This document shows, in pieces, positions 1-64,000 of a stretch of 64,000 bases of DNA. The DNA is from Halococcus qingdaonensis (lineage in GTDB: Archaea; Halobacteriota; Halobacteria; Halobacteriales; Halococcaceae). Both the position numbers and the translations under genes were made by a program. How positions within the stretch are numbered: position 1 is the first letter of the stretch; each line of letters begins with the position of its first letter. Location of the stretch: the NCBI RefSeq assembly GCF_024508235.1, contig NZ_CP101943.1:2639112-2703111 (forward strand), given 5' to 3'. The notes under the pieces were generated by a model. That model was not told where the DNA came from, searched no databases, and worked only from the letters and a program-made list of their open reading frames with translations.

Positions 1-1174
1 ACTCACGCCCGCCGAGGTACTCACTGATCATCCGACCGGCGAGACGTACGCCCCCCTGCTCGACGGCTACGAGCGCTATCCCGCCATCTACGACGATCTC
101 GGGCTGTTCTCGTTCCCGCCGGTGATCAACGGACGGCGCACCGAGGTCGACACGGGGAGCCGAGAGCTGTTCGTCGAGCTCACGGGCACCGACCAGTGGA
201 CGATCGACCGGATGTGTACCATCATCTGCTACGCGCTCGACGCGCGCGGGGCGACGATCGAGCGCGTGAACGTCGAATACCCCGATCGTACGCTTGACCG
301 CCCCGACTTCGCGACCGACGAGAAGACCGTTTCCCACCAGCGTATCGAGCGCGCACTCGGCATCGACGTCGACGAACGGGAGGTGATCGACCTGCTCGAA
401 CGTGCGGGGCTCGACGCCGAGAGCGACGGCGAGGGCGACGAACCCAGCTATCGCGTTTCGATCCCGCCCTACCGAACCGACGTGCTCCATCCCGTCGACG
501 TGATCGACGATATCGGGCGCGCGTACGGATTCAACCGTCTGGAGCCGGAGTATCCCGACGTCAGCACCGTCGGTGGCCGCCACGAGCGTTCGCGCCACGA
601 ACGGGCGATCCGCGAGACGCTCGTCGGTTTGGGCTTCGAAGACCTGCTGAACTTCCATCTCATTGGCGAGTCGGAGAACTTCGACCGGATGGGGCTCTCG
701 CCGGGCGACGATGCTCTCGGGGCCGCCGAACCCGCGACGATCGCCGAACCGTACAGCCGCGACTACGAGATCGTCCGCACGTGGGCGCTCCCCTCGCTGC
801 TGATGGTCCTGGAGAACAACACCCATCGGCGCTACCCACAGGCGCTCGCCGAGGTCGGTCTCGCTGCCCGCGTGAACTCCGACGAGAACACGAATATCGC
901 CGAGGAGCGCCGCGTCGCCGGCGTGCTCGCCCGGACCGATGCCTCCTACGAGGACGCGAAAGGACGGCTGGCATCGCTCGCGCGCGCGTTCGACGTCGAA
1001 TTGCAAACACCTGCGACCGACCATCCCTCGTTCATCGAAGGTCGCGTCGCGAGCGTCGTGCTTGACGGCGAACACGCGGGTATCGTCGGCGAACTTCACC
1101 CGGAGATACTCGTCGAGCACGGGCTGGAGGTCCCCATCGTCGGCTTCGAGTTCCGCGCTGACGCGCTTCGATAG
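1..1174 (+). CDS. pheT: Phenylalanine--tRNA ligase beta subunit, C-terminal part (cut by window edge)
   Basis: This is the 3' part of the beta chain of the alpha2-beta2 enzyme that charges tRNA-Phe in the cytoplasm. The frame is open from base 2, so no start codon lies in the window and about 390 residues are visible. The B5-type domain is followed by the catalytic-like core with the stretch DVIDDIGRAYGFN, then a C-terminal region ending FRADALR. The visible part is consistent with the archaeal/eukaryotic short-type beta subunit. Its stop codon is directly next to the stop of pyrD on the other strand, so the two genes converge. pheS would be expected just upstream, outside the window. The family is clear; only the length of the missing part is unknown. 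Confidence 0.95.
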   Translation, partial: LTPAEVLTDHPTGETYAPLLDGYERYPAIYDDLGLFSFPPVINGRRTEVDTGSRELFVELTGTDQWTIDRMCTIICYALDARGATIERVNVEYPDRTLDRPDFATDEKTVSHQRIERALGIDVDEREVIDLLERAGLDAESDGEGDEPSYRVSIPPYRTDVLHPVDVIDDIGRAYGFNRLEPEYPDVSTVGGRHERSRHERAIRETLVGLGFEDLLNFHLIGESENFDRMGLSPGDDALGAAEPATIAEPYSRDYEIVRTWALPSLLMVLENNTHRRYPQALAEVGLAARVNSDENTNIAEERRVAGVLARTDASYEDAKGRLASLARAFDVELQTPATDHPSFIEGRVASVVLDGEHAGIVGELHPEILVEHGLEVPIVGFEFRADALR

Positions 1175-2224
1175 TCAGTTGTCCGCGCCGACCGCGTCGG
1201 CGATCGATTCGAACCCGTCGCGTTCTAGGAGAGCGAGCAGGCCACGGTTGATCTCGCGCGCGATGGCCGGTCCCCGATAGACGAGTCCGGTGTAGAGCTG
1301 GACGAGGGACGCGCCGGCCCGGATCTTCCGGTAGGCATCCTTCGCGTTCGAAACGCCACCGACGCCGATCACCGGGATGTCGGTGCGTTCGGCCACGAAA
1401 CGGACGGTTCGTGTCGCGCGCGATTCGAGCGGTGCTCCCGAGAGCCCACCCTCTTCGGTTCGGTGTTCGCCACGGAGTGACGACGTCCGCTCAGTGGTCG
1501 TGTTCGTGGCGATGATCCCGTCTAAGGTGAGCTCTTCGGCGACCGCAACTGCCTCGGCGGTCGCGTCGTCGGTGAGGTCGGGCGAGAGCTTCACGAGCAG
1601 CGGGCTCGCGCCGGCGTCCTGGAGCGTGCCGAGGATCCGTTCCAGATGCTCGCGGTTCTGGAGATCCCGCAGCCCCGGCGTGTTCGGGCTGGAGACGTTC
1701 ACGACGAAGTAGTCGCCTGCCGCGCAGCGCTCGTATGAGTAGCGGTAGTCGGCGGCCGCCTCGTCGAGCGGCGTCGTCTTCGATTTCCCGATGTTGACGC
1801 CGACGGGAACATCAACGCGCGCACGCGTGAGTCGGTCGCCGATGCGGTCGGCACCGTGGTTGTTGAATCCCATCCGATTGACGAGCGCCTCGTCCCCTGG
1901 GAGGCGAAAGAGTCGCGGCTGCGGGTTCCCCGCCTGTGGCTCGGCGGTGACGCCACCGACTTCGACATGGCCGAAGCCGAGCGTCGAGAGTCCGCGCGGG
2001 ACCTCGGCGTTCTTGTCGAAGCCGGCGGCGACGCCGATCGGGTTCGGGAACTCGCAGCCGAACACATCCGTTCGCAGTCGCGGGTCATCGACGGTGTAGC
2101 GGGCGTCGAGGGCGCGTTCGAGCGGCGTGTGCTGGACGCCGTCGAGGAGGGCGTGGGCCGCGCTGTGGGTGGTTTCGGGCGGGAGGCGGAACAACAGTGG
2201 TTTCAGAGCATCGTACGCGCGCAT
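1175..2224 (-). CDS. pyrD: Dihydroorotate dehydrogenase (quinone), class 2
   Basis: This FMN enzyme oxidises dihydroorotate to orotate at the membrane and passes electrons to quinone, the fourth step of pyrimidine synthesis. The 349-residue protein has FDKN near residue 69, NRMGFNNHG near 116 and NVSSPNTPG near 176; the last carries the Ser that acts as base in class 2 enzymes. The GVGGVSNAKDA phosphate-binding loop lies near the C-terminus. The N-terminal amphipathic helix typical of membrane-associated class 2 enzymes is present (MRAYDALKPLLFRLPPETTH). The same frame stays open for 255 codons upstream, but homology starts at MRAYDAL, so the ATG at 2224 was chosen. A second pyrimidine gene, pyrC, lies at 49536-50852. 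Confidence 0.96.
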   Translation of the reverse strand: MRAYDALKPLLFRLPPETTHSAAHALLDGVQHTPLERALDARYTVDDPRLRTDVFGCEFPNPIGVAAGFDKNAEVPRGLSTLGFGHVEVGGVTAEPQAGNPQPRLFRLPGDEALVNRMGFNNHGADRIGDRLTRARVDVPVGVNIGKSKTTPLDEAAADYRYSYERCAAGDYFVVNVSSPNTPGLRDLQNREHLERILGTLQDAGASPLLVKLSPDLTDDATAEAVAVAEELTLDGIIATNTTTERTSSLRGEHRTEEGGLSGAPLESRATRTVRFVAERTDIPVIGVGGVSNAKDAYRKIRAGASLVQLYTGLVYRGPAIAREINRGLLALLERDGFESIADAVGADN

Positions 2225-2247
2225 CGGGAATGTGTCGTTTGGGCGAC

Positions 2248-2445
2248 TCAGAAGTCGTGCTCGACCTCGTCCTGGTCGGCTTTCTGAATGATGATCTTGT
2301 CCTCGCGCACCCGGACGAACACCTCGTCGCCGATGGCCATCCCGGCGACGGCCAGCTCGTCCTCGTGAAGGTTGACGTGGACGTTGTGGTATTCGCCGTC
2401 GTCGTCCTTTGCCCCGCTGGGACTCAGTTTCTTTTTCCGTACCAT
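2248..2445 (-). CDS. Small conserved haloarchaeal protein, function unknown
   Basis: A 65-residue acidic protein beginning MVRKKKLSPSGAK and ending DEVEHDF. The middle (HEDELAVAGMAIGDEVFVRV) looks like the swapped-hairpin AbrB/SpoVT type of fold, in which a short basic start precedes an 'IGDEVFVRVREDKIII' strand pattern. That suggests a small DNA-binding or antitoxin-like protein, but this is inference from pattern only. The frame opens 12 codons earlier (MYATSNPGQDSA), but the ATG at 2445 followed by a lysine-rich start is the likelier beginning. It lies 23 bases upstream of pyrD on the same strand and may be cotranscribed with it. Confidence 0.75.
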   Translation of the reverse strand: MVRKKKLSPSGAKDDDGEYHNVHVNLHEDELAVAGMAIGDEVFVRVREDKIIIQKADQDEVEHDF

Positions 2446-2576
2446 CGCGGAGTCTTGACCGGGGTTCGACGTAGCATACACTTAACGTTACGGTCCGAGC
2501 GGCGACCGGATCACCCTCCCCGTCGGTGATCGACGCTTCGATAGGTCCCGATCCGTGTCGACGCCCCGTGCCGGGG

Positions 2577-2588
2577 ATATATTTATAA
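2577..2588 (+). promoter_or_regulatory. TATA box of the MC1 gene
   Basis: The AT-only stretch ATATATTTATAA stands out in GC-rich surroundings, about 40 bases before the MC1 start codon. This is the position expected for an archaeal TATA box with a short leader. No operator could be recognised. Confidence 0.7.
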
Positions 2589-2626
2589 TGTGGCCTGCGT
2601 TGGGTTCCCATGGAGCGACCAAAACC

Positions 2627-2938
2627 ATGGCACGTGACACGGACGGTAAGCGAAACTTCGCACTGCGCGAGAGTGATGGGGAAACGAGCGTCTTCTCGGG
2701 ACGGACGCCACGGCAGGCGGCGTTGAAGGCCGCTCGCCGGCTCGATCCCGCCGATTCGGAGGACGATGCCGGTCGGGCGGATCTCCGACTGCGCGAGAAG
2801 GGCACGCAGAAGGTCCATATCTACGAGGGCTGGGCGTGGCGCGAGGACGCACCCGATGACAAACCCGACTGGATGCCCGATCGGATCACGGAGGCGAACG
2901 TCTCGAAACAGGGTATCGAACATCTCGAAGAGCTGTAA
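2627..2938 (+). CDS. Non-histone chromosomal protein MC1
   Basis: MC1 is a small monomeric archaeal chromatin protein that binds and sharply bends DNA. The 103-residue product keeps the family pattern in order: RNFALRESDGETSVFSGRTP, RQAALKAA, LRLREKGTQKVHIYEGW, DAPDDKPDWMPD and a final KQGIEHLEEL. Compared with the methanogen protein it has an acidic insert of about 15 residues (RRLDPADSEDDAGRA) between the first helix and the second strand pair, a usual haloarchaeal adaptation. An upstream in-frame start at 2555 overlaps the TATA box, so the ATG at 2627 was chosen. It stands alone between pyrD and the rRNA operon. A T-rich run (GACTTTTTG) about 25 bases after the stop may end transcription. 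Confidence 0.93.
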   Translation: MARDTDGKRNFALRESDGETSVFSGRTPRQAALKAARRLDPADSEDDAGRADLRLREKGTQKVHIYEGWAWREDAPDDKPDWMPDRITEANVSKQGIEHLEEL

Positions 2939-3232
2939 CCCGCGAGCGACGAACCGGGCCGACTTTTTGTTCGACGCGCCGATGTCCACACGCGCGGCCA
3001 GACATCCGACCCGACCCGACGCACACGCGCGGGATGAACGGTCGACCTCCAGCCGCGCAACAGCTCTTCGAGGATCACACAGTCATAATAATGACAATTC
3101 GCCGTTTTTCGCGGCGATCTCCGCGATCAATCCTTTTGGTAGCAGCAATATTTACGATATCTGGCATCGAACTCCGCTCGGTATAGCAACACACGAGTTC
3201 GGCGTGAACGGGCGACACACGGCGTCTCTTCC

Positions 3233-3275
3233 GACGGGTTTATCCGTTACCCGGGATTCGAATGGAATGCGAAGG
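3233..3275 (+). promoter_or_regulatory. rRNA promoter unit 1
   Basis: The unit starts GACG, has the TATA-like GGTTTATCC, and 23 bases after GACG ends in GAATGGAATGC, where transcription would start. The same architecture recurs 75 bases downstream, which supports a promoter duplicated in tandem, as in other haloarchaeal rRNA operons. Confidence 0.65.
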
Positions 3276-3307
3276 TCGGTTGGAAACGATCGACCGAACG
3301 ACGATCC

Positions 3308-3350
3308 GACGCCCTTAAGTGGTACAGGGCACTCGGATGGAATGCAGAAA
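3308..3350 (+). promoter_or_regulatory. rRNA promoter unit 2
   Basis: The unit starts GACG, has the core CCCTTAAGTGG, and then GGATGGAATGC at the same 23-base spacing as unit 1. TTAAGT is a familiar core in halobacterial rRNA promoters. The TATA core differs from unit 1 while the presumed start-site block is nearly identical. Confidence 0.65.
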
Positions 3351-3430
3351 GAAAGCGACACTCGGGGGCCGTTCAACTCGGCTCTCGCCGGATCGCGGTG
3401 GGCGAGGTCGGCTCGCTCACCGGGTCGCCG

Positions 3431-3475
3431 CTTCGAAGGGTTTATACCCTCGAACGGTGTACGAAGAGATCCGAA
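3431..3475 (+). promoter_or_regulatory. rRNA promoter unit 3 (promoter-proximal)
   Basis: CTTCGAAGGGTTTATACCC gives a clear TATA box at about 3441-3447. The presumed start is near CGAACGGTGTACG. It lacks the GGATGGAATGC start block shared by units 1 and 2, so it may respond differently. It lies about 200 bases before the mature 16S 5' end. Confidence 0.65.
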
Positions 3476-3526
3476 GGAGATGAGGATTCCGCCCCTGCGG
3501 TCCGCCGTCAAGACGGGATCTGACGT

Positions 3527-3581
3527 TAGCCCTGATAGTTCGGTGACACCCGGTTCGGTCCGCGGTGTCACGAACGCGAAC
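3527..3581 (+). other. Pre-16S processing stem, 5' arm
   Basis: This arm pairs with 5153-5206. The outer part AGCCCTGATAGTTCG and the inner part GTCACGAACGCGAAC are each exactly complementary to the matching parts of the 3' arm, with a weaker middle between them. In archaea such stems flanking 16S contain the bulge-helix-bulge site cut by the splicing endonuclease. Confidence 0.85.
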
Positions 3582-3590
3582 CCGATAGGT

Positions 3591-3638
3591 GAACACACCC
3601 TTGTGTTCCCGCCTAACCCCCCGAGCCTTCGTGCTCGG
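3591..3638 (+). other. Two leader hairpins just before 16S
   Basis: GAACACA at 3591-3597 pairs perfectly with TGTGTTC at 3602-3608. CCGAGC at 3621-3626 pairs with GCTCGG at 3633-3638, ending three bases before the mature 16S 5' end. They lie inside the processing stem and probably guide folding or 5' trimming of pre-16S. Confidence 0.6.
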
Positions 3639-3641
3639 GAC

Positions 3642-5115
<1,474 letters not shown>

Positions 5116-5152
5116 ACAGATCGGGATCGGGCCGACGGCCCGACCCACTCGT

Positions 5153-5206
5153 GTTCGCGTTCGTGACTCGCGGTGCCGACCGGGCACCTACGAACTATCA
5201 GGGCTG
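5153..5206 (+). other. Pre-16S processing stem, 3' arm
   Basis: GTTCGCGTTCGTGAC at 5153-5167 and CGAACTATCAGGGCT at 5191-5205 are the exact reverse complements of segments in the 5' arm at 3527-3581. The pairing spans the whole 16S gene, with a looser central part. Confidence 0.85.
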
Positions 5207-5219
5207 ACAGCAAACGCGA

Positions 5220-5257
5220 GCCTTCCGTGGCAGTCGGCCTGCGGGAAAACGGAAGGC
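5220..5257 (+). other. Hairpin directly before tRNA-Ala
   Basis: GCCTTCCGT (5220-5228) pairs perfectly with ACGGAAGGC (5249-5257), with a 20-base loop. The 3' strand ends exactly one base before the tRNA. It may present the tRNA 5' end to RNase P or separate the 16S stem from the tRNA. Confidence 0.65.
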
Positions 5258-5329
5258 GGGCCCATAGCTCAGTGGGAGAGTGCCTCCTTTGCAAGGAGGA
5301 TGCCCTGGGTTCGAATCCCAGTGGGTCCA
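5258..5329 (+). tRNA. tRNA-Ala (anticodon TGC)
   Basis: The acceptor GGGCCCA pairs with TGGGTCC plus discriminator A. The D-arm is TAGCTCAGTGGGAGAGTGC, the anticodon stem-loop CCTCC-TTTGCAA-GGAGG and the T-arm GGGTTCGAATCCC. No CCA is encoded and no intron is present. It sits in the 16S-23S spacer, its usual place in haloarchaea. Confidence 0.98.
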
Positions 5330-5477
5330 TCCGTCGACTCGACCGAACCGAGTCCCTTAAGTGGGTCTCGGTGGTATACTCGAGTCCGACCGAACCGATG
5401 CACCACCCCGTGCAAGCGTGGGTGGGAAGGGTTGAGACGTGCCTCGTGACACTCGGGCACGTCCATGAGACTGTGTG

Positions 5478-5508
5478 TACGTGCGATCCAGGCGTCCACT
5501 GGACCCGT
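5478..5508 (+). other. Pre-23S processing stem, 5' arm
   Basis: TACGTGCGATCCA at 5478-5490 and CTGGACCC near 5499-5506 are complementary to TGGATCGCACGTA (8519-8531) and GGGTCCAG (8503-8510). They form a stem around the whole 23S gene, as expected for archaeal pre-23S excision. Confidence 0.8.
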
Positions 5509-5540
5509 TCAGCGGGTTCATGGATTCTGATTAGAAGACC

Positions 5541-8464
<2,924 letters not shown>

Positions 8465-8502
8465 ACATCAGTCATATCGCATTGGAATCCGTCCTGCTGG
8501 AC

Positions 8503-8531
8503 GGGTCCAGGCGCTAACTGGATCGCACGTA
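8503..8531 (+). other. Pre-23S processing stem, 3' arm
   Basis: GGGTCCAG followed by TGGATCGCACGTA pairs with 5478-5508. Together with the 5' arm this brackets 23S. Confidence 0.8.
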
Positions 8532-8607
8532 TCATACACTCACAGCAGACCCGAACGCATCGGCCCACCGATCACAGGTTTACGCGGTTCGACTCCGCGG
8601 ATCGGCA

Positions 8608-8837
8608 TTAAGGCGGCCACAGCGGCGGGGCGACTCCCGTACCCATCCCGAACACGGCAGATAAGCCCGCCAGCGTTCCAGCGAGTACTGGAGTGTGCGA
8701 ACCTCTGGGAAAACTGCCTCGCAAGAGGGGCCAAGTGTGAGCCCAGGAGCGCAATCGGTAGTACACGCAGGGTCCGTCCCGGTGGAACCCGAGACCGCTC
8801 CGTTACAACGGCTCATAACTAGTGGTTCGCCGCCTCC
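8608..8837 (+). rRNA. 5S ribosomal RNA with an internal insertion of about 105-108 nt
   Basis: The gene begins TTAAGGCGGCCAC and runs through the normal 5S body (CCCGTACCCATCCCGAACACGG, then GTACTGGAGTG) to CCTCTGGGAAA at about 8702-8712. The normal 3' end, GGTTCGCCGCC, which must pair with the 5' GGCGG, does not appear until 8824-8834, so just over 100 extra bases lie between. AACT borders the extra segment on both sides (8712-8715 and 8817-8820). The insert can fold: CCTC-GCAA-GAGG at 8717-8728 is a GNRA tetraloop hairpin, TGAGCC (8738-8743) pairs with GGCTCA (8810-8815), and GGAGCG (8746-8751) pairs with CGCTCC (8796-8801). Halococcus morrhuae 5S is known to be 231 nt with a 108-nt insertion, which fits this gene. 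Confidence 0.92.
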
Positions 8838-8849
8838 CATTCATACCTC

Positions 8850-8871
8850 GAGCTACCGTTTTCGGTAGCTC
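8850..8871 (+). other. Perfect hairpin after 5S
   Basis: GAGCTACCG-TTTT-CGGTAGCTC is a 9-bp stem with a four-base loop, 12 bases after the 5S 3' end. It may mark processing of the 5S 3' end. Confidence 0.6.
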
Positions 8872-8892
8872 ACTCATCATCACTCGCGGAGT

Positions 8893-8926
8893 GGCAATGC
8901 TCGGTAGCAAACCGCTACCGTTATGC
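8893..8926 (+). other. Second hairpin between 5S and tRNA-Cys
   Basis: CGGTAGC (8902-8908) pairs with GCTACCG (8914-8920), with an outer GGCA/TGCC pair at 8893-8896 and 8923-8926. The stem repeats the sequence of the hairpin at 8850-8871, so the two could pair with each other instead. Confidence 0.5.
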
Positions 8927-8951
8927 CAATCAGTCCAGTAGTCCCAACTGC

Positions 8952-9027
8952 GCCAAGGTGGCAGAGTCCGGCCTAACGCAGCGGCCTGCAGAGCCGCCCA
9001 TCGCCGGTTCAAATCCGGCCCTTGGCT
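8952..9027 (+). tRNA. tRNA-Cys (anticodon GCA)
   Basis: The acceptor GCCAAGG pairs with CCTTGGC followed by the discriminator T expected for Cys. The anticodon stem-loop is GCGGC-CTGCAGA-GCCGC and the T-arm CCGGTTCAAATCCGG. It is the last gene of the rRNA operon, as in other haloarchaea. No CCA is encoded. Confidence 0.97.
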
Positions 9028-9374
9028 TATACCAATTTCTTCACAATCCACGCGAAGAGTGTCAACTCTACTCTACTATCTCTGGTTGATGTATTTGGTG
9101 ACATTTCTCTCGCTCTCTTCAACACTGATAGTGAAAGCTACACAGCTGAACCGCCCGATTCTAATTTACACAATACCGTAGAAGACGGTTCCGGGGATGC
9201 AAACCCGGGGCTTCGAGACAGGGAGATCGGCCGCGTACAAGCAAAACTGCGCGACAGTCACGTCACGACACGCACTAGGTGAGCGTGGGCAACGCGGAGG
9301 GGTGAGGTGAGTCTGAATGTCGAATGCAGGGCTCTCCCTCACCCAGCAGCCACCGCTCTCCTGCTGTGGCCGTC
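9028..9374 (+). other. Spacer between rRNA operon and accessory region
   Basis: No credible gene. The first 100 bases are pyrimidine-rich (ATTTCTTCAC, TTTCTCTCGCTCTCTTC) and probably end rRNA transcription. An 86-codon open frame at 9022-9282 overlaps the tRNA and has no coding-like composition. A short CCGGG...CCCGG inverted repeat lies near 9191-9208. No copy of the tRNA-Cys 3' end was found further along the window. Confidence 0.5.
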
Positions 9375-10330
9375 ATGCTTGATGCACCCATCGGTGTGAT
9401 CTGGCAACGCATCGTCGCCAATTCTGGATTCCAGCAGGCGCTCGATACGGGAGTGAATGAACTCGTTGGCCACCTTCACGCGGGCCAACGCGCGTTCGCG
9501 CTCGAACAGCACGGCGTGACCGCACTCGATGGACTATACGCGAGCGTCGTCGCAGCCCTCGCTGATACAGACCCCATTCGCGAGCAGCGCCGCGAGCAAG
9601 CGCTCCAACGCACTGAAGAGTTCGGAGCGGCCGAACGGACGTCTTTCTGGATACATGCGCCGGTTGAGGACATTGAAGATGGACCTCTCGCTGTGTTACG
9701 AGCTAGTGAAGTGACACCAACCGTCGCCGTGGAGATTGACCATACGTTTGCCGAGTTGAATGCCAACCAGCGTACCGAAGTTCTTGGACTGCTTGCTGAC
9801 CTCGCTAGTGCCGTTGACCTCCACATTGTAGCGACCGGCCGCTGGCAACGCAAGCTCGCGCGCGAATACCGCGAACAACCACCCGGCGTTAGCGAACAAT
9901 ACACTGCAGGCCCCTCCGCAGGCACCATTACTCAGCGCGTCGAGGCTGCTCGTGAAGCGCTTGATGCCGATAGCCGGAAAGTCCAATCCTTCGGCAGCTC
10001 GCCGGAGAGACTGCAGAGACGCTTTCGTACAACGCGCTCTACGCGACCCACGATGTCTCGAACGGTGCCGTCCGCCAGTGTTTCACGACTGGCAACTCAT
10101 CGCTCGCGGACCTCGGACTCGTCGAAACGGTCTCGCGGGCCACAGGGAGGGGCAACGCGGTTGAACTGCTTGCCGCTGGTCGCGGCACTTCTGTTCTGGC
10201 GAGACTCCGACGAGTCCGTCAGTCTTCGTGCAAATGCTCATCTTCAGCATCGCGGGTGGACGCGAGGCTGTGCGAACGACTGTCGAATTGATCGAGATTG
10301 CGAGTCTCCTGGCCACGTTGGTGACACGAA
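9375..10330 (+). pseudogene. Decayed haloarchaeal accessory gene
   Basis: The frame opens MLDAPIGVIWQRIVANSG and reads convincingly to about residue 200 (KVQSFGSSPE). Near 10005-10020 the coding pattern moves to another frame (ETLSYNALYATHDVSN... then LADLGLVETVSRATG), which stops at 10291. A third frame around 10228-10330 again looks coding (IFSIAGGREAVRTTVELIEIASLLATLV). This pattern fits one long gene broken by at least two small indels. From memory it resembles a large protein of unknown function common on haloarchaeal plasmids and islands, with a winged-helix-like stretch around 'LSYNALYATHDVS'. The product is unknown. It is the first gene after the rRNA operon and marks the start of accessory DNA. 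Confidence 0.6.
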
Positions 10331-10562
10331 GACGTTGGATCCTTCACCTAGCCAGCACCCATCAGCAATTCACCGACACCGGACGGTACGCCTCTAATGT
10401 TGCCGACGACGTGCGTCTCTCGGTTGTATTGAAGATCCAACTCGGATCATCGGACCCGCAGATAGCGATCGAGACCGCAAGCACCGCGAATTGACCAGTG
10501 GTTCCGAGTTCAACCGCCGAGTGAATAGGCACATTTTTAATTTAGGATGACGAGTGGATGGT

Positions 10563-10889
10563 ATGGCGGCACATAGCTCTCAGAGTGCCGGTGGGACTTC
10601 GCCCGAACTTCCAGATGTTCTCCCGTTTGATCTCCACCCGCTTACACGACTGAGTTGGGAATTGGGGCTACGTACCATCGAGGATAATGAAACCGCAGTT
10701 TTGGGTAAATGGGAACAGACAGCCAGCTCGTGGATACTGTCGGTGTTCCAAGCTACAAGTAATACCGTCATCATGCGTATCACGACGCCTGTTGGCAGAG
10801 AGAGATTTTACGGAACAACACATTCGGATCTACATACAGCACTGCCGAGTCTTGCTTCAGCCCCATACTGGGAGCAACTGCCGAACTGA
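10563..10889 (+). CDS. Hypothetical protein
   Basis: A 108-residue frame beginning MAAHSSQSAGG. The AT-rich box ATTTTTAATTTAGG lies at 10533-10546, about 20 bases before the ATG, so expression from a short leader is plausible. A GTG nine bases upstream is the alternative start. No signal peptide or membrane segment is seen. The core (GKWEQTASSWILSVFQATSNTVIMRITTP) has alternating hydrophobic residues suggesting beta strands. I do not recognise the family. The location among decayed genes suggests a plasmid or virus origin. Confidence 0.45.
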   Translation: MAAHSSQSAGGTSPELPDVLPFDLHPLTRLSWELGLRTIEDNETAVLGKWEQTASSWILSVFQATSNTVIMRITTPVGRERFYGTTHSDLHTALPSLASAPYWEQLPN

Positions 10890-11243
10890 GTACCAGGCTC
10901 GCGCCTCCGTTTGGTACTTTATCGAACGGCTTCGAGAGCGGCGTCAACACGCTCGTCGCCAGCTTCAGTGTCGAGGTACCATTGCCGTCGCTGGGGTCCT
11001 TGTCGATGTTCGTGAGTGTCTGGCGGGTGAGACTCGAGAGATCGCACGCGACCGTACGATAGGATTTAGTCTTGCTCTCGCGCTTTGTTGGAATGAATGG
11101 CAAAGCTGGCAGACGGGGGGGGGGCGGACGCGCGCCAGACATGGAGCTCTCGATGATAGGTAGGTAGTGGTGGGAGAGCGAGGAGAGAAACGGTGGGCCA
11201 CGAGTTTCAAAACGAGAGGCGACCAACTGTCAGTGATCGATTG
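10890..11243. other. Accessory spacer without a recognisable gene
   Basis: Two overlapping frames, 10687-11163 on the plus strand and 10780-11226 on the minus strand, are open here, but neither has a family signature and both overlap the better-supported 10563-10889 frame. A run of nine G residues lies near 11117-11125. It is probably decayed element sequence. Confidence 0.4.
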
Positions 11244-11474
11244 ATGATTGAGCGTGGTCCGCCGAAACGCGTCGTCGCGGAAGTATGTATTCCGGACGGC
11301 GAGGGCGGAGAGATTTGTGCGCAGGCGCGCGAACCGCTTGGTGATACCGGGCGAGCATGGGTGGACTGCCGGAGTCGTGCGCGGAAGCTTGCGGAAGCCG
11401 CCCGCTGTAATTCGTGGTTAATAGTGCTAGCAATCAGTACCCATTTTCACTCGTTACTGGAACCGTTTTGCTGA
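11244..11474 (+). CDS. Hypothetical small protein, possibly truncated
   Basis: A 76-residue frame from the ATG at 11244 (MIERGPPKRVVAEVCIPD). The first 50 residues, with VCIPDGEGGEICAQAREPLG and VDCRSRARKLAEAA, look coding and contain three cysteines. The last 20 residues run antisense into the integrase remnant at 11447-11614, so the natural C-terminus may be lost. The family is not recognised. The cysteines could bind a metal, but the spacing is not a standard zinc ribbon. Confidence 0.35.
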   Translation: MIERGPPKRVVAEVCIPDGEGGEICAQAREPLGDTGRAWVDCRSRARKLAEAARCNSWLIVLAISTHFHSLLEPFC

Positions 11475-11614
11475 TCGGCTTTTTCGAAGGCACTGGTCAT
11501 CTGATCGGCGAGTTCGCCGGCTTCGATATGCGAGGAGTGCTCGCGGACGACCTCTTCGGAGTTGTCAAGCGCTCGGGCAGCGGCTGCATGACCTGACGTA
11601 CGTACCAGGACATC
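11447..11614 (-). pseudogene. Remnant of a tyrosine integrase (C-terminal end only)
   Basis: Fifty-five codons read DVLVRTSGHAAAARALDNSE, then EVVREHSSHIEAGELADQMT, matching the last 55 residues of the integrase at 24859-25982 at most positions. Everything upstream, including the conserved Arg and HxxR motifs, is missing, and the frame simply begins at 11614 next to the promoter of the following gene. The catalytic tyrosine of 'REHYSHIE' is Ser here, so the fragment is dead for two separate reasons. It has the same orientation as the second integrase 13 kb away, which hints at an earlier element or a repeat pair flanking the cargo. Confidence 0.85.
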
Positions 11615-11615
11615 G

Positions 11616-11625
11616 GATTTATACG
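11616..11625 (+). promoter_or_regulatory. TATA box of the PLP enzyme gene
   Basis: ATTTATACGG lies about 25-30 bases before the ATG at 11647, placing the transcript start at or next to the start codon. The box lies just outside the integrase remnant. Confidence 0.65.
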
Positions 11626-11646
11626 GTCCGGTTCTGACTGCTATCT

Positions 11647-12840
11647 ATGGCTTCGACCGCGTACGAAAGGTATCGGTTGGCGATGGAAGAGCGGGAGTTC
11701 CCGCTGGCGTATCTCGACCGCGACGCGCTCGACGCCAATATCCGAACCACGCGTCGGCGTGCCGGCAACCTTCCGGTGCGGGTCGCATCGAAATCCGTCC
11801 GGTGTCGGGACGTGCTCCGCTACATCCTTGACCACGAGGGATTTCGTGGCGTCATGTGCTATACCGGTCACGAGGCGGCTCATCTCGCGGCCGACGGGTT
11901 CAACGACCTGCTCGTCGCCTACCCGGTGTGGCACAGAGGCGAACTCGAAGCCGTATGTGATGCCATCGAGAAAGGAACTCGCGTCGTACTCATGGTCGAC
12001 GACCCATCTCACATTGAGCGTATTGGCGAAATTGCCACTAAAAACGACATCGAAGTTCCGGTCTGCATCGATATCGACATGTCGACCGAGTATTTCGGGA
12101 TCCATTTCGGCGTCCGGCGGTCGGGTGTGAGGACGCCGGATGGGGCGCTCTCGCTGGCTGAAACCATCGCCGACGCGGAGGATATCGAACTCGTTGGCGC
12201 GATGGGCTACGAGGCGCAGATCGCTGGACTACCGGACGACAGCCCATCGAACAACGCCGTGACGAACGCCATCGTTCGCGGGTTGAAGCACCGGTCCGCA
12301 CTAACGATGCGCCAACGGCGCGAGCGGGTCGTCGCGGCGCTCGAACGTGCGGGCCACGACCTCATGTTCGTCAATGGTGGTGGCACAGGAAGTGTAGAAG
12401 TAACCTGCCGGGACGTCTCAGTGACGGAACTCACAGTCGGATCGGGATTCTACGCACCACACTTGTTCGACCACTATCGAGGATTTCAGTACGAACCCGC
12501 GGCGGGGTACGCCGTCGAAATCGTCCGCCAGCCCACTTCCGATATCTACACCTGTCGCGGTGGTGGCTACGTTGCAAGCGGCTCAACCGGTGTCGACAAG
12601 GCTCCCGCGCCACATCTTCCCGCGGGTGCCTCGCTGCTCTCGAACGAGGGCGCAGGTGAGATACAGACGCCGATTGAATACGATGGGCCGGTTGAGCTCG
12701 CTCTCGGCGACCCGATCCTGTTCCGCCACGCGAAGGCGGGCGAACTCTGCACGCGTTTCGAGCAACTCCACGTGGTTGCTGACGGCGACCTCGTGGACCG
12801 ATACCCAACCTATCGCGGCGACGGGGAGTGTTTTTTATGA
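11647..12840 (+). CDS. Fold-type III PLP enzyme, D-threonine aldolase / D-serine dehydratase-like
   Basis: A 397-residue cytoplasmic enzyme with an alanine-racemase-type N-terminal barrel. The PLP lysine is probably Lys49 in RVASKSVR, followed by a barrel with CIDIDMSTEYFG and ending in GGGTGSVE, which should hold the cofactor phosphate. The C-terminal beta domain has TCRGGGYVASGSTG and a GDPILFRHAKAGELCTRF block, which in the D-Thr aldolase / D-Ser dehydratase group contributes His and Cys metal ligands. The family acts on D-amino acids or beta-hydroxy D-amino acids. The substrate cannot be read from sequence. The flavin oxidase gene starts 28 bases downstream, so the two are very likely cotranscribed. 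The start at 11647 fits a leaderless transcript from the box at 11616. Confidence 0.8.
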   Translation: MASTAYERYRLAMEEREFPLAYLDRDALDANIRTTRRRAGNLPVRVASKSVRCRDVLRYILDHEGFRGVMCYTGHEAAHLAADGFNDLLVAYPVWHRGELEAVCDAIEKGTRVVLMVDDPSHIERIGEIATKNDIEVPVCIDIDMSTEYFGIHFGVRRSGVRTPDGALSLAETIADAEDIELVGAMGYEAQIAGLPDDSPSNNAVTNAIVRGLKHRSALTMRQRRERVVAALERAGHDLMFVNGGGTGSVEVTCRDVSVTELTVGSGFYAPHLFDHYRGFQYEPAAGYAVEIVRQPTSDIYTCRGGGYVASGSTGVDKAPAPHLPAGASLLSNEGAGEIQTPIEYDGPVELALGDPILFRHAKAGELCTRFEQLHVVADGDLVDRYPTYRGDGECFL

Positions 12841-12868
12841 GCGATGGCTGTAAGAAAACGCCGGAGCA

Positions 12869-14149
12869 ATGATTCGCTGGCGCAACTGGTCGGGAGCGGT
12901 GTCGTGTCGGCCGGAAAGCTACTACGAGCCGATGACCGAGGCCGAACTCCGGCGTATCGTCGCGCACCACGCCGACGAGCGAACGATTCGTGTCGTGGGG
13001 TCGGGCCACTCGTTCTCGCCCGTCGTGCCGACGGACGACGTACTCCTCTCGCTCGGATCGTATACCGGCGTGACGGCCATCGATCGGGAGCGTCGCCAAG
13101 CGACCGTCCGGGCGGGCACGCGCCTCGACGATTTGAACGCCGAACTCGCGGGTCACGACCTCGCGCTTTCGAACATGGGCGACGTGGATCGTCAAACGAT
13201 TGCGGGCGCGCTGGCGACTGGCACCCACGGCACCGGTATCGATCTCGGCATCCTCGCCACGCAGGTCGTCGAATTACGGCTCATCACTGCCGAGGGCGAA
13301 GTCGTAACGCTCTCACCCACCGACGGCGACGTGTTCCGGGCCGCACGACTCTCCCTCGGCGCGCTCGGCGTCGTGAGCGAGGTCACCCTTCAGCTCGATT
13401 CGGCCTACAAGCTCCGCGAGCGCACGCGAACGGCTCCGCTTGATGCCGTGCTCGACAATCTCGAACCGCTCCGCGAAAACCACCGTCACTTCGAGTTCTT
13501 CTGGTTTCCCCACACCGATACCGCGCTCGTCAAGACGCTCGACAAAACTCGAAAGCCGGAAACACGCTCGCTACCGTTCACTGTGGACGAGCGCGCCGAA
13601 AACCTCGCGTTGGGCGGACTGTGTCGGTTGTCAAACCGCTTCTCACGTCTCTCACCGTACTGCGGGCGGGTCGCCGCTGGCACCCTCACCGATGGCGAGA
13701 CGGTTGGCCCGAGCCACGAGGTGTTTCCCACTCGGCGCACAGTTCGGTTCAACGAAACTGAGTACGGTGTTCCGGCTGACGAGGGTGCGGCCGTCGTGCG
13801 CGAGATCCGCGACCACATCCGCCGCGCGGAGCCGACAGTGTTGTTTCCGGTCGAGTTTCGGTGCGTCGCTAGCGACGACATTCCTCTGAGTCCCGCTTAC
13901 GGCCGCGATTCGGCTTTCATCGCTGTCCACAAGTACCACCGCAAGCCCTATCGCTCGTACTTCGACGCCTGCGAATCGATCTTCGACGCGCATGATGGCC
14001 GGCCGCACTGGGGGAAAATGCACTCGCTCGACACCGAACGCCTCCGATCGCGCTATCCCGAATGGGACACGTTCGAGGAGGTCCGGCGCTCGTTCGATCA
14101 CGACGGGGCCTTCCTCAACGACCACCTCGAAGATCTGTTCGCGCCGTAA
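12869..14149 (+). CDS. FAD-linked oxidase of the D-arabinono-1,4-lactone / alditol oxidase family
   Basis: A 426-residue flavoprotein of the vanillyl-alcohol oxidase fold. It has GSGHSFS at residues 44-50, whose His47 is the usual site of covalent FAD attachment, then GTHGTG at about 118-123 and ALGVVSEVTLQL as the end of the FAD domain. The C-terminal ALO domain carries the hallmark HWGKMH near residue 384. Relatives oxidise aldonolactones, alditols or related polyols. The donor here is unknown, and there is no signal peptide. It follows the PLP enzyme by 28 bases and converges on the hydrolase gene at 14171. From memory, actinobacteria also pair an alanine-racemase-domain protein with such an oxidase, which suggests a shared unknown pathway. 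Confidence 0.85.
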   Translation: MIRWRNWSGAVSCRPESYYEPMTEAELRRIVAHHADERTIRVVGSGHSFSPVVPTDDVLLSLGSYTGVTAIDRERRQATVRAGTRLDDLNAELAGHDLALSNMGDVDRQTIAGALATGTHGTGIDLGILATQVVELRLITAEGEVVTLSPTDGDVFRAARLSLGALGVVSEVTLQLDSAYKLRERTRTAPLDAVLDNLEPLRENHRHFEFFWFPHTDTALVKTLDKTRKPETRSLPFTVDERAENLALGGLCRLSNRFSRLSPYCGRVAAGTLTDGETVGPSHEVFPTRRTVRFNETEYGVPADEGAAVVREIRDHIRRAEPTVLFPVEFRCVASDDIPLSPAYGRDSAFIAVHKYHRKPYRSYFDACESIFDAHDGRPHWGKMHSLDTERLRSRYPEWDTFEEVRRSFDHDGAFLNDHLEDLFAP

Positions 14150-14170
14150 TCGTGGCCACCCAAACGCGCC

Positions 14171-16702
14171 TCAGCGCTCGCGAAACCACCGCGAGAGCAC
14201 TCCGAGCGCCTGTCCCGAGAGTCCCGATTGCCGCCACACCGAGAGCGATTCGTGGCGCTCGGCGTTCGCTTCGACCGCGCTTCGCTCGATGGGGAACGGT
14301 TTGTACTCGAAGCTCTCGTAGGGTTCGAGCTGATCAGTGAGTCGGGCCGGCGGGTCGCCGACGACTGCCTTGGGTAGCTCGCCGAGTCGAAGATGGCCCG
14401 AGTTGCCGGGCGGCAGGATACCCCTTCCTTCGCCGGTGGCGAGCGAGACGACCTGATTCCAACTCCCACGGTTGACCAACTCGATTTCCGGACCCTCAGC
14501 CGCACTGATGGCCATGAATCCGGTCGTTCTTGCTTCCTGCCGCCACGCCGATGGGTCTCCGGTCCCGAATCGGTCGGCCAGCGTCTCGCGTGCGCGTTCG
14601 AGCGCGGTTTGCACCGTTTTTTCGCGGTCCTCGCCGAGCCAGTCGTGGCCCGTCCGTCCGGCGAGCGCATCGACGACCGTGACCTCGCGGATGGTGCGGC
14701 CGTGATCGCCGGCGTGGGGGTCCTCGTCCGCGCCGAGGTCGATTTCGGTCGGCGGGTCGAACCGGAGTTCGGGCGTCCGGTCACCGAGTTCGTCCCTAAA
14801 GGCGAGTTCCTGTAGCTCTCTACGCACCGTCTCCCAGATCGCAAATCCGGGAAGATACCGTCCGTTTTCAGTCTCCCACGTGTACTCCGCAGCGGCCCAC
14901 CGTTCGAGTTCGTCGGCGATGGCGTCCATCCCAGCCTCGCGGGCCGCTTCGACGAAGACGGGCGTCGAAGCACCGGCTATCGGGCTTCGGGTTGCGACGT
15001 CTCGAAGGATGCCCGCCACGTCGTCGAGCGAGAGCGGACCGTCCGCGATGGCGTCCTGCGTGAGGTCGTCGAGCAGGTCGACACGATGGATCGACCCCCA
15101 CCGTCCCGCGGCGTCGCCGGCCCGCCAGCCCGCGACGGGCGCGTTGTTCCACTGGACGAAATACCCCGAATCGGGATTTCGCACCGTCATGTTCATTCCT
15201 GTGCCGGTCGTCATCGATTCCCAGCGGTGGTCGCTGCCGGGGGCAGGAAACCGATGGTCGAGGGAGGGATTGCGATCGGGGACCTTCCCGGTGTGGACGA
15301 ACGCGATGTCCTCGTCGTCGGCGTAGATGAAATTGAACGTAAAGGGGAACTCGGCAAGCTGTGTCTCGAACTCCTCGAAACTCTCCTGTCGACCGAGTTC
15401 GGCCCACGCGAACACGCCCTCAAGTTCGTCGCCTCGCGTCGTGGTGCGTTGACACCACGCGACGTGCTCGTCGGGGTTCCACGCGACGACGGGCATCGAA
15501 TCTCCCCGCTCTTCGATGTAGGCGAGTTCTTGCTCGACGGTTCCACGGGGCCAGTCACCGTTACCGAGCGCACCGAGGAGTGATGGCCGATGAACGACGG
15601 TCTCCGTCTCCATCCGCCGCCACTCGCCGTTCCACCGATACCGATGACGGTCTTCGGGATGAACTTCGACCGCGATGGTATCGACCTGGTCATCGTAGCC
15701 ACTGGTGACCGTCCACGCGAATTCGGGTGTGCGGCCGATGACGACGCCCGGCGTGCCGACCACGCCGACGCCGGCGACGTCGAAGCCGGCACCATGAAGA
15801 CCGATTTCGTGGATGACCGGTGGGGCAAAATATCCCATCTGCGGGCCGCCGAACAGCATCGGTCCGCCGGTATCGGTGTGCTCGCCAGCGACCGCGAGCG
15901 CGTTCGATCCCCACCGAAAGCCCGAGAGCGCGCCGGTCGCCCGCCGAACCGACGCACCGATGCCACCGTTGAGCACCTCGGCATCGATACCCCACGGCTC
16001 CGCATCGGCCGCGGCATGGGCGAGTTCTAACTGCTCGTCGGGAACGGTCTCATAGCCGGGAATCGATTCATCGCTCTCAACCGTTAGTTCCGCGGCATCG
16101 ATGGTGGGGGAGTGTTCGTCGGGAATCGACAGCCAGTTCAGGTCGCCGTAGGCCTCGTAGGACGCTCGCTCGTCGCCGAGGGAGTCGGCCAGTTCGGCAA
16201 AGTTCTTCGCGTTCTCCAGTTCTGTGCCGCCATCGACGCCGAAGAAGCCGACCATGTACGCGAGGACCGCGACGCTATCGACCGGTGACCACGGCTCGGG
16301 GGCGTGGCCGAGCGCGAGAAATTCCGCCGGAAGGTCGCGGTCTACGAGGCACTCTATCAGTCGTCGATTCACACCACCGGAAAAGCCTTCGAGCGCAACC
16401 CGCGTAACGGTACTTGCAGCGTCGTACTGAGCTTTCAGTTCGTCGCGAGAGTAGAGGTCACGTGTAACTTGCACATCCGAGTCGAGCTGCATCGGCCCGA
16501 GTACGCTTGCGCTGTCACCGTAGCCGATGTGCCGGAGCGCGTCCATCTCGAACAGTCGGTCGCGGGCCTGCACGTAGCCGTTCGCATACGAGAGCGCATA
16601 CAGTTCGTCCTCGTCGACGTACTCGTCGCGGTCCTCGACATAGACGTGCGTGACGCCGTGTGCGTCGGTCAGCAACTCGACCGCTGGTATCTTATCGCGC
16701 AT
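14171..16702 (-). CDS. Penicillin-acylase family N-terminal nucleophile hydrolase, no signal peptide
   Basis: An 843-residue member of the penicillin/cephalosporin/acyl-homoserine-lactone acylase family, which hydrolyses amide bonds after self-cleavage into alpha and beta chains. The beta chain would begin at Ser266 in FRWGSNALAVAG. The alpha part has SYANGYVQARDRLFEMDALR, and the beta part has GGPQMGYFAPPVIHEIGLHG, GTPGVVIGRTPEFAWTVTSG and VQWNNAPVAGWRAG, all typical. No Tat or Sec signal is present from the ATG at 16702, although the family is usually exported. The sequence upstream of it in the same open frame is not signal-like. It is clearly paralogous to 22086-24758, which has a Tat signal. 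This copy may act in the cytoplasm or may have lost its signal. The substrate is unknown. Confidence 0.85.
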   Translation of the reverse strand: MRDKIPAVELLTDAHGVTHVYVEDRDEYVDEDELYALSYANGYVQARDRLFEMDALRHIGYGDSASVLGPMQLDSDVQVTRDLYSRDELKAQYDAASTVTRVALEGFSGGVNRRLIECLVDRDLPAEFLALGHAPEPWSPVDSVAVLAYMVGFFGVDGGTELENAKNFAELADSLGDERASYEAYGDLNWLSIPDEHSPTIDAAELTVESDESIPGYETVPDEQLELAHAAADAEPWGIDAEVLNGGIGASVRRATGALSGFRWGSNALAVAGEHTDTGGPMLFGGPQMGYFAPPVIHEIGLHGAGFDVAGVGVVGTPGVVIGRTPEFAWTVTSGYDDQVDTIAVEVHPEDRHRYRWNGEWRRMETETVVHRPSLLGALGNGDWPRGTVEQELAYIEERGDSMPVVAWNPDEHVAWCQRTTTRGDELEGVFAWAELGRQESFEEFETQLAEFPFTFNFIYADDEDIAFVHTGKVPDRNPSLDHRFPAPGSDHRWESMTTGTGMNMTVRNPDSGYFVQWNNAPVAGWRAGDAAGRWGSIHRVDLLDDLTQDAIADGPLSLDDVAGILRDVATRSPIAGASTPVFVEAAREAGMDAIADELERWAAAEYTWETENGRYLPGFAIWETVRRELQELAFRDELGDRTPELRFDPPTEIDLGADEDPHAGDHGRTIREVTVVDALAGRTGHDWLGEDREKTVQTALERARETLADRFGTGDPSAWRQEARTTGFMAISAAEGPEIELVNRGSWNQVVSLATGEGRGILPPGNSGHLRLGELPKAVVGDPPARLTDQLEPYESFEYKPFPIERSAVEANAERHESLSVWRQSGLSGQALGVLSRWFRER

Positions 16703-16830
16703 CGTTCCGTTGTTCCGTGGCACACGGAGAAGCTCTGTTCCGGCTATATCCGGGTTTTGAGTCCGGTCACACCATCGGTCTACCGCCGGGCACTTGACGA
16801 AGACTTGCTGCGTGGTCGGTCGACTGGGGG

Positions 16831-16998
16831 ATGAGTACGGCTGCGGTGTACGCCGCCGCGTGACAGGCCGATATCCCCCGATCACTCGATGAAGTCGCTG
16901 CTGTTTCTCGTATTGAGCATCTCCGGATCACACGAGCGTATCGCCACCTCACCCGCGAGTTAGGGCTCGAAATCGACGAAGATCGACAAGTCTCGTAA
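16831..16998 (+). pseudogene. Fragment of a transcription factor B (TFB) gene, C-terminal cyclin repeat
   Basis: The frame reads STAAVYAAA, then TGA, then QADIPRSLDEVAAVSRIEHL and ITRAYRHLTRELGLEID, ending at TAA 16996. This is the end of the second cyclin repeat of archaeal TFB, where 'RSLDEIAEVSRV' and 'YRHL..ELGLE' are conserved. The internal TGA replaces what is usually Arg or Cys and would follow from one C-to-T change. The rest of the gene is absent. Haloarchaea often carry many TFB copies, including on plasmids, so this remnant fits accessory DNA. Confidence 0.75.
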
Positions 16999-17051
16999 GT
17001 CAGCTTGACGATAGTAGGGAAATTCTGTATGGGCGGCTTCGAAACCAGAAT

Positions 17052-18489
17052 CGGTAGTTCCCAACTGAAATCTCAACATCTCCTCTGAACCGGTGTGCTA
17101 TCGAGGTAAACATCGTAGTGGACCGGTTGGCTGGAGGTCAGAAGCGCCGCTGCGTACTCAACGCTTCCCAGCATCGACTCCTCACGAACCCAGCCAACAG
17201 CTGGAGCTCACGAAGGGCACCCCCGAGGCCGCGGGCTGGCCTCAGCCCGCGGCCGCGGTGTATGCGTCCGGCACGCCGACACCATTCATCTCGATCTTCC
17301 ACCGCCGCTCCAACTCTTCTTCCAACGCGTGTCGAATCCAGTCACAGAACACCGAGAACGTGAACTCCTCGGGCAGGTCGCGCCCGCCTCGGCGAGGGCG
17401 GGCGACGACCGCCCATCGTAGCACCAACCACAGGTTCTCCAGCAGAAAGCTCACCACCACGAACGCAAACCGCACGATCGGATCTTGCGTCGACGTTACC
17501 GCTCGTGCACTCCGAAACAGACGGTAGCTCGATTCGATCGCTGACCGCTTTCGGTAGCAGTGTTCGACCTGTGTAGGCGTGCGATCGCCCAGATCGCACG
17601 CCGCGTACCCTCGGACCACTTCACCATGCTTGCCGCGATCGCCGTTCTGATACGAGACAGAGACTGCGAGCGGGAAGCGCAGTTCCCGCTCGCTGTCCTT
17701 GTACATCCGGTAGGTCGTCATGTACGATTTGTGCGTCTCAAGCTTCTCTTCGAGCCGGTCGCCTTTCTCGGCGACCGGCACGACAGTCGCGGCGATCTCT
17801 CGTGAGCGGCGGATGACGCGCTCGTTGTAGAAGCCCGAATCAGCCAGTAGCAGCTCGATCTCGAAGGGATAGGCCTCGACGCGGTCGAGGACGCGCTCGA
17901 CCGCGTCGGCCTGCTTCTCGTCGCTGCGGACGTACGTCATCGCGAGCGTGATCGGTTTCCCGTTCGAGACGAGGTAAGCAGTGCAGTATCGGTGGCAGGT
18001 CGTGGTACCGTCTTTGGGGCTCATTCGACAGAGTTCGCCTACCTCGTCGCTGTAGGTGCCGTGATAGGGGTTATCGACGAAATCGATGGAGACGATCCTC
18101 GACCGGTCAGGGTCGAGGATCGTCATAGCCAACTGCATGAACAGGAGGTTAGCGGCGAATTCGAGCCAGCCTCGATCGAGCGTGTGGAGCCACTCGAAGA
18201 CAGTATCGTCACAGGGAGCCTCGTGATTCTCGGCACAGACCTCTCGAATGGAGCTCTGATTGGTGCTGGCAAGGATAACGACGGACCAGATGTCGCCAGG
18301 ATCGAGGGGCGAGCCCTCGATCCCTGGCAAGGGAAGCTCTCCGATCACATCCGCCGCTACACCTTTGACATCCCACGCCGAAAGGAAGCCGTCTGGTTGC
18401 GGTAATTCTAACACATTCACCCAACCAGACATCTTCTGCAATCAGACCGACGCTTTAGCTCCGCCTCTCAACTCGATTGGGAACTACCG
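17052..18489 (-). mobile_element. ISH3-family insertion sequence, 1,438 bp, with target duplication AGAAT
   Basis: The ends are inverted: CGGTAGTTCCCAA starts at 17052 and TTGGGAACTACCG ends at 18489. Outside them the 5-base direct repeat AGAAT stands at 17047-17051 and 18490-18494, a perfect target duplication. Length, 5-bp duplication and one long transposase frame all fit the ISH3 family. Both ends and the transposase are intact, so the element may still move. It is inserted in an older transposase remnant whose pieces lie on both sides. Confidence 0.9.
17242..18432 (-). CDS. ISH3-family DDE transposase
   Basis: A 396-residue transposase that cuts and inserts the surrounding element. The acidic residues are in SIDFVDNPYHG (first D), LLADSGFYNERVI (second D) and KRSAIESSYRLFRSA (E), followed by DPIVRFAFVVVSFLLENLW, which is characteristic of the ISH3 group. 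The ATG at 18432 was chosen; a TTG three codons upstream is possible. No frameshift or internal stop is seen. It occupies almost the whole element. Confidence 0.92.
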   Translation of the reverse strand: MSGWVNVLELPQPDGFLSAWDVKGVAADVIGELPLPGIEGSPLDPGDIWSVVILASTNQSSIREVCAENHEAPCDDTVFEWLHTLDRGWLEFAANLLFMQLAMTILDPDRSRIVSIDFVDNPYHGTYSDEVGELCRMSPKDGTTTCHRYCTAYLVSNGKPITLAMTYVRSDEKQADAVERVLDRVEAYPFEIELLLADSGFYNERVIRRSREIAATVVPVAEKGDRLEEKLETHKSYMTTYRMYKDSERELRFPLAVSVSYQNGDRGKHGEVVRGYAACDLGDRTPTQVEHCYRKRSAIESSYRLFRSARAVTSTQDPIVRFAFVVVSFLLENLWLVLRWAVVARPRRGGRDLPEEFTFSVFCDWIRHALEEELERRWKIEMNGVGVPDAYTAAAG

Positions 18490-18735
18490 AGAATGGGCTC
18501 GCATTCGGAACTGCTACTCCCATCGACAGAACGAACTGTAGTGTGGTGCCCGTTCGAGGGCGAATTCGTCGAGGATAACGGTTGAATCGTTAACGCCTCG
18601 GTCTCACGGAGATTCTTGTCGAGTTCGATGCGCATCAGAATCAGAGCGATCTGGACCCACTCGGCGTACCCGCTGTCGCCGTTCGGCGCAGCGGGTACGT
18701 CCGGGTCGTCGACGTACTTCTTGGCAAGCTTCTTA
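18490..18735 (-). pseudogene. Decayed IS transposase interrupted by the ISH3 element
   Basis: On the minus strand the frame reads CKKLAKKYVDDPDVPAAPN, then GYAEWVQIALILMRIELDKN and LRETEA. After a one-base shift it continues NDSTVILDEFALERAPHYSS and FCRWE, then TAG, QFRMRAHS. This order matches the N-terminus of a common haloarchaeal IS transposase type ('YAEWIQ...RTEAF...APHHSSLCRWEQ'). At HS the ISH3 copy interrupts it. Beyond the other end, 17000-17051, a short piece in the same direction (GFEAAHTEFPYYRQADL) could be its continuation. It is dead, with a frameshift and a stop. Confidence 0.7.
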
Positions 18736-19197
18736 CACTATCGGGCTAGTGGTCGTTTTGACCTCATACCGCAAGACGGCGTCCAATTCCCCACATGTCT
18801 CACGAAAAACCCGAGAAATCGGCTGAGAACAGTCTCAGCTAGCGCTGCAACAAGGCATTCCTCAAGCCACCTCAACTAGACAGTGCCTCTTGACGGCTTC
18901 AGCATGCGATTGGAACTTTCCAATCGATACTTACTGTTGTTACGGTCCCGATTCGAGCGCTACCCGTTGAGTGAATCTCGCTCTCAAAAGCCATCTCTGG
19001 GTGGGAATACCTGCTGATGAGATCGTGCCCAATGTTTTCCCAGCTCGTGAATCTCTGTTTTTAGCATTATACAAAGCTCAAATAATCCTGGGCCCACTCT
19101 CTATACACTGATAAAGCGCGATCCGACAACCGGATTTTTGTGCTGGCACTGCAAGTGTTTTGCAGCTAGCTTGGTTACGAGCGAACGACCGGAATTG
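18736..19197. other. Spacer between IS remnants and the MFS gene
   Basis: No gene is visible. The left part is probably the 5' end of the decayed IS. The right part is AT-richer (TTTTTAGCATTATACAAAG at about 19056-19074) and may hold the promoter of the transporter, though that would leave a leader of more than 100 bases. Confidence 0.4.
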
Positions 19198-20403
19198 ATG
19201 GACGCGTTCCCTTCTCTACAACAGGAAATAGGCGCACTGTGGTCCGATGGAAAAGGAAAGAAGCTAATCGCGATTGCTCTCGGATGGGGGCTCTTGAACG
19301 GAACTCGGATGATCTATCCAGTGTTGTTGCCGTCGTTGAGCGAGAACTTTGATCTTACGCTCACCACTGCTGGCCTGTTAGTAACGATTATCTGGGTCAC
19401 CTACGCGATCGGTCAGGTCCCAAGTGGCGTTCTGGCTGATCGATACGGTGAGCGGACGATATTGACAACAGGGCTGATGATCGTCGCTGGTGCCGTGTCG
19501 TTGGTGGTTCTCGCTCCGTCGACGTGGAGCCTGTTCGCTGCAACCGGACTGATCGGTGTCGGATTGTCTCTGTATCCGGTCGCACGGATTACTGCTCTCT
19601 CGGATCTCTACCCTGATCGCATCGGTCGTGTGCTGGGAATAACGATGGCAGCGGGTGACACTGGACAGACAGTCCTCCCGTTGATTGCTGGTGTCCTCAT
19701 CGGTCTCACATGGCAGGTGGGTCTTGTCTTTGTCGTACCCCTCCTCGTCGTTGTTGCGATCGCTGTCTGGCGAGTTCTTCCATCAACAGTCTCGTCGGAC
19801 ACAGCACGCACGGAACTGTCTCTCCAGCGGGCGAAGACTGTTCTTCGGGAGCTCTACCATCCGACACTGGTGATCATGGCGATTATTCTGTTTTTGTATA
19901 TCGGTGTTCTACAGACGTTCTCGGCGTTTTATCCCACCTATCTGATCCACGAAAAGGGATTTTCCTCGACGGCAGCAAGCGCGTTGTTCAGTCTGTTTTT
20001 CGCGTTCGGGATCGCTGCCAAGCCGCTTGCTGGCGTTGCATACGATGTGATCGGTATTCGGCGCTCACTGCCACTCGTCCTCGGTGGAGCAATCCTCGGA
20101 TTTGCTCTGCTGCCGTTTCTCACCAATTTTTGGTTGCTCGCAGGGGACACGGTTCTGATCAGTTCGATGCTTGGTTCGGGCGCAATCACTCAGTCGTACC
20201 TCTCGGAGACGATTCCACCGGAGATTGAAGGGACTGGACTGGGAGCTGTCCGGTCAAGCGCTTCTTTGTTGGCTTCTACAGGTCCGGTGCTCTTCGGCGC
20301 GGTCGCCGAGCGTGGTTTCTTCGACGAGGGCTATCTCGCGTTGGCGCTTCTCATGGGTATCGTCACGATACTCACTCTTCGACTTCCCAATCAAACAGAG
20401 TAG
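19198..20403 (+). CDS. MFS transporter
   Basis: A 401-residue integral membrane protein with about 12 hydrophobic segments. The loop between segments 2 and 3 has the MFS signature GVLADRYGERTIL, and the pseudo-repeat in the second half has GVAYDVIGIRRSL. It would move a small solute with ion symport or antiport. The substrate is unknown. The ATG at 19198 (MDAFPSLQQEIG) begins a cytoplasmic stretch before segment 1. An earlier in-frame start at 19138 adds an unlikely Cys-rich lead. It stands alone on the plus strand between IS remnants and two minus-strand Tat-substrate genes. The position suggests it serves the same unknown substrate as the hydrolases. Confidence 0.85.
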   Translation: MDAFPSLQQEIGALWSDGKGKKLIAIALGWGLLNGTRMIYPVLLPSLSENFDLTLTTAGLLVTIIWVTYAIGQVPSGVLADRYGERTILTTGLMIVAGAVSLVVLAPSTWSLFAATGLIGVGLSLYPVARITALSDLYPDRIGRVLGITMAAGDTGQTVLPLIAGVLIGLTWQVGLVFVVPLLVVVAIAVWRVLPSTVSSDTARTELSLQRAKTVLRELYHPTLVIMAIILFLYIGVLQTFSAFYPTYLIHEKGFSSTAASALFSLFFAFGIAAKPLAGVAYDVIGIRRSLPLVLGGAILGFALLPFLTNFWLLAGDTVLISSMLGSGAITQSYLSETIPPEIEGTGLGAVRSSASLLASTGPVLFGAVAERGFFDEGYLALALLMGIVTILTLRLPNQTE

Positions 20404-20575
20404 AGTGGCTCGGTTCTGCTCACCTTGTGTAACAGTTCGCCGATTTCAAAAGATCAGAGTTACATAAGGGTATCCGATATCGGTGGCTTTCAAAGACATA
20501 CACTCCGTTCATCGAATCGAATTTCGTACTCACACTCGAGGTTAGAGAGCTAAGCACGAGTAAAACAGTACCGAT

Positions 20576-21853
20576 TCAAAGAACCTCTTCAGGTACTGTC
20601 TCGGATTCTATCACGTGTGGCCCGCCACTGGCTGGGATGCGGGCAACTTCTTCTGCATTCGCGTAGTTGATGACCGAAATTTCGTTTTCGCCCCTCACCG
20701 GGACGAATGCGTGGTCGCCGTCGGGGGTTGTCTGCACCCAGTAGGGGTACTTGCCCACTGGAATCGTTTCGACCAGCTCGAAGTCGGCTCGGCGGATAAT
20801 CGCAGCGTACCACGAGGTGGTTCCGGCGACATAGATGTACTTGCCGTCGCCCGAGAGACCGATACCGTGATGGGCCGACTGGACAGGGAAGTCACGCTCG
20901 CGTTCTGGGACGTGGTTGGTCTTCGGCAGGTATCGGGTGCGGGTTATTCGGTCTTTCTTCGTGTCGTACTCGTGGAATCCGTGGAAATATGAAATCTGTA
21001 CGTAGATCTTCTGGCCGTCTTCGGTGATGGCAAACGGACGAACGCCGTTTTCGAAGTCGACCGTACGCACCGTTTGCATCGACTCGGGGTCGACGAACGA
21101 GAGTTGGTGCGGGAGGGGGTCCCAATTGGAGTCCGGATAGACCATGTTCCCAAGGCTACCGTTGATGAGCATCTTCTCGTTCCCAAGGCTCGGGATTTGA
21201 TGGAGGTGGTTGCCATGAGGAAAGTTTCGAATGGACACTTTCCCTACGATGGTGCCCGTATCGGCGTCAATCTTGATGATCTGATTGGAGGTGAGATCGG
21301 AGGTATAGAGATAATCGCCGTTATCGGAGATCACCTGATGGTCGGTACGGAGAGTGACGGGGTCTGTCTCCCAGAGTTTCTCACCGGTCTCGATGTCGAT
21401 GGCCAGGATGTCGCCAACGTGACCCCGGGAAGCATACAGCGTCCGGCCGTCCGGCGAGACATTCGCGTGTTCTAGGTAGTTCTCTCGGAGGAACGTGTTC
21501 AACAGTTTTGGTGTGGAATGGTCAAGAGAATCTTCCAACTTGTCCTCTTTATTTTGGTCCGGGTAGGTATCGATTGACTTGATCGGCTCGAAGGTTTCGG
21601 CGTCGGAGAGGCTGACCGTTCCGTCCTTTGCATTTCCGGTGAACATCACGTTCCGTTCTGATGTCTCGGCACCGGCAGCTACTCCGACGAGTCCGCCGAG
21701 TGCGGCAGTTGCTCCGATAGCGGCCCCGCTTCGTAGGACTGCCCGTCGGGATGAACTGGAACGGTCTTCACGGCTGGCTGTAGAGTCAGTCGCTCGATTC
21801 GTGTCTTGTTTCTCGCTTACCCATACCCAGTCCGTTTCGGTAGTTTTGGTCAT
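20576..21853 (-). CDS. Tat-exported beta-propeller protein (YVTN/lactonase-like repeats)
   Basis: 425 residues. A 35-residue leader precedes SSRRAVLRSGAAIGATAALG, a clear twin-arginine signal (Arg36-Arg37) ending near VAAGA, with no lipobox. The rest is made of repeats of the type 'VSPDGRTLYASRGHVGDILAIDIETGEKLWET' and 'LSGDGKYIYVAGT...', the pattern of a 6- to 8-bladed propeller related to YVTN proteins and lactonases. Several histidines recur in non-repeat positions (NFPHGNHLHQI, HHGIGLSG), which could bind a metal or heme. No enzymatic residues can be assigned. It lies 232 bases downstream of the exported acylase-family gene on the same strand. An AT-rich box (CTTATATTTGG read on the minus strand) near 21976-21986 could give it its own promoter. 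Confidence 0.75.
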   Translation of the reverse strand: MTKTTETDWVWVSEKQDTNRATDSTASREDRSSSSRRAVLRSGAAIGATAALGGLVGVAAGAETSERNVMFTGNAKDGTVSLSDAETFEPIKSIDTYPDQNKEDKLEDSLDHSTPKLLNTFLRENYLEHANVSPDGRTLYASRGHVGDILAIDIETGEKLWETDPVTLRTDHQVISDNGDYLYTSDLTSNQIIKIDADTGTIVGKVSIRNFPHGNHLHQIPSLGNEKMLINGSLGNMVYPDSNWDPLPHQLSFVDPESMQTVRTVDFENGVRPFAITEDGQKIYVQISYFHGFHEYDTKKDRITRTRYLPKTNHVPERERDFPVQSAHHGIGLSGDGKYIYVAGTTSWYAAIIRRADFELVETIPVGKYPYWVQTTPDGDHAFVPVRGENEISVINYANAEEVARIPASGGPHVIESETVPEEVL

Positions 21854-22085
21854 AGTTTGGCCGCTTCGCTGTGTTATATGTTCACGAAGGTAATATCCAT
21901 TTCCGGATATACTAGGTGGATTAAAGCATTCACTCTAGCTTGCGCGGCAAATAGCTCAAGAGCTACCCTAGAACGCCAAATATAAGTCCGGAATCCTCGG
22001 TCGATATCGATGTGTCTGGTCATGTTTGATGAACCAGCAGTGTTCCGTTCCGGCAACAGCGGCGGAAGATCTCAACGATCAATTC
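21854..22085 (-). promoter_or_regulatory. Upstream region of the propeller gene
   Basis: AT-rich compared with its neighbours. Read on the minus strand it holds a TATA-like TTATATTTGG about 125 bases before the start codon, and a small palindrome TATCC-ATTTC-CGGATA (about 21893-21908) between box and start. The palindrome could be an operator, but there is no further support. Confidence 0.4.
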
Positions 22086-24758
22086 CTACTCTTCAGATTT
22101 GTTCCCATCTTTCTCAGTTTGCATGTCACTGACTACGTCTCGTTTGACGTCAGTGGGAAGGGTTCCGCTCGGTTGGATCGGATCGTTGAGCGATGTCTTT
22201 GCAGTCCGCAGGGTTTGCTCTTTGACTGCGAGTTGTTCGACCTGTTTGCGGGTGTAAGGATGGGGAATATAGTCGAAGTTAACGTACTCATCAAGTTGTT
22301 CAGTCAGTCGGGCAGGCTCGTCACCCGAAATACGAGTGGATAGCACCTCTCCAAACGAAAGATAGCCGGTATTGCTCGGGGCAAGAACGTGTTTCGATCC
22401 ATCGAGTCCCTCCCCCATCGCGATCGCCTGATTGTACGTGGCGCGATTGATCATATCGATGGTCGTCTGCGTGCTGCCACCGAGCGACCGAAACGTGGAC
22501 TGTCGCACGTCGCGTTGCCAGTTCGCGGGATCGGCGCTTCCATAGCGATCTTCGAGGGTGTGACCAGCACGTTGGAGCGCTTCCGTAAGCGTGGAGCGCT
22601 GGCGACGTTTCCGTTCGGCCGTGCTGAGACCACGCTCGTCGACATCTTCGAACCATGAGTGTGTCGTTCGGCCAGCAAGTGCATCGACGAGTACTGTGTC
22701 CTGCTCAGCGTTGCCGTGATCGCCAGCATGGCGTGCCTGTGGCGGCTCGAACGTAAGTGAGGGCGTCTGTTCACCAAGCTCATCCGAGAACACGAGTGAT
22801 TGGAGCTCTCGTCGAGTTTCTTCCCAGATTGCCATTCCGCCCGAATCGTAATGGCCGTTATCGTTCTCGTCGCGCCACTCGTAGTTCGTCTCTTTCCACG
22901 TTTCGATCTCCGCGGCCATCGCTTGCAACTGGCGATCGTCGCTGTTCTTTCCAGCCTTGATGAGTGCTGGGACAGTATAGGACGCGGCAGCGTCGTGGAT
23001 CGAAACGCTGTCGATGACCCCCTCCACATCATCGAGTGATAGCGGACCATCGTCAAGCGCCTGCTGAGTGTATTGATCAAGCAGTTCGGCCCGATGGATC
23101 GAGCCCCAGTTGCGGGATTTGTCACCGGCACGCCACTCGGCACAGGGGCCGTTGTTCCAGTTGACGACGTAGCCACGCGACGGATTCGTGTAGTGGGTGC
23201 CGAGCCCCAGTCCGACCTGCATTCCGTTCCACTCGTGGGCCGATCCGGGTGCGGGAAGACGGTGATCGAGCGACGAGTTGCGATCGGGCACCTTCCCCGT
23301 ATGGATGAAGGAGATATTCTCGTCGTCGATATAGTGAAAGTTGAACGTGAATGGGAACTCGGAGATCTGTTCTTTGAACCCGTCGAGATCGTCTCGCTTA
23401 CCGAGGGTCGCCCACATGAACGCGCCTTCGAGCTCCTCGTATCGTGTCGTGGTTCGTTGACACCACGCAACCCGTTCGTCCGGGTTCCACGCCACCACGG
23501 GCATCACTGCGCCGTCTTCTTCGATTCGAGCGACTTCCTGTTCGACGATCCGAACGTCGGGATCGCCGTTGACGATGGATGCAGGGATCGATGCGCGATG
23601 TTTGACTGTCTCCGTGGTCATCTCGTGCCACTCGCCGTTCCATTTGTACCGATGCTTGTCGTCGGGATGGAGATCGACAGCGATGGTATCGACCTGATCG
23701 TCGCGACCGCTCGTGACCGTCCACGTGAACTCGGGTGTGCGACCGATGATGACACCCGGGGTGCCCACGACGCCGGTACCAGTCACGTCGAAGCCTGCAC
23801 CGTGGAGTCCGATCTGATGAATGACCGGCGGCTTGAAGTATCCCATCTGCGGGCCGCCGGCGAGCATCGGCTTGCCCGTCTCGGTATGCTCACCGTCGAC
23901 GATGAGCGCGTTGCTGCCGAACTTGAAGCCACTCATCGCACCCTTTGCGTCCCGACTGAGCCATTCATCGAGCGAGAAGTCCTTCTCGATACCCCATGGC
24001 TCTGCGCCGAGTGCAGCATCCACGTACCGAAACTGCTCTTCGGAAACATCGTCGTAGGGAAGTACGTCCTCTCCGCCATCAACAGTAAGGTCTTCTTTGG
24101 GAATGGAGGTGTAGTGGTTATCACGGATACGCAGCCAGTTGCGGTCCCCGAACGCTTTGTAGGCCTCGCGATCGTCGTCGAACGATTTCCGGAGGCGGGC
24201 GAGCGTCCGTGCGTTGTCGAGTTCCGTCCCGCCACCGATGCCGAACCGCCCGATCATATAGCTAAGCGCGGCGATGGAGTCTTCGGGTTTCCACGGCTCG
24301 GGGGCGTGTGCGAGAGCGGTGAACTCGCCGGGGAGTTGGGCAGATGCGCCCATCTCGACCATTTTTCGGTTGACGCCGTCGGCAAACGCTTCGAGAATCT
24401 GTTGAGTCCGCTCCGAGGCATTCTCGTACTGACGCTTGATTTCCTCTTCGTTGTAGAGGTCGCGTCGGACTTCGATATCCGACTGAAGCTGTGCCTCGCC
24501 GATCACCTCTGCGCTGTCGCCGTACCCCACATGCCGGAGCGCATCCATCTCGAACAGTCGGTCGCGTGCCTGCACGTATCCGTTTGCGAAGACGAGATCG
24601 TACAGGTCGTCGCTGTAGAGGTGGCTGACATTGTGTTCGTCCGTCCGAATTTCGACACTCCCGAGTGGATCGTTGCCGCCAGCGCTCGCCGTTCCTGTCG
24701 AAAGGAGGCCAGCACCGACAATTGATCCAGCCGAACCCAGAAACGCTCGTCGCTTCAT
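22086..24758 (-). CDS. Tat-exported penicillin-acylase family hydrolase
   Basis: An 890-residue N-terminal nucleophile hydrolase. The N-terminus MKRRAFLGSAGSIVGAG is a twin-arginine signal, probably cut after TASA near residue 26, so the enzyme works outside the cell after folding inside. The beta-chain nucleophile is probably Ser282 in FKFGSNALIVDG. Other family blocks are VFANGYVQARDRLFEMDALR, GGPQMGYFKPPVIHQIGLHG and VNWNNGPCAEWRAGD. It is similar throughout to the leaderless paralogue at 14171-16702, with an acidic C-terminal tail (DMQTEKDGNKSEE). Family members hydrolyse beta-lactam side chains, acyl-homoserine lactones or other N-acyl compounds. Which applies here cannot be said. It is followed on the same strand by the Tat-exported propeller. 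Confidence 0.88.
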   Translation of the reverse strand: MKRRAFLGSAGSIVGAGLLSTGTASAGGNDPLGSVEIRTDEHNVSHLYSDDLYDLVFANGYVQARDRLFEMDALRHVGYGDSAEVIGEAQLQSDIEVRRDLYNEEEIKRQYENASERTQQILEAFADGVNRKMVEMGASAQLPGEFTALAHAPEPWKPEDSIAALSYMIGRFGIGGGTELDNARTLARLRKSFDDDREAYKAFGDRNWLRIRDNHYTSIPKEDLTVDGGEDVLPYDDVSEEQFRYVDAALGAEPWGIEKDFSLDEWLSRDAKGAMSGFKFGSNALIVDGEHTETGKPMLAGGPQMGYFKPPVIHQIGLHGAGFDVTGTGVVGTPGVIIGRTPEFTWTVTSGRDDQVDTIAVDLHPDDKHRYKWNGEWHEMTTETVKHRASIPASIVNGDPDVRIVEQEVARIEEDGAVMPVVAWNPDERVAWCQRTTTRYEELEGAFMWATLGKRDDLDGFKEQISEFPFTFNFHYIDDENISFIHTGKVPDRNSSLDHRLPAPGSAHEWNGMQVGLGLGTHYTNPSRGYVVNWNNGPCAEWRAGDKSRNWGSIHRAELLDQYTQQALDDGPLSLDDVEGVIDSVSIHDAAASYTVPALIKAGKNSDDRQLQAMAAEIETWKETNYEWRDENDNGHYDSGGMAIWEETRRELQSLVFSDELGEQTPSLTFEPPQARHAGDHGNAEQDTVLVDALAGRTTHSWFEDVDERGLSTAERKRRQRSTLTEALQRAGHTLEDRYGSADPANWQRDVRQSTFRSLGGSTQTTIDMINRATYNQAIAMGEGLDGSKHVLAPSNTGYLSFGEVLSTRISGDEPARLTEQLDEYVNFDYIPHPYTRKQVEQLAVKEQTLRTAKTSLNDPIQPSGTLPTDVKRDVVSDMQTEKDGNKSEE

Positions 24759-24858
24759 GACAGTTACTACCTACCATACGCATTGATAGAGTAATTGTTC
24801 CCGCATAGGACCGGTGTTTGATATGATATCACTAATTGTACAGGGGCCAACACTAATA

Positions 24859-25982
24859 CTACGGTTGATCTGTTTCTTCGAATGCTTCGGTCATCTGGAC
24901 AGCACGTTCACCAGCCTCAATATGTGAGTAATGCTCGCGAACGACCTCCTCAGAGTTGTCGAGTGCTCGGGCAGCAGCCGCCTGCCCTGACGTACGCACG
25001 AGAACTTCACCAGCACCGCGCCGGGCACCGTGAGGCATCAGATATTCCTCGCCGTCATCGAGTTCGATACCTGCTTCCTCGCAGAGACGTTTGAGGACGT
25101 GCCGACCGGCGTCGGTCGTTATCGACGGTGGTTCGATGCCGTACTCGACGCAATTCTCGATCAGCGAACGATCGGCGCGCATCTCATTGATTTCCGTATC
25201 AGTGTATCCGCGTCGATCCAGCCTGTCCATCACCTGCTGAGAGAGCGTCGGGCGATGGAACGAGGGAAATACCGGCCAGCTCTCGCTCGGTGCATCCAAC
25301 ACCTTCCGATACATCTGCAACGGGTGAATCACTGGCTTGGGAAGCCCTCGGTCGTCGAGACGCTGCTTTTTCGCGAACACCGTCGCGTAGCGATCTTCGA
25401 GGTGGACGTCTTCCCAGCGAAGACCCTGACGTCGTTCATCACTGCGATTGCGTAGTATCTCCGCACCTCGCACGCCGGAGTACGAGAGGAGGTAGACGAG
25501 CGCACGGTCGCGACAGGTTTTGATCGCTGCTTCTCGGTCCTCACCAACGTCGTCGATCGCAGTGCTGACCTGTTCGTCGACGAAGGAAGTGAGCTGCTGG
25601 CGATCTTCGGCTGACCACGCTTGCTGCTCGCCACTCTTGTGACCTCCATCGTCAGGGATAGGTTCGGTCGCGTTGCGACGCTGGGCGACGTTCTCGGCGA
25701 GGTGACCTTCACGGACGGCCCACCCGCAGAACACCGAGACGTACGCATAGTAGGTACGTATTGTGCCCGCGGTCCAGCCCTGCCGAGTGAGATGACGCGC
25801 GTACTCGCGGAGGTGGCTCGAATCCAATTCGTCGAACGTCGTCGGACTGTCCTCGTGGCCAGTGAGGAACTCGACGAACCGATCGAGCTCTCGACCGCGT
25901 CCTGGCGGTAGTTGCCGCTCTCGCCACCCTGACCTTTGCCTTTGTCCGTCAGGAAGTCCTCGATGACTGCATCGATCGACAC
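24859..25982 (-). pseudogene. Tyrosine recombinase (XerC/D-type integrase), frameshifted
   Basis: The C-terminal 322 codons are intact: a SAM-like N-terminal domain (LREYARHLTRQGWTAGTIRT), the first Arg in YSGVRGAEILR, HGARRGAG with the HxxR motif, and the catalytic Tyr in REHYSHIEAGE. The true N-terminus (SIDAVIEDFLTDKGKGQG) is in another frame from the GTG at 25982. The two join if one base is restored near 25893-25896, between 'QDAV' and 'ELDRFVEFLTG'. The gene is therefore either recently broken by a one-base deletion or shows a sequencing error. It resembles integrases of haloarchaeal viruses and islands. A related C-terminal remnant lies at 11447-11614. Confidence 0.8.
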
Positions 25983-26434
25983 CACGCTACGCGCCTCCGC
26001 TACGTTCGCTGGCTCGAGCACTGTTCTCGGTGCGAGTAACCCTGGTTCTGGGCCGTAGCATCTGATGTGCTGTGGCAGAGGGCGGGGGCTTCGGATAAAT
26101 CTACGTGTTCTTATTGGACTAAGCACGAGTAAACCATAGAATCGCTCAAATGCCTGAATATGCCCCACATAAACCATGAAGCGACTATAATTTCATCTAT
26201 AAACTGCATGCTGAGATACTGAGGTTTTACCAATTCCTCAACCATTTGGAGCCGCCATTCTTGCGAATCCTCAATCCATTCAGATCGGGAGATGAGTGCG
26301 TGAGCAAACCATTTTGCGGACGATCGAGACAGCCGCTGGCGAGTTACGACGTGTCGGGACGTACGGATATCGATCTCCACCAACCTGCATTCTGCAGATC
26401 GCTATGCATGACGCCTTGATCTATCCATTTGATG
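25983..26434. other. AT-richer accessory spacer with one doubtful reading frame
   Basis: A 90-codon minus-strand frame at 26111-26383 (MVEIDIRTSRHVVTRQ) is open and its composition is not absurd, but there is no recognisable family or promoter and the lower GC makes chance frames less informative. Nothing else was recognised here. Confidence 0.3.
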
Positions 26435-26800
26435 TCAAATCACGGTCAGCGAATCATCCGCATCGTCGCCGATGATATCTGAGAGACCGTAGACGCCAAT
26501 TGCATCCCCGTAGCCCAACTCGTCAACTGCGGTCTCGATTTCACGGTTTGCCGGGATATCGTCAGTGAGAACGCCGATATCTGTCGCGCTCGTGTCTTGG
26601 AGATACTGAATCACTAGCCCAGCGAGAATCGTATCAGTCTTTTCGATCTCGTGTTCGGGCTGGCCGGTCTCGTTCGCAATAACGCGCCGTGCGATGTCGC
26701 TGGCAGTGACCGCATCGGCATCTTCTGGTGAGGGTGCATCAACGATTTCGGCCCAGCCTTCCTCGAGCGCACGGTGAATACAGTCGACTTCTAGTCCGCC
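26435..26800 (-). pseudogene. 5'-truncated gene, PIN-like conserved haloarchaeal protein
   Basis: The frame has no start codon. It reads GGLEVDCIHRALEEGWAEI at its left limit and continues through DIARRVIANETGQPEHEIEK and TDTILAGLVIQYLQDTSATD to GVLTDDIPANREIETAVDEL, ending DSLTVI at the stop 26435-26437. The pattern of an acidic-rich C-terminal half with 'VLTDD.PA...A' resembles the end of PIN-domain nucleases that are common as haloarchaeal toxins. Its 5' end runs into the 3' end of the ridA gene, so its N-terminal half has been lost. This marks the probable junction between accessory and core DNA. Confidence 0.55.
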
Positions 26801-27171
26801 GAGGCGATGGCTTCGATCTCGACGCCGATGCCTTTCGGGAGATCGCCGACGGCAAAGGCGCTTCTCGCGGGTGGCTCGTCGTCAAAGACGTCGCCGTAGG
26901 CTTCGTTCATCTCGTCGAAGTCGTCGATGTCGGCGAGGAAGATGGTGGTTTTGACCACGTCGTCCATGTCGAGCCCTTCCTCGGCGAGGACGGCCTCGAT
27001 ATTCGCGAGGCTCTGTTCGGTCTGGGTCGCGATCGATTCGTCGGCGAGGGAGTCCCCGTCGGCGGTGAAGGGGAGCTGTCCCGCGGTGAAGACGAGGTCG
27101 TCGTTCGTCGCCGCCTGGCTGTATGCGCCGACGGCCGCCGGTGCGTCGTCGGTCGAGATGATTCGTTTCAC
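26791..27171 (-). CDS. ridA: RidA (YjgF/YER057c/UK114) family enamine/imine deaminase
   Basis: A 126-residue protein that hydrolyses reactive 2-aminoacrylate-type enamines and imines released by PLP enzymes. The conserved order is IISTDDAPAAVGAYSQA, then FTAGQLPF, NIEAVLAEEGLDMDDVVKT, IFLADIDDFDEMNEAY and finally PARSAFAVGDLPKGIGVEIE. The Arg of that last block is the substrate-binding Arg of the active subgroup. The GTG at 27171 gives the usual V/M-KRIIS start. An ATG five codons upstream is possible. It is monocistronic and diverges from the membrane protein at 27276. Confidence 0.92.
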   Translation of the reverse strand: MKRIISTDDAPAAVGAYSQAATNDDLVFTAGQLPFTADGDSLADESIATQTEQSLANIEAVLAEEGLDMDDVVKTTIFLADIDDFDEMNEAYGDVFDDEPPARSAFAVGDLPKGIGVEIEAIASAD

Positions 27172-27275
27172 GTGTCCGTCATCCATCCGATCTATGTTAA
27201 TGGCTTTGGTTGCCGTCCCGCGCGGTCCTCCGGCGAAAAGCAACGATTATACCACCGGCAATGTTTCTGGCGAAC

Positions 27276-28262
27276 ATGCAACGACGGGCTGCGGCGATCT
27301 ACGTCGTCTTCTTCGTCCTCGTCGCCGTTGGAGCGTTCTCGCTGACGACGGTGGCGCAGGAGCCGTCGGTATCGGTCGCGGGACAGAACTACTCGCAGGG
27401 CGATACCCTTTCGGCCGGCGGCACGGAGTGGACGGTCAACGTCAACGACGGCGAAGGCAACGTCTCGCGGGTCAACGAATCGGCGCGGTTCACCACGTCA
27501 ATCGCGAACAACTCGTCACTGCTCTTCGCGAACGGCGAGTACCGCCCCGCTCCGAACGGGTCGGACGGCGGTGCCGGGACCGGTACCGGTAGCCCCTCGC
27601 CGAGTGCGACGGCTACTTCCGGTGGTTCGGGAACGAGCCTTGCGACCGGCGAGACGGCCAGCAACGACTCCGCAACGCGGTTCCGCGTCGTCATCCCGAA
27701 CGCCACGGCAGGGAACGCTTCGGGCGGGAACGCGTCCGGTGGCAACGCGACCAACGTCTCGTCGTTCACCCTTCGTCAGGAGTTCGTGACGAGCCAGCGC
27801 CTGCGGCAGGACTCGTCGGTCGCCGACGTGGCGCTGACCGGCGAGAACGGCACGCAGTACGTCCGCTACCGCAACGGGACGACCCAGCCTCTCGACGAGT
27901 ATCTCCCGACGCCGGAGGTTCGGAACGTCTCGGTCGGTGATTCGTTCCCGTACGAGAACAACTCGTCCAGCGTCGCGAGCGTCAACACCAGCGGCGCGAC
28001 GCTCGCGTGGGAAGGCAATCTGACTCGCTCGACGGAGCTGAAGGACGGCGAGAACGCGACGATCGGCGAGACGACGTACGTCGCGCAGTTCCCGACCAAC
28101 AGCACGGTCACGCTCTCACAGAACGTCTCGGGCTATCAGGCCGAGCAGGCGAAACTCGACGAGTTCAACAACCGTATCCTCGGTCTCTGGGGGATCGTCA
28201 TCATCAGCCTGTTCGCCGCCATTCTCATCGTCGCGCTGGCGTATATGCCGGTCAGAGGCTGA
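27276..28262 (+). CDS. Membrane-anchored surface protein with many N-glycosylation sites
   Basis: A 328-residue protein. One hydrophobic segment lies at the N-terminus (AAAIYVVFFVLVAVGAFSL) and one at the C-terminus (GLWGIVIISLFAAILIVALA), so a domain of about 270 residues faces outside, anchored at both ends. That domain is rich in Asn, Ser and Thr, with many N-X-S/T sequons and a GNASGGNASGGNAT repeat, suggesting heavy N-glycosylation. The box GATTATACC at about 27245-27253 is about 25 bases before the ATG at 27276, which fits a leaderless start. The ATG at 27261 is the alternative. I do not recognise a catalytic family. Confidence 0.75.
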   Translation: MQRRAAAIYVVFFVLVAVGAFSLTTVAQEPSVSVAGQNYSQGDTLSAGGTEWTVNVNDGEGNVSRVNESARFTTSIANNSSLLFANGEYRPAPNGSDGGAGTGTGSPSPSATATSGGSGTSLATGETASNDSATRFRVVIPNATAGNASGGNASGGNATNVSSFTLRQEFVTSQRLRQDSSVADVALTGENGTQYVRYRNGTTQPLDEYLPTPEVRNVSVGDSFPYENNSSSVASVNTSGATLAWEGNLTRSTELKDGENATIGETTYVAQFPTNSTVTLSQNVSGYQAEQAKLDEFNNRILGLWGIVIISLFAAILIVALAYMPVRG

Positions 28263-28420
28263 CCCAGCGCTCCGCCGCTGATCTCGTTCGACATCGATCG
28301 ATGTTTCGCGCTACGGAGTCGCTTCGTCCTCATAGTTCCTGCTCTCGTCATACTCACTCGCTTGTCGTTCGAATCCTCCAGCGTTCGCTATTGGCTTCTC
28401 ATTGTCGTTTAGCAGAACAG

Positions 28421-28494
<74 letters not shown>

Positions 28495-28523
28495 TCGCTT
28501 CGACTGAGGGCGGCGGCCGTAAA

Positions 28524-29213
28524 TCAGTACCGTTCGGCGGTTGCAGGATCGGTCGACTGCTCGTCAAGCGCCTCCGCGACCAGCACTGCGGGATCGACGC
28601 CTTCCCGTGCGGCCTGGCGTCTGAGATCGGTGTAGGTCTCGCGTGGGAGGCGCAGCGTCATCTCGCCGAGAGTGACGTCGTGGGCGTCGAGCACCGCCTC
28701 GGGATCGGTGCCGGCGTTGATCGCGCTCGCGACCGAGCGCACCTCGCGGACGGTGAGATCGCCGTCGAGCACGGCCCACGCGAGGAGATATCGGGATCGG
28801 TCGGTGACGCGCGCGATATGCTTGGCTGCCGTCGGGGCGATGTCGCCGGTGGCGACGTACTGGCGGATCGGCCGCGGGAGGTCGTGGACGCGTGCCCATT
28901 TCCGGATGAACGAGACCGTGACGCCCTCGTCGGCTCGCTCGGCGGCCGCCTTGTAGGAGCCCTCGCCACGGACGAGTGCGGCACACGCGGCCGCCCCGCG
29001 AAGCATGTAGACGCTGTCGGCCGCCCCGATCGAATCGTCGGCGAAGCGCTCGACGATGTCGGCGGCACGCCCGAGGCTGTCGGGATCGTCGGGATCGAAC
29101 TGGACCGCCTGCTGGGCGTGTTCGCCGGCAAAGGTCGGATCACCCCGGACGACCGGCTGGCCGACGGGTGACTCGCGGTCGGTCGGCCCGTCGGCTGCGT
29201 CGTCGGGGGTCAT
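28524..29213 (-). CDS. Conserved haloarchaeal protein with ParB-like helix-turn-helix
   Basis: 229 residues from the ATG at 29213. The middle contains GSYKAAAERADEGVTVSFIR, then LPRPIRQYVATGDIAPTAAKHIARV and LLAWAVLDGDLTVREVRSVA, which follows the order of the ParB/KorB DNA-binding domain ('LP..IR..V..G.I....A..I..' followed by '..LTVRE'). The end, EMTLRLPRETYTDLRRQAARE, looks like a ribbon-helix-helix. It lacks the ParB CTPase motifs, so it is more likely a DNA-binding regulator than a partition protein. I believe this matches the haloarchaeal family DUF7119. It lies 26 bases from tRNA-Lys and downstream of two very small genes on the same strand. Confidence 0.75.
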   Translation of the reverse strand: MTPDDAADGPTDRESPVGQPVVRGDPTFAGEHAQQAVQFDPDDPDSLGRAADIVERFADDSIGAADSVYMLRGAAACAALVRGEGSYKAAAERADEGVTVSFIRKWARVHDLPRPIRQYVATGDIAPTAAKHIARVTDRSRYLLAWAVLDGDLTVREVRSVASAINAGTDPEAVLDAHDVTLGEMTLRLPRETYTDLRRQAAREGVDPAVLVAEALDEQSTDPATAERY

Positions 29214-29268
29214 ATCCCATGTGAAACGCCAACGGACAAAAGCACCTCGTCGCGCGACCGTGCCACGC

Positions 29269-29385
29269 TCAGTCGTCGCGTTCCTCGGAGAGATGTTCCC
29301 AGATCTCGGTGCAGCCACAGCCGTCCGCGACGTCGTCGAGGTGATCGGTCGACGGCTCCTCCTCTCTCTCCTCGGCCTCGCTCAT
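29269..29385 (-). CDS. Very small conserved acidic protein with CGC motif
   Basis: A 38-residue protein: MSEAEEREEEPSTDHLDDVA, then DGCGCTEIWEHLSEERDD. The two cysteines in DGCGCTEIWEHL look like half of a metal site and would need a partner or dimer. Its ATG overlaps the TGA of the upstream 26-residue frame (ATGA), implying translational coupling. From memory, proteins with 'DGCGCTEIWEHLSE' occur widely in haloarchaea without known function. Confidence 0.7.
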   Translation of the reverse strand: MSEAEEREEEPSTDHLDDVADGCGCTEIWEHLSEERDD

Positions 29386-29462
29386 CGTTCGTCCTCCGAG
29401 TCGTACAGCTCTGGCGCGACGTCGGCCGAAACGTGCTGACGCGCGCCGTCGGTATCTGACAT
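29382..29462 (-). CDS. Micro-ORF of 26 residues, coupled to the next gene
   Basis: The ATG at 29462 opens MSDTDGARQHVSADVAPELY, then DSEDER, TGA. The stop overlaps the next ATG by one base step (ATGA). A TATA-like CTTATCC lies 21-30 bases upstream (about 29486-29492), giving a leaderless start exactly at this ATG, so this frame is the first translated in the transcript. It is acidic like real haloarchaeal proteins. Function is unknown; it may serve mainly to lead ribosomes into the next frame. Confidence 0.6.
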   Translation of the reverse strand: MSDTDGARQHVSADVAPELYDSEDER

Positions 29463-29674
29463 CGATCCCAGGTAAGGGTCGTTCCAGGATAAGCACGCGC
29501 TCACCCGTAAGCGCTACCCCGGCTCTCATCTCTCGGCAACTGCTGCCTGTGTCTTCGACGCACCTCATCGACCAATACGGTCGCTTTCATGCAGTTTTCT
29601 CGAAACCGTGCGTCACCACGATTCCTGTGGGAAGCGGGCGACAGACATAGTGTGATAGGGGTGAAAGAGCAGCC

Positions 29675-30013
29675 GTGTCGATCGACGTCCATCAGCTCGA
29701 CGCCGGCGCGTGGATCAGCGTCAACGACAGCCGCGAGGTGAGCGTGAGCAACCTCTGGCGACTCGCCAGACAGGAGTTCTGTGGCTGTGAGATGGCCGAT
29801 TTCCTCGCCGAGGGGTTCGTCGAGGTCGGCGTCGACACGCGCGATATCGAGGCGCGCATCGCCGGTCAGTGTATCGCCTGTGGCGCGAGCGGCGTCACCG
29901 ACTGGCTCGCCGTCGGTCGCGTGCTCGACGGCGAGTTTCGCCCCGTCGTGCCCGAGAGCGTCCATATCCCGTGTCGACGCAGCCGACTCGCCCGTCCGGC
30001 GTCGCCCGAATGA
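29675..30013 (+). CDS. Conserved protein with CxC and CxxC cysteine pairs
   Basis: A 112-residue protein starting at GTG 29675 (SIDVHQLDAGAWISVNDS). FCGCEM and QCIACGASGVTDW provide four cysteines about 25 residues apart, a probable zinc site. The end is basic (HIPCRRSRLARPASPE), with one more cysteine. No membrane segment. I do not recognise the family. It precedes the nitrite-reductase gene on the same strand but is 83 bases away, and that gene has its own TATA-like box. Confidence 0.6.
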   Translation: MSIDVHQLDAGAWISVNDSREVSVSNLWRLARQEFCGCEMADFLAEGFVEVGVDTRDIEARIAGQCIACGASGVTDWLAVGRVLDGEFRPVVPESVHIPCRRSRLARPASPE

Positions 30014-30096
30014 AGCAATTCTTTCCTCGTTTACCGAGACGCGGGGAGGTTTGACACCACGGAGGAGGGTTTAGGAGTCGGGGTCGTTGCGACGGT

Positions 30097-31869
30097 ATGT
30101 CGACCAACGTCGAAGGCTGGAAGGACGAGGTCTACGGCGAGGAGATCCGCGAGCATCTCTTCGAGTTCGCCGAGGAGGGCTGGGAGTCGATCCCCGACGA
30201 CGAACACGATGCCTGGTTCGAGCGGTTCAAATGGTGGGGGTTGTACCACCAGCGCAACGGCCAGGAGAGTTACTTCATGATGCGGATCGGGACGCCCAAC
30301 GGCGTGCTCGAACCGGGCCAGCTGGAGGTGGTCGCCGATATCGCCGACGAGTACGCCCGCGGCCCGGCCGACAATCCCGAGTTCGGCGGCGCGTACTGTG
30401 ACTGGACCACGCGCCAGTCGATCCAGCTCCACTGGATCCGGATCGAGGACGTGCCCGAGATCTTCGACAAACTCGAAGCCAATGGGTTATCGACCATGCA
30501 GGCCTGTGGCGACTCCTGGCGCAACATCGTCGGCTGCCCGGTCGCCGGCAAGGACAAACACGAACACGTCGACGCGTGGCCGGTGGCCGAGCAGCTCCAC
30601 GAGGAGTTCAAGGGCAACGACGCCTACGAGAACCTCCCCCGGAAGTGGAAGGTCTCGGTGACGGGCTGTGACGAGGGCTGTGGCCAGGGCGATATCAACG
30701 ATCTCGCGTTCGAGCCCGCGGAAAAGGAGATCGACGGTGAGGAGACGATGGGGTTCAACGTCCGCGTCGGCGGCGGTCTCTCGCGGAAGGAACCCCGCTT
30801 CGCCCGCGATATCGACGTGTTCTGCACGCCCGAGGACGCCCCCAAGGTGTCGGCAGGGATGTCCGCGCTGTTCCGTGACTACGGCGACCGCGACGACCGG
30901 TTCAACGCCCGCATCAAGTTCCTCGTCGACGAGTGGGGCACCGAGAAGATCCGGAACACCCTTCAGGAGGAGTACGTCGATTACGAACTCCCCTCGGCGG
31001 GCGAGGATCTCCGCGACCAATACACCTACAACGCGGGCCGACAGGACGAACACGGCGACCATATCGGCGTCCACGAACAGCCCGACGGCAACTACTACGT
31101 CGGCCTGAACGTCATGGTCGGGCGGATGGGTGTCGACGACGTCCACGAGCTCGCTGCCCTCGCCGACGAGTACGGCTCCGGTGAGGTGCGACTCACGCAA
31201 CGCCAGAACGTCATCGTCACCGACGTTCCCGAGGGGAGTCTCGACGCGTTCCTCGACGAACCGCTCCTGGAGGATTACTCACCCGACCCGCATCCGTTCA
31301 TGCGCGGGTCGATCGCGTGCACGGGTACCGAATTCTGCTCGCTGTCGATCGTCGAGACGAAGAACCGGCAGGTCCGGTACGCCCGCTGGCTGAAGGAGAA
31401 CGTCGCGCTTCCCGAGGGAATCCAGGACTTCCACATCCATCTCTCGGGCTGTACCGCCTCCTGTGCCCAGCCACAGATCGCCGACATCAGTCTTCGTGGG
31501 ATGAAGACGAGAAAGGACGGCGAGCCGGTCGAGGCGTTCGACATCGGGCTCGGCGGCGGGCTGGGCGAGGATCCCCACTTCGCCGACTGGATCGCGATGC
31601 GCGTCGCGGCCGACGAGGTGCCGGGCTACATCCGCAACGTACTCGCGGCCTACGAGGAGGAATCCGGCGATGAGAGCTTCCGCGAGTTCATCGCCGCGCG
31701 CGACGAGGAGGAGTTGGAGGAACTCGCCGAGCCCGAAGAGACCGACTACGCGGACCCGTACATGCACAACACGAAGATGACGTGGTATCCCTACGCCGAG
31801 GAGGACGAGATGGACGACCGGCCGACGCCGGCCCGCGCCGACGGTACGCCGATCACCGCCGACGACTGA
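30097..31869 (+). CDS. nirA: Ferredoxin-dependent nitrite (or sulfite) reductase
   Basis: A 590-residue assimilatory siroheme/4Fe-4S reductase that makes six-electron reductions, most likely nitrite to ammonium. It has the twofold repeat of this family: YCDWTTRQSIQLHWIRIEDV in the first half, and EVRLTQRQNVIVTDV in the second. The cluster and siroheme cysteines are C408-x5-C414 (CTGTEFC) and C452-x3-C456 (CTASC). There is no NADPH domain, so ferredoxin is the likely donor. A TATA-like GGGTTTAGG about 25-30 bases upstream suggests a leaderless transcript. The next gene starts 6 bases after the stop. No nitrate reductase gene is in the window, so sulfite as substrate cannot be excluded. Confidence 0.85.
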   Translation: MSTNVEGWKDEVYGEEIREHLFEFAEEGWESIPDDEHDAWFERFKWWGLYHQRNGQESYFMMRIGTPNGVLEPGQLEVVADIADEYARGPADNPEFGGAYCDWTTRQSIQLHWIRIEDVPEIFDKLEANGLSTMQACGDSWRNIVGCPVAGKDKHEHVDAWPVAEQLHEEFKGNDAYENLPRKWKVSVTGCDEGCGQGDINDLAFEPAEKEIDGEETMGFNVRVGGGLSRKEPRFARDIDVFCTPEDAPKVSAGMSALFRDYGDRDDRFNARIKFLVDEWGTEKIRNTLQEEYVDYELPSAGEDLRDQYTYNAGRQDEHGDHIGVHEQPDGNYYVGLNVMVGRMGVDDVHELAALADEYGSGEVRLTQRQNVIVTDVPEGSLDAFLDEPLLEDYSPDPHPFMRGSIACTGTEFCSLSIVETKNRQVRYARWLKENVALPEGIQDFHIHLSGCTASCAQPQIADISLRGMKTRKDGEPVEAFDIGLGGGLGEDPHFADWIAMRVAADEVPGYIRNVLAAYEEESGDESFREFIAARDEEELEELAEPEETDYADPYMHNTKMTWYPYAEEDEMDDRPTPARADGTPITADD

Positions 31870-31875
31870 TCGTCG

Positions 31876-32160
31876 ATGAGCGATCGTATCCTGAAGGTCA
31901 ACGCCTACACGACGCTCGATCTGCTCGATGGGCGAGCGGAGGGCCACGGTTTCGAGGAGCACGCGCTCGCGGTGCTGAACGTCACGGCCGACCGCAACGA
32001 TCCCGATGCGGTGAAACTCCAGCTCGAACTCGACAACACCGATCTCGACGCCGTGCCGGCCCACGCCGACGAGATCGAACTCACGCCCGAGCAGGCCCGC
32101 ACGGTCGCCACCGCGCTCGAAGACCGTGCCGCGACGGTCGAGGGCGCGACCGACGACTGA
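31876..32160 (+). CDS. Small conserved protein cotranscribed with the nitrite reductase gene (DUF6360-like)
   Basis: A 94-residue acidic protein, MSDRILKVNAYTTLDLLDGR..., with HALAVLNVTADRNDPDAVKL and the tail LTPEQARTVATALEDRAA. Six bases separate it from nirA, so it belongs to the same operon. I recall it as DUF6360, found beside assimilatory nitrate/nitrite genes in haloarchaea; its job is not known. The alternating strand pattern and short length suggest a compact alpha/beta accessory protein. Confidence 0.7.
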   Translation: MSDRILKVNAYTTLDLLDGRAEGHGFEEHALAVLNVTADRNDPDAVKLQLELDNTDLDAVPAHADEIELTPEQARTVATALEDRAATVEGATDD

Positions 32161-32196
32161 ATCTCGACCTCTTCGGTTTGCCCCGCTTACTCCTCG

Positions 32197-32589
32197 TTAC
32201 CAGTCCTTCTCGCTGCGCTCGCGCCACGCCCGTCGCTGGCGATCTTCGGTGACGTGGCGTCGACCGTCGGCCAGCTCCTCGCGGACGTCCGCCTCGAACT
32301 CGTCGACGGGACCGAGGAACTCGTCGACGAACGCCTCGACCAGTTCGTAGGTCCACTGCCCGTCGACGACGCCCGCCGGGAGGAGGTCGTCGCGGAGCGC
32401 GTCGGCGTGTTCGTCGTGTCCGCTCGCACGGAGCGTCTCGCGGGCGTCGTCGAAGCGGTTCATGCCGCGGCCGACCGCGTGGTGGAAGGCGAGCAGGTGG
32501 CCGTAACTCCGGTGGAGATGTTCGATGCCGAGCTGGAGATCGTGGAGCGCCGCCCGTTCGTCCTCGTCCGGTCCCTGCTGGTCGTCCAT
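32197..32589 (-). CDS. Conserved haloarchaeal protein, all-helical
   Basis: A 130-residue protein from the ATG at 32589: MDDQQGPDEDERAALHDLQL, with GIEHLHRSYGHLLAFHHAVG and a charged end RRAWRERSEKDW. It is predicted to be helical, with four histidines (HLHRSYGHLLAFHH) spaced like a possible metal or heme face on one helix. It diverges from the dehydrogenase at 32677 and converges with the 31876 gene. I do not recognise the family. Confidence 0.65.
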   Translation of the reverse strand: MDDQQGPDEDERAALHDLQLGIEHLHRSYGHLLAFHHAVGRGMNRFDDARETLRASGHDEHADALRDDLLPAGVVDGQWTYELVEAFVDEFLGPVDEFEADVREELADGRRHVTEDRQRRAWRERSEKDW

Positions 32590-32676
32590 ACCCTCTCCAT
32601 CGCCGAGAGTGACCAAAACGTTTGGTGCGGTCGCCGCAACGCCAACCGCTTTCCGCGGGCCACTCTCAGGGCGGCC

Positions 32677-33645
32677 ATGACCGCTAACGGCGACTGGACG
32701 ACCGAGCGGATGGGCGATCTGAGCGATCGAACCGTCGTGGTCACCGGCGCGAACAGCGGGCTGGGCTTCGAGGCGGCAAAAGCGTTCGCGAGCCACGGCG
32801 CGGACGTCGTGTTGGCCTGTCGGAGCGTCGAGCGCGGTGTCGATGCGGGCGAACGCATCAGGGAGGTGGCTCCCGACACTCGACTGACGGTGATCGAACT
32901 CGATCTCGCCGATCTCGCGTCGATCCGTGCGTTCGCGACGAGCTTCGCCGATACGCACGACGGACTCCACGTGCTCTGCAACAACGCCGGCGTGATGGCG
33001 ATCCCGTACGGCGAAACGACGGACGGTTTCGAGACGCAGTTCGGCGTCAACCATCTGGGCCATTTCGCGCTCACGGGCCTGCTGCTCGACGAGCTCCGCG
33101 ACACCGAGGGCGAAACGCGCGTCGTCACCCAGTCGAGCGCGCTCCACGAGAACGGCACGATCGACTTCGATAGCGTAGCGCGCAGCGCCGATCGCCAGCG
33201 CGAGGAGTCGTACGACAAGTGGGCCGCCTACGGCCAGAGCAAGCTCGCGAACGTGCTGTTCGCCTACGAGCTCCAGCGCCGCCTCCGAGCGTCGGGCGTC
33301 GAGAGCGTTTCGAGCGTCGCCTGCCATCCTGGCTACGCCGATACGAACCTCCAGAAGCGGGGGCCGGAGCAGGCGGGCTCCACGCTCGGGCTGCTGGGAA
33401 TGAAGATCGCCAACGCCGTGATCGGTCAGGACGCCGCGACGGGCGTGCTCCCCTTGCTCTACGCCGCGACTGCCGACGACGTCGACGGCGGCGAGTACGT
33501 CGGCCCGGGCGGGGTCGGGAACCTGCGCGGCCAGCCCGAGACACAGCGCTCCAGCGAGCGTTCGTACGACGAGAGGACCGCCGGACGGCTCTGGGACGTC
33601 TCCGAAAACCTGACCGGCGTGCACTACGATCTCGATTCGAACTGA
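32677..33645 (+). CDS. Short-chain dehydrogenase/reductase (retinol-dehydrogenase-like)
   Basis: A 322-residue NAD(P)-dependent oxidoreductase. It shows VVVTGANSGLGFEAAKA (cofactor loop), ACRS, LDLADLASIRAF, NNAGVMAIPYG, the catalytic Ser in VTQSSALHE and the Tyr-Lys pair in AAYGQSKLANVLFAYEL, followed by CHPGYADTNLQ. This order and the long C-terminus match the 'retinol dehydrogenase/WWOX-like' classical SDR group. The Arg after the first glycines (ACRSVERG) hints at NADP. Substrate unknown. It converges directly with the RNase-type gene at 33646. Confidence 0.9.
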   Translation: MTANGDWTTERMGDLSDRTVVVTGANSGLGFEAAKAFASHGADVVLACRSVERGVDAGERIREVAPDTRLTVIELDLADLASIRAFATSFADTHDGLHVLCNNAGVMAIPYGETTDGFETQFGVNHLGHFALTGLLLDELRDTEGETRVVTQSSALHENGTIDFDSVARSADRQREESYDKWAAYGQSKLANVLFAYELQRRLRASGVESVSSVACHPGYADTNLQKRGPEQAGSTLGLLGMKIANAVIGQDAATGVLPLLYAATADDVDGGEYVGPGGVGNLRGQPETQRSSERSYDERTAGRLWDVSENLTGVHYDLDSN

Positions 33646-34890
33646 TCAGAGATCGACCCGCTCGCCGCGCTCGGGTGCGCTCGCGTCGAATCCCTCCTCC
33701 TGCAGTTCGTCGGCGAAAGCCGGACAGCGGTCACCGTGGACGCAGAGTACGGTCGCATCGCGGTACGAGTCCAGGAACGCGAGCAGGCCGCGGCGGTCGG
33801 CGTGTGCCGAGAAATCGTACGCCTCGACCCGTGCGCTCACGGCCATCACGCGGCCGTCGATCTCCGCGCGCCCGGTGTCGAGCAGTTCGTGACCGGGGGT
33901 GCCGGCGACCTGGTGGCCGGTCATGGCGATCAGGTTCGTCGGGTCCGCTCGGATCTCGGGGATGTACGACATCGCCGGCCCGCCCGAGAGCATCCCGCTG
34001 GTGGTGACGATCGCCGTGTTCTCGGCGGCGATGCGCTCGCGCTGGCCGTCGCGACCAGTGACGAACCGGGCGTGGCCCGCCGCCCGATCGAGCGCGTCAC
34101 CATCGCGAACGAACGAGGGGTGTCGTCGACACATCTCCGTCACTTCTTTGCCCATCCCGTCGACGTAGCAGTCGACGTCGTGGGCTTCACAGACCAGGAG
34201 TAGCTCCTGCGTGCGACCGATGGCGAAGGCCGGCACGACGACCGTCCCGCCGTTCCAGAGGGTTCGCCTGACGCTCTCGGCGAAGCGTTCCTCGACCTGT
34301 TCACGAGGGTCGTGTTCGGTGTCGGAGTAGGTGCTCTCGCAGATCACGACGTCGGCGTCGGGTCGGGCGGTCGAGGGGGTGACGAGGCGCTGGCCGCGGT
34401 CCGGATGACCGGTGTGAAAGTCGCCGGTGTAACAGAGCTGTGTCTCGCCGTCGTCGACGAGGACGTGTGCGCTGCCGGGGATGTGGCCGGCGTCGTAGAG
34501 CGTGATCTCGTGGCCGGCGGCCGTGAACGACTCGCCGTAATCGTGGGTCTCCGAGACCTGCGTGAGCCGCCGCAGTTCGGTCTCGGTGAACGGACAGCCG
34601 TAGGTTCCGCCGTGGAGTTTGAGCGTGTCGCGGGCGAGCGTCATCGCGAGCTCGCGTGTCGGCGGCGTCCAGTGGATCGTCGGGCGTTCGTCGCCCGACA
34701 GCAGTGCGGGCACGGCACCGACGTGATCGAGGTGGCCGTGCGAGACGACGACCGCTTCCGGATCGACTGAGCCGACCGGATAGCCCGGCGGCGTCCCGCT
34801 CTTCATCCCGTAATCGAGCAACAGCTCGCCGTTGATCAGCACCGCGCTCCGGCCGACTTCGCGCGCGCCGCCGAGGAATTCGACGTTCAT
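33646..34890 (-). CDS. Metallo-beta-lactamase/beta-CASP fold ribonuclease-type protein
   Basis: A 414-residue member of the CPSF73/RNase J superfamily. Zinc ligands lie in HGHLDHVG (51-58), in DAGHIPGSAH and in the Asp of YTGDFHTG. The beta-CASP part has ESTYSD, VVPAFAIGRTQELL and TSGMLSGGP, and a final SAHADRRGLLAF block contributes another His. There is no KH domain, unlike the archaeal CPSF1/FttA protein, so it belongs to the shorter CPSF2-like group. It probably acts in RNA processing or decay; the RNA is not known. The start at 34890 is an ATG with no better upstream choice. Confidence 0.88.
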   Translation of the reverse strand: MNVEFLGGAREVGRSAVLINGELLLDYGMKSGTPPGYPVGSVDPEAVVVSHGHLDHVGAVPALLSGDERPTIHWTPPTRELAMTLARDTLKLHGGTYGCPFTETELRRLTQVSETHDYGESFTAAGHEITLYDAGHIPGSAHVLVDDGETQLCYTGDFHTGHPDRGQRLVTPSTARPDADVVICESTYSDTEHDPREQVEERFAESVRRTLWNGGTVVVPAFAIGRTQELLLVCEAHDVDCYVDGMGKEVTEMCRRHPSFVRDGDALDRAAGHARFVTGRDGQRERIAAENTAIVTTSGMLSGGPAMSYIPEIRADPTNLIAMTGHQVAGTPGHELLDTGRAEIDGRVMAVSARVEAYDFSAHADRRGLLAFLDSYRDATVLCVHGDRCPAFADELQEEGFDASAPERGERVDL

Positions 34891-34960
34891 TGGTCACTCT
34901 TCACGGCTGCGGGCTTTCGGCCCGTCGGTCCGATCTCGTCGATTCTTCGCTCCCGTTTCG

Positions 34961-35938
34961 CTACTTCAGGTCGTCGACCCAGCCGGGCTGCTCGACGCTG
35001 GTCGAGCCGACATCCGAGAATTCGAGGGTTTCGACGATCGTGTTCGGCTCGCCGGCACTCAGCTGGTCGGTCGTGCGCTCGGTTTTCAGCGTGTGGACGA
35101 TGCCCGTCTCGGGGTCGATGACGAGCGTCGAACTGAACGCGGAGACGTCCTCGCCGCGGAACAGCACCTCGGTACTGAGGCTGTCGGTGCCGTTGGCGAC
35201 GTAGACGGCGAGTTCGCGGCCGTCGCGCGTGACGCTGCCTGAACGCTCGTAGTCGACCGCCCGGACGGTCTCCTGGATCTCGGTTGCGGTGAGCAGGCTC
35301 TCGGCGAGCGGCCGGCCGAGCTCCGACGTCTCGAACTGGGGCTCCATGCTCTCGTACTCCGTTTTCTCGTAGGCCGTCGCCCCCTCGGCGTAGCTGTGGC
35401 GGGTCGCCTCGTCGGTCGGCTGTGACGTCAATCGGGCCGTGTTCGCTTCGAGATCGGCCCGGCCGCTGCGATCGTTGGTTCCGTCACCCTCCCCGCCTTG
35501 GATCGTCTCGCTATCGCTGATCGAGAAGCTGCCGGCGGCTCTGAGCCCCTCGACGTGTCCGCTGGCGATGCTTCCAGCGTCCAGCGGCGGCTCGGGTCCG
35601 GCGGCCGACGCTGCCGATTCATCGGTCGCGCTCGTCGTTGTCGCCGTCTCGGTCGGCGTGGCGGTTTCTGTCGGTGTTGGCGTTGCCGTCGCGGTCGGTG
35701 TCGCTGTCGGCGTGGCCGTTGCCGTTGCGGTCGCCGTCTCGGTTGCCGTCGCGGTTGCTGTCGCCGTCGATACCGTCGTTGTGGCGGCGGTCGTCTCTGC
35801 CGTCGGTGCCGGCGTTTCCGTGGCGGCCGTCGTTCCGTTGGTAGCGGTGGATTCGGCCGGGTCGTTCGCGAACGAGCTACAGCCCGCCAGTAGCACGAGC
35901 GCGATGACGACCCCCGTGAGAATCGTCCGTCGTGTCAT
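34961..35938 (-). CDS. Lipoprotein with long Thr/Ala linker
   Basis: A 325-residue secreted lipoprotein. The signal MTRRTILTGVVIALVLLAGC ends in the lipobox LAGC, so the mature N-terminal Cys is lipid-modified. About 90 residues of Thr/Ala/Pro repeats (ATATATPTATPT type) follow as an extended, probably O-glycosylated stalk. The globular part from about residue 115 contains SISDSETIQGG, YEKTEYESMEP and LVIDPETGIVHTL, with an even strand pattern reminiscent of LolA/LppX-like lipoprotein folds. I recall this layout as the haloarchaeal DUF7537 lipoproteins. An AT-rich box (GATTAATATTTAC on the minus strand, about 35960-35972) precedes it. Confidence 0.75.
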   Translation of the reverse strand: MTRRTILTGVVIALVLLAGCSSFANDPAESTATNGTTAATETPAPTAETTAATTTVSTATATATATETATATATATPTATPTATATPTPTETATPTETATTTSATDESAASAAGPEPPLDAGSIASGHVEGLRAAGSFSISDSETIQGGEGDGTNDRSGRADLEANTARLTSQPTDEATRHSYAEGATAYEKTEYESMEPQFETSELGRPLAESLLTATEIQETVRAVDYERSGSVTRDGRELAVYVANGTDSLSTEVLFRGEDVSAFSSTLVIDPETGIVHTLKTERTTDQLSAGEPNTIVETLEFSDVGSTSVEQPGWVDDLK

Positions 35939-36060
35939 TGGTTATCGTCTGCAGCCCGGGTAAATATTAATCTGCTGGTCGTGGATCGTGTTCGCTATCC
36001 GTGACGTTCCCGCCGTGAAGCTTTCAATACGCTTTTGAACGCCGACCGACTTCCCCGCAC

Positions 36061-36465
36061 ATGGCTGATTTCACGGTCGTCGTCGCCGACCCCGAGGACG
36101 GGGCGGCCTACCAGCGTGCGGTCGACGGACAGGACGCCAACCGCTTCATCGGACGCTCGATCGGCGAGGAGGTCGACGGCGGCGCGGTCGGTCTCGACGG
36201 CTACACCGTCGAGCTCACCGGCGGCTCGGATACGGCCGGTCGACCGATGCGCGAGGACATCGCCGGACCGGCGCTCAACGCCGTCCTGCTCTCGGGCGGA
36301 ACGGGGTTCAACCCGACTCGCGACGGCGAACGAAAGCGCGTCACCGTCCGCGGCCGCGAAGTCGGCGAGGAGACCCAGCAGATCAACGCCACGATCACGG
36401 CCCGTGGCGACCAATCGGTCGACGAACTGCTCGACGCGGGCGACGCGGACGAAGACGACGAGTGA
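36061..36465 (+). CDS. rps6e: Small ribosomal subunit protein S6e
   Basis: A 134-residue archaeal S6e. [21 protein letters not shown] is followed by [39 protein letters not shown] and the basic [20 protein letters not shown], all typical. As expected for archaea, the long phosphorylated eukaryotic tail is absent and replaced by a short acidic end (DADEDDE). The TATA-like CTTTTGAA lies about 30 bases upstream. The next gene overlaps by four bases, so the two form an operon. Confidence 0.95.
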
Positions 36466-36893
36466 CCGACCGGCTGCCGAGCGATCACCCGTCGGTCGAG
36501 ACGGTGCGTGCGACGCTCGCCCGCCGCGGACGCACCCGCTCACGGCTCGAACTGCCGGCGGACGACCGTTTTCCACGCACGACGATCCGTCTCGTTCTCG
36601 ACGGCGACGTTTCTCATGCCCGCATCGAGAGCGCTCGCGATGACGGTGTCGAGATCAACGGCGCGTACGGCAACGCCCGACTCGCACGCGAGCGCGATGG
36701 CGAGGATCGTCTCGAAGCGTGGCGTCGCTCGGTCGACATCGACTACGGACGGAGCGTGCTGGTCGATATCGTCGAATCGGGCTTTCTTTACGGCGTTCGC
36801 GAACCCGGCGAGCGTGTCGTCTACGACGCCGTCGAATCACCTGACGAGGGGCTGGCGGCCATCGCGCGCGATCTCGACGACGCCGACGGCTGA
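36462..36893 (+). CDS. Conserved haloarchaeal protein coupled to S6e
   Basis: A 143-residue protein with a GTG start that overlaps the S6e stop (GTGA), implying translational coupling. Core features are [39 protein letters not shown] and [20 protein letters not shown], with a regular strand-helix alternation. I recall it as one of the DUF families found beside S6e in haloarchaea (DUF7112-like), but no function is known. Coupling to S6e suggests a link with ribosomes or translation. Confidence 0.7.
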
Positions 36894-36982
36894 CATCGAA
36901 CGGTCGTCCGCGATCGGCGCTTTGGGATCGGTCGACGACACGAGTCCCGCGACCTTTTGTTCGCCCTCGCTGTAACGCTTTC

Positions 36983-37435
36983 ATGAACCCCGACCGACGC
37001 CAGTTCCTCGACGGTGAGCGCCCCGAGGACGTGCTCCTGTTCTTCGCCGAATCGGCCGTCTCAGACCTCGGAACGCTCTCACAGCACGGTGAAGCCGTCG
37101 GCAACGGCGTCGCACTGATCCTGGAGGCCGAACGCGGCCGGAGCGCCTTCGAGGGAGCGACCGGCGTCGATCCGATGTCCCTCGCGAGCGCGGCGATGGA
37201 CGCCGAGGGGACGGTCGATCTCGACTCCTTCGAAGGCGATTGTCCCGAGAGCGACGGCGACGATGTGGACGCCAACGGGACCGACGAGCACGTCCCGCGA
37301 TTCGTCTTCGCCTTCGCCGAGGAGCGCAACGAGGACGTCGGCGGCATCTACGCCGAGGGCGACGTGATCCACGCCTATGCAGTCTGTGAGTGCGGGGATG
37401 TCTACTCCGAGCGCTGGGTCGTGGGCGCGACCTGA
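36983..37435 (+). CDS. Conserved haloarchaeal protein (DUF5807-like)
   Basis: A 150-residue acidic protein. It begins MNPDRRQFLDGERPEDVLLF and ends RFVFAFAEERNEDVGGIYAE, then GDVIHAYAVCECGDVYSERW. The CECG near the C-terminus and one earlier Cys (GDCPES) could bind a metal. The layout matches haloarchaeal DUF5807 as I remember it. It sits alone between the S6e pair and nadE, 52 bases before the latter. Function unknown. Confidence 0.7.
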   Translation: MNPDRRQFLDGERPEDVLLFFAESAVSDLGTLSQHGEAVGNGVALILEAERGRSAFEGATGVDPMSLASAAMDAEGTVDLDSFEGDCPESDGDDVDANGTDEHVPRFVFAFAEERNEDVGGIYAEGDVIHAYAVCECGDVYSERWVVGAT

Positions 37436-37453
37436 CCGGCCGCAGCGCATCAC

Positions 37454-37464
37454 GCAATTTATAT
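37454..37464 (+). promoter_or_regulatory. TATA box of nadE
   Basis: AATTTATATAC stands about 25-30 bases before the nadE ATG, giving a transcript that starts within a few bases of the start codon. Confidence 0.7.
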
Positions 37465-37486
37465 ACGATGACGGCCGTGTACGGCC

Positions 37487-38341
37487 ATGGAATTATCACA
37501 GCGACAGCCCCAGCTCGACGCGGAGATAACGCCGCTCGACCTGCGGTTTTCGAGCGACGAACTCACCGCCGAGCGCGAGCGCATCACGTCGTTCATTCAA
37601 GCACAGGTCGATCGCCACGACGCCGACGGCGTCGTCCTCGGACTCTCGGGCGGCGTCGACAGCACGGCCGTCGCCCATCTCGCCGTCGAGGCGCTCGGGC
37701 GATCGGCCGTTCACGGGCTCATACTCCCCCGTGACGTCAACAGCGACGCGAACATGAGCGACGCCGAACGCGTCGCGGTCGATCTCGGCATCCGCTACGA
37801 CGTCGTCGACATCGACCCGATCATGGACGAACTGCTCGCCATCGATGCGGGCGAGAGCGCGAGCGACGAGGACGACTGGGCGAACCGTTTCGTCGGGAAC
37901 ACGAGCGCACGCGTCCGGATGACGGTCAACTATCTCGTCGCGAACAAGGAGAACAAACTCGTGCTCGGAACCGGCAACCGCGTCGAACTCTCGCTTGGCT
38001 ACGTCACGAAATACGGCGACGGCGGCGTCGACTGCAACCCGATCGGCAACTGCTACAAACAGCAGGTCCGCCAGCTCGCCGCCGATCTCGGTGCCGACGA
38101 GGAGCTCGTCCAGAAGACGCCGACCGGCGGGATGGTCGACTACGAGACCGACGAGGAGGAGATCGGCGTCGAGTACGACACCATCGACGCGATCGTCGCG
38201 CTCACCGTCGACGGCAACGTGGCGACCGCCGCGGCCGCCGAGATCGCCGACACCACCCCTGAGGTCGTTGAGCACATCCAGGAACTGCACCGTGACAACG
38301 AGCACAAGCGGACCACACCGCCGATGCCGAGCGACGCCTGA
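37487..38341 (+). CDS. nadE: NAD+ synthetase (ammonia-dependent)
   Basis: This 284-residue enzyme makes the last step of NAD synthesis: nicotinate adenine dinucleotide + ATP + ammonia to NAD. The PP-loop SGGVDST is at residues 54-60, followed by LPRDVNSDANMSDAERVA, RVRMTVNYLVANKENKLVL, GTGNRVELSLGYVTKYGDGG and CYKQQVRQLA, all diagnostic. No glutaminase domain is fused, so free ammonia is used, which may link it to nitrite assimilation nearby. With the nicotinamidase-type gene (53510) and nicotinate phosphoribosyltransferase (55691) it covers three of the four steps of nicotinamide salvage. Confidence 0.95.
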   Translation: MELSQRQPQLDAEITPLDLRFSSDELTAERERITSFIQAQVDRHDADGVVLGLSGGVDSTAVAHLAVEALGRSAVHGLILPRDVNSDANMSDAERVAVDLGIRYDVVDIDPIMDELLAIDAGESASDEDDWANRFVGNTSARVRMTVNYLVANKENKLVLGTGNRVELSLGYVTKYGDGGVDCNPIGNCYKQQVRQLAADLGADEELVQKTPTGGMVDYETDEEEIGVEYDTIDAIVALTVDGNVATAAAAEIADTTPEVVEHIQELHRDNEHKRTTPPMPSDA

Positions 38342-38385
38342 ACGTTTCACGATCGAACCGCGACGTCTCGATCGAACGGTCGTCC

Positions 38386-39465
38386 TTACTGTGCGTCTTC
38401 GTTTTCTAGGAGTCGGCCGAACGCCTCCTGGATCACTTGTTTGGTCACCGCGCCGCGCGTCGTCCAGTGATTGGCGTAGTCGAGCATGTCGTCGTAGATG
38501 TCGGGTTTGCAGCCGGCGGCTTTCGGGTGGCCGCCGCCGTTGACCTGTCCAGCGACTTCGTGACAGCGCTCGAACCCCTCGGAGCCGCGGATCGAGGCGC
38601 TGCCGGAGGGTTTGACGACGACGGCGGCGTCGGCACCCTCTTCTCGGAGCGCCTCGGCGACCTCGTTCTGCGAGCAGCGGCCGTAGGTGACGCCGACGGT
38701 CCAGGGGCCGATCTCCTCGATCGTCGCCCGCTCGACCGCCCGCTCGATGAGTGCCTCCTTCTCGACGCGCTGCTCGGCGAGATACTCCTCGATCTCGACG
38801 GGGAGATCCGCGCCGTGCTCGCCGATGGTTTCGACGTACTCCTCGGGATCGGCCCAGTAGGCGAAATCCGCGAGATCGTCGCTGCGGGGGTCCTCGCGCA
38901 GCCAGAGATCGTGATCGCGCGTCACGGCCGCGAGCTCGGCCCACTGCGGGTCGAACTCGTGATCGAGCGCCGCGAGCGTGACGTCCGCCGAGCACTCCTC
39001 GTCGGAATCGCCGACGACGAGGCGCGCGCCGTGGCTGCGTACCTTTTCGGCGTCCTCGTCGTCCCACTGGTGGTGATCGAACCAGCTCACCGCGCTGGCG
39101 CGTTCGGTGAGGCGCTCGAACTGGCCGGCGATGTAGTGGAAGTCGTCGGGCACGAGATCGCAAACGAACACACGCGCGCCGGCGTCCAGGTGGTCGGCCA
39201 CCCGGTCGATGGCGTCGCTGAGGTCGTGCGGGCCGGCCGGGACGAGCGCCGTCGGGCCGAACGCCTCCCGAATCAGGGCGACGCAGGCCAGCCCGTCGGC
39301 GTCGGGATCGGCGATAACCACCCGCTCCGCGCTGGTGACGGTTTCGCGCGTCTCGCGCTCGGCCCGCTCCTCGTCGAACGAGTCGGGGTAGAAGAAACCC
39401 GTGCCCGGCAGCAGCGATTTCCGGGCCAGCGGGAGATGCTCGTCGTCGATGAGTCGGTCGTTCAT
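38386..39465 (-). CDS. DHH-family phosphoesterase
   Basis: A 359-residue DHH/DHHA1 protein, a manganese-dependent phosphodiesterase or nuclease family that includes RecJ and nanoRNases. Motifs in order are DPDADG at 53-58 (motif I), CDLVPD near 102, FDHH at 129-132 (motif III) and GGGHPKAAG near 308 in the DHHA1 substrate domain. There is no OB fold or extra domain, so it is closer to NrnA/archaeal single DHH proteins than to full RecJ. Substrate unknown; short RNAs or cyclic dinucleotide products are typical. It converges with nadE. Confidence 0.88.
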   Translation of the reverse strand: MNDRLIDDEHLPLARKSLLPGTGFFYPDSFDEERAERETRETVTSAERVVIADPDADGLACVALIREAFGPTALVPAGPHDLSDAIDRVADHLDAGARVFVCDLVPDDFHYIAGQFERLTERASAVSWFDHHQWDDEDAEKVRSHGARLVVGDSDEECSADVTLAALDHEFDPQWAELAAVTRDHDLWLREDPRSDDLADFAYWADPEEYVETIGEHGADLPVEIEEYLAEQRVEKEALIERAVERATIEEIGPWTVGVTYGRCSQNEVAEALREEGADAAVVVKPSGSASIRGSEGFERCHEVAGQVNGGGHPKAAGCKPDIYDDMLDYANHWTTRGAVTKQVIQEAFGRLLENEDAQ

Positions 39466-39503
39466 GCGCCTCCAACGCCACCGCGGCCGAAGTACTCCCC
39501 GCT

Positions 39504-39935
39504 TCAGTCCGCCGCTTCGTTGAGCTGGCGGACGGTGAGCACCGGGACCGAGAGGTTTCTGACGAGCGCTTCGGCGACGCTGCCGAGGACGAACCGGTAC
39601 TCGCCGTGTCGCCCACGCGTGCCCGTCGCCACGAGATCGGCGTCGTGATCGTCGGCGTAGCGCTGGATCTCCTCGGTCGGCTGGCCCTCGCGAACGGCGG
39701 TCGTCACGCTCGCATCGACTGCCTGTACGCTCTCGACGGCCGCCTCGCCGCTCTCCTCGAGCGACGACCGGAGGCGGTCGCGGACGTCCTCCGGCGCGGC
39801 GGCGACGTCGTCCTCCTCGACGACGTACAGTGCGTGGACGGCCGCATCGAAGCGATCGGCGAGGTCGAGCGCGGCCGTGACTGCCCGCCCGGCGCTCTCC
39901 GAGCCGTCGGTGGCGATGACCACGGTCTCGAACAT
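39504..39935 (-). CDS. Universal stress protein
   Basis: A 143-residue UspA-fold protein. MFETVVIATDGSESAGRAVT contains the conserved Asp of the nucleotide site, and VATGTRGRHGEYRFVLGSVA, then EALVRNLSVPVLTVR, carries the G-2x-G-9x-G-S/T ATP-binding pattern, so it probably binds ATP. The ATG at 39935 was chosen; the longer frame upstream is antisense to the next gene. It diverges from a second universal stress gene 81 bases away, and a third lies at 41180-41536. Confidence 0.9.
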   Translation of the reverse strand: MFETVVIATDGSESAGRAVTAALDLADRFDAAVHALYVVEEDDVAAAPEDVRDRLRSSLEESGEAAVESVQAVDASVTTAVREGQPTEEIQRYADDHDADLVATGTRGRHGEYRFVLGSVAEALVRNLSVPVLTVRQLNEAAD

Positions 39936-40016
39936 ACGTCCGCTACCGACCGCTGGGTGATAAAGGCCGCGCGCTGTTCTCGGTGGGTTTTTGACTTCCG
40001 GCCGCGACTGTCGACC

Positions 40017-40460
40017 ATGACGCTCGCGGTCGAGACCGTTCTCACGCCGGTCGATGGCAGCGACACGTCCATGCGCGCGATCGAATACGCCGTCGAGATC
40101 GCCGAACGCTACGACGCTGGCGTCCACGCGCTGTACGTCGTCGACGAGGAAACCACCCGCGAGGCCTCCTTCGGCGACGTCGACGATGCGGAGCTCGCCG
40201 CCGCCAACGAGGCGTTCATCGCCGACGCGCACGAGCTCGCGCCCGAAGGCGTCCCGCTCTCGCACTCGTCGGCCTACGGCTTCTCGGCGATGACGAAGAC
40301 CCGCCATCCGGGCAGCGTCGTGCTCGACGCCGCCGAGGACGTCGAGGTCGACTTCATCGTCATCCCGCGTCAGCCGGTCTCGGGCGATCCCGACGAGCCG
40401 CTCGGGCGCGCTGCCGAGTACGTCCTCCAGTACGCGACCCAGCCCGTGCTCTCGGTGTAG
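40017..40460 (+). CDS. Universal stress protein, divergent
   Basis: A 147-residue UspA-fold protein starting MTLAVETVLTPVDGSDTSMR. The N-terminal Asp (VDGSD) is kept, but the C-terminal ATP loop is changed to FIVIPRQPVSGDPDEPLGRA, without the G-2x-G-9x-G pattern. It probably does not bind ATP in the usual way. An inserted stretch (SAYGFSAMTKTRHPGS) is also unusual. It diverges from 39504-39935, so both share an 81-base promoter region. Confidence 0.85.
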   Translation: MTLAVETVLTPVDGSDTSMRAIEYAVEIAERYDAGVHALYVVDEETTREASFGDVDDAELAAANEAFIADAHELAPEGVPLSHSSAYGFSAMTKTRHPGSVVLDAAEDVEVDFIVIPRQPVSGDPDEPLGRAAEYVLQYATQPVLSV

Positions 40461-40466
40461 CTCCCA

Positions 40467-40601
40467 TCACGCCGGGCGACACTGCTCTACTTGCTCGTCG
40501 TCGGGATGCTCGACCCGGATGTGGCGCTTCAGGCGCTCCTTGTCGTCGGAGGTGATCTCGATGACCGTCTCGCAGTACGGACATCGCTGGTATGGTGACA
40601 T
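40467..40601 (-). CDS. Small C2H2 zinc-finger protein, 44 residues
   Basis: Starting at the ATG at 40601 the frame reads MSPYQRCPYCETVIEITSDD, then KERLKRHIRVEHPDDEQVEQ, CRPA. CPYC followed by H and H (HIRVEH) is a classical C2H2 finger of the kind common in small haloarchaeal regulators. It ends six bases after the stop of the converging universal stress gene. Composition and the perfect finger make it a credible real gene despite its size. Its DNA or protein target is unknown. Confidence 0.75.
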   Translation of the reverse strand: MSPYQRCPYCETVIEITSDDKERLKRHIRVEHPDDEQVEQCRPA

Positions 40602-40664
40602 GTCTCCCGTACGGTCTCGACCATCCTAACGCTGTGGGGTGCTATCGCATGCCGATTTCAGGGA

Positions 40665-41183
40665 TCAGAGCCGCAGCGCCATCTCCATCTCGAAGCTCTC
40701 GGTATCGGTGGTCTCGAAGCCGACCTTCCGGTAGAGCGCGACCGCGGGCGTGTTCCAGCGCTCGACGGTGAGCCAGACGTGTTCGGCACCCTCGGCTCTG
40801 GCGTGGCCGAGTAGTCCCGTGAGCAGCCGCGAGCCGATGCCGGCCTGCTGGTGGGTATCGAGAACGAAGATGGCGAGCTCGTGGGCGTTCTCGCCGTCGG
40901 GAACGAGCGTCGCGTGGCCGACGCATTCCTCGCCGTGGCTGGCGACGACGTTGTAGCTGCCGTCGAGGATGGTGTCGAGCCAGCCTTCGATCGCGCCACG
41001 CTCGGTCGGCGGGATCCCCTGTGCGCGGTCCGCGGGATCGAAAGAGACGTACATCTCGGTTAGCGCCGCGCGGTCGTCGTCGGCGTAGACCGTGATCTCG
41101 ATGTCGCGGTCGTGGCCGTCGGTGAACTCGATCGGTGGGCGATCGAACTCCCCGGCGCGATCGTCGGGATAGATGCGCGTCAT
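40665..41183 (-). CDS. GNAT-family acetyltransferase
   Basis: A 172-residue acetyl-CoA-dependent N-acetyltransferase. The fold is visible as ITVYADDDRAALTEMYVSFD, GEECVGHATLVPDGENAHEL, AIFVLDTHQQAGIGSRLLTG (motif A with Q-x-x-G-x-G/S) and WNTPAVALYRKVGFETTDTE (motif B). The acceptor is unknown. Its ATG overlaps the TGA of the upstream universal stress gene (ATGA), so the two are translationally coupled, as in bacteria where GNAT enzymes acetylate stress proteins. Confidence 0.88.
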   Translation of the reverse strand: MTRIYPDDRAGEFDRPPIEFTDGHDRDIEITVYADDDRAALTEMYVSFDPADRAQGIPPTERGAIEGWLDTILDGSYNVVASHGEECVGHATLVPDGENAHELAIFVLDTHQQAGIGSRLLTGLLGHARAEGAEHVWLTVERWNTPAVALYRKVGFETTDTESFEMEMALRL

Positions 41184-41536
41184 CGCGCGAGCGTCACCGA
41201 GACGTTGGCGTTCATGAGGACGAACTCGGTCGTCCGGCTGAACGAGAGCTTGCCGGTCGGCGTGCGCTCGCCGCCGCTGACGACGAGCCTGTCGAAGCGC
41301 TCGCCGTTCGCCAACTCGACCAGTTCGCCGTCGTCGGCGACGTGTTCGATCGCGGCCTCCAGACTCGCCTCGGACAGCGTCTCGTGCACGCGGTCGGCGA
41401 CCGTCGTCGCGTCGTCCAGCGCGCTCTCGACGAGTGCCACCGTGAGGTCGTCGCCCGTCTCGTGCGCCCGGCCGACCGCGCGCTCGAAGACGGCGAAGGC
41501 GTCGTCGCTTCCGTCGATGCTCACTACGACGTTCAT
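41180..41536 (-). CDS. Universal stress protein, short
   Basis: A 118-residue UspA-like protein, MNVVVSIDGSDDAFAVFERAV... with LVVSGGERTPTGKLSFSRTT and EFVLMNANVSVTLAR. The loop GGERTPTGKLSFSRT resembles the ATP-binding G-x2-G pattern in reduced form. At 118 residues it is shorter than usual because the middle helix-strand unit is missing. The gene is first of a two-gene operon with the GNAT enzyme (four-base overlap). Confidence 0.82.
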   Translation of the reverse strand: MNVVVSIDGSDDAFAVFERAVGRAHETGDDLTVALVESALDDATTVADRVHETLSEASLEAAIEHVADDGELVELANGERFDRLVVSGGERTPTGKLSFSRTTEFVLMNANVSVTLAR

Positions 41537-41623
41537 GCCCGCCGATGGAGTGGTCGGGGCAAAACCGTTGTGCCGACCGCGGGACACGACACGCTTTTTC
41601 CCGGCCGTTCGCAATCGACGCCG

Positions 41624-42271
41624 ATGACCGAGGATTCGCCATCGCCCGCGACGCCGGCCGACGCCGGCGACGAGGCCGAGATTCCCGAGGACGTGCGCCG
41701 GTACGAGCGGTTCACGAAGATGGACGGCGCGCGCTACGAGCGCGCCAACGACTTCCTGCGCGAGCGCACCTACATCACCGCCCGCGAGTGGGCGATCGCT
41801 CGCCTCTGTGCGGATTTCCGCACCGAGACCGGCGTCGAGATGACGAAGATCGGCGACCATCTGCCCGAACTCGTCCCCTTTATGACCGACACCTACACGC
41901 CGCAAGCGGTCAATCAGGCGCGTGCAGCCTTCGAGGAGAAGGTCCGCAAGGCGGGGGCGACCTTCCTCTACGGCGCGATGTGTGACTTCTTCACCGCCGA
42001 GGAGCTCGACGACGTGATGTACGAGGCGACCGAAGTGGCGAAGTTCCTGCTCGAAGTCGAGGGCGTCGATCTCGCGGTCGGCGAGGAGCTCGACAGCGAG
42101 GAACGCATCTCCAGTACGATGCGAGAGGTGCGCGCCCAGAGCGCGGCGCTGCGCCACGACGATCTCACCTGCCCGCACTGTGGCGAGGAGTTCGCCGCGA
42201 GCGACGCCGCTGACGACCACACGGCGAACGAGGCGGACGACGGGGATGACGAACAAGCTGACACCGAGTAG
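41624..42271 (+). CDS. Conserved haloarchaeal protein (DUF5806-like)
   Basis: A 215-residue protein. After a disordered acidic start ([20 protein letters not shown]) comes [40 protein letters not shown] and the helical [20 protein letters not shown]. Near the C-terminus a CPHCGEEF motif gives half a zinc ribbon, followed by an acidic tail. I recall it as DUF5806. The N-terminal half looks like a helical DNA-binding domain. The ATG at 41624 was chosen over a longer frame that is antisense to the stress-protein gene. Function unknown. Confidence 0.7.
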
Positions 42272-42303
42272 AGATCGACAGTCGGCCGCGGAAGACGGGC
42301 CGC

Positions 42304-42750
42304 TCAGAACAGGTCGGGATCCTCGTAGCTGAACGCCACCACACGGTCGTCGGCCAGCGGGCGGATGTGGGTGTAGAGTTCGCCGTCGTCGAGGCGTCGT
42401 TTCAGCCGCTCGATGTCGTCGCGGTCGTAGTGGACCGGACAGCAGATCGCGCGCTCGCCGTCGGCGTCTTCGAGCACGATCAGCGCGAAGACGGTTCCCG
42501 ACTCCTCGGCGCGATAGACCTCGTAGGAGTCGAAGGTCGCCTCGCTGGCGAGCGTCTCCAGCTCTTCGAACTCGTCGCCGGGGACGAGCACGTCGAGGCC
42601 GTTGCCCTCGTCGAGGAGCGTGACGTCGCCGGGATGGAGTTCGAGCACCGACACGCCCGCCTCGCGGTAGCCCGCGGCGGTGGCCTCCATGTCCTCGACG
42701 ACCGCTTCCCAGTGGCCCGCCACGTGCTCGTTCGGCTCGTTCTCGGACAC
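42304..42750 (-). CDS. Conserved haloarchaeal protein
   Basis: A 148-residue acidic protein with a GTG start at 42750 ([20 protein letters not shown]). Notable blocks are [40 protein letters not shown] and the Cys pair [20 protein letters not shown]. Family not recognised with certainty (possibly DUF7529). It diverges from the ABC transporter operon at 42832, so the 81-base gap must hold both promoters. The open frame continues to 44667, but that part is antisense to the ATPase gene and is not real. Confidence 0.65.
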
Positions 42751-42801
42751 AGGCGTCGTGTGGGTGACGCGAGCAAAAGCCTTGCTTTCGGTTGCGGCAA
42801 A

Positions 42802-42813
42802 TCTATATACCAC
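42802..42813 (+). promoter_or_regulatory. TATA box of the peptide/nickel-type ABC operon
   Basis: TCTATATACCAC lies about 25 bases before the GTG at 42832, giving an essentially leaderless transcript for the fused ATPase gene. Confidence 0.7.
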
Positions 42814-42831
42814 GGTTGCAAACGCCACGGC

Positions 42832-45309
42832 GTGAGTGACCTTCTCTCGATATCCGGGCTGCGGACGCAGTTCGCCACCGAGCGTGGCACGGTCAAAGCC
42901 GTCGACGGGCTCGATCTGACGGTGGAGGCCGGCGAAACCGTGGGACTGGTCGGCGAGAGCGGCTCGGGCAAGTCGGTGACGGCGCTGTCGGCGATGGGAC
43001 TGGTCGACGATCCCGGTACTGTCGCCGATGGCACGGTCGAATTCCACGACGCGGATCTCGCGCGGTCGTTCGCCGACGACTATGGGGACGGGTTCGTCGA
43101 TCCCGCGGCGGGCACCGTCGATCTCACGCGTGCACCGGAGGACGCGATGCGGACGGTCCGTGGCGGCGAGATGAGCATGATCTTCCAGGATCCGATGACC
43201 TCGCTCAACCCTGCCGTTCCCGTCGGCGAACAGGTCGCCGAAAGCCTCCGTCTCCACCAGTACGGCGGCCAGAAACCGGATTCGTGGCGCAACGCCGTCC
43301 GCGAGATCCTCCCGAAAGCCGGCTCCGAGATGGACGAGGCAGTGCTCGCCGACACGATCGAGATGCTCGACGAGGTCGGCATCCCCGAACCCGCCACTCG
43401 CGTTGACGAGTATCCCCACGAGTTCTCCGGCGGGATGCGCCAGCGCGTCCTGATCGCCATCGCGCTCGCCTGTCGGCCCCAGCTCCTGATCGCCGACGAA
43501 CCGACGACGGCGCTCGACGTCACCATTCAGGCCCAGATCCTCGATCTCATCAACGATCTCCAGGACGAGTTCGGCATGTCCGTCCTCTTCATCACGCACG
43601 ATCTCGGCGTCGTGGCCGAGACCTGCGATCGCGTGGCCGTGATGTACGCCGGCGATATCGTCGAGGAGGGTCCCGTCGAGGAGATCTTCCACAACCCCTC
43701 GCATCCGTACACCTACACGCTGCTCGAATCGATCCCCCGGGAGGACGCCGACCGGCTGACCCCCATCGAGGGAAACGTCCCGGATCTCGTCGATCTCCCG
43801 TCGGGCTGTTCGTTCGCGCCGCGGTGTCCGTGGGCCCAGCCCGAATGCCGGGAAGGCGAGATCCCGTATCTCCAGCACGGTCCCGACGAGACGGACCACC
43901 GTGCGAAGTGTATTCTGGAGGAGTTCGATACCGACGAATACGGCACCGACGAAGGGGTACGGGCGACGAGCGACGCCACGCCGACGCGGGAGGGCTCCGC
44001 CGACCCACTGGTTTCGGTCGATGGGCTCGAAAAACACTTCTCGCAGGCCGACGACCTGCTCGACTCGTGGCTCGGTAGCGGCGGCCAGCCGGTACGGGCG
44101 GTCGACGGCGTCGACTTCGAGGTCTACGAGGGCGAAACCCTCGGGCTGGTCGGCGAATCCGGCTGTGGGAAATCGACGACCGGGCGGTCGATCCTCCGGC
44201 TGCTCGATCCCACCGACGGACGGGTCGTCTTCGCCGGCGAGGATCTGAGCGAGCTCGACTCGGACGGGCTGCGCGCGAAACGCCGCGAGATGCAGATGAT
44301 CTTCCAGGACCCGCTGTCGAGCCTCGATCCGCGGATGAACGTCGGTGCGACGATCGCCGAACCCCTCAAGATCCACGATCTGCCCGATACCGGGGACGGC
44401 TCGACCAGGCAGACGCGCCGCGAGCGCGTCGAGGAGCTGATGGAGGCCGTCGGTCTCGATGTCTCCCAGCTCGATCGCTACCCCCACGAGCTCTCCGGCG
44501 GCCAGCGCCAGCGTGTCGGCATCGCCCGTGCCTTGGCCGTCGATCCCGATTTCATCGTCTGTGACGAGCCCGTATCGGCGCTCGACGTCTCGGTACAGGC
44601 CCAGATCCTGAATCTCCTCGAAGATCTCCAGGAGGAGTTCGGGCTGACCTTCCTCTTCATCGCCCACGACCTATCGGTCGTCAGACATATCTGTGACCGC
44701 GTGGCCGTGATGTATCTCGGCGAGATCGTCGAGGTCGCGGGTACCCAGGAGCTGTTCGCCGAGCCGAAACATCCCTACACGCAGGCGCTGCTGTCGGCGA
44801 TCCCCGAACCCGATCCGACGAGCGACACCGACCGCGTGGTGCTCGAAGGCGACGTGCCGAGCCCGATCGATCCGCCCTCCGGTTGTCGATTCCACACGCG
44901 CTGTCCGGCGGTCATCCCGCCCGACGAGCTCGATATTCCTCAGGAAGCCTACCGCGAGGTGATGGACTACCGCCAGCGCGTCGAGAGCGCGTCGATCTCG
45001 GTGGCGGACGTGCGTGCCGACACCGGAGCCGAGCGGGCGGAGACGGTCGCGGCGGACGGTGGGACGGACGTGCCGACGCGGGCGTTCTGGAAGCAGTTCT
45101 TCGAGCACGGCGACGAACTCGACGAGCGATCGCGCTCGGTCATCGAGGACTCCTTCGAGCGGGTCGTCGCTGGCGACTGGGACGAAGCGGCTGACCGGCT
45201 TCGGGAGCGCTTCGAGAGTATCTGCGAACGCGACCGGCCGGTGCTCCAGGACGAGGCCCACCCCGCAGCGTGTCATCTCTACGAGCAGCCAACCGACCGC
45301 CCGCACTGA
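42832..45309 (+). CDS. Fused double ATP-binding protein of a peptide/nickel-type ABC importer (DppD-DppF)
   Basis: 825 residues containing two complete ABC ATPases in one chain. The first has Walker A GESGSGKS at 41-48, [12 protein letters not shown], signature FSGGMRQRV near 198 and [12 protein letters not shown]. The second has GESGCGKST near 440, [12 protein letters not shown], signature LSGGQRQRV near 554 and [11 protein letters not shown]. After the first ATPase, [20 protein letters not shown] is the oligopeptide-type C-terminal motif. After the second, the same motif is split: [15 protein letters not shown] and the matching [20 protein letters not shown] are separated by about 100 acidic helical residues. 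It energises the permeases at 47145-49186. It has its own TATA box and a GTG start. Confidence 0.93.
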
Positions 45310-45365
45310 CGTCTGACGCAAGTTTTTCCGGTACTCTTATTAATCCACTCTCGTCAGTAGCCACC

Positions 45366-47123
45366 ATGCCATTCGATAGCGACACGGACAGGCGATCGTT
45401 CCTCACGGCGGCCGGCGGTGCGGCGGCCGCGGCGATGGCCGGCTGTCTCGACAGCGGCGGTGGCGGCAACGGATCGGGCGGCAACGGCTCCGGTGGCAAC
45501 GGTAGCGGTGGGAACGGCTCTGGCGGTGGCGGTGGCGGTGGCGGCCAGAGCGGCGGCACGCTCACCTACGCTCGTGGTGACTACCCCTCCAACTACGACC
45601 CTCATCAGTCGACCAGCGGCGAGGTGGCGAAGATCACCGACCAGGTGTATAGCCACCTCATCGCGTTCGTCCCCGGCAGCGGCGGGAAGCTCACGGCCGG
45701 GCTGGCGAAGGACTACGAGCTGAACGGCACGACGGTGACGCTCAAACTCCGTCAGAGTGTGAAGTTCCACAACGGCGAAGAGTTCACCGCGGACGACTTC
45801 AAGGCGACCTACCGCCGGTTCGTCGACGACAGCTATCAGTACTACCTCGGCAAGGACGCGGTCTCGGGCGAGCCCTCCGGCTACGCGTCGGTCACGTACA
45901 GCGACTGGATCAAGTCGGTCACCGTGAACGGCGATTACGACCTCGAAATCGAGCTCAAACAGAAGTACGCGCCCATCCTGCGCAACCTCGGGATGTTCCC
46001 CTCGGCGGTGCTCTCGAAGAAACAGATCGAGGATCTCGGCAAGAAACAGAACCAGCTCGGCAAGAACCCCGTCGGCACCGGGCCGTTCACGTTCGAGGAG
46101 CTCGACGACGGCAACCAGCGCGTGCTGCTCGGCAAGAACGGCGACTACTGGAAGGACGGGCCGTATCTCGACCGCGTCATCTTCACGACCATCGGCCAGA
46201 ACTCCACGCGCGCACAGGCCGTGATCAACGGCGACGCCCAGATCATCGACGGCATCGGCGCGCAGGCCTCGAAACAGCTCCAGAACTCGGATAGCGCCTC
46301 GTTGTTCCAGAAAGACGGGATCAACATCGGCTACATGGCGATGAACATGGAGCGCTACGAGCCGTTCCGGAAGAAGAAGGTGCGCCAGGCGGTGAGCCAC
46401 GCGATCAACACGAAGGCCATCGTCGACGACATCTACGAGGGGTTCGCCTCTCAGGCCGATCAGCCGCTCCCGCCGAACGTCACCGGTTACAACGATTCGA
46501 TCGATCCGTATTCGAACGACAAGGAGAAGGCGAAGAAACTACTGGAGGAGGCGGGCGAATCGGAGCTCTCCTTCGAGCTGGCGACGTTCTCGAACCCGCG
46601 GGGCTACAACCCCTCACCCGTCCAGACCGCTCAGCAGGTCAAATCCGACCTCTCGGATATCGGTATCTCGGTGAAGATCAACCAGTTCTCCACCTTCTCG
46701 TCCTACCTCGAATACACGTACGCGGGCAAACACGACGCCTGCTTCCTGGGCTGGTACACCGACAACGCCGACCCGGACAACTTCGATTACGTGCTGCTCC
46801 ATCCGGGTGTCGACAAATCCGAGGTCCCCGAAGGCCAGGACTGGGTGAGCTTCGACACCGAGGGCTACAACACGAACAACGCCTCGGCGTGGGCCAACCG
46901 GAAGTTCATGGATCTCACCGAGAAGGGACAGAAGACCTACGGCGAGTCCAAGCGCAAATCGATCTATCAGGAGGCCAGCAAGGTCGCCCACGAGGAGGCC
47001 CCCTGGGTGTTCGTCGACTACGCCAAGACGCTGCGTGGCGTCAACGAGGCCGTCGATCAGTCGACGTTCACCGTCACCTCGATCAACAACCCGTATCTCG
47101 AATCGGTAAAGCTCAAACAGTAG
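45366..47123 (+). CDS. Tat-exported lipoprotein, substrate-binding protein of the ABC importer
   Basis: A 585-residue binding protein of the DppA/OppA/NikA family, anchored outside the membrane. The signal DRRSFLTAAGGAAAAAMAGC combines twin arginines (9-10) with a lipobox at Cys27. A glycine-rich linker follows (GGNGS repeats, then eight glycines). The fold shows KFHNGEEFTADDFKATYRRF, VGTGPFTFEELDDGNQRVLL, VRQAVSHAINTKAIVDDIYE and LLEEAGESELSFELATF, all usual for family 5 binding proteins. The ligand is probably a short peptide, but these proteins also take other ligands. TATA-like TCTTATTAATCC about 22-30 bases before the ATG gives it a second promoter inside the operon, as expected for a protein needed in excess. 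Confidence 0.92.
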   Translation: MPFDSDTDRRSFLTAAGGAAAAAMAGCLDSGGGGNGSGGNGSGGNGSGGNGSGGGGGGGGQSGGTLTYARGDYPSNYDPHQSTSGEVAKITDQVYSHLIAFVPGSGGKLTAGLAKDYELNGTTVTLKLRQSVKFHNGEEFTADDFKATYRRFVDDSYQYYLGKDAVSGEPSGYASVTYSDWIKSVTVNGDYDLEIELKQKYAPILRNLGMFPSAVLSKKQIEDLGKKQNQLGKNPVGTGPFTFEELDDGNQRVLLGKNGDYWKDGPYLDRVIFTTIGQNSTRAQAVINGDAQIIDGIGAQASKQLQNSDSASLFQKDGINIGYMAMNMERYEPFRKKKVRQAVSHAINTKAIVDDIYEGFASQADQPLPPNVTGYNDSIDPYSNDKEKAKKLLEEAGESELSFELATFSNPRGYNPSPVQTAQQVKSDLSDIGISVKINQFSTFSSYLEYTYAGKHDACFLGWYTDNADPDNFDYVLLHPGVDKSEVPEGQDWVSFDTEGYNTNNASAWANRKFMDLTEKGQKTYGESKRKSIYQEASKVAHEEAPWVFVDYAKTLRGVNEAVDQSTFTVTSINNPYLESVKLKQ

Positions 47124-47144
47124 TCACCCACAGGAACGATCTAT

Positions 47145-48254
47145 ATGGTCTCGAAGCGGTTCATCGCGAAACGTCTCCTCCTGTTGGTGCCGGTGCTGTT
47201 CGGCGTGGCGACGGTCGTCTTCGCCATTCTCCATCTCGCACCGGGCGATCCGGCGCGGGTGATCCTCGGCCAGCGCGCGCCGACCCAGCAGGTCGTCCAG
47301 CTACGGCGTGAGCTCGGGCTGAACGACCCGATCTGGGTCCAGTACGGCCGCTTTCTCGCCGACACCGCCCAGCTCGACTTCGGACAGTCCTACCAGATCG
47401 CCAAGGGTAGCCCCGTCTGGAACGTGCTCGCCGACCGTCTGCCGGTGACGATCGAGCTCGCGATCTACGGGCAGATCACCGCCATCCTGCTGGGGATCCC
47501 CCTCGGCGTGCTCTCGGCGGTCAAACAGGACTCGTTGACCGACCACGTCACCCGCATCGGCGCGCTGACGGGCATTTCGGTCCCGATCTTCTGGAGCGGT
47601 CCATTGGTTCTGCTCGTCTTTGCGACCTTTCTCGGCTGGCTGCCGACGAGCGGGCGCATCGGTAGCACCTTCTTCCTTGAGGATCACTGGGTGCTCTTTG
47701 GTACTCAGCTCCCGCTGACGGGGATGGTGTCGATCGATACGTTCATCCTCGATACGGGCGCGTTCGTCCAGTCGATCCTCTACGGCGAGGGGCTCGGCGC
47801 GTTCGCGTCGCTGACCGAATACTACGCTTCGTTCATCTCGGCGGTCCAACACCTGTTCCTCCCGGTGTTGACGCTCGGCATCTACTCGATGGCGCTGCTG
47901 TCGCGGATGATGCGCTCGTCGATGCTCGAAGTGATCCGGCAGGACTACATCCGCACTGCGCGCGCGAAAGGGCAGGGCGAGCGGATCACCATACTGAAAC
48001 ACGGGCTCCGGAACGCGCTCATTCCCGTTATCACCGTGATCGGTATCCAGTTCGGTACGTTGCTTGGCGGTGCGGTGCTCACCGAGACGGTCTTCGGCAT
48101 CGGCGGCATCGGCCAGCTGCTCGTCGCGGCCATCGGCGCGACCGACTACCCGCTCGTCCAGGGCACGGTGCTGGTGTTCGCGCTGCTCTTTACGCTCGTG
48201 AATCTCGGCGTCGACGTCACCTACAGCTACCTCGACCCACGGATCCAACAATAA
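47145..48254 (+). CDS. ABC importer permease, DppB/OppB type
   Basis: A 369-residue membrane protein. FIAKRLLLLVPVLFGVATVV and FAILHLAPGDPARVILGQR are the first-helix signature of DppB, and GQSYQIAKGSPVWNVLADRLP follows. The cytoplasmic EAA loop is DYIRTARAKGQGERITILKH, GLRNALIP, the docking site for the ATPase. Compared with typical DppB (about 310-340 residues) it has an extra extracellular stretch around WVLFGTQLPLTGMVSIDTFI. It starts 21 bases after the binding-protein stop; its last base is the first base of the next ATG. Confidence 0.94.
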   Translation: MVSKRFIAKRLLLLVPVLFGVATVVFAILHLAPGDPARVILGQRAPTQQVVQLRRELGLNDPIWVQYGRFLADTAQLDFGQSYQIAKGSPVWNVLADRLPVTIELAIYGQITAILLGIPLGVLSAVKQDSLTDHVTRIGALTGISVPIFWSGPLVLLVFATFLGWLPTSGRIGSTFFLEDHWVLFGTQLPLTGMVSIDTFILDTGAFVQSILYGEGLGAFASLTEYYASFISAVQHLFLPVLTLGIYSMALLSRMMRSSMLEVIRQDYIRTARAKGQGERITILKHGLRNALIPVITVIGIQFGTLLGGAVLTETVFGIGGIGQLLVAAIGATDYPLVQGTVLVFALLFTLVNLGVDVTYSYLDPRIQQ

Positions 48255-49186
48255 TGGCGACCGAAACCTCCACCACGGCCGACCGTCGGGGCATCGTCGA
48301 GCGACTGCGCGCCTCGCCGTTCCTCTCGGAACTGCTCTCGAACCGGCTCGCGCTCATCGGGTTGAGTATCATCCTCGCGATGGTGCTCCTCGGCGTCTAC
48401 GCCCGGCTGTTCATCGATCTCGGCGCGATCTCGCAGTCACAGCTCGCGGCGCATCCGAACAAGGCCCCGCCCGGCTGGCTCGGCTCCGCAGCGCTCGATC
48501 AGTTCCTCTTCGGCACCGACGCCGCCGCGCGCGATATCTTCAAGCGCGTGCTGTACGGCGCGTGGCTGGCGCTCAAGTTCGGCGTGCTTGTCGTCGGTGC
48601 CTCCACGGTGCTTGGCATCTCGCTGGGCATCATCGCGGCGTACTACGGCGACGTCGTCGACAACGTCGTGATGCGGACGATGGACGTCTTCCTCGCCTTT
48701 CCGTCGCTACTGCTGGCGCTCGCGCTGGTCGCCATCTTCGGGGCGGGGCTGTCGAAAGTCGTCATCGCGCTCACGCTCGTCTACACGCCCCGCTTCGCGC
48801 GCGTCGTCCGCGGTGCGGCGCTCAAAGTGCTGGAGGACGAGTATATCGACGCCACGGTAGCACTCGGCGCGCGCGATCCGCGCGTGCTCGTCCGCCACGT
48901 GCTGCCGAACTGTCTCGCACCGATCACCGTCCAGAGCACGCTGAACTTCGGGCTCGCCATCATCGATCTCGCGGCGCTGTCCTTCCTCGGCTTCGGCGCG
49001 CAGGCCGGCACGCCGTCGTGGGGACTGATGTTGAAAAACGGCGTCAGCAACGGGCTGCTGACCGGCGACTGGTGGCTCTCCTTCTTCCCGGGACTGTTCC
49101 TGGCGATCACGGTGCTCGGCTTCAACCTGCTGGGCGACGGGATGCGCGACGCGCTCGACCCGCGGATGCGCGAGACCGTCGAGTGA
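48254..49186 (+). CDS. ABC importer permease, DppC/OppC type
   Basis: A 310-residue membrane protein. The N-terminal cytoplasmic part (RGIVERLRASPFLSELLSNR) leads into helix 1. GTDAAARDIFKRVLYGAWLA is the conserved DppC block, and EYIDATVALGARDPRVLVRH, VLPNCLAPI is the EAA loop. GMRDALDPRM ends the protein as usual. ATG and the previous stop share one base, so translation is coupled. With it the importer is complete. Confidence 0.94.
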   Translation: MATETSTTADRRGIVERLRASPFLSELLSNRLALIGLSIILAMVLLGVYARLFIDLGAISQSQLAAHPNKAPPGWLGSAALDQFLFGTDAAARDIFKRVLYGAWLALKFGVLVVGASTVLGISLGIIAAYYGDVVDNVVMRTMDVFLAFPSLLLALALVAIFGAGLSKVVIALTLVYTPRFARVVRGAALKVLEDEYIDATVALGARDPRVLVRHVLPNCLAPITVQSTLNFGLAIIDLAALSFLGFGAQAGTPSWGLMLKNGVSNGLLTGDWWLSFFPGLFLAITVLGFNLLGDGMRDALDPRMRETVE

Positions 49187-49190
49187 GTCG

Positions 49191-49547
49191 ATGGCTCGCC
49201 ACGATCCGCTGTTCGCGTGGCTTCGTCGGCGACTCCGCCTCGTCGTCACCGCTGGCGCGGTCGGGATCGTTTTGGGTGGGATCGCCGCCGTCGTGATCGC
49301 CGTTCTCGACGATCCGACGACCGCCAGCACGCAGACGTTCGCGGTCGGGACGCTCGCCTTTGGGTTCGGGATCCTCGGCTGGTCGGGGTCGGCGCTCGCC
49401 GGCCGCAGCATCGAGGGACTCCAGCGCCGTCTCGACACGAACACCGACTGGACCGAACGCGACTCACGGCGGGCGATGACCCGCCTCTCGGGGTTCGGTG
49501 CGGGCGTGATGGCCGGCGTCGTGATCGTAACGCCACTACTCCCCTGA
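49191..49547 (+). CDS. Small membrane protein, last gene of the ABC operon (DUF7268-like)
   Basis: 118 residues with about three hydrophobic segments (LVVTAGAVGIVLGGIAAVVI, TFAVGTLAFGFGILGWSGSA, GFGAGVMAGVVIVTPLL) and an intracellular RRLDTNTDWTERDSRRAMTR loop. The gene starts four bases after the permease stop, so it is in the same transcript. Its 3' end overlaps the 3' end of pyrC by 12 bases. I recall it as DUF7268. No transport function can be assigned. Confidence 0.7.
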   Translation: MARHDPLFAWLRRRLRLVVTAGAVGIVLGGIAAVVIAVLDDPTTASTQTFAVGTLAFGFGILGWSGSALAGRSIEGLQRRLDTNTDWTERDSRRAMTRLSGFGAGVMAGVVIVTPLLP

Positions 49548-50852
49548 GCGGACGTTCTCGCCGCGTGCGTCGCCGAACTCCTCGTCCCCGTCGTTCCGAT
49601 AGACCGTCTCGCCGCGCACTATCGTCCACTCCGGGAAGATCCCGTCCCAGCCCTCGAACGGCGTCCAGCCGGCCTTCGAGTGGAGTTCTTCGCCCCTGAT
49701 CTCCCGCGTCGCATCGGGATCGAACAGGGCGAGATCGGCGTCTTTGCCCGCTTCGACCCGCCCCTTTCGTGGGAGATCGAACACGGCTGCGGGGGTCGCC
49801 GCCGTGAGATCGCGCACCCGCTCGTAGCTCAGTCGTCCCTCGTTGGCCTCGGCCAGGAGGAGCGGGAGGACGGTCTCGACGCCCGGCACGCCGCTCGGTG
49901 CGTCCCAGATCCCGGCGTCCTTCTCCGCGCGAGTGTGGGGTGCGTGGTCGGTCGCGACGATGTCCACTGTCCCGTCGGCGACGCGCTCGAAGACCCCTTC
50001 TCGCCGCTGTTCGCTTCGTAGCGGCGGGTTCATCCGTCCGAACGTCCCCAGTTCGGGGAGGTCGTCGCGCGAGAGGAGGAGGTGGTGTGGCGTCACCTCG
50101 CAGGTCATGCCCGCCTCGGTCGCACGATCGATGCCACCCGGCGTGCTCGTGTGGGCGATGTGGAGCTGTGCGCCCCGTTCCTCGCCGACCCGGCAGGCGC
50201 GCTCGACGGCGGCGTGCTCGGCCGCGGGCGTTCGGAACGCGCTCCAGGCGTCGGCGTCCGTGCGTTCGTTCGCTCCCTGGCGCTGTCCGTCCCCGCTGGG
50301 CCGTACGCTGTCGTCGAACTCGTCGGCGTCCTCGGCGTGGACAGTCACGGCGACGCCGCGTTCGGTGGCCGCCGCGACCGCGTCCGCGAACAGGTCGGCG
50401 TCGATGCCCATCTCGCCCGTCGAGTCGGCGAGGAAGACCTCGCCGAGCGCGAACAGCGGTTCGGCAAGCAGTTCGTCGGGATCCCAGTCGGACGTGACGC
50501 CGCCACTGATGCCGAAGTCGACGAGCGAGTCGGCGGCCAGCGCCGTCTTTTCGGCGACACTCCCCCCGTCGATCGTCGGCGGCTCCGTGTTCGGCTGATC
50601 GACCACGGTGGTGACGCCGCCGGCGGCTGCCGCCCGACTGCCGCTCGCCCACGTCTCCTTGTCGGGAAAGCCCGGTTCACGGAAGTGGACGTGCGCGTCG
50701 ATCATTCCCGGTAGGAGGAGTTTGCCGTCGGCATCCACCGTTCGCTCGCCATCACGTGACGATAGCCGGCGTTTGACGGCCGCGATGCGTTCGCTCTCCA
50801 CGCGAACGTCGCGCCGACGACCGTCGGCGAGCGTCGCGTCCTGGATCAACAT
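49536..50852 (-). CDS. pyrC: Dihydroorotase
   Basis: A 438-residue zinc amidohydrolase that closes carbamoyl-aspartate to dihydroorotate, third step of pyrimidine synthesis. Zinc ligands are in DAHVHFREPG (His54, His56), then VTVHAEDADE, HIAHTSTPGG and the Asp in ATDHAPHT, in class I order. TTVVDQPNTEPPT is also typical (M-P-N-T usual). At the C-terminus SKAGWTPFEGWDGIFPEWTI marks true dihydroorotases rather than hydantoinases. It lies 24 bases downstream of the lipoate-ligase-type gene on the same strand. Confidence 0.93.
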   Translation of the reverse strand: MLIQDATLADGRRRDVRVESERIAAVKRRLSSRDGERTVDADGKLLLPGMIDAHVHFREPGFPDKETWASGSRAAAAGGVTTVVDQPNTEPPTIDGGSVAEKTALAADSLVDFGISGGVTSDWDPDELLAEPLFALGEVFLADSTGEMGIDADLFADAVAAATERGVAVTVHAEDADEFDDSVRPSGDGQRQGANERTDADAWSAFRTPAAEHAAVERACRVGEERGAQLHIAHTSTPGGIDRATEAGMTCEVTPHHLLLSRDDLPELGTFGRMNPPLRSEQRREGVFERVADGTVDIVATDHAPHTRAEKDAGIWDAPSGVPGVETVLPLLLAEANEGRLSYERVRDLTAATPAAVFDLPRKGRVEAGKDADLALFDPDATREIRGEELHSKAGWTPFEGWDGIFPEWTIVRGETVYRNDGDEEFGDARGENVRSGE

Positions 50853-50876
50853 GCCTTCGCTGGCGTGCCTGCGGGC

Positions 50877-51551
50877 CTAATCCTGTCGATCGCCCGTGTC
50901 CTCTCGATATCCCTCGACGAGCGCTCGCTCGATCTCGTCGGCGACGGTCGCGGGGTCGCTCTCGCCGCCGGCCCGTTCGACGCTGCCCACGCTCGCGGGA
51001 TCGAACGGGACGTCGAGCGCGCGATAGACCGGGGCGAGCCCGTCGGCGATCGCGTCGGCGTCGCGAGTGAGGATGATGCCGGCGACGAGCGCCCCTTCGT
51101 CCGTGACGCGCTGAGCGAGCCCCGCGATCTTGCCGGTCGCCTGGAGCGAGTGCGAGCCCGGACAGAACGAGTCGGGCGGTTCGCCGGGGCGCGCCTCGAC
51201 GCCGAGACGGTCGAAGGCGCGTTGTAGATCGGTGCTCGCCCGGTCGTACCGGCGCTGTATCTCTCGTCCCTCGGTCGGCTCTGCGCGCGCGAACGCGACC
51301 GTCGAACCCGTGTAGGCGACCGCCCGGCCGCCGACCGCCCGCTCGACGGCCGGAAATCCCCTGTCCGCGGCGGCCCGCCTTGCCTCCTCGTAGCCGTCAG
51401 CGCGGGCGTCGCGCCGCCCGAACGCCACCTGTCGATGGGGACACCACGCACGCACGGCCGGCTCGCCGGTCTCCTTCGTGAACGCGAACATCGACCGGGT
51501 TCGCTCCCTGTCGGTGACGATGTCGGCAGCCCGGCCGTCGAAGACGCGCAT
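50877..51551 (-). CDS. Lipoate-protein ligase A family protein
   Basis: A 224-residue protein of the biotin/lipoate ligase fold, which attaches lipoate or octanoate to carrier domains of 2-oxoacid dehydrogenases or the glycine cleavage H protein. Visible motifs are RAWCPHRQVAFGRRD, VGGRAVAYTGSTVAFARAEP (the RRxxGGGxV-type loop in changed form) and SHSLQATGKIAGLAQRVTDE with the catalytic-type Lys in GKIAG. The first loop reads ERAVGGRAV rather than RRxSGGG, so activity could differ. It probably shares a transcript with pyrC (24-base gap). Confidence 0.8.
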   Translation of the reverse strand: MRVFDGRAADIVTDRERTRSMFAFTKETGEPAVRAWCPHRQVAFGRRDARADGYEEARRAAADRGFPAVERAVGGRAVAYTGSTVAFARAEPTEGREIQRRYDRASTDLQRAFDRLGVEARPGEPPDSFCPGSHSLQATGKIAGLAQRVTDEGALVAGIILTRDADAIADGLAPVYRALDVPFDPASVGSVERAGGESDPATVADEIERALVEGYREDTGDRQD

Positions 51552-51645
51552 GATTCGGGTACGAGTGCGAAGGATAAGGGACTGTTGTGGACCGTCCAGA
51601 TAGTACAACGGTCCGCATAAACGCTCACGCATCCTTCGATCGTCG

Positions 51646-52515
51646 ATGGCCGTCACCCTCTCGGCGGACGCGCTCTCGCCCTACCGGCGCTTCTCGCTGT
51701 ACAACTCGCCCTACGTCGCCCACGAGCGGGGCTGCGCCGTCGATCTCTACCCCGATCCAGGGTTCGGCCCAGCGACCGACGGCGACCGCTCGATCGCCCC
51801 TGCACCCGTCGCCGGCGAGGTGCTCGACACCCGGACCGTGCGCGCGCCGTCGAAACCCTACGCGGCCGCGAACGACCACCTCGTGCTCGTCGATACGGGC
51901 GAGTACGTCGCGCGCATCCTCCACGTCGAGCCGTCGGTCGCGGCGGGCGACACGCTCGCGATCGGCGACGAAATGGGTCGACTCGTCCGTGCGGGCTTCT
52001 TCGCGCCGTGGGTCGACAACCACGTCCACCTCGAATTCCGTGGCCCCGACGCGAACCTCTCGCGCGCGAGCGGGTCCGAACCGCTCGCCGTCGGTGCCGA
52101 AATCGAGGGACTCGACTGGGATGGGGTCGGGGAAGTCGTCGAGAGCGGCGCGACCTACGCCGTCCTGGACGCGCCCACCCACCCCGCCCCTGGCGAGCGG
52201 TTCGTCGGCATCGCGAGCGACGAGGGCGCGGTTCTCGACGGTGGGCTCGTCCACTACGCGGGCGGCGGTGCGCACGGGGACCGTGACGGACCGATCTCGC
52301 TGTTCGGCCAGGAAGTCGGCCGCGCGACCGGCCGCGACGTGTCCTGGAACGATCTCGAAATCATGGCGAACGGCGCGCCGATCACCGGACTCTCGCTGTT
52401 CTGTGCCCGCGATACCTTCGGCGCGAAACTCATCTGTCCCGAACGGGAGTTCGCCGTCGGCGAGCGGGTCAGGCTCGAACTCCGGCCGAGCGACGACCCC
52501 GTGCGACTCGGCTGA
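51646..52515 (+). CDS. Conserved protein with M23-peptidase/biotinyl-like beta fold
   Basis: A 289-residue protein. The first half resembles a LytM/M23 barrel: IAPAPVAGEVLDTRTVRAP, DHLVLVDTGEYVARILHVEP, GDTLAIGDEMGRLVRAGFFA, and WVDNHVHLEFRG with the H-x-H pair of M23 enzymes. The upstream H-x3-D half of the zinc site is not obvious (ARILHVEPS has only the His), so it may not be a peptidase. No signal peptide, so it is cytoplasmic. The second half (from about 150) is specific to haloarchaea. It diverges from the lipoate-ligase-type gene. Confidence 0.65.
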   Translation: MAVTLSADALSPYRRFSLYNSPYVAHERGCAVDLYPDPGFGPATDGDRSIAPAPVAGEVLDTRTVRAPSKPYAAANDHLVLVDTGEYVARILHVEPSVAAGDTLAIGDEMGRLVRAGFFAPWVDNHVHLEFRGPDANLSRASGSEPLAVGAEIEGLDWDGVGEVVESGATYAVLDAPTHPAPGERFVGIASDEGAVLDGGLVHYAGGGAHGDRDGPISLFGQEVGRATGRDVSWNDLEIMANGAPITGLSLFCARDTFGAKLICPEREFAVGERVRLELRPSDDPVRLG

Positions 52516-52956
52516 TCAGCCGTGGCGCTCGCGGTGGCGCTCTCGCAACTCCTGGTATCGCTCGTCGTCTTCGACTGTCTCCCACCACACTTCGTAGACG
52601 AGCGCCGCCTCGCGCTTGTCGTGGTCGGCCCAGTGTTCGGGATCGCGCTCCTCGCCGTCTTCGTATTTCTGCCCGCCGGGATAGCGCGCGTACCGCATCG
52701 CACGCGTATAGCCCATCTGGAGGTACTTCCGCGCCATGTCCATCCCCGGGAAGTCGTCGTTCTCGCGGTACTCCCGATATTTCCCGTAGATCTTCTCACC
52801 GGCCTCGTCGGCGGTCTCGCGGTCGGCGTAGCCCCATAGATCGAGCAGTTCGCTCTTGTACGGCTCGATTTTGAACACGCCTTCCTCGCCGCGACCGATC
52901 TCGTATCTCTCGGGGTTGGCGCGGAAGTCGACGTCGTACTCGGGACCGTCGGTCAT
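52516..52956 (-). CDS. DUF4385 family protein
   Basis: A 146-residue protein with the DUF4385 pattern: YDVDFRANPERYEIGRGEEG, VFKIEPYKSELLDLWGYADR, then DFPGMDMARKYLQMGYTRAM and RYARYPGGQKYEDGEERDPE. Biochemical role unknown; the family also occurs in bacteria and phages. Many charged helices, no cysteines, no membrane segment. It ends base-to-base against the converging gene at 51646-52515. Confidence 0.85.
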   Translation of the reverse strand: MTDGPEYDVDFRANPERYEIGRGEEGVFKIEPYKSELLDLWGYADRETADEAGEKIYGKYREYRENDDFPGMDMARKYLQMGYTRAMRYARYPGGQKYEDGEERDPEHWADHDKREAALVYEVWWETVEDDERYQELRERHRERHG

Positions 52957-53044
52957 GTGACGGGAACGATCCGCGTTCGCCTGAGGCTATCGGTCGGTTG
53001 ACGCTACCGATGGGTACAAACCGATCGCCGGTCACGAATCGCCC

Positions 53045-53509
53045 ATGAGCGATGCCGACGTTCCCGACCAGACGACCGATCTCCTCCAGCGCTACGTCGA
53101 CGCCCACGGCTATCTGTCGTGGCTCGGCGCGCGTGTCGAATCGATCGAGTACGGCGAACTCGTGATGACGATCCCGTTCGACACGAAACTGACGAACTCC
53201 GGGCCGGGCGAGAGCAGCGAGATGCCCGCGCGCATCCACGGCGGCATCGCCGCGACGCTCATCGACACCACCGGCGGCATCGCGCTCCGGCCGGCGCTCG
53301 ACGACCCGATCAACGGCGGCGTCTCGACGATCAATCTGAACGTCAACTACCTCCGGCCGGCCGCCGGCGATCTGACGGCGACCGCCGAGGTGATCCGGGC
53401 GGGCACGAGCGTCGGCGTCTCCGCGGTAACGGTCGAGAGCGAGACGCCCGACGGCGAGACTAAACCCGTCGCCACCGGCCAGGGAGCCTACCGACTGTTC
53501 CGTCCCTGA
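53045..53509 (+). CDS. PaaI-type hotdog thioesterase
   Basis: A 154-residue single hotdog domain that hydrolyses acyl-CoA thioesters, usually aryl-CoAs such as phenylacetyl-CoA derivatives. RIHGGIAATLIDTTGGIALR is the central helix with the HGG motif and the catalytic Asp, and STINLNVNYLRPAAGDLTAT is the following strand pair. Substrate unknown. It stands alone and ends directly against the converging nicotinamidase-type gene. Confidence 0.9.
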   Translation: MSDADVPDQTTDLLQRYVDAHGYLSWLGARVESIEYGELVMTIPFDTKLTNSGPGESSEMPARIHGGIAATLIDTTGGIALRPALDDPINGGVSTINLNVNYLRPAAGDLTATAEVIRAGTSVGVSAVTVESETPDGETKPVATGQGAYRLFRP

Positions 53510-54082
53510 TCAGACGAACTCGATCCCCTCGCGGTCGGTGAGTTCGCCGAACAGCCAGTCGGCGTGATCGAGCGCGTACTCGTGATGGTCCTCCTCGATG
53601 TAGCCGATCGCGTCCTCGACGAGCACCGGCCTGAAATCGCGCAGACCGGCGCTGCCAGCCGTGTGGAGCACGCAGACGTTCGCGAGCGTGCCACAGAACA
53701 GGAGATCGTCGATGCCGCGGGCATCGAGCCATCCTTCTAGTTCGGTGTTGTAGAAGGCGTCGTAGGTGTGTTTCTCGATTATGTGGTCGTCCTCCCGGAC
53801 GTCGAGCCCGTCGGCGATCTCGGTCTCCCACGTCCCCTCGACGACGTGCTCGCCCCAGCGCTCGAACTCGTCGTAGTAGTGGCTGTCCGTGAACTGGTCG
53901 TCGGGATGGACGTCGCGAGTGTAGAGCACGGCCGCACCCGCTTCTCTGGCTCCCTCGACCAGCTCCGCGATCGGTTCGACGACGTGTTCGCTCGCCGGGG
54001 CGTAGAGGCTGCCGTCGGGATGGCAGAACCCGTTTTGCATGTCCACCACGACGACCGCGGTTCGGTCTGGATCGAACTGCAT
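53510..54082 (-). CDS. pncA: Isochorismatase/nicotinamidase-family cysteine hydrolase
   Basis: A 190-residue enzyme with the full Asp-Lys-Cys triad: Asp14 in VVVDMQNGF, Lys104 in IIEKHTYDAFYNT and Cys137 in GTLANVCVLHTA, the last preceded by the usual cis-peptide region. DVHPDDQFTDSHYYDEF resembles the metal-site region of nicotinamidases, though the exact D-x-H-x-x-H is not clear. Nicotinamidase is the most likely role because the nicotinate phosphoribosyltransferase gene is 1.6 kb away; isochorismatase or another amidase is possible. It diverges from the metalloprotease-like gene with 81 bases between. Confidence 0.8.
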   Translation of the reverse strand: MQFDPDRTAVVVVDMQNGFCHPDGSLYAPASEHVVEPIAELVEGAREAGAAVLYTRDVHPDDQFTDSHYYDEFERWGEHVVEGTWETEIADGLDVREDDHIIEKHTYDAFYNTELEGWLDARGIDDLLFCGTLANVCVLHTAGSAGLRDFRPVLVEDAIGYIEEDHHEYALDHADWLFGELTDREGIEFV

Positions 54083-54163
54083 ACACGCCCTATCGCCGGA
54101 TTCGACAAGTGTCTTTGCTCGCCAGCCGGGGCCTTTTTGGCCATAGCGCCCCCGTCTCGGACA

Positions 54164-55654
54164 ATGCGACCCCGTGCCGCCGCCCTCTGTGTGGTTCTCG
54201 TCGTTCTCGCCGGCTGCAGCGTCCCCTTCTCCATTGGCGGTGAAGGAACGACCGGTGGTCCGAACGGCTCCGGGACGAACGGGGCTGGCGATGTCGGAGC
54301 TACCGCGACCCCCGATGCTCCGGCTCAGAGCCTCCCCGACCCTGCCGACGACGTGCTCGGCTGGGAGGGTGGCTACTGGTACAACGAGTCGATCCCCGTG
54401 ACGGGGGCCGACGGCCTCAACGCGAGCGAGCAGTCGGCACTCGTCAACCGGACGATGGCGCGCATCGAGCGCGTTCGGGAGCTGGAGTTCGACAGCACCG
54501 TGCCGGTCGAGGTCATCTCGCGCGAGGAGTTCCAGGGGCCACCGAACGCGACCGGCGGCGGGGCGCGCTCGCCGGCGTTCCGCACCTTCGACAACGCGAA
54601 GTTCGAGGCGCTGTTCCTCATCGGCGAGGAGAACAACTCGCTCGCCGTCCAACAGTCGAACAGCAACCAGAACGTGCTGGGTTACTACAGTCCCCGCAAC
54701 GACTCGATCGTGGTGGTCTCCGATAGCGCCACCCCGAAACTCGGCCGGTCGACGCTCGCCCACGAACTCGTCCACGCGCTCCAGGACCAGCAGTTCAACC
54801 TCTCACAGGGCGCGCCGCCGACCCGTGACGGCTACAACGCCCGCAACGGGCTCGTCGAGGGCGAGGCGAACTACGTCCAGCGGCGCTACGAGCAGCGCTG
54901 TGGCGGTCAGTGGCGCTGTCTCGACGTCGGCGGTGCGGGCGGGAGCGGTGGTGGTGGTGGCGACCTCCATCTCGGCGTCTACGCGCTCGAATACTTCCCG
55001 TACGCCGACGGACCGGCGTTCGTCGATGCGGTCTACGACCGTAGGGGCTGGCAGGGCGTGAACGATCTCTACGATGAGATTCCCGCAAGCTCGGAGCAGA
55101 TCATCCACCCCGAGAAGTACGGCAACGACACGCCGACGAACCTCACCGTTCGGGATCGCACCGCGAGCGGCTGGGAGCGGGTGCGCCCGAACGGCCGCCC
55201 GGACTACGCCACGCTCGGTCAGTCGGGGCTGTCGGCGATGTTCGGCTACACCATCTACGACGACTACAACCGTTCGTCGGTCGTCCGGCCGGACGAGTTC
55301 ATCAACTCCGAGGGCCGGAGCGTCAACCGGACAGACCCCTTCGAGTACGGCCTCGCGTACACCGACGGCTGGGACGGCGATCGGATGGCTGTCTACGAGA
55401 ACGACGGGAAAACGGGCTACGTCTGGAAGCTCGCGTGGGACTCGCCCGAAGAGGCTCGTGAGTTCGTCCGTGGCTACCGCCAACTGCTGAGCCATTGGGG
55501 TGGCGAACGTGTTCTCGGCCGACAGGACGTCTGGGAGATCGAACGGTCGAGCTCCTTCACCGACGCCTTCCGGATCTCCCGGCAGGGCGACACCGTAACC
55601 ATCGTCAATGCCCCGCAACCGTCGGCGCTCGACGCGGTCCACGCGCGCGGGTGA
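54164..55654 (+). CDS. Surface lipoprotein with HExxH zinc motif (Hvo_1808 family)
   Basis: A 496-residue exported lipoprotein. MRPRAAALCVVLVVLAGC ends in a lipobox, followed by a Gly/Asn/Thr linker. The protease-like core has STLAHELVHALQDQQF with HELVH at 200-204, and GLVEGEANYVQRRYEQRC about 35 residues later, which could give the third zinc ligand (Glu). A glycine-only stretch (GSGGGGGDLHL) sits near residue 265. The C-terminal part is rich in aromatic residues (YGLAYTDGWDGDRMAVYE). I recall this as the Hvo_1808 family of surface proteins. Protease activity is inferred from the motif only. Confidence 0.85.
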   Translation: MRPRAAALCVVLVVLAGCSVPFSIGGEGTTGGPNGSGTNGAGDVGATATPDAPAQSLPDPADDVLGWEGGYWYNESIPVTGADGLNASEQSALVNRTMARIERVRELEFDSTVPVEVISREEFQGPPNATGGGARSPAFRTFDNAKFEALFLIGEENNSLAVQQSNSNQNVLGYYSPRNDSIVVVSDSATPKLGRSTLAHELVHALQDQQFNLSQGAPPTRDGYNARNGLVEGEANYVQRRYEQRCGGQWRCLDVGGAGGSGGGGGDLHLGVYALEYFPYADGPAFVDAVYDRRGWQGVNDLYDEIPASSEQIIHPEKYGNDTPTNLTVRDRTASGWERVRPNGRPDYATLGQSGLSAMFGYTIYDDYNRSSVVRPDEFINSEGRSVNRTDPFEYGLAYTDGWDGDRMAVYENDGKTGYVWKLAWDSPEEAREFVRGYRQLLSHWGGERVLGRQDVWEIERSSSFTDAFRISRQGDTVTIVNAPQPSALDAVHARG

Positions 55655-55690
55655 CGAATGGTTTTTGTCGATCGACCGAGCACTCTCCCC

Positions 55691-56833
55691 ATGCCGGAGC
55701 CGTTCGACATCGTCACCCCCGAGACCATCCGCGAGGGTCGTGCGACCGACGCCTACTTCGAGCGTACCGTCGAGACGCTCGACCACGCCGGGAAGAACCC
55801 GCATGTCGTCGCCGAGGTCACCGCCGACCAGTTCCCGACGGGCGAGTTCGAGGTGTTCGCGGGGGTCGCCGATGCCGCCCGCCTGCTCGCCGGTCGATCG
55901 ATCGACGTCGACGCCCTCGCCGAGGGCCGACTGTTCGACGGCGGCCCGGTCATGTCTATCGAGGGTTCGTATCTCGATTTCGCCCGGCTGGAGACCGCCC
56001 TCCTCGGATTTCTCTCGCAGGCATCTGGGATGGCGACGAACGCGCTGCGCGCGCGCCGAACGGTTCCCGATGCGTCGCTGCTGAGCTTCGGCGCGCGCCA
56101 CGTCCATCCGTCGATCGCGGCCGTCGTCGAGCGCAGCGCGCTGCTCGGCGGGTTCGACGGCTTCTCACACGTGGCCGCGGGCGAACTGCTCGATCGCGAG
56201 GCGAGCGGGACGATGCCGCACGCGCTCGTCATCGCCTTCGGCAAAGGCAATCAGGAGGCGGCGTGGACGGCTTTCGACGAGGCCGTCGCCGATTCCGTGC
56301 CACGCATCACGCTCTGTGACACCTATTCCGACGAGGTCGACGAGGTGCTGCGCGCGGCCGACGTGCTCGGCGAGAACCTCGACAGCGTACGCATCGACAC
56401 GACGGGCTCCCGGCGGGGCGACATCCGCCATATCATCCGCGAGGTGCGCTGGGAACTCGACGCGCGCGGCCGCGAGGACGTCGAGGTGTTCGTCAGCGGC
56501 GGTCTCGATCCCGACGCGCTCCGTGATCTCCGCGACGTCGCTGCGGGCTTCGGGGTCGGCGGCTACGTCTCGAACGCGGACCCGGTGGATTTCGCGCTCG
56601 ATATCGTCGCGATCGACGGCGAGCCCGCCGCCAAACGCGGCAAACTCTCCGGAAAGAAGCAGGTCTATCGCACGGACGACGGCGGTCATCACGTCGCGCT
56701 CGCCGGCACCGAAAGCGAGGGCGAATCGCTGCTCGAACCGCTGCTCCGCGACGGCGAACTCGTCCGAGAGTTCGATCTCGACGCGGCGACCGACCGCGCC
56801 CGTGCGGACGCCGCGGCGGTCGACTTCCTGTGA
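55691..56833 (+). CDS. pncB: Nicotinate phosphoribosyltransferase
   Basis: A 380-residue enzyme that joins nicotinate and PRPP to nicotinate mononucleotide in NAD salvage. The archaeal short form is visible: TDAYFERTVETLDHAGKNPH, QASGMATNALRARRTVPDAS, FGARHVHPSIAAVVERSALL and the phosphate-binding IDTTGSRRGDIRHIIREVRW, with VFVSGGLDPDALRDLRDVAA near the end. The ATG at 55691 was chosen; an ATG 11 codons upstream gives a lead without homology. It is followed after 45 bases by the RNase P RNA gene. Confidence 0.93.
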   Translation: MPEPFDIVTPETIREGRATDAYFERTVETLDHAGKNPHVVAEVTADQFPTGEFEVFAGVADAARLLAGRSIDVDALAEGRLFDGGPVMSIEGSYLDFARLETALLGFLSQASGMATNALRARRTVPDASLLSFGARHVHPSIAAVVERSALLGGFDGFSHVAAGELLDREASGTMPHALVIAFGKGNQEAAWTAFDEAVADSVPRITLCDTYSDEVDEVLRAADVLGENLDSVRIDTTGSRRGDIRHIIREVRWELDARGREDVEVFVSGGLDPDALRDLRDVAAGFGVGGYVSNADPVDFALDIVAIDGEPAAKRGKLSGKKQVYRTDDGGHHVALAGTESEGESLLEPLLRDGELVREFDLDAATDRARADAAAVDFL

Positions 56834-56878
56834 CGAACGAACTGCTTTTGACGACTGCGAGCCTACTCCGAACCGGCA

Positions 56879-57245
56879 GAGAGAGCCTGGCCACCGCGGC
56901 GTGTCGGACGACATGCACGTGCCGGTAGGCACGTGCGTGCCAGCGGGCACGCACGCGAGGAAAGTCCCCCCACCGCCGGGCAGGTGACCGGGGAAACCCC
57001 GGGACGGGAGACCGTCGGCGCTGGAACAGCAACGAGACCGCTCCCCGCGAATGATGACGTGCGCGAACCGACCCGCGAGGGAAGGGAGTTAACCCACAGA
57101 ACGCAGACCGGGGAGAACGGATGGAACGGCGAATCCTCACCGGTGCAAGTCCACGCCACGCGGATCGGCCGCACGGTAGCCCGGCAGGGGCGTGGACGCT
57201 CAGCCGAATGCCGGGACGAACAGAAGGGGGCTTACTCCTCTCAGC
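56879..57245 (+). ncRNA. rnpB: RNase P RNA (archaeal type A)
   Basis: The universal core is present. GAGGAAAGTCCCCCCACC near 56960 holds the 5' strand of P4, and ACAGAAGGGGGCTTACTC near 57220 holds the matching 3' strand. GGAACAGCAACGAGACC near 57023 and GGTGCAAGTCCACGCCACGC near 57143 are further conserved blocks. GAGAGAG at the start and CTCTC at the end can form P1, which sets the limits to within about five bases. It is the catalytic RNA that matures tRNA 5' ends. The protein-coding frames within it are chance. Confidence 0.93.
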
Positions 57246-57501
57246 CATCTTTTCGTCACGACCGATCGGTGTCGCCATTCCTCATAGAACTCACAAATAT
57301 TGCCGACTTCCACGACAGCCATGAACAGGCTGTCTCGTCCATAGCGTCCCGAAAAGCCGCGTTGGCAACGGATCGGCCGGAAACGACTCGACCTGCATAC
57401 GTGCAGTTCTCTCCGCGGACCGCACCCCCATAGGTGTGCCGCTCCTGTTTCTCTTCACGCGCGGTCGGCACGCTACCGGCCATCTTCGGAGTATTCATCG
57501 A

Positions 57502-58425
57502 ATGGGAACACGCGAATCCAGCATCGACGTCGCACAGTTCATCGACAATCTCACCCACTTTCACTACCGCGAAGTGCTGATGACGGGCGCGACCTTCGTC
57601 GCCATCGCGGCGGCGATCGTGCTCTTCCCGGGGGTAGAGAACGTCACGCAGGGAATTCAATCGAACGTCTCGGGGGGTTTGTTCGCCCTGCTTATTGCCG
57701 TTGCAATCCTCGGTGGAACGGTCATGGGGATGCTCGGGTTCGGCTTTTCGCTCATCGTCACACCCGTCCTCGTGAGTGTCATCGATCCGACGCTCGCGGT
57801 GGTCGTCCTCGCCGTCCCGCCGCTGATCATCAACGTCTTTCAGATGGGTGATACCGGAACCGGCATCGAGTTCGTCCGCAAGCAGTGGCCGCTGATGATC
57901 CTCGCCATCATCGGTACGATCATCGGCGTGGTCTTTCTCACCCAGTTCAGCACCGGCCCGCTCGTTCCGTTCCTCATCGGTCTCATCATCCTCGGCTACG
58001 TCGTCTTCCAGATCGTCGAGAACTTCGTCGTCATCGAGGAGGCCCACCATCCCATTGCGCTGGGTGCCATCGGACTCGTCGAGGGCTTTCTGCTCGCCGC
58101 CGCGAACCTCGGCCCCGTCCTGCCGGCGTACTTCCACACCTTCGAGCGCGACGCCGAGAAATACATCGGCGGGCTATCGATGGCGCTCGGCACGATCTTC
58201 GCCACTCGCATTATTCTCATGACTTTCTTCACTGATTTGATGACTCCCTATCGTCTCTGGCTCGGCTCCGTCATCGCCGTCGTCGCCATCGTCGGCCTCC
58301 TCCTAGGAACCTATCTCCGGCGCATCGAGATCGACGAGCAGAAATTCACGTGGTTCGTCATCGGGCTACTGTTCATCATCTCGCTCAACATCTTCCGGAA
58401 CACGATCCCGGCGCTGTTCCTCTAG
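57502..58425 (+). CDS. TauE/SafE family membrane permease
   Basis: A 307-residue protein with about eight or nine membrane segments in two repeats. GGTVMGMLGFGFSLIVTPVL is the first-repeat signature, with GLVEGFLLAAANLGPVLPAY the equivalent in the second. The family exports or imports sulfite, sulfonates or related anions. The N-terminal 25 residues are cytoplasmic. The gene ends overlapping the DsrE-like gene by four bases on the opposite strand, an association that fits a sulfur role. The ATG at 57502 was chosen over a longer frame that extends into rnpB flanking sequence. Confidence 0.85.
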   Translation: MGTRESSIDVAQFIDNLTHFHYREVLMTGATFVAIAAAIVLFPGVENVTQGIQSNVSGGLFALLIAVAILGGTVMGMLGFGFSLIVTPVLVSVIDPTLAVVVLAVPPLIINVFQMGDTGTGIEFVRKQWPLMILAIIGTIIGVVFLTQFSTGPLVPFLIGLIILGYVVFQIVENFVVIEEAHHPIALGAIGLVEGFLLAAANLGPVLPAYFHTFERDAEKYIGGLSMALGTIFATRIILMTFFTDLMTPYRLWLGSVIAVVAIVGLLLGTYLRRIEIDEQKFTWFVIGLLFIISLNIFRNTIPALFL

Positions 58426-58760
58426 GGCGTGACGTAGACGTAGCTCGCCGCTTCGAGTCGGGCGACTTCGCCCACACCCGACGAGACGAGTTCGACGCCG
58501 TCGAGCAGGTCGTCCTCCGTGGTGTCGATGCCCGTGAGCGTGTTCGAGCACTGTTTGAACGTGACGTCACGTTTCTGAAGCACCTCGATCGCTTCGCGCT
58601 GTGGCGAGTCCTCCGTGAGCAAAGCGATGCCGCCACCGTTGGAGACGAGCGCCACCTCATCGGTTGCGATGGTTTCGTCGTCGAGCAGGTTCTCGATGTT
58701 GCCCGTGACGCGTGCGTGGAGGTCGGGGTCGTCCTCGGTGTGGTGGAATACGACGTTCAC
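58422..58760 (-). CDS. DsrE-family sulfur-relay-like protein
   Basis: A 112-residue DsrE/DsrF-fold protein. MNVVFHHTEDDPDLHARVTG, ALVSNGGGIALLTEDSP and KRDVTFKQCSNTLTGIDTTE follow the family order. The single Cys (KQCSNTL) is at the place where active DsrE proteins carry the sulfur-binding Cys, so persulfide transfer is possible. It is monocistronic and converges with the TauE/SafE gene. Confidence 0.85.
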   Translation of the reverse strand: MNVVFHHTEDDPDLHARVTGNIENLLDDETIATDEVALVSNGGGIALLTEDSPQREAIEVLQKRDVTFKQCSNTLTGIDTTEDDLLDGVELVSSGVGEVARLEAASYVYVTP

Positions 58761-58855
58761 GATGACGGGATGAGCGCCGACGGTTCAAACGGACCGGTTC
58801 GCCCGCCGTTTGCCGCTATCCCTACCATCATACAGCGAATCGTTCGATACCCATC

Positions 58856-59998
58856 ATGCGCTTCGAACTCACCGACGCCCAACGCGACCTCCGGAACGAA
58901 CTCCGCGAGTATGCACGGAGCGGGATCGCGCCGCGTGCCGCCGAACTTGACCGAAACGAGGAGTACCCGAGCGAAATCCTCGCCGACCTCGGCGACCGAC
59001 GCTTTACCGGTCTCACCCTGCCCGAGGAGTACGGCGGGCGCGGTGCGGGTCTCGTCGAACTCGTGATCGCCATCGAGGAACTCTCGGCGGCGATGATGCC
59101 CGTCGCGAGCGCGCTCGCGCTGCATCTCGGCGTGGCGACGGTCGTCGAGCGCTTCGGCTCCGAACGGCTCAAAGCGGAGTATTTGCCCGCGATGGCGCGC
59201 TTCGAGACCGTCGGCGCGCTCGGTCTCAGCGAGGACCATGCTGGAAGCGACAAACTGGCGATGAAGACACGGGCCGAGCGTGCCGGCGGGAACGGGGACG
59301 ACGACTGGATCCTCAATGGTCACAAGCGCTGGGTGACGAACTTCTTCGACGCCGATACGGTGCTTACCTACGCGAAGACCGGCCCGGAGAGCGACGCACC
59401 GCACAACGTCAGCGCATTCTTGATTCCCACCGACGAGTTTGCCGTCGAGACCGTCTGGGAGACCCTCGGTGCACGGAGCATCAAATCACCCAAGGTCTCG
59501 CTGTCGGACGTTCGCGTATCTTCCGAGCGGCTCGTGGGCGAGGAGGATGAAGCGTACGTCGAGCGCGGTCGGATAAACACGGGCGTCAATGTTCCTGCCC
59601 GCGCGGTCGGCATCGCGCGAGCGGCGCTCGAAGACACCGTGGCCCACGTCTCCGAGCGTGAGCAGTTCGGCCAGTCCATCGGCGACTTTCAGGGAGTTCG
59701 CTGGCGCGTCGGCGATATGGCCACTCGCACCGATACCGCCCGCCTACTCACGCTCCGGGCGGCCGACCGCGCCGACCGCGGCGAAGATGCGAGCCGTGAG
59801 TCGAGCATGGCGAAGATCCAGGCGACCGAGGCCGCCGTCACGAACACGAACGAGGCGCTCCAGCTTCACGGCGGTATCGGCTACACGGCCGAGCGCGACA
59901 TCGAGCGCTATCTCCGGGATGCGCGCCTGCTCACCATCGCCGGCGGGCCGAACGAACTGCATCGAAATACGCTCGCCGATGCGGTTCTCGGCGAGTAG
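58856..59998 (+). CDS. Acyl-CoA dehydrogenase
   Basis: A 380-residue flavoprotein that oxidises acyl-CoA at the alpha-beta bond. The order is RFELTDAQRDLRNELREYAR, LTLPEEYGGRGAGLVELVIA, ALGLSEDHAGSDKLAMKTRA, HKRWVTNFFDADTVLTYAKT, then REQFGQSIGDFQGVRWRVGD and LQLHGGIGYTAERDIERYLRD. The end is IAGGPNELHRNTLAD, where the usual 'EGTNEIQR' motif has GGPNELHR; the first Glu is lost but the second Glu is present. Chain length is normal. Acyl chain specificity unknown. It ends 12 bases from the converging ComA-like gene. Confidence 0.9.
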   Translation: MRFELTDAQRDLRNELREYARSGIAPRAAELDRNEEYPSEILADLGDRRFTGLTLPEEYGGRGAGLVELVIAIEELSAAMMPVASALALHLGVATVVERFGSERLKAEYLPAMARFETVGALGLSEDHAGSDKLAMKTRAERAGGNGDDDWILNGHKRWVTNFFDADTVLTYAKTGPESDAPHNVSAFLIPTDEFAVETVWETLGARSIKSPKVSLSDVRVSSERLVGEEDEAYVERGRINTGVNVPARAVGIARAALEDTVAHVSEREQFGQSIGDFQGVRWRVGDMATRTDTARLLTLRAADRADRGEDASRESSMAKIQATEAAVTNTNEALQLHGGIGYTAERDIERYLRDARLLTIAGGPNELHRNTLADAVLGE

Positions 59999-60010
59999 CC
60001 GTTTCGACCC

Positions 60011-60847
60011 TCAGTCGCCGCTATAGGTCGTCGTGCGCCCCCAACTGGTGGTCTTGCCCCAGAGACCGGAACGCATGCACTCGAGTTCGACGATCTGTGA
60101 GTTGTCGACGAACAGGTTGACGTTCGGACCGAAGTTCTTGATGTACCACTCGAACATCTCCGGGCCGGGGGCCTCGAAGACGCAGTTCTCCGCGCCGAGC
60201 TCGTTGGCGATCCGATAGGCGACGTCCGTGCGCCACTCGACGACCTCTTCGGTGATCCCCTCGGCCTCGACCATCAGGAGATCAGCACCGGCATCGAGAT
60301 GGCGCTCGCCCTCGCGGATGGCCATATCGGGGTCCTGCTGGCCCTCCTCCAGGTCCTCGGGATCGGAGGCACCGCCCGCGCCAAACTGGACGTTGATCTC
60401 GGGTTTCGGCTCGACACCGTCGACCTCCGAGACCATCTCGGTCATCGCCACCATGTCGTCGGCGTCGATCGCGAGAAAGCCGGAGGAAATCTCCACGATG
60501 TCGAAGCCCATCTCGGCGCACTCCTCGACGTATCGATCCACTTTGTCGTTGTCACGGATCAGGACGTTCTCGATGAACCCGCCAGTCGAGACCTTCACGT
60601 CGAACTCGTGGCAGATGTCGATGAGCTCTCGCACCGCATCCTCGGGCATCAGCGAGAACGAGCCGCCCGAAAACTTGTAGATGTCGACGTACCAGCCCAT
60701 CGTCTCCAGGATGTCCCGCAGCTCGCGGGGGCCCATCGGATCGTAGTACGGCCCGCGCATCTCGGTGATCCCCTTCTCGCGGGGTTTCTCCGGTCGCTCG
60801 TTGACGTGCAGGAAGTCGAAGGCCCTGTCGAACGGTCTGTCTGCCAT
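60011..60847 (-). CDS. ComA-like (phosphosulfolactate synthase family) protein with changed active site
   Basis: A 278-residue TIM-barrel protein of the ComA family. Family blocks can be recognised in order: VDIYKFSGGSFSLMP (usual KFGWGTS), VKVSTGGFIENVLI (usual YPGGTLFE), VEISSGFLAI (usual EISDGSMEI), EINVQFGAGGAS (usual VGKK), LMVEAEGITEEV (usual EARESG) and VFEAPGPEMFEWYIKNFGPN, VNLFVD. Several residues thought to bind phosphoenolpyruvate and sulfite in methanogen ComA differ, so it may not make phosphosulfolactate. Haloarchaea do not make methane or need coenzyme M for it. It follows the PrpD-type gene by 45 bases and is probably in its operon. Confidence 0.8.
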   Translation of the reverse strand: MADRPFDRAFDFLHVNERPEKPREKGITEMRGPYYDPMGPRELRDILETMGWYVDIYKFSGGSFSLMPEDAVRELIDICHEFDVKVSTGGFIENVLIRDNDKVDRYVEECAEMGFDIVEISSGFLAIDADDMVAMTEMVSEVDGVEPKPEINVQFGAGGASDPEDLEEGQQDPDMAIREGERHLDAGADLLMVEAEGITEEVVEWRTDVAYRIANELGAENCVFEAPGPEMFEWYIKNFGPNVNLFVDNSQIVELECMRSGLWGKTTSWGRTTTYSGD

Positions 60848-60892
60848 ACCCGTTCGTGTTCACCGGCCGAGCACTTAGCTGTTGGTGACGGC

Positions 60893-62245
60893 TCAGTCGA
60901 GCAACGCCGTGAGATCGGCCACGTCGTGGTCCTCCAGATTCTCGACGGTGTCGATGATCTCCCGTCTGTGATCCTCGTCGTACCGTTCCTCGGTCATCGT
61001 GGTGAACTTCTCCTCGACCTGCTCCCACGTCATCGGGTTCGTCGGATGGCCGTTGAACGCGTCCTTTTCGACGTGGCGCGTCGAGTCGTCGGCGAGTGCG
61101 ATGTCGATGACTGCGGGCATCTCGCCGTTCTCGAACCGTTCGGTGAGCTCCTCGTCCTCCTCGACCTCCACGGTTCTCAGGAGTTCCTGCACGTCGTCTT
61201 GCTGGATACGTTCCGCGTCGTAGGCGTCGTTGGTCATCTCGCGGTCGATGAGCGCAGCTGCGAGCATGTACGGGAGCGAGTGGTCGGCCTGAGCCTTCGT
61301 TTCGACTTCGTATCTGCTCCCCTCGCCGCCGCCGATGATGAGCTTCGCGCCGTGGAAGGTGTCGAGATGGATCGAGTTCACCTGTTCGGGATCGATGTCG
61401 GCCTCCTCGGCGAGTTCGATGACCCCCTCGACCGCCGATTGGGCGTAGGTCTCGGCGACGTAGCGTTTGGTCATCGTGTCGAACACGCGCTCGCAGGACG
61501 GATCGAGATCGACCGAGAAGTCGCCCGAAATGATCTGTTTCCAGCCCTTCTGACCCTCGAAGAGGTTCACGGGCCCGTCCATCCCGTTTCGTGCGAGCAG
61601 CGCCGAATAGACCGCATTGCGGGCGGCGTTCGCGCTCGCGATCCCCTTCCACTCGTTGATGCCGCCCGTGCGCGTCACGCGCAGCGCGTTGTGTGCGGTG
61701 CCGGCGATGCCGACCGCGTTGCGGAGTTGCTGGTGGTCGAGTTCCAGGATCTTACCCGCACCGGCGGCCGCCGAGATCACTGTATGGGTCACGTGGTCGT
61801 AGCCGCGATCTCTCACAGGGGCGTTCCACGCGAGTTCACCCTGTATTTCGTAGCTCGTCCCCACGGCCTCGACGAGCTCCGCGCCCGTCGCGTCGGCGTG
61901 TTCACCGCAGGCGATCAGGCTCCCGATGTTGTCGCTCGGGTGTGGCGTCTCGCCCGGCGCGAGAAACGAGTCCATGAAGTCGAGATAGCGCGTCAACGAG
62001 GTGTTGTACGTCGCCGCGCCGGTCGGACTGGCGCGTCCGTCCGTTCCCCAGAGGCGGGCCGCGTCGCCGCCGGCGGTCTCTTCGACCGTCTCGCGGACGC
62101 TCTCGGTCGCGTCGGCCCCGAGCGCGCCGACCGCGATGCCTACGGAGTCGAGCACGCGCTTTTTGAGCTCCTCGCGCACGTCGTCGGAGAGCTCGTCGTA
62201 GGCGACGTCGCCAACGAAGTCGGCCAGTTCGTCGGTGGTCGTCAT
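60893..62245 (-). CDS. MmgE/PrpD family dehydratase-like protein
   Basis: A 450-residue member of the 2-methylcitrate dehydratase / cis-aconitate decarboxylase fold. Family features include LKKRVLDSVGIAVGALGAD, YNTSLTRYLDFMDSFLAPGE, HPSDNIGSLIACGEHADATG and YEIQGELAWNAPVRDRGYDH, then NEWKGIASANAARNAVYSAL. The HPSD motif is the family's usual active-site segment. Which hydroxy or tricarboxylic acid is the substrate is unknown; no methylcitrate synthase is nearby. The ATG at 62245 was chosen. It is first of a pair with the ComA-like gene and diverges from the TPP enzyme at 62341. Confidence 0.88.
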   Translation of the reverse strand: MTTTDELADFVGDVAYDELSDDVREELKKRVLDSVGIAVGALGADATESVRETVEETAGGDAARLWGTDGRASPTGAATYNTSLTRYLDFMDSFLAPGETPHPSDNIGSLIACGEHADATGAELVEAVGTSYEIQGELAWNAPVRDRGYDHVTHTVISAAAGAGKILELDHQQLRNAVGIAGTAHNALRVTRTGGINEWKGIASANAARNAVYSALLARNGMDGPVNLFEGQKGWKQIISGDFSVDLDPSCERVFDTMTKRYVAETYAQSAVEGVIELAEEADIDPEQVNSIHLDTFHGAKLIIGGGEGSRYEVETKAQADHSLPYMLAAALIDREMTNDAYDAERIQQDDVQELLRTVEVEEDEELTERFENGEMPAVIDIALADDSTRHVEKDAFNGHPTNPMTWEQVEEKFTTMTEERYDEDHRREIIDTVENLEDHDVADLTALLD

Positions 62246-62340
62246 ACCCGTTCTATCATCGATGGGCGCAAAAACTTTCCCCGGCCACCGACCCACGTGA
62301 GCGCCGGTGGAATGATGTGCGGCGGGTGCGTCCCGCCGGC

Positions 62341-63921
62341 ATGAACGCTGCCGATCTGCTCGTCGAGAGTCTCGAAGTCGAGGGTGTCGAGTACGTCTTC
62401 GGGCTGCCGGGCGAGGAACTGGAGGAGATCCTCTTCTCGCTGCGCGATTCGACGATCGAGTTCGTCCCCGTCCGCCACGAACAGGGCGCGGCCTTCATGG
62501 CCGACGTCCACGGCCGGCTCACGGGCGATGCCGGCGTCTGTCTCAGCACGCTGGGACCGGGCGCGACGAACCTTCTGACCGGTGTCGCCGACGCCCACCT
62601 CGACAAGAGTCCGGTCGTCGCCATCTCCGGCCAGGGTGGCCTCGAACGCCTCCACAAGGAGAGCCACCAGAACATCGACGTCGTCAACCTGTTCGCGCCG
62701 ATCACGAAGTGGAACACGCGGATCTCCGATCCGGAGATCGTCAACGAATCGGTGCGCAAGGCGTTCAAACTCGCCGAACACGAGAAACCCGGGGCGACCC
62801 ATCTCGAATTCCCTGAAGACATCGCGGCCACCGACACCGACCACCGGCCGCTGCCGCCGCGCAATCGCGTGCGCCGGCCGAGCCCCGACGAAAAGGCCGT
62901 CGAACGCGCCGCGGCGCTGCTCGCCGACGCCGATCGTCCGATTGCACTGGCGGGCAACGGCGGTATCCGCACCCGATCGTCGGAACGCCTGCGCTCGTTC
63001 GTCGATGAAACCGACATCCCCGTCGTCGCCACCTACATGGGCAAGGGCGCGGTCTCGGATGCCGACGACCACTCGCTGCTGACGCTCGACTCCGGTGCGG
63101 ACGGTCAGGCCGCGAGCGCCATCGATCGGGCGGACGTCGTCCTCGCTGTCGGCTACGACATCGCCGAGCACGATCCCGAGAACTGGAACCCACACCAGGA
63201 AAAGCGCATCATCCATCTCGATTTCGAACCGGCGGAGGTCTACGCCCACTACAACCCGCAGGTCGAGGTCGTCGCGGACGTCTCGGCGGGACTGCGTGCG
63301 ATCCAGCGAACCGACACGACGATCGAGACCGACACCGACTGGTACGCCGATCTCCGCGAATCGCTCGTCGCGGACGTGACGCGCCACCCCGACAGCGACG
63401 AGGGGTTCTCCATTCGCCGCACGCTCCCCTCCCTCCGGGACGCGATGGCCGACGAGGACGTCCTCGTCTCGGACACAGGCAATCACAAGATGGCGATCGC
63501 TCAGAACTACCCGACCTACGATCCGAACACCTGTATTATTTCTAATGGCCTGGCGACGATGGGGATCGCCGTCCCGGGCGCGGTGGCCGCCGACCTCGCC
63601 GTCGATTCCAACGTGGTGGCCGCCACCGGCGACGGCGGCTTCCTGATGAACGCTGCCGAGATCGAGACCGCCACCCGACTGGGCTGTGGGTTCACGATCC
63701 TGCTGTTCAGCGACGACGATTACGGCCTCATCTCGGCAAAGCAGGAGGATCACCGGGGCGAACACACCGGAACCGGTCTCACGAACCCCGATTTCATCAC
63801 CTTCGCCGAGAGCTTCGGCATCGACGCGTACCGCCCGGAGAGCTGGGACGAACTGGGCGAGACGCTCGAAACCGTCGTGCCGAGCGACGAGATGTCGCTC
63901 GTCGAGGTCCCGGTGGAATGA
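62341..63921 (+). CDS. Thiamine diphosphate enzyme of the acetolactate synthase large-subunit family
   Basis: A 526-residue TPP enzyme. The catalytic Glu is in PVRHEQGAAFMADVHGRLTG. LGPGATNLLTGVADAHLDKS follows, and the diphosphate motif is GDGGFLMNAAEIETATRLGC, then LLFSDDDYGLISAKQ. FAPITKWNTRISDPE is the usual acetohydroxyacid synthase/acetolactate synthase block. No regulatory (IlvN) subunit lies nearby and the chain is short, so it is more like catabolic acetolactate synthase or another 2-oxoacid decarboxylase-type enzyme than the biosynthetic IlvB. The ATG at 62341 was chosen; the frame opens eight codons earlier. It diverges from the PrpD-type gene, 95 bases away. Confidence 0.85.
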   Translation: MNAADLLVESLEVEGVEYVFGLPGEELEEILFSLRDSTIEFVPVRHEQGAAFMADVHGRLTGDAGVCLSTLGPGATNLLTGVADAHLDKSPVVAISGQGGLERLHKESHQNIDVVNLFAPITKWNTRISDPEIVNESVRKAFKLAEHEKPGATHLEFPEDIAATDTDHRPLPPRNRVRRPSPDEKAVERAAALLADADRPIALAGNGGIRTRSSERLRSFVDETDIPVVATYMGKGAVSDADDHSLLTLDSGADGQAASAIDRADVVLAVGYDIAEHDPENWNPHQEKRIIHLDFEPAEVYAHYNPQVEVVADVSAGLRAIQRTDTTIETDTDWYADLRESLVADVTRHPDSDEGFSIRRTLPSLRDAMADEDVLVSDTGNHKMAIAQNYPTYDPNTCIISNGLATMGIAVPGAVAADLAVDSNVVAATGDGGFLMNAAEIETATRLGCGFTILLFSDDDYGLISAKQEDHRGEHTGTGLTNPDFITFAESFGIDAYRPESWDELGETLETVVPSDEMSLVEVPVE

Positions 63922-64000
63922 CGAACCGGTCGTCGCGCCGGTACGTCGATTTTCGGTGCTGTTCCCGGCAGATTCTTCGATAGCTGTTGCTGGCTCTCGA

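Follow-up and report, generated by a model that had tools for sequence, protein, structure and literature searches.

The window, by which we mean the whole 64,000-nt stretch of Halococcus qingdaonensis DNA analysed here, carries a complete rRNA operon in the order 16S, tRNA-Ala, 23S, 5S and tRNA-Cys, and the 5S gene of this operon is of an expanded type. The features discussed below are the following:

3642-5115, + strand: 16S rRNA gene, in the same operon as the expanded 5S (Rfam)
5258-5329, + strand: tRNA-Ala(UGC) in the operon spacer (Rfam and tRNA search)
5536-8471, + strand: 23S rRNA gene of the same operon, the sole copy in the 2.70-Mb contig (Rfam)
8608-8838, + strand: 5S rRNA gene, expanded type, 231 nt (Rfam 5S match; 100% identity to Halococcus morrhuae DSM 1307)
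8684-8711, + strand: core loop E and helix IV, with AGUA at 8684-8687, a 21-nt hairpin and GAA at 8709-8711 (sequence and alignment)
8713-8716, + strand: ACUG, probably completing core helix V by pairing with CAG 8679-8681 (alignment columns 74-76 with 109-111)
8717-8824, + strand: 108-nt expansion segment, whose boundaries may slide by a few nt (123 vs 15 nt spacing; covariance model match)
8717-8728, + strand: short arm, a hairpin with a GNRA loop, here GCAA (helix 1, covariation)
8734-8820, + strand: long arm, with helices 8734-8742/8812-8820, 8746-8751/8796-8801 and 8755-8758/8789-8793 (helices 2-4)
8760-8787, + strand: distal tip, with AGUA at 8760-8763, a 21-nt hairpin at 8764-8784 and GAA at 8785-8787 (candidate bulged-G module by its sequence pattern)
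8952-9027, + strand: tRNA-Cys(GCA), 3' of the 5S gene

The window also contains an archaeal RNase P RNA gene at 56928-57246 (+ strand; Rfam RF00373, 134.9 bits).

The Rfam 5S model matches positions 8609-8727 only (68 bits, against a gathering threshold of 38 bits), and the match stops at 8727 because the end of the model falls within the insert. The true 3' end of the 5S, GGTTCGCCGCC, is found at 8824-8834, 108 nt beyond its position in normal haloarchaeal 5S genes; GTTCGCCGCC, with its last base at 8834, is the real 3' end. The distance from GGGA to TTCG is 123 nt in the window and 15 nt in normal haloarchaeal genes, and thus the insert measures exactly 108 nt. Helix I is closed around it, AGGCGGC 8611-8617 being fully complementary to GCCGCCT 8829-8835, and this pairing is conserved in the alignment. 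The preliminary description of this DNA, which had proposed a 5S gene with a folded internal insertion and a 3' end displaced by more than 100 bases, is therefore confirmed; its start of the gene stands, while the end lies at 8838 and not 8837, which gives 231 nt instead of 230.

A search of the genome, in the form of the single 2.70-Mb chromosome contig, returned one 5S match and one 23S match, with no second 5S gene; any plasmids of the strain lie outside the assembly searched and outside this count. In Marine Group IV, Actinarchaeum and the genome PW3.metabat2.160, too, a tRNA gene lies downstream of the expanded 5S; that of Marine Group IV is likewise a tRNA-Cys with a GCA anticodon.

The expansion is of the Halococcus type suspected from the letters alone: the window 5S is identical at 231/231 nt to a stretch of Halococcus morrhuae DSM 1307 contig NZ_AOMC01000054, located at the coordinates which Fig. 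2A of PMC7812874 (Stepanov and Fox 2021) gives for the type expanded 5S, the H. morrhuae molecule that the authors draw as their example. The two genes share the whole sequence, the insert and the insertion site, and they come from different genomes of one genus (23S identity 99.1% over the 2180 nt compared). According to the passage of PMC7812874 that recounts the direct sequencing of 1981 by Luehrsen et al., the 5S pool of H. morrhuae consists of the long molecule only. In a 6.4 Å cryo-EM map of the H. morrhuae ribosome the 5S carries additional density attributable to the insert, so that the long form is present in the 50S subunit, although the insert is largely blurred; a faint density toward helix 38 was reported and could be noise (PMC7530397). 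The window gene itself is already known: it is the long-described "double-length" 5S rRNA of Halococcus. What is new is that two lineages sister to the haloarchaea also have the insert, whose stems covary strongly and whose sarcin-ricin-like tip hardly varies.

We consider it highly probable that this is a functional Halococcus 5S gene, that its RNA retains the 108-nt expansion where helix V meets helix I, on the large subunit's central protuberance, and that the expansion has two arms, a short hairpin with a GNRA loop and a long covarying rod ending in a conserved, hairpin-capped module of the bulged-G type. For the H. morrhuae RNA of identical sequence, others have demonstrated that the expansion is retained in the mature 5S at this position; the same would hold for the window gene.

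The architecture is that of the halobacterial expansion segments of PMC7812874, an asymmetric V made up of a short hairpin and a long arm, in which the distal stem-loop is the most conserved part and was put forward as a candidate functional domain. As expected for such segments, the insert sits in the 3' half of the 5S, between loop E and the triple junction. The thermoanaerobacterial and other bacterial 5S expansions also place a helical insert in the 5S core; they occupy different sites (the helix III bulge and loop C), and PMC7812874 calls them unrelated structural types.

The structure of the insert was assessed on an alignment of 33 distinct expanded genes, collected by an order-wide scan, a covariance model of the insert and follow-up scans; the covariance model matches the window at 8707-8829 with 133.3 bits (E 1e-27). 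The fold comprises 29 pairs in five helices, and 98.4% of its cells are paired across the 33 sequences, compared with 81.2% in shuffled alignments. Two-sided changes occur in 20 of the 29 pairs and in 178 cells (shuffled mean 50), a level of covariation reached by none of 500 shuffles, and sliding the partners by a single column reduces pairing to about half. Helix 1 is paired in 100% of cells, with two-sided changes in 2/4 pairs and a GNRA loop (GCAA, GAAA or GAGA) in 31 of the 33 sequences, and helices 2-4 show two-sided changes in 16/18 pairs.

The stems named in the preliminary description are all present in the window (CCTC/GAGG with its GCAA loop at 8717-8728, TGAGCC/GGCTCA at 8738-8743/8810-8815 and GGAGCG/CGCTCC at 8746-8751/8796-8801) and correspond to helices 1 to 3 of the covarying fold. 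Its view of a structured rod rather than random sequence, and its suggestion to look for covariance across species, are thus both borne out. Covariation is decisive here. The folding energy of the single sequence is not significant (z = -1.43, with 13/200 shuffles as good) and alone would not have shown the fold; a search of Rfam with the insert alone gave no match, even at E 10.

At the 5' border, the column pair 76-109 changes from G-C to U-A in Ordosarchaeia and from G-C to A-U in one further sequence (L006), in separate lineages. These two-sided changes indicate that ACUG probably completes helix V, with the insert lying 3' of it. When helix V is built with the strand before the insert, 73.5% of cells are paired; 4 of 500 shuffles attain the covariation score, and the remaining measures are at chance. 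The candidate in which the strand after the insert completes helix V gives 69.7% pairing without two-sided changes, and was set aside on what is a modest preference for the strand before. The insert therefore probably starts after ACUG, with modest support, a few nucleotides from the published position; PMC7812874 places the insertion at 104.1-105, whereas we put it after the CUG that completes helix V.

The distal tip is nearly invariant, while the helices just below it covary freely. Across the 33 sequences its AGUA (within columns 160-187) is conserved in 33, 33, 32 and 32 sequences for A, G, U and A respectively, and the opposite strand has G in 33/33, A in 31/33 and A in 28/33. The combination of AGUA with a facing GAA, enclosed by Watson-Crick pairs, characterises the bulged-G motif (also called loop E or sarcin-ricin), and such modules commonly dock a protein or an rRNA site. 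The tip fits the pattern AGUA opposite GA(A/C) with Watson-Crick flanks (column pairs 164-184 and 158-189), L024 being an exception, and the tip of the insert thus reads as a bulged-G module, here capping an extra arm and recognised from its sequence pattern and flanking pairs. Weighing against this reading are its basis in a sequence pattern and the existence of that one member with AGCC in place of AGUA. The main texts of PMC7812874 and PMC7530397 make no mention of a sarcin-type or bulged-G motif in the insert. In the same RNA, loop E of the core also consists of AGUA, a 21-nt hairpin and GAA; this equal spacing could reflect duplication or convergence.

Two members depart from the common tip. 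L024, from genome G186 of genus g64, has a divergent insert, in which the tip reads AGCC and hairpin 1 is closed by a UCAC loop; the other two species of the genus have a normal 5S, and the insert is possibly decaying. L036, from genome G356 of the Halomarina group, has a tip one base shorter, with GAC/GUC for CAC/GUG and GAC for GAA; in the alignment these changes look like compensatory drift of an otherwise invariant tip.

The insert was previously taken as a haloarchaeal trait of four genera (Halococcus, Halalkalicoccus, Halomarina and Halodesulfurarchaeum; PMC7812874), spread by horizontal transfer. We find a wider family. The exact tip pattern occurs in 20 stretches of the GTDB r220 contigs, which include the four published genera and also Halocatena, Actinarchaeum (both chromosomes), YIM A00010, YIM A00013, several MAGs, 'Euryarchaeota archaeon Ods02' and the Marine Group IV genome HikBin5; all of these matches lie on haloarchaeal, Marine Group IV or Ordosarchaeia contigs. 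The paper that describes Ca. Ordosarchaeia, in which Ods02 appears by name, places this lineage between Methanonatronarchaeia and the branch of Halobacteria and Hikarchaeia (PMC10873845), the latter being Marine Group IV. In HikBin5 the insert and the downstream tRNA-Cys are preserved and the 5' half of the 5S is lost at the contig end; PW3.metabat2.160, with the same family code, has a complete expanded 5S, and the expanded form also occurs in three genomes of the Ods02 family.

In a class sample, 33 of 392 genomes match the insert. No match fell outside the haloarchaeal order in a phylum sample of 393 genomes, nor among 36 non-haloarchaeal Halobacteriota genomes scored closely, a set which possibly does not include Methanonatronarchaeia, and phages and viral contigs gave none. 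Our literature search found no paper joining Halocatena with the 5S insert.

Two assemblies deserve a separate remark. The Halodesulfurarchaeum MAG G184 carries a normal 5S on contig C149 (L048/L105) and an expanded 5S on contig C262 (L169); we rejected it as a Halodesulfurarchaeum with a normal 5S, since the 'normal' contig looks mis-binned, grouping with another family by its 23S, and the expanded 5S lies elsewhere. L004, on an H. thailandensis contig (G061), consists of apparently tandem, N-joined partial 5S copies and is probably an assembly artefact.

Presence and absence of the insert were then mapped on a 23S tree of 61 rows. The label needs about seven changes, or eight if only gains and 11 if only losses are allowed. 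Equal-cost parsimony on the best tree favours an expanded ancestor (7 vs 8 changes), and of 200 bootstrap trees 62 give an expanded ingroup ancestor, 59 a normal one and 79 a tie. The distance between inserts follows the 23S distance, as vertical descent predicts (Spearman 0.65; Mantel p between groups 0.015, or 0.03-0.05 with groups dropped). The inserts of Halococcus and Halalkalicoccus are much more similar than the 23S distance of the two would lead one to expect (ratio 0.24, where about 1 is usual), although the 23S rejects a sister relationship of the two (p-AU 0.014), and lateral exchange between them is therefore likely on these sequence comparisons. Halodesulfurarchaeum, with an insert/23S ratio of about 0.6, may be a second case of exchange. 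For Marine Group IV and Ordosarchaeia, the divergence from every other insert amounts to about 34-48% of sites, and no recent transfer is thus visible there.

Since the insert is found in two sister lineages of the haloarchaea as well, it is probably much older than Halococcus. We lean towards an insert that dates back to about the ancestor shared by Ordosarchaeia, Hikarchaeia and Halobacteria and was inherited mostly vertically, with several losses and occasional exchange. This old origin is favoured by several observations taken together: the tracking of 23S distance, the Halococcus-Halalkalicoccus exception, the rRNA operons found on plasmids and second chromosomes, which are a ready vehicle for exchange, and the mixture within genus g64, where G186 is expanded, G249 and G312 are normal, and the 23S tree groups all three. 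Against it stand the split of parsimony over the bootstrap trees, the normal-length 5S of L106 (G011, family f11), which is the sister of Ordosarchaeia in the 23S tree and the key taxon for gain versus loss, and the similarity of the Halococcus and Halalkalicoccus inserts, which requires exchange.

The main alternative extends the view of Stepanov and Fox: the insert would have arisen once within Halobacteria and then spread by horizontal transfer of the 5S or of whole operons, from genus to genus and also into Marine Group IV and Ordosarchaeia. The patchy distribution, which takes eight changes if all are gains and 11 if all are losses, speaks for it, as do the mixed genus g64, the Halococcus-Halalkalicoccus pair and the plasmid and second-chromosome operons. 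We regard it as rather unlikely, given that insert distance scales with 23S distance save in Halococcus-Halalkalicoccus and partly in Halodesulfurarchaeum, and given how far the Marine Group IV and Ordosarchaeia inserts have diverged.

If the origin is old, a fuller scenario may be proposed, though tentatively and with somewhat less than even confidence: the insert would be an old ribosome domain dating from before the split of Ordosarchaeia, Hikarchaeia and Halobacteria, in the transition from methanogens to halophiles, kept for a sarcin-ricin-like tip that docks a putative partner, and lost in most haloarchaeal families by recombination with normal 5S genes. Its occurrence in Marine Group IV and Ordosarchaeia makes the insert a possible marker of that transition, and weakens its supposed tie to extreme salt.

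The strength of constraint on the insert can be judged from two H. dombrowskii megaplasmids (L170, NZ_CP095007.1; L171, NZ_CP095009.1), which carry the identical expanded 5S (231/231 nt). Compared with these two plasmid operons, the window operon has spacers of 86-90% identity and 23S genes of 98.7-98.9%, while its 5S with the insert is 100% identical. Selection is a simpler account of this than gene conversion confined to the 5S. With the long molecule as the sole 5S of H. morrhuae, where the sequence is the same, and with both H. dombrowskii copies expanded, the second, normal-length 5S gene raised in the preliminary description as a possible source for the ribosome is not seen in the chromosome contig searched. 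Both megaplasmid operons are complete, and nucS and a TATA-binding protein gene lie downstream of each.

Rates of change on the 23S tree give a similar picture. The tip has 0.86 changes per column, near the 0.67 of the 5S core and below the 23S average of 1.18, and it is slower than the proximal arm (2.59; p = 1e-4). These values bear on the idea of a harmless passenger, structured without function and tolerated as it points into solvent, which we judge improbable, somewhat more so than spread by transfer. Such a passenger would agree with the patchy presence and apparent losses of the insert, with its flexibility in the cryo-EM map (PMC7530397) and with the lack of any known phenotype; it does not agree with the slow tip, with compensatory changes in 20 of 29 pairs, or with 108 nt exactly conserved between operons whose spacers differ by 10-14%. 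Selection against misfolding could account for the stems, not for the invariant AGUA/GAA internal loop.

In a functional expansion, the rod would hold the tip close to the central protuberance; this tip may be the working part, docking a putative protein or rRNA site by analogy with other bulged-G modules. We rate this proposal as evenly balanced. Against it, the blurring of the insert in the cryo-EM map (PMC7530397) gives no indication of a fixed contact. Conservation of the tip almost at the level of the 5S core makes the 40-year question of what the insert is for directly testable.

Removal of the insert from the RNA as an intron or intervening sequence, an idea prompted by the precise normal 5S sequence on both sides of it, is very improbable given the identical H. 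morrhuae RNA, which the same passage of PMC7812874 describes as a 231-nt molecule and the only 5S in the cells, the density at the insert site (PMC7530397), the slow evolution of the tip and the complete identity of the insert between operons with diverged spacers.

Equally improbable is a mobile element inserted with a 4-bp target duplication, for which the AACT copies at 8712-8715 and 8817-8820 of the window, noted in the preliminary description as a hint of how the insert arose, would be the evidence. The same 4-mer stands at both borders of the insert in 16 of the 33 sequences only, and this agreement is absent from the deepest lineages, with no case among the sequences of Ordosarchaeia, Marine Group IV and f1g2; a target-site duplication was rejected for want of a conserved direct repeat. 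Matches confined to haloarchaeal, Marine Group IV and Ordosarchaeia contigs, with none in phages, also argue against such an element. The repeat is therefore uninformative on origin, as its two copies belong to different helices: the first ACU probably completes core helix V, and the second forms a covarying helix strand of the insert.
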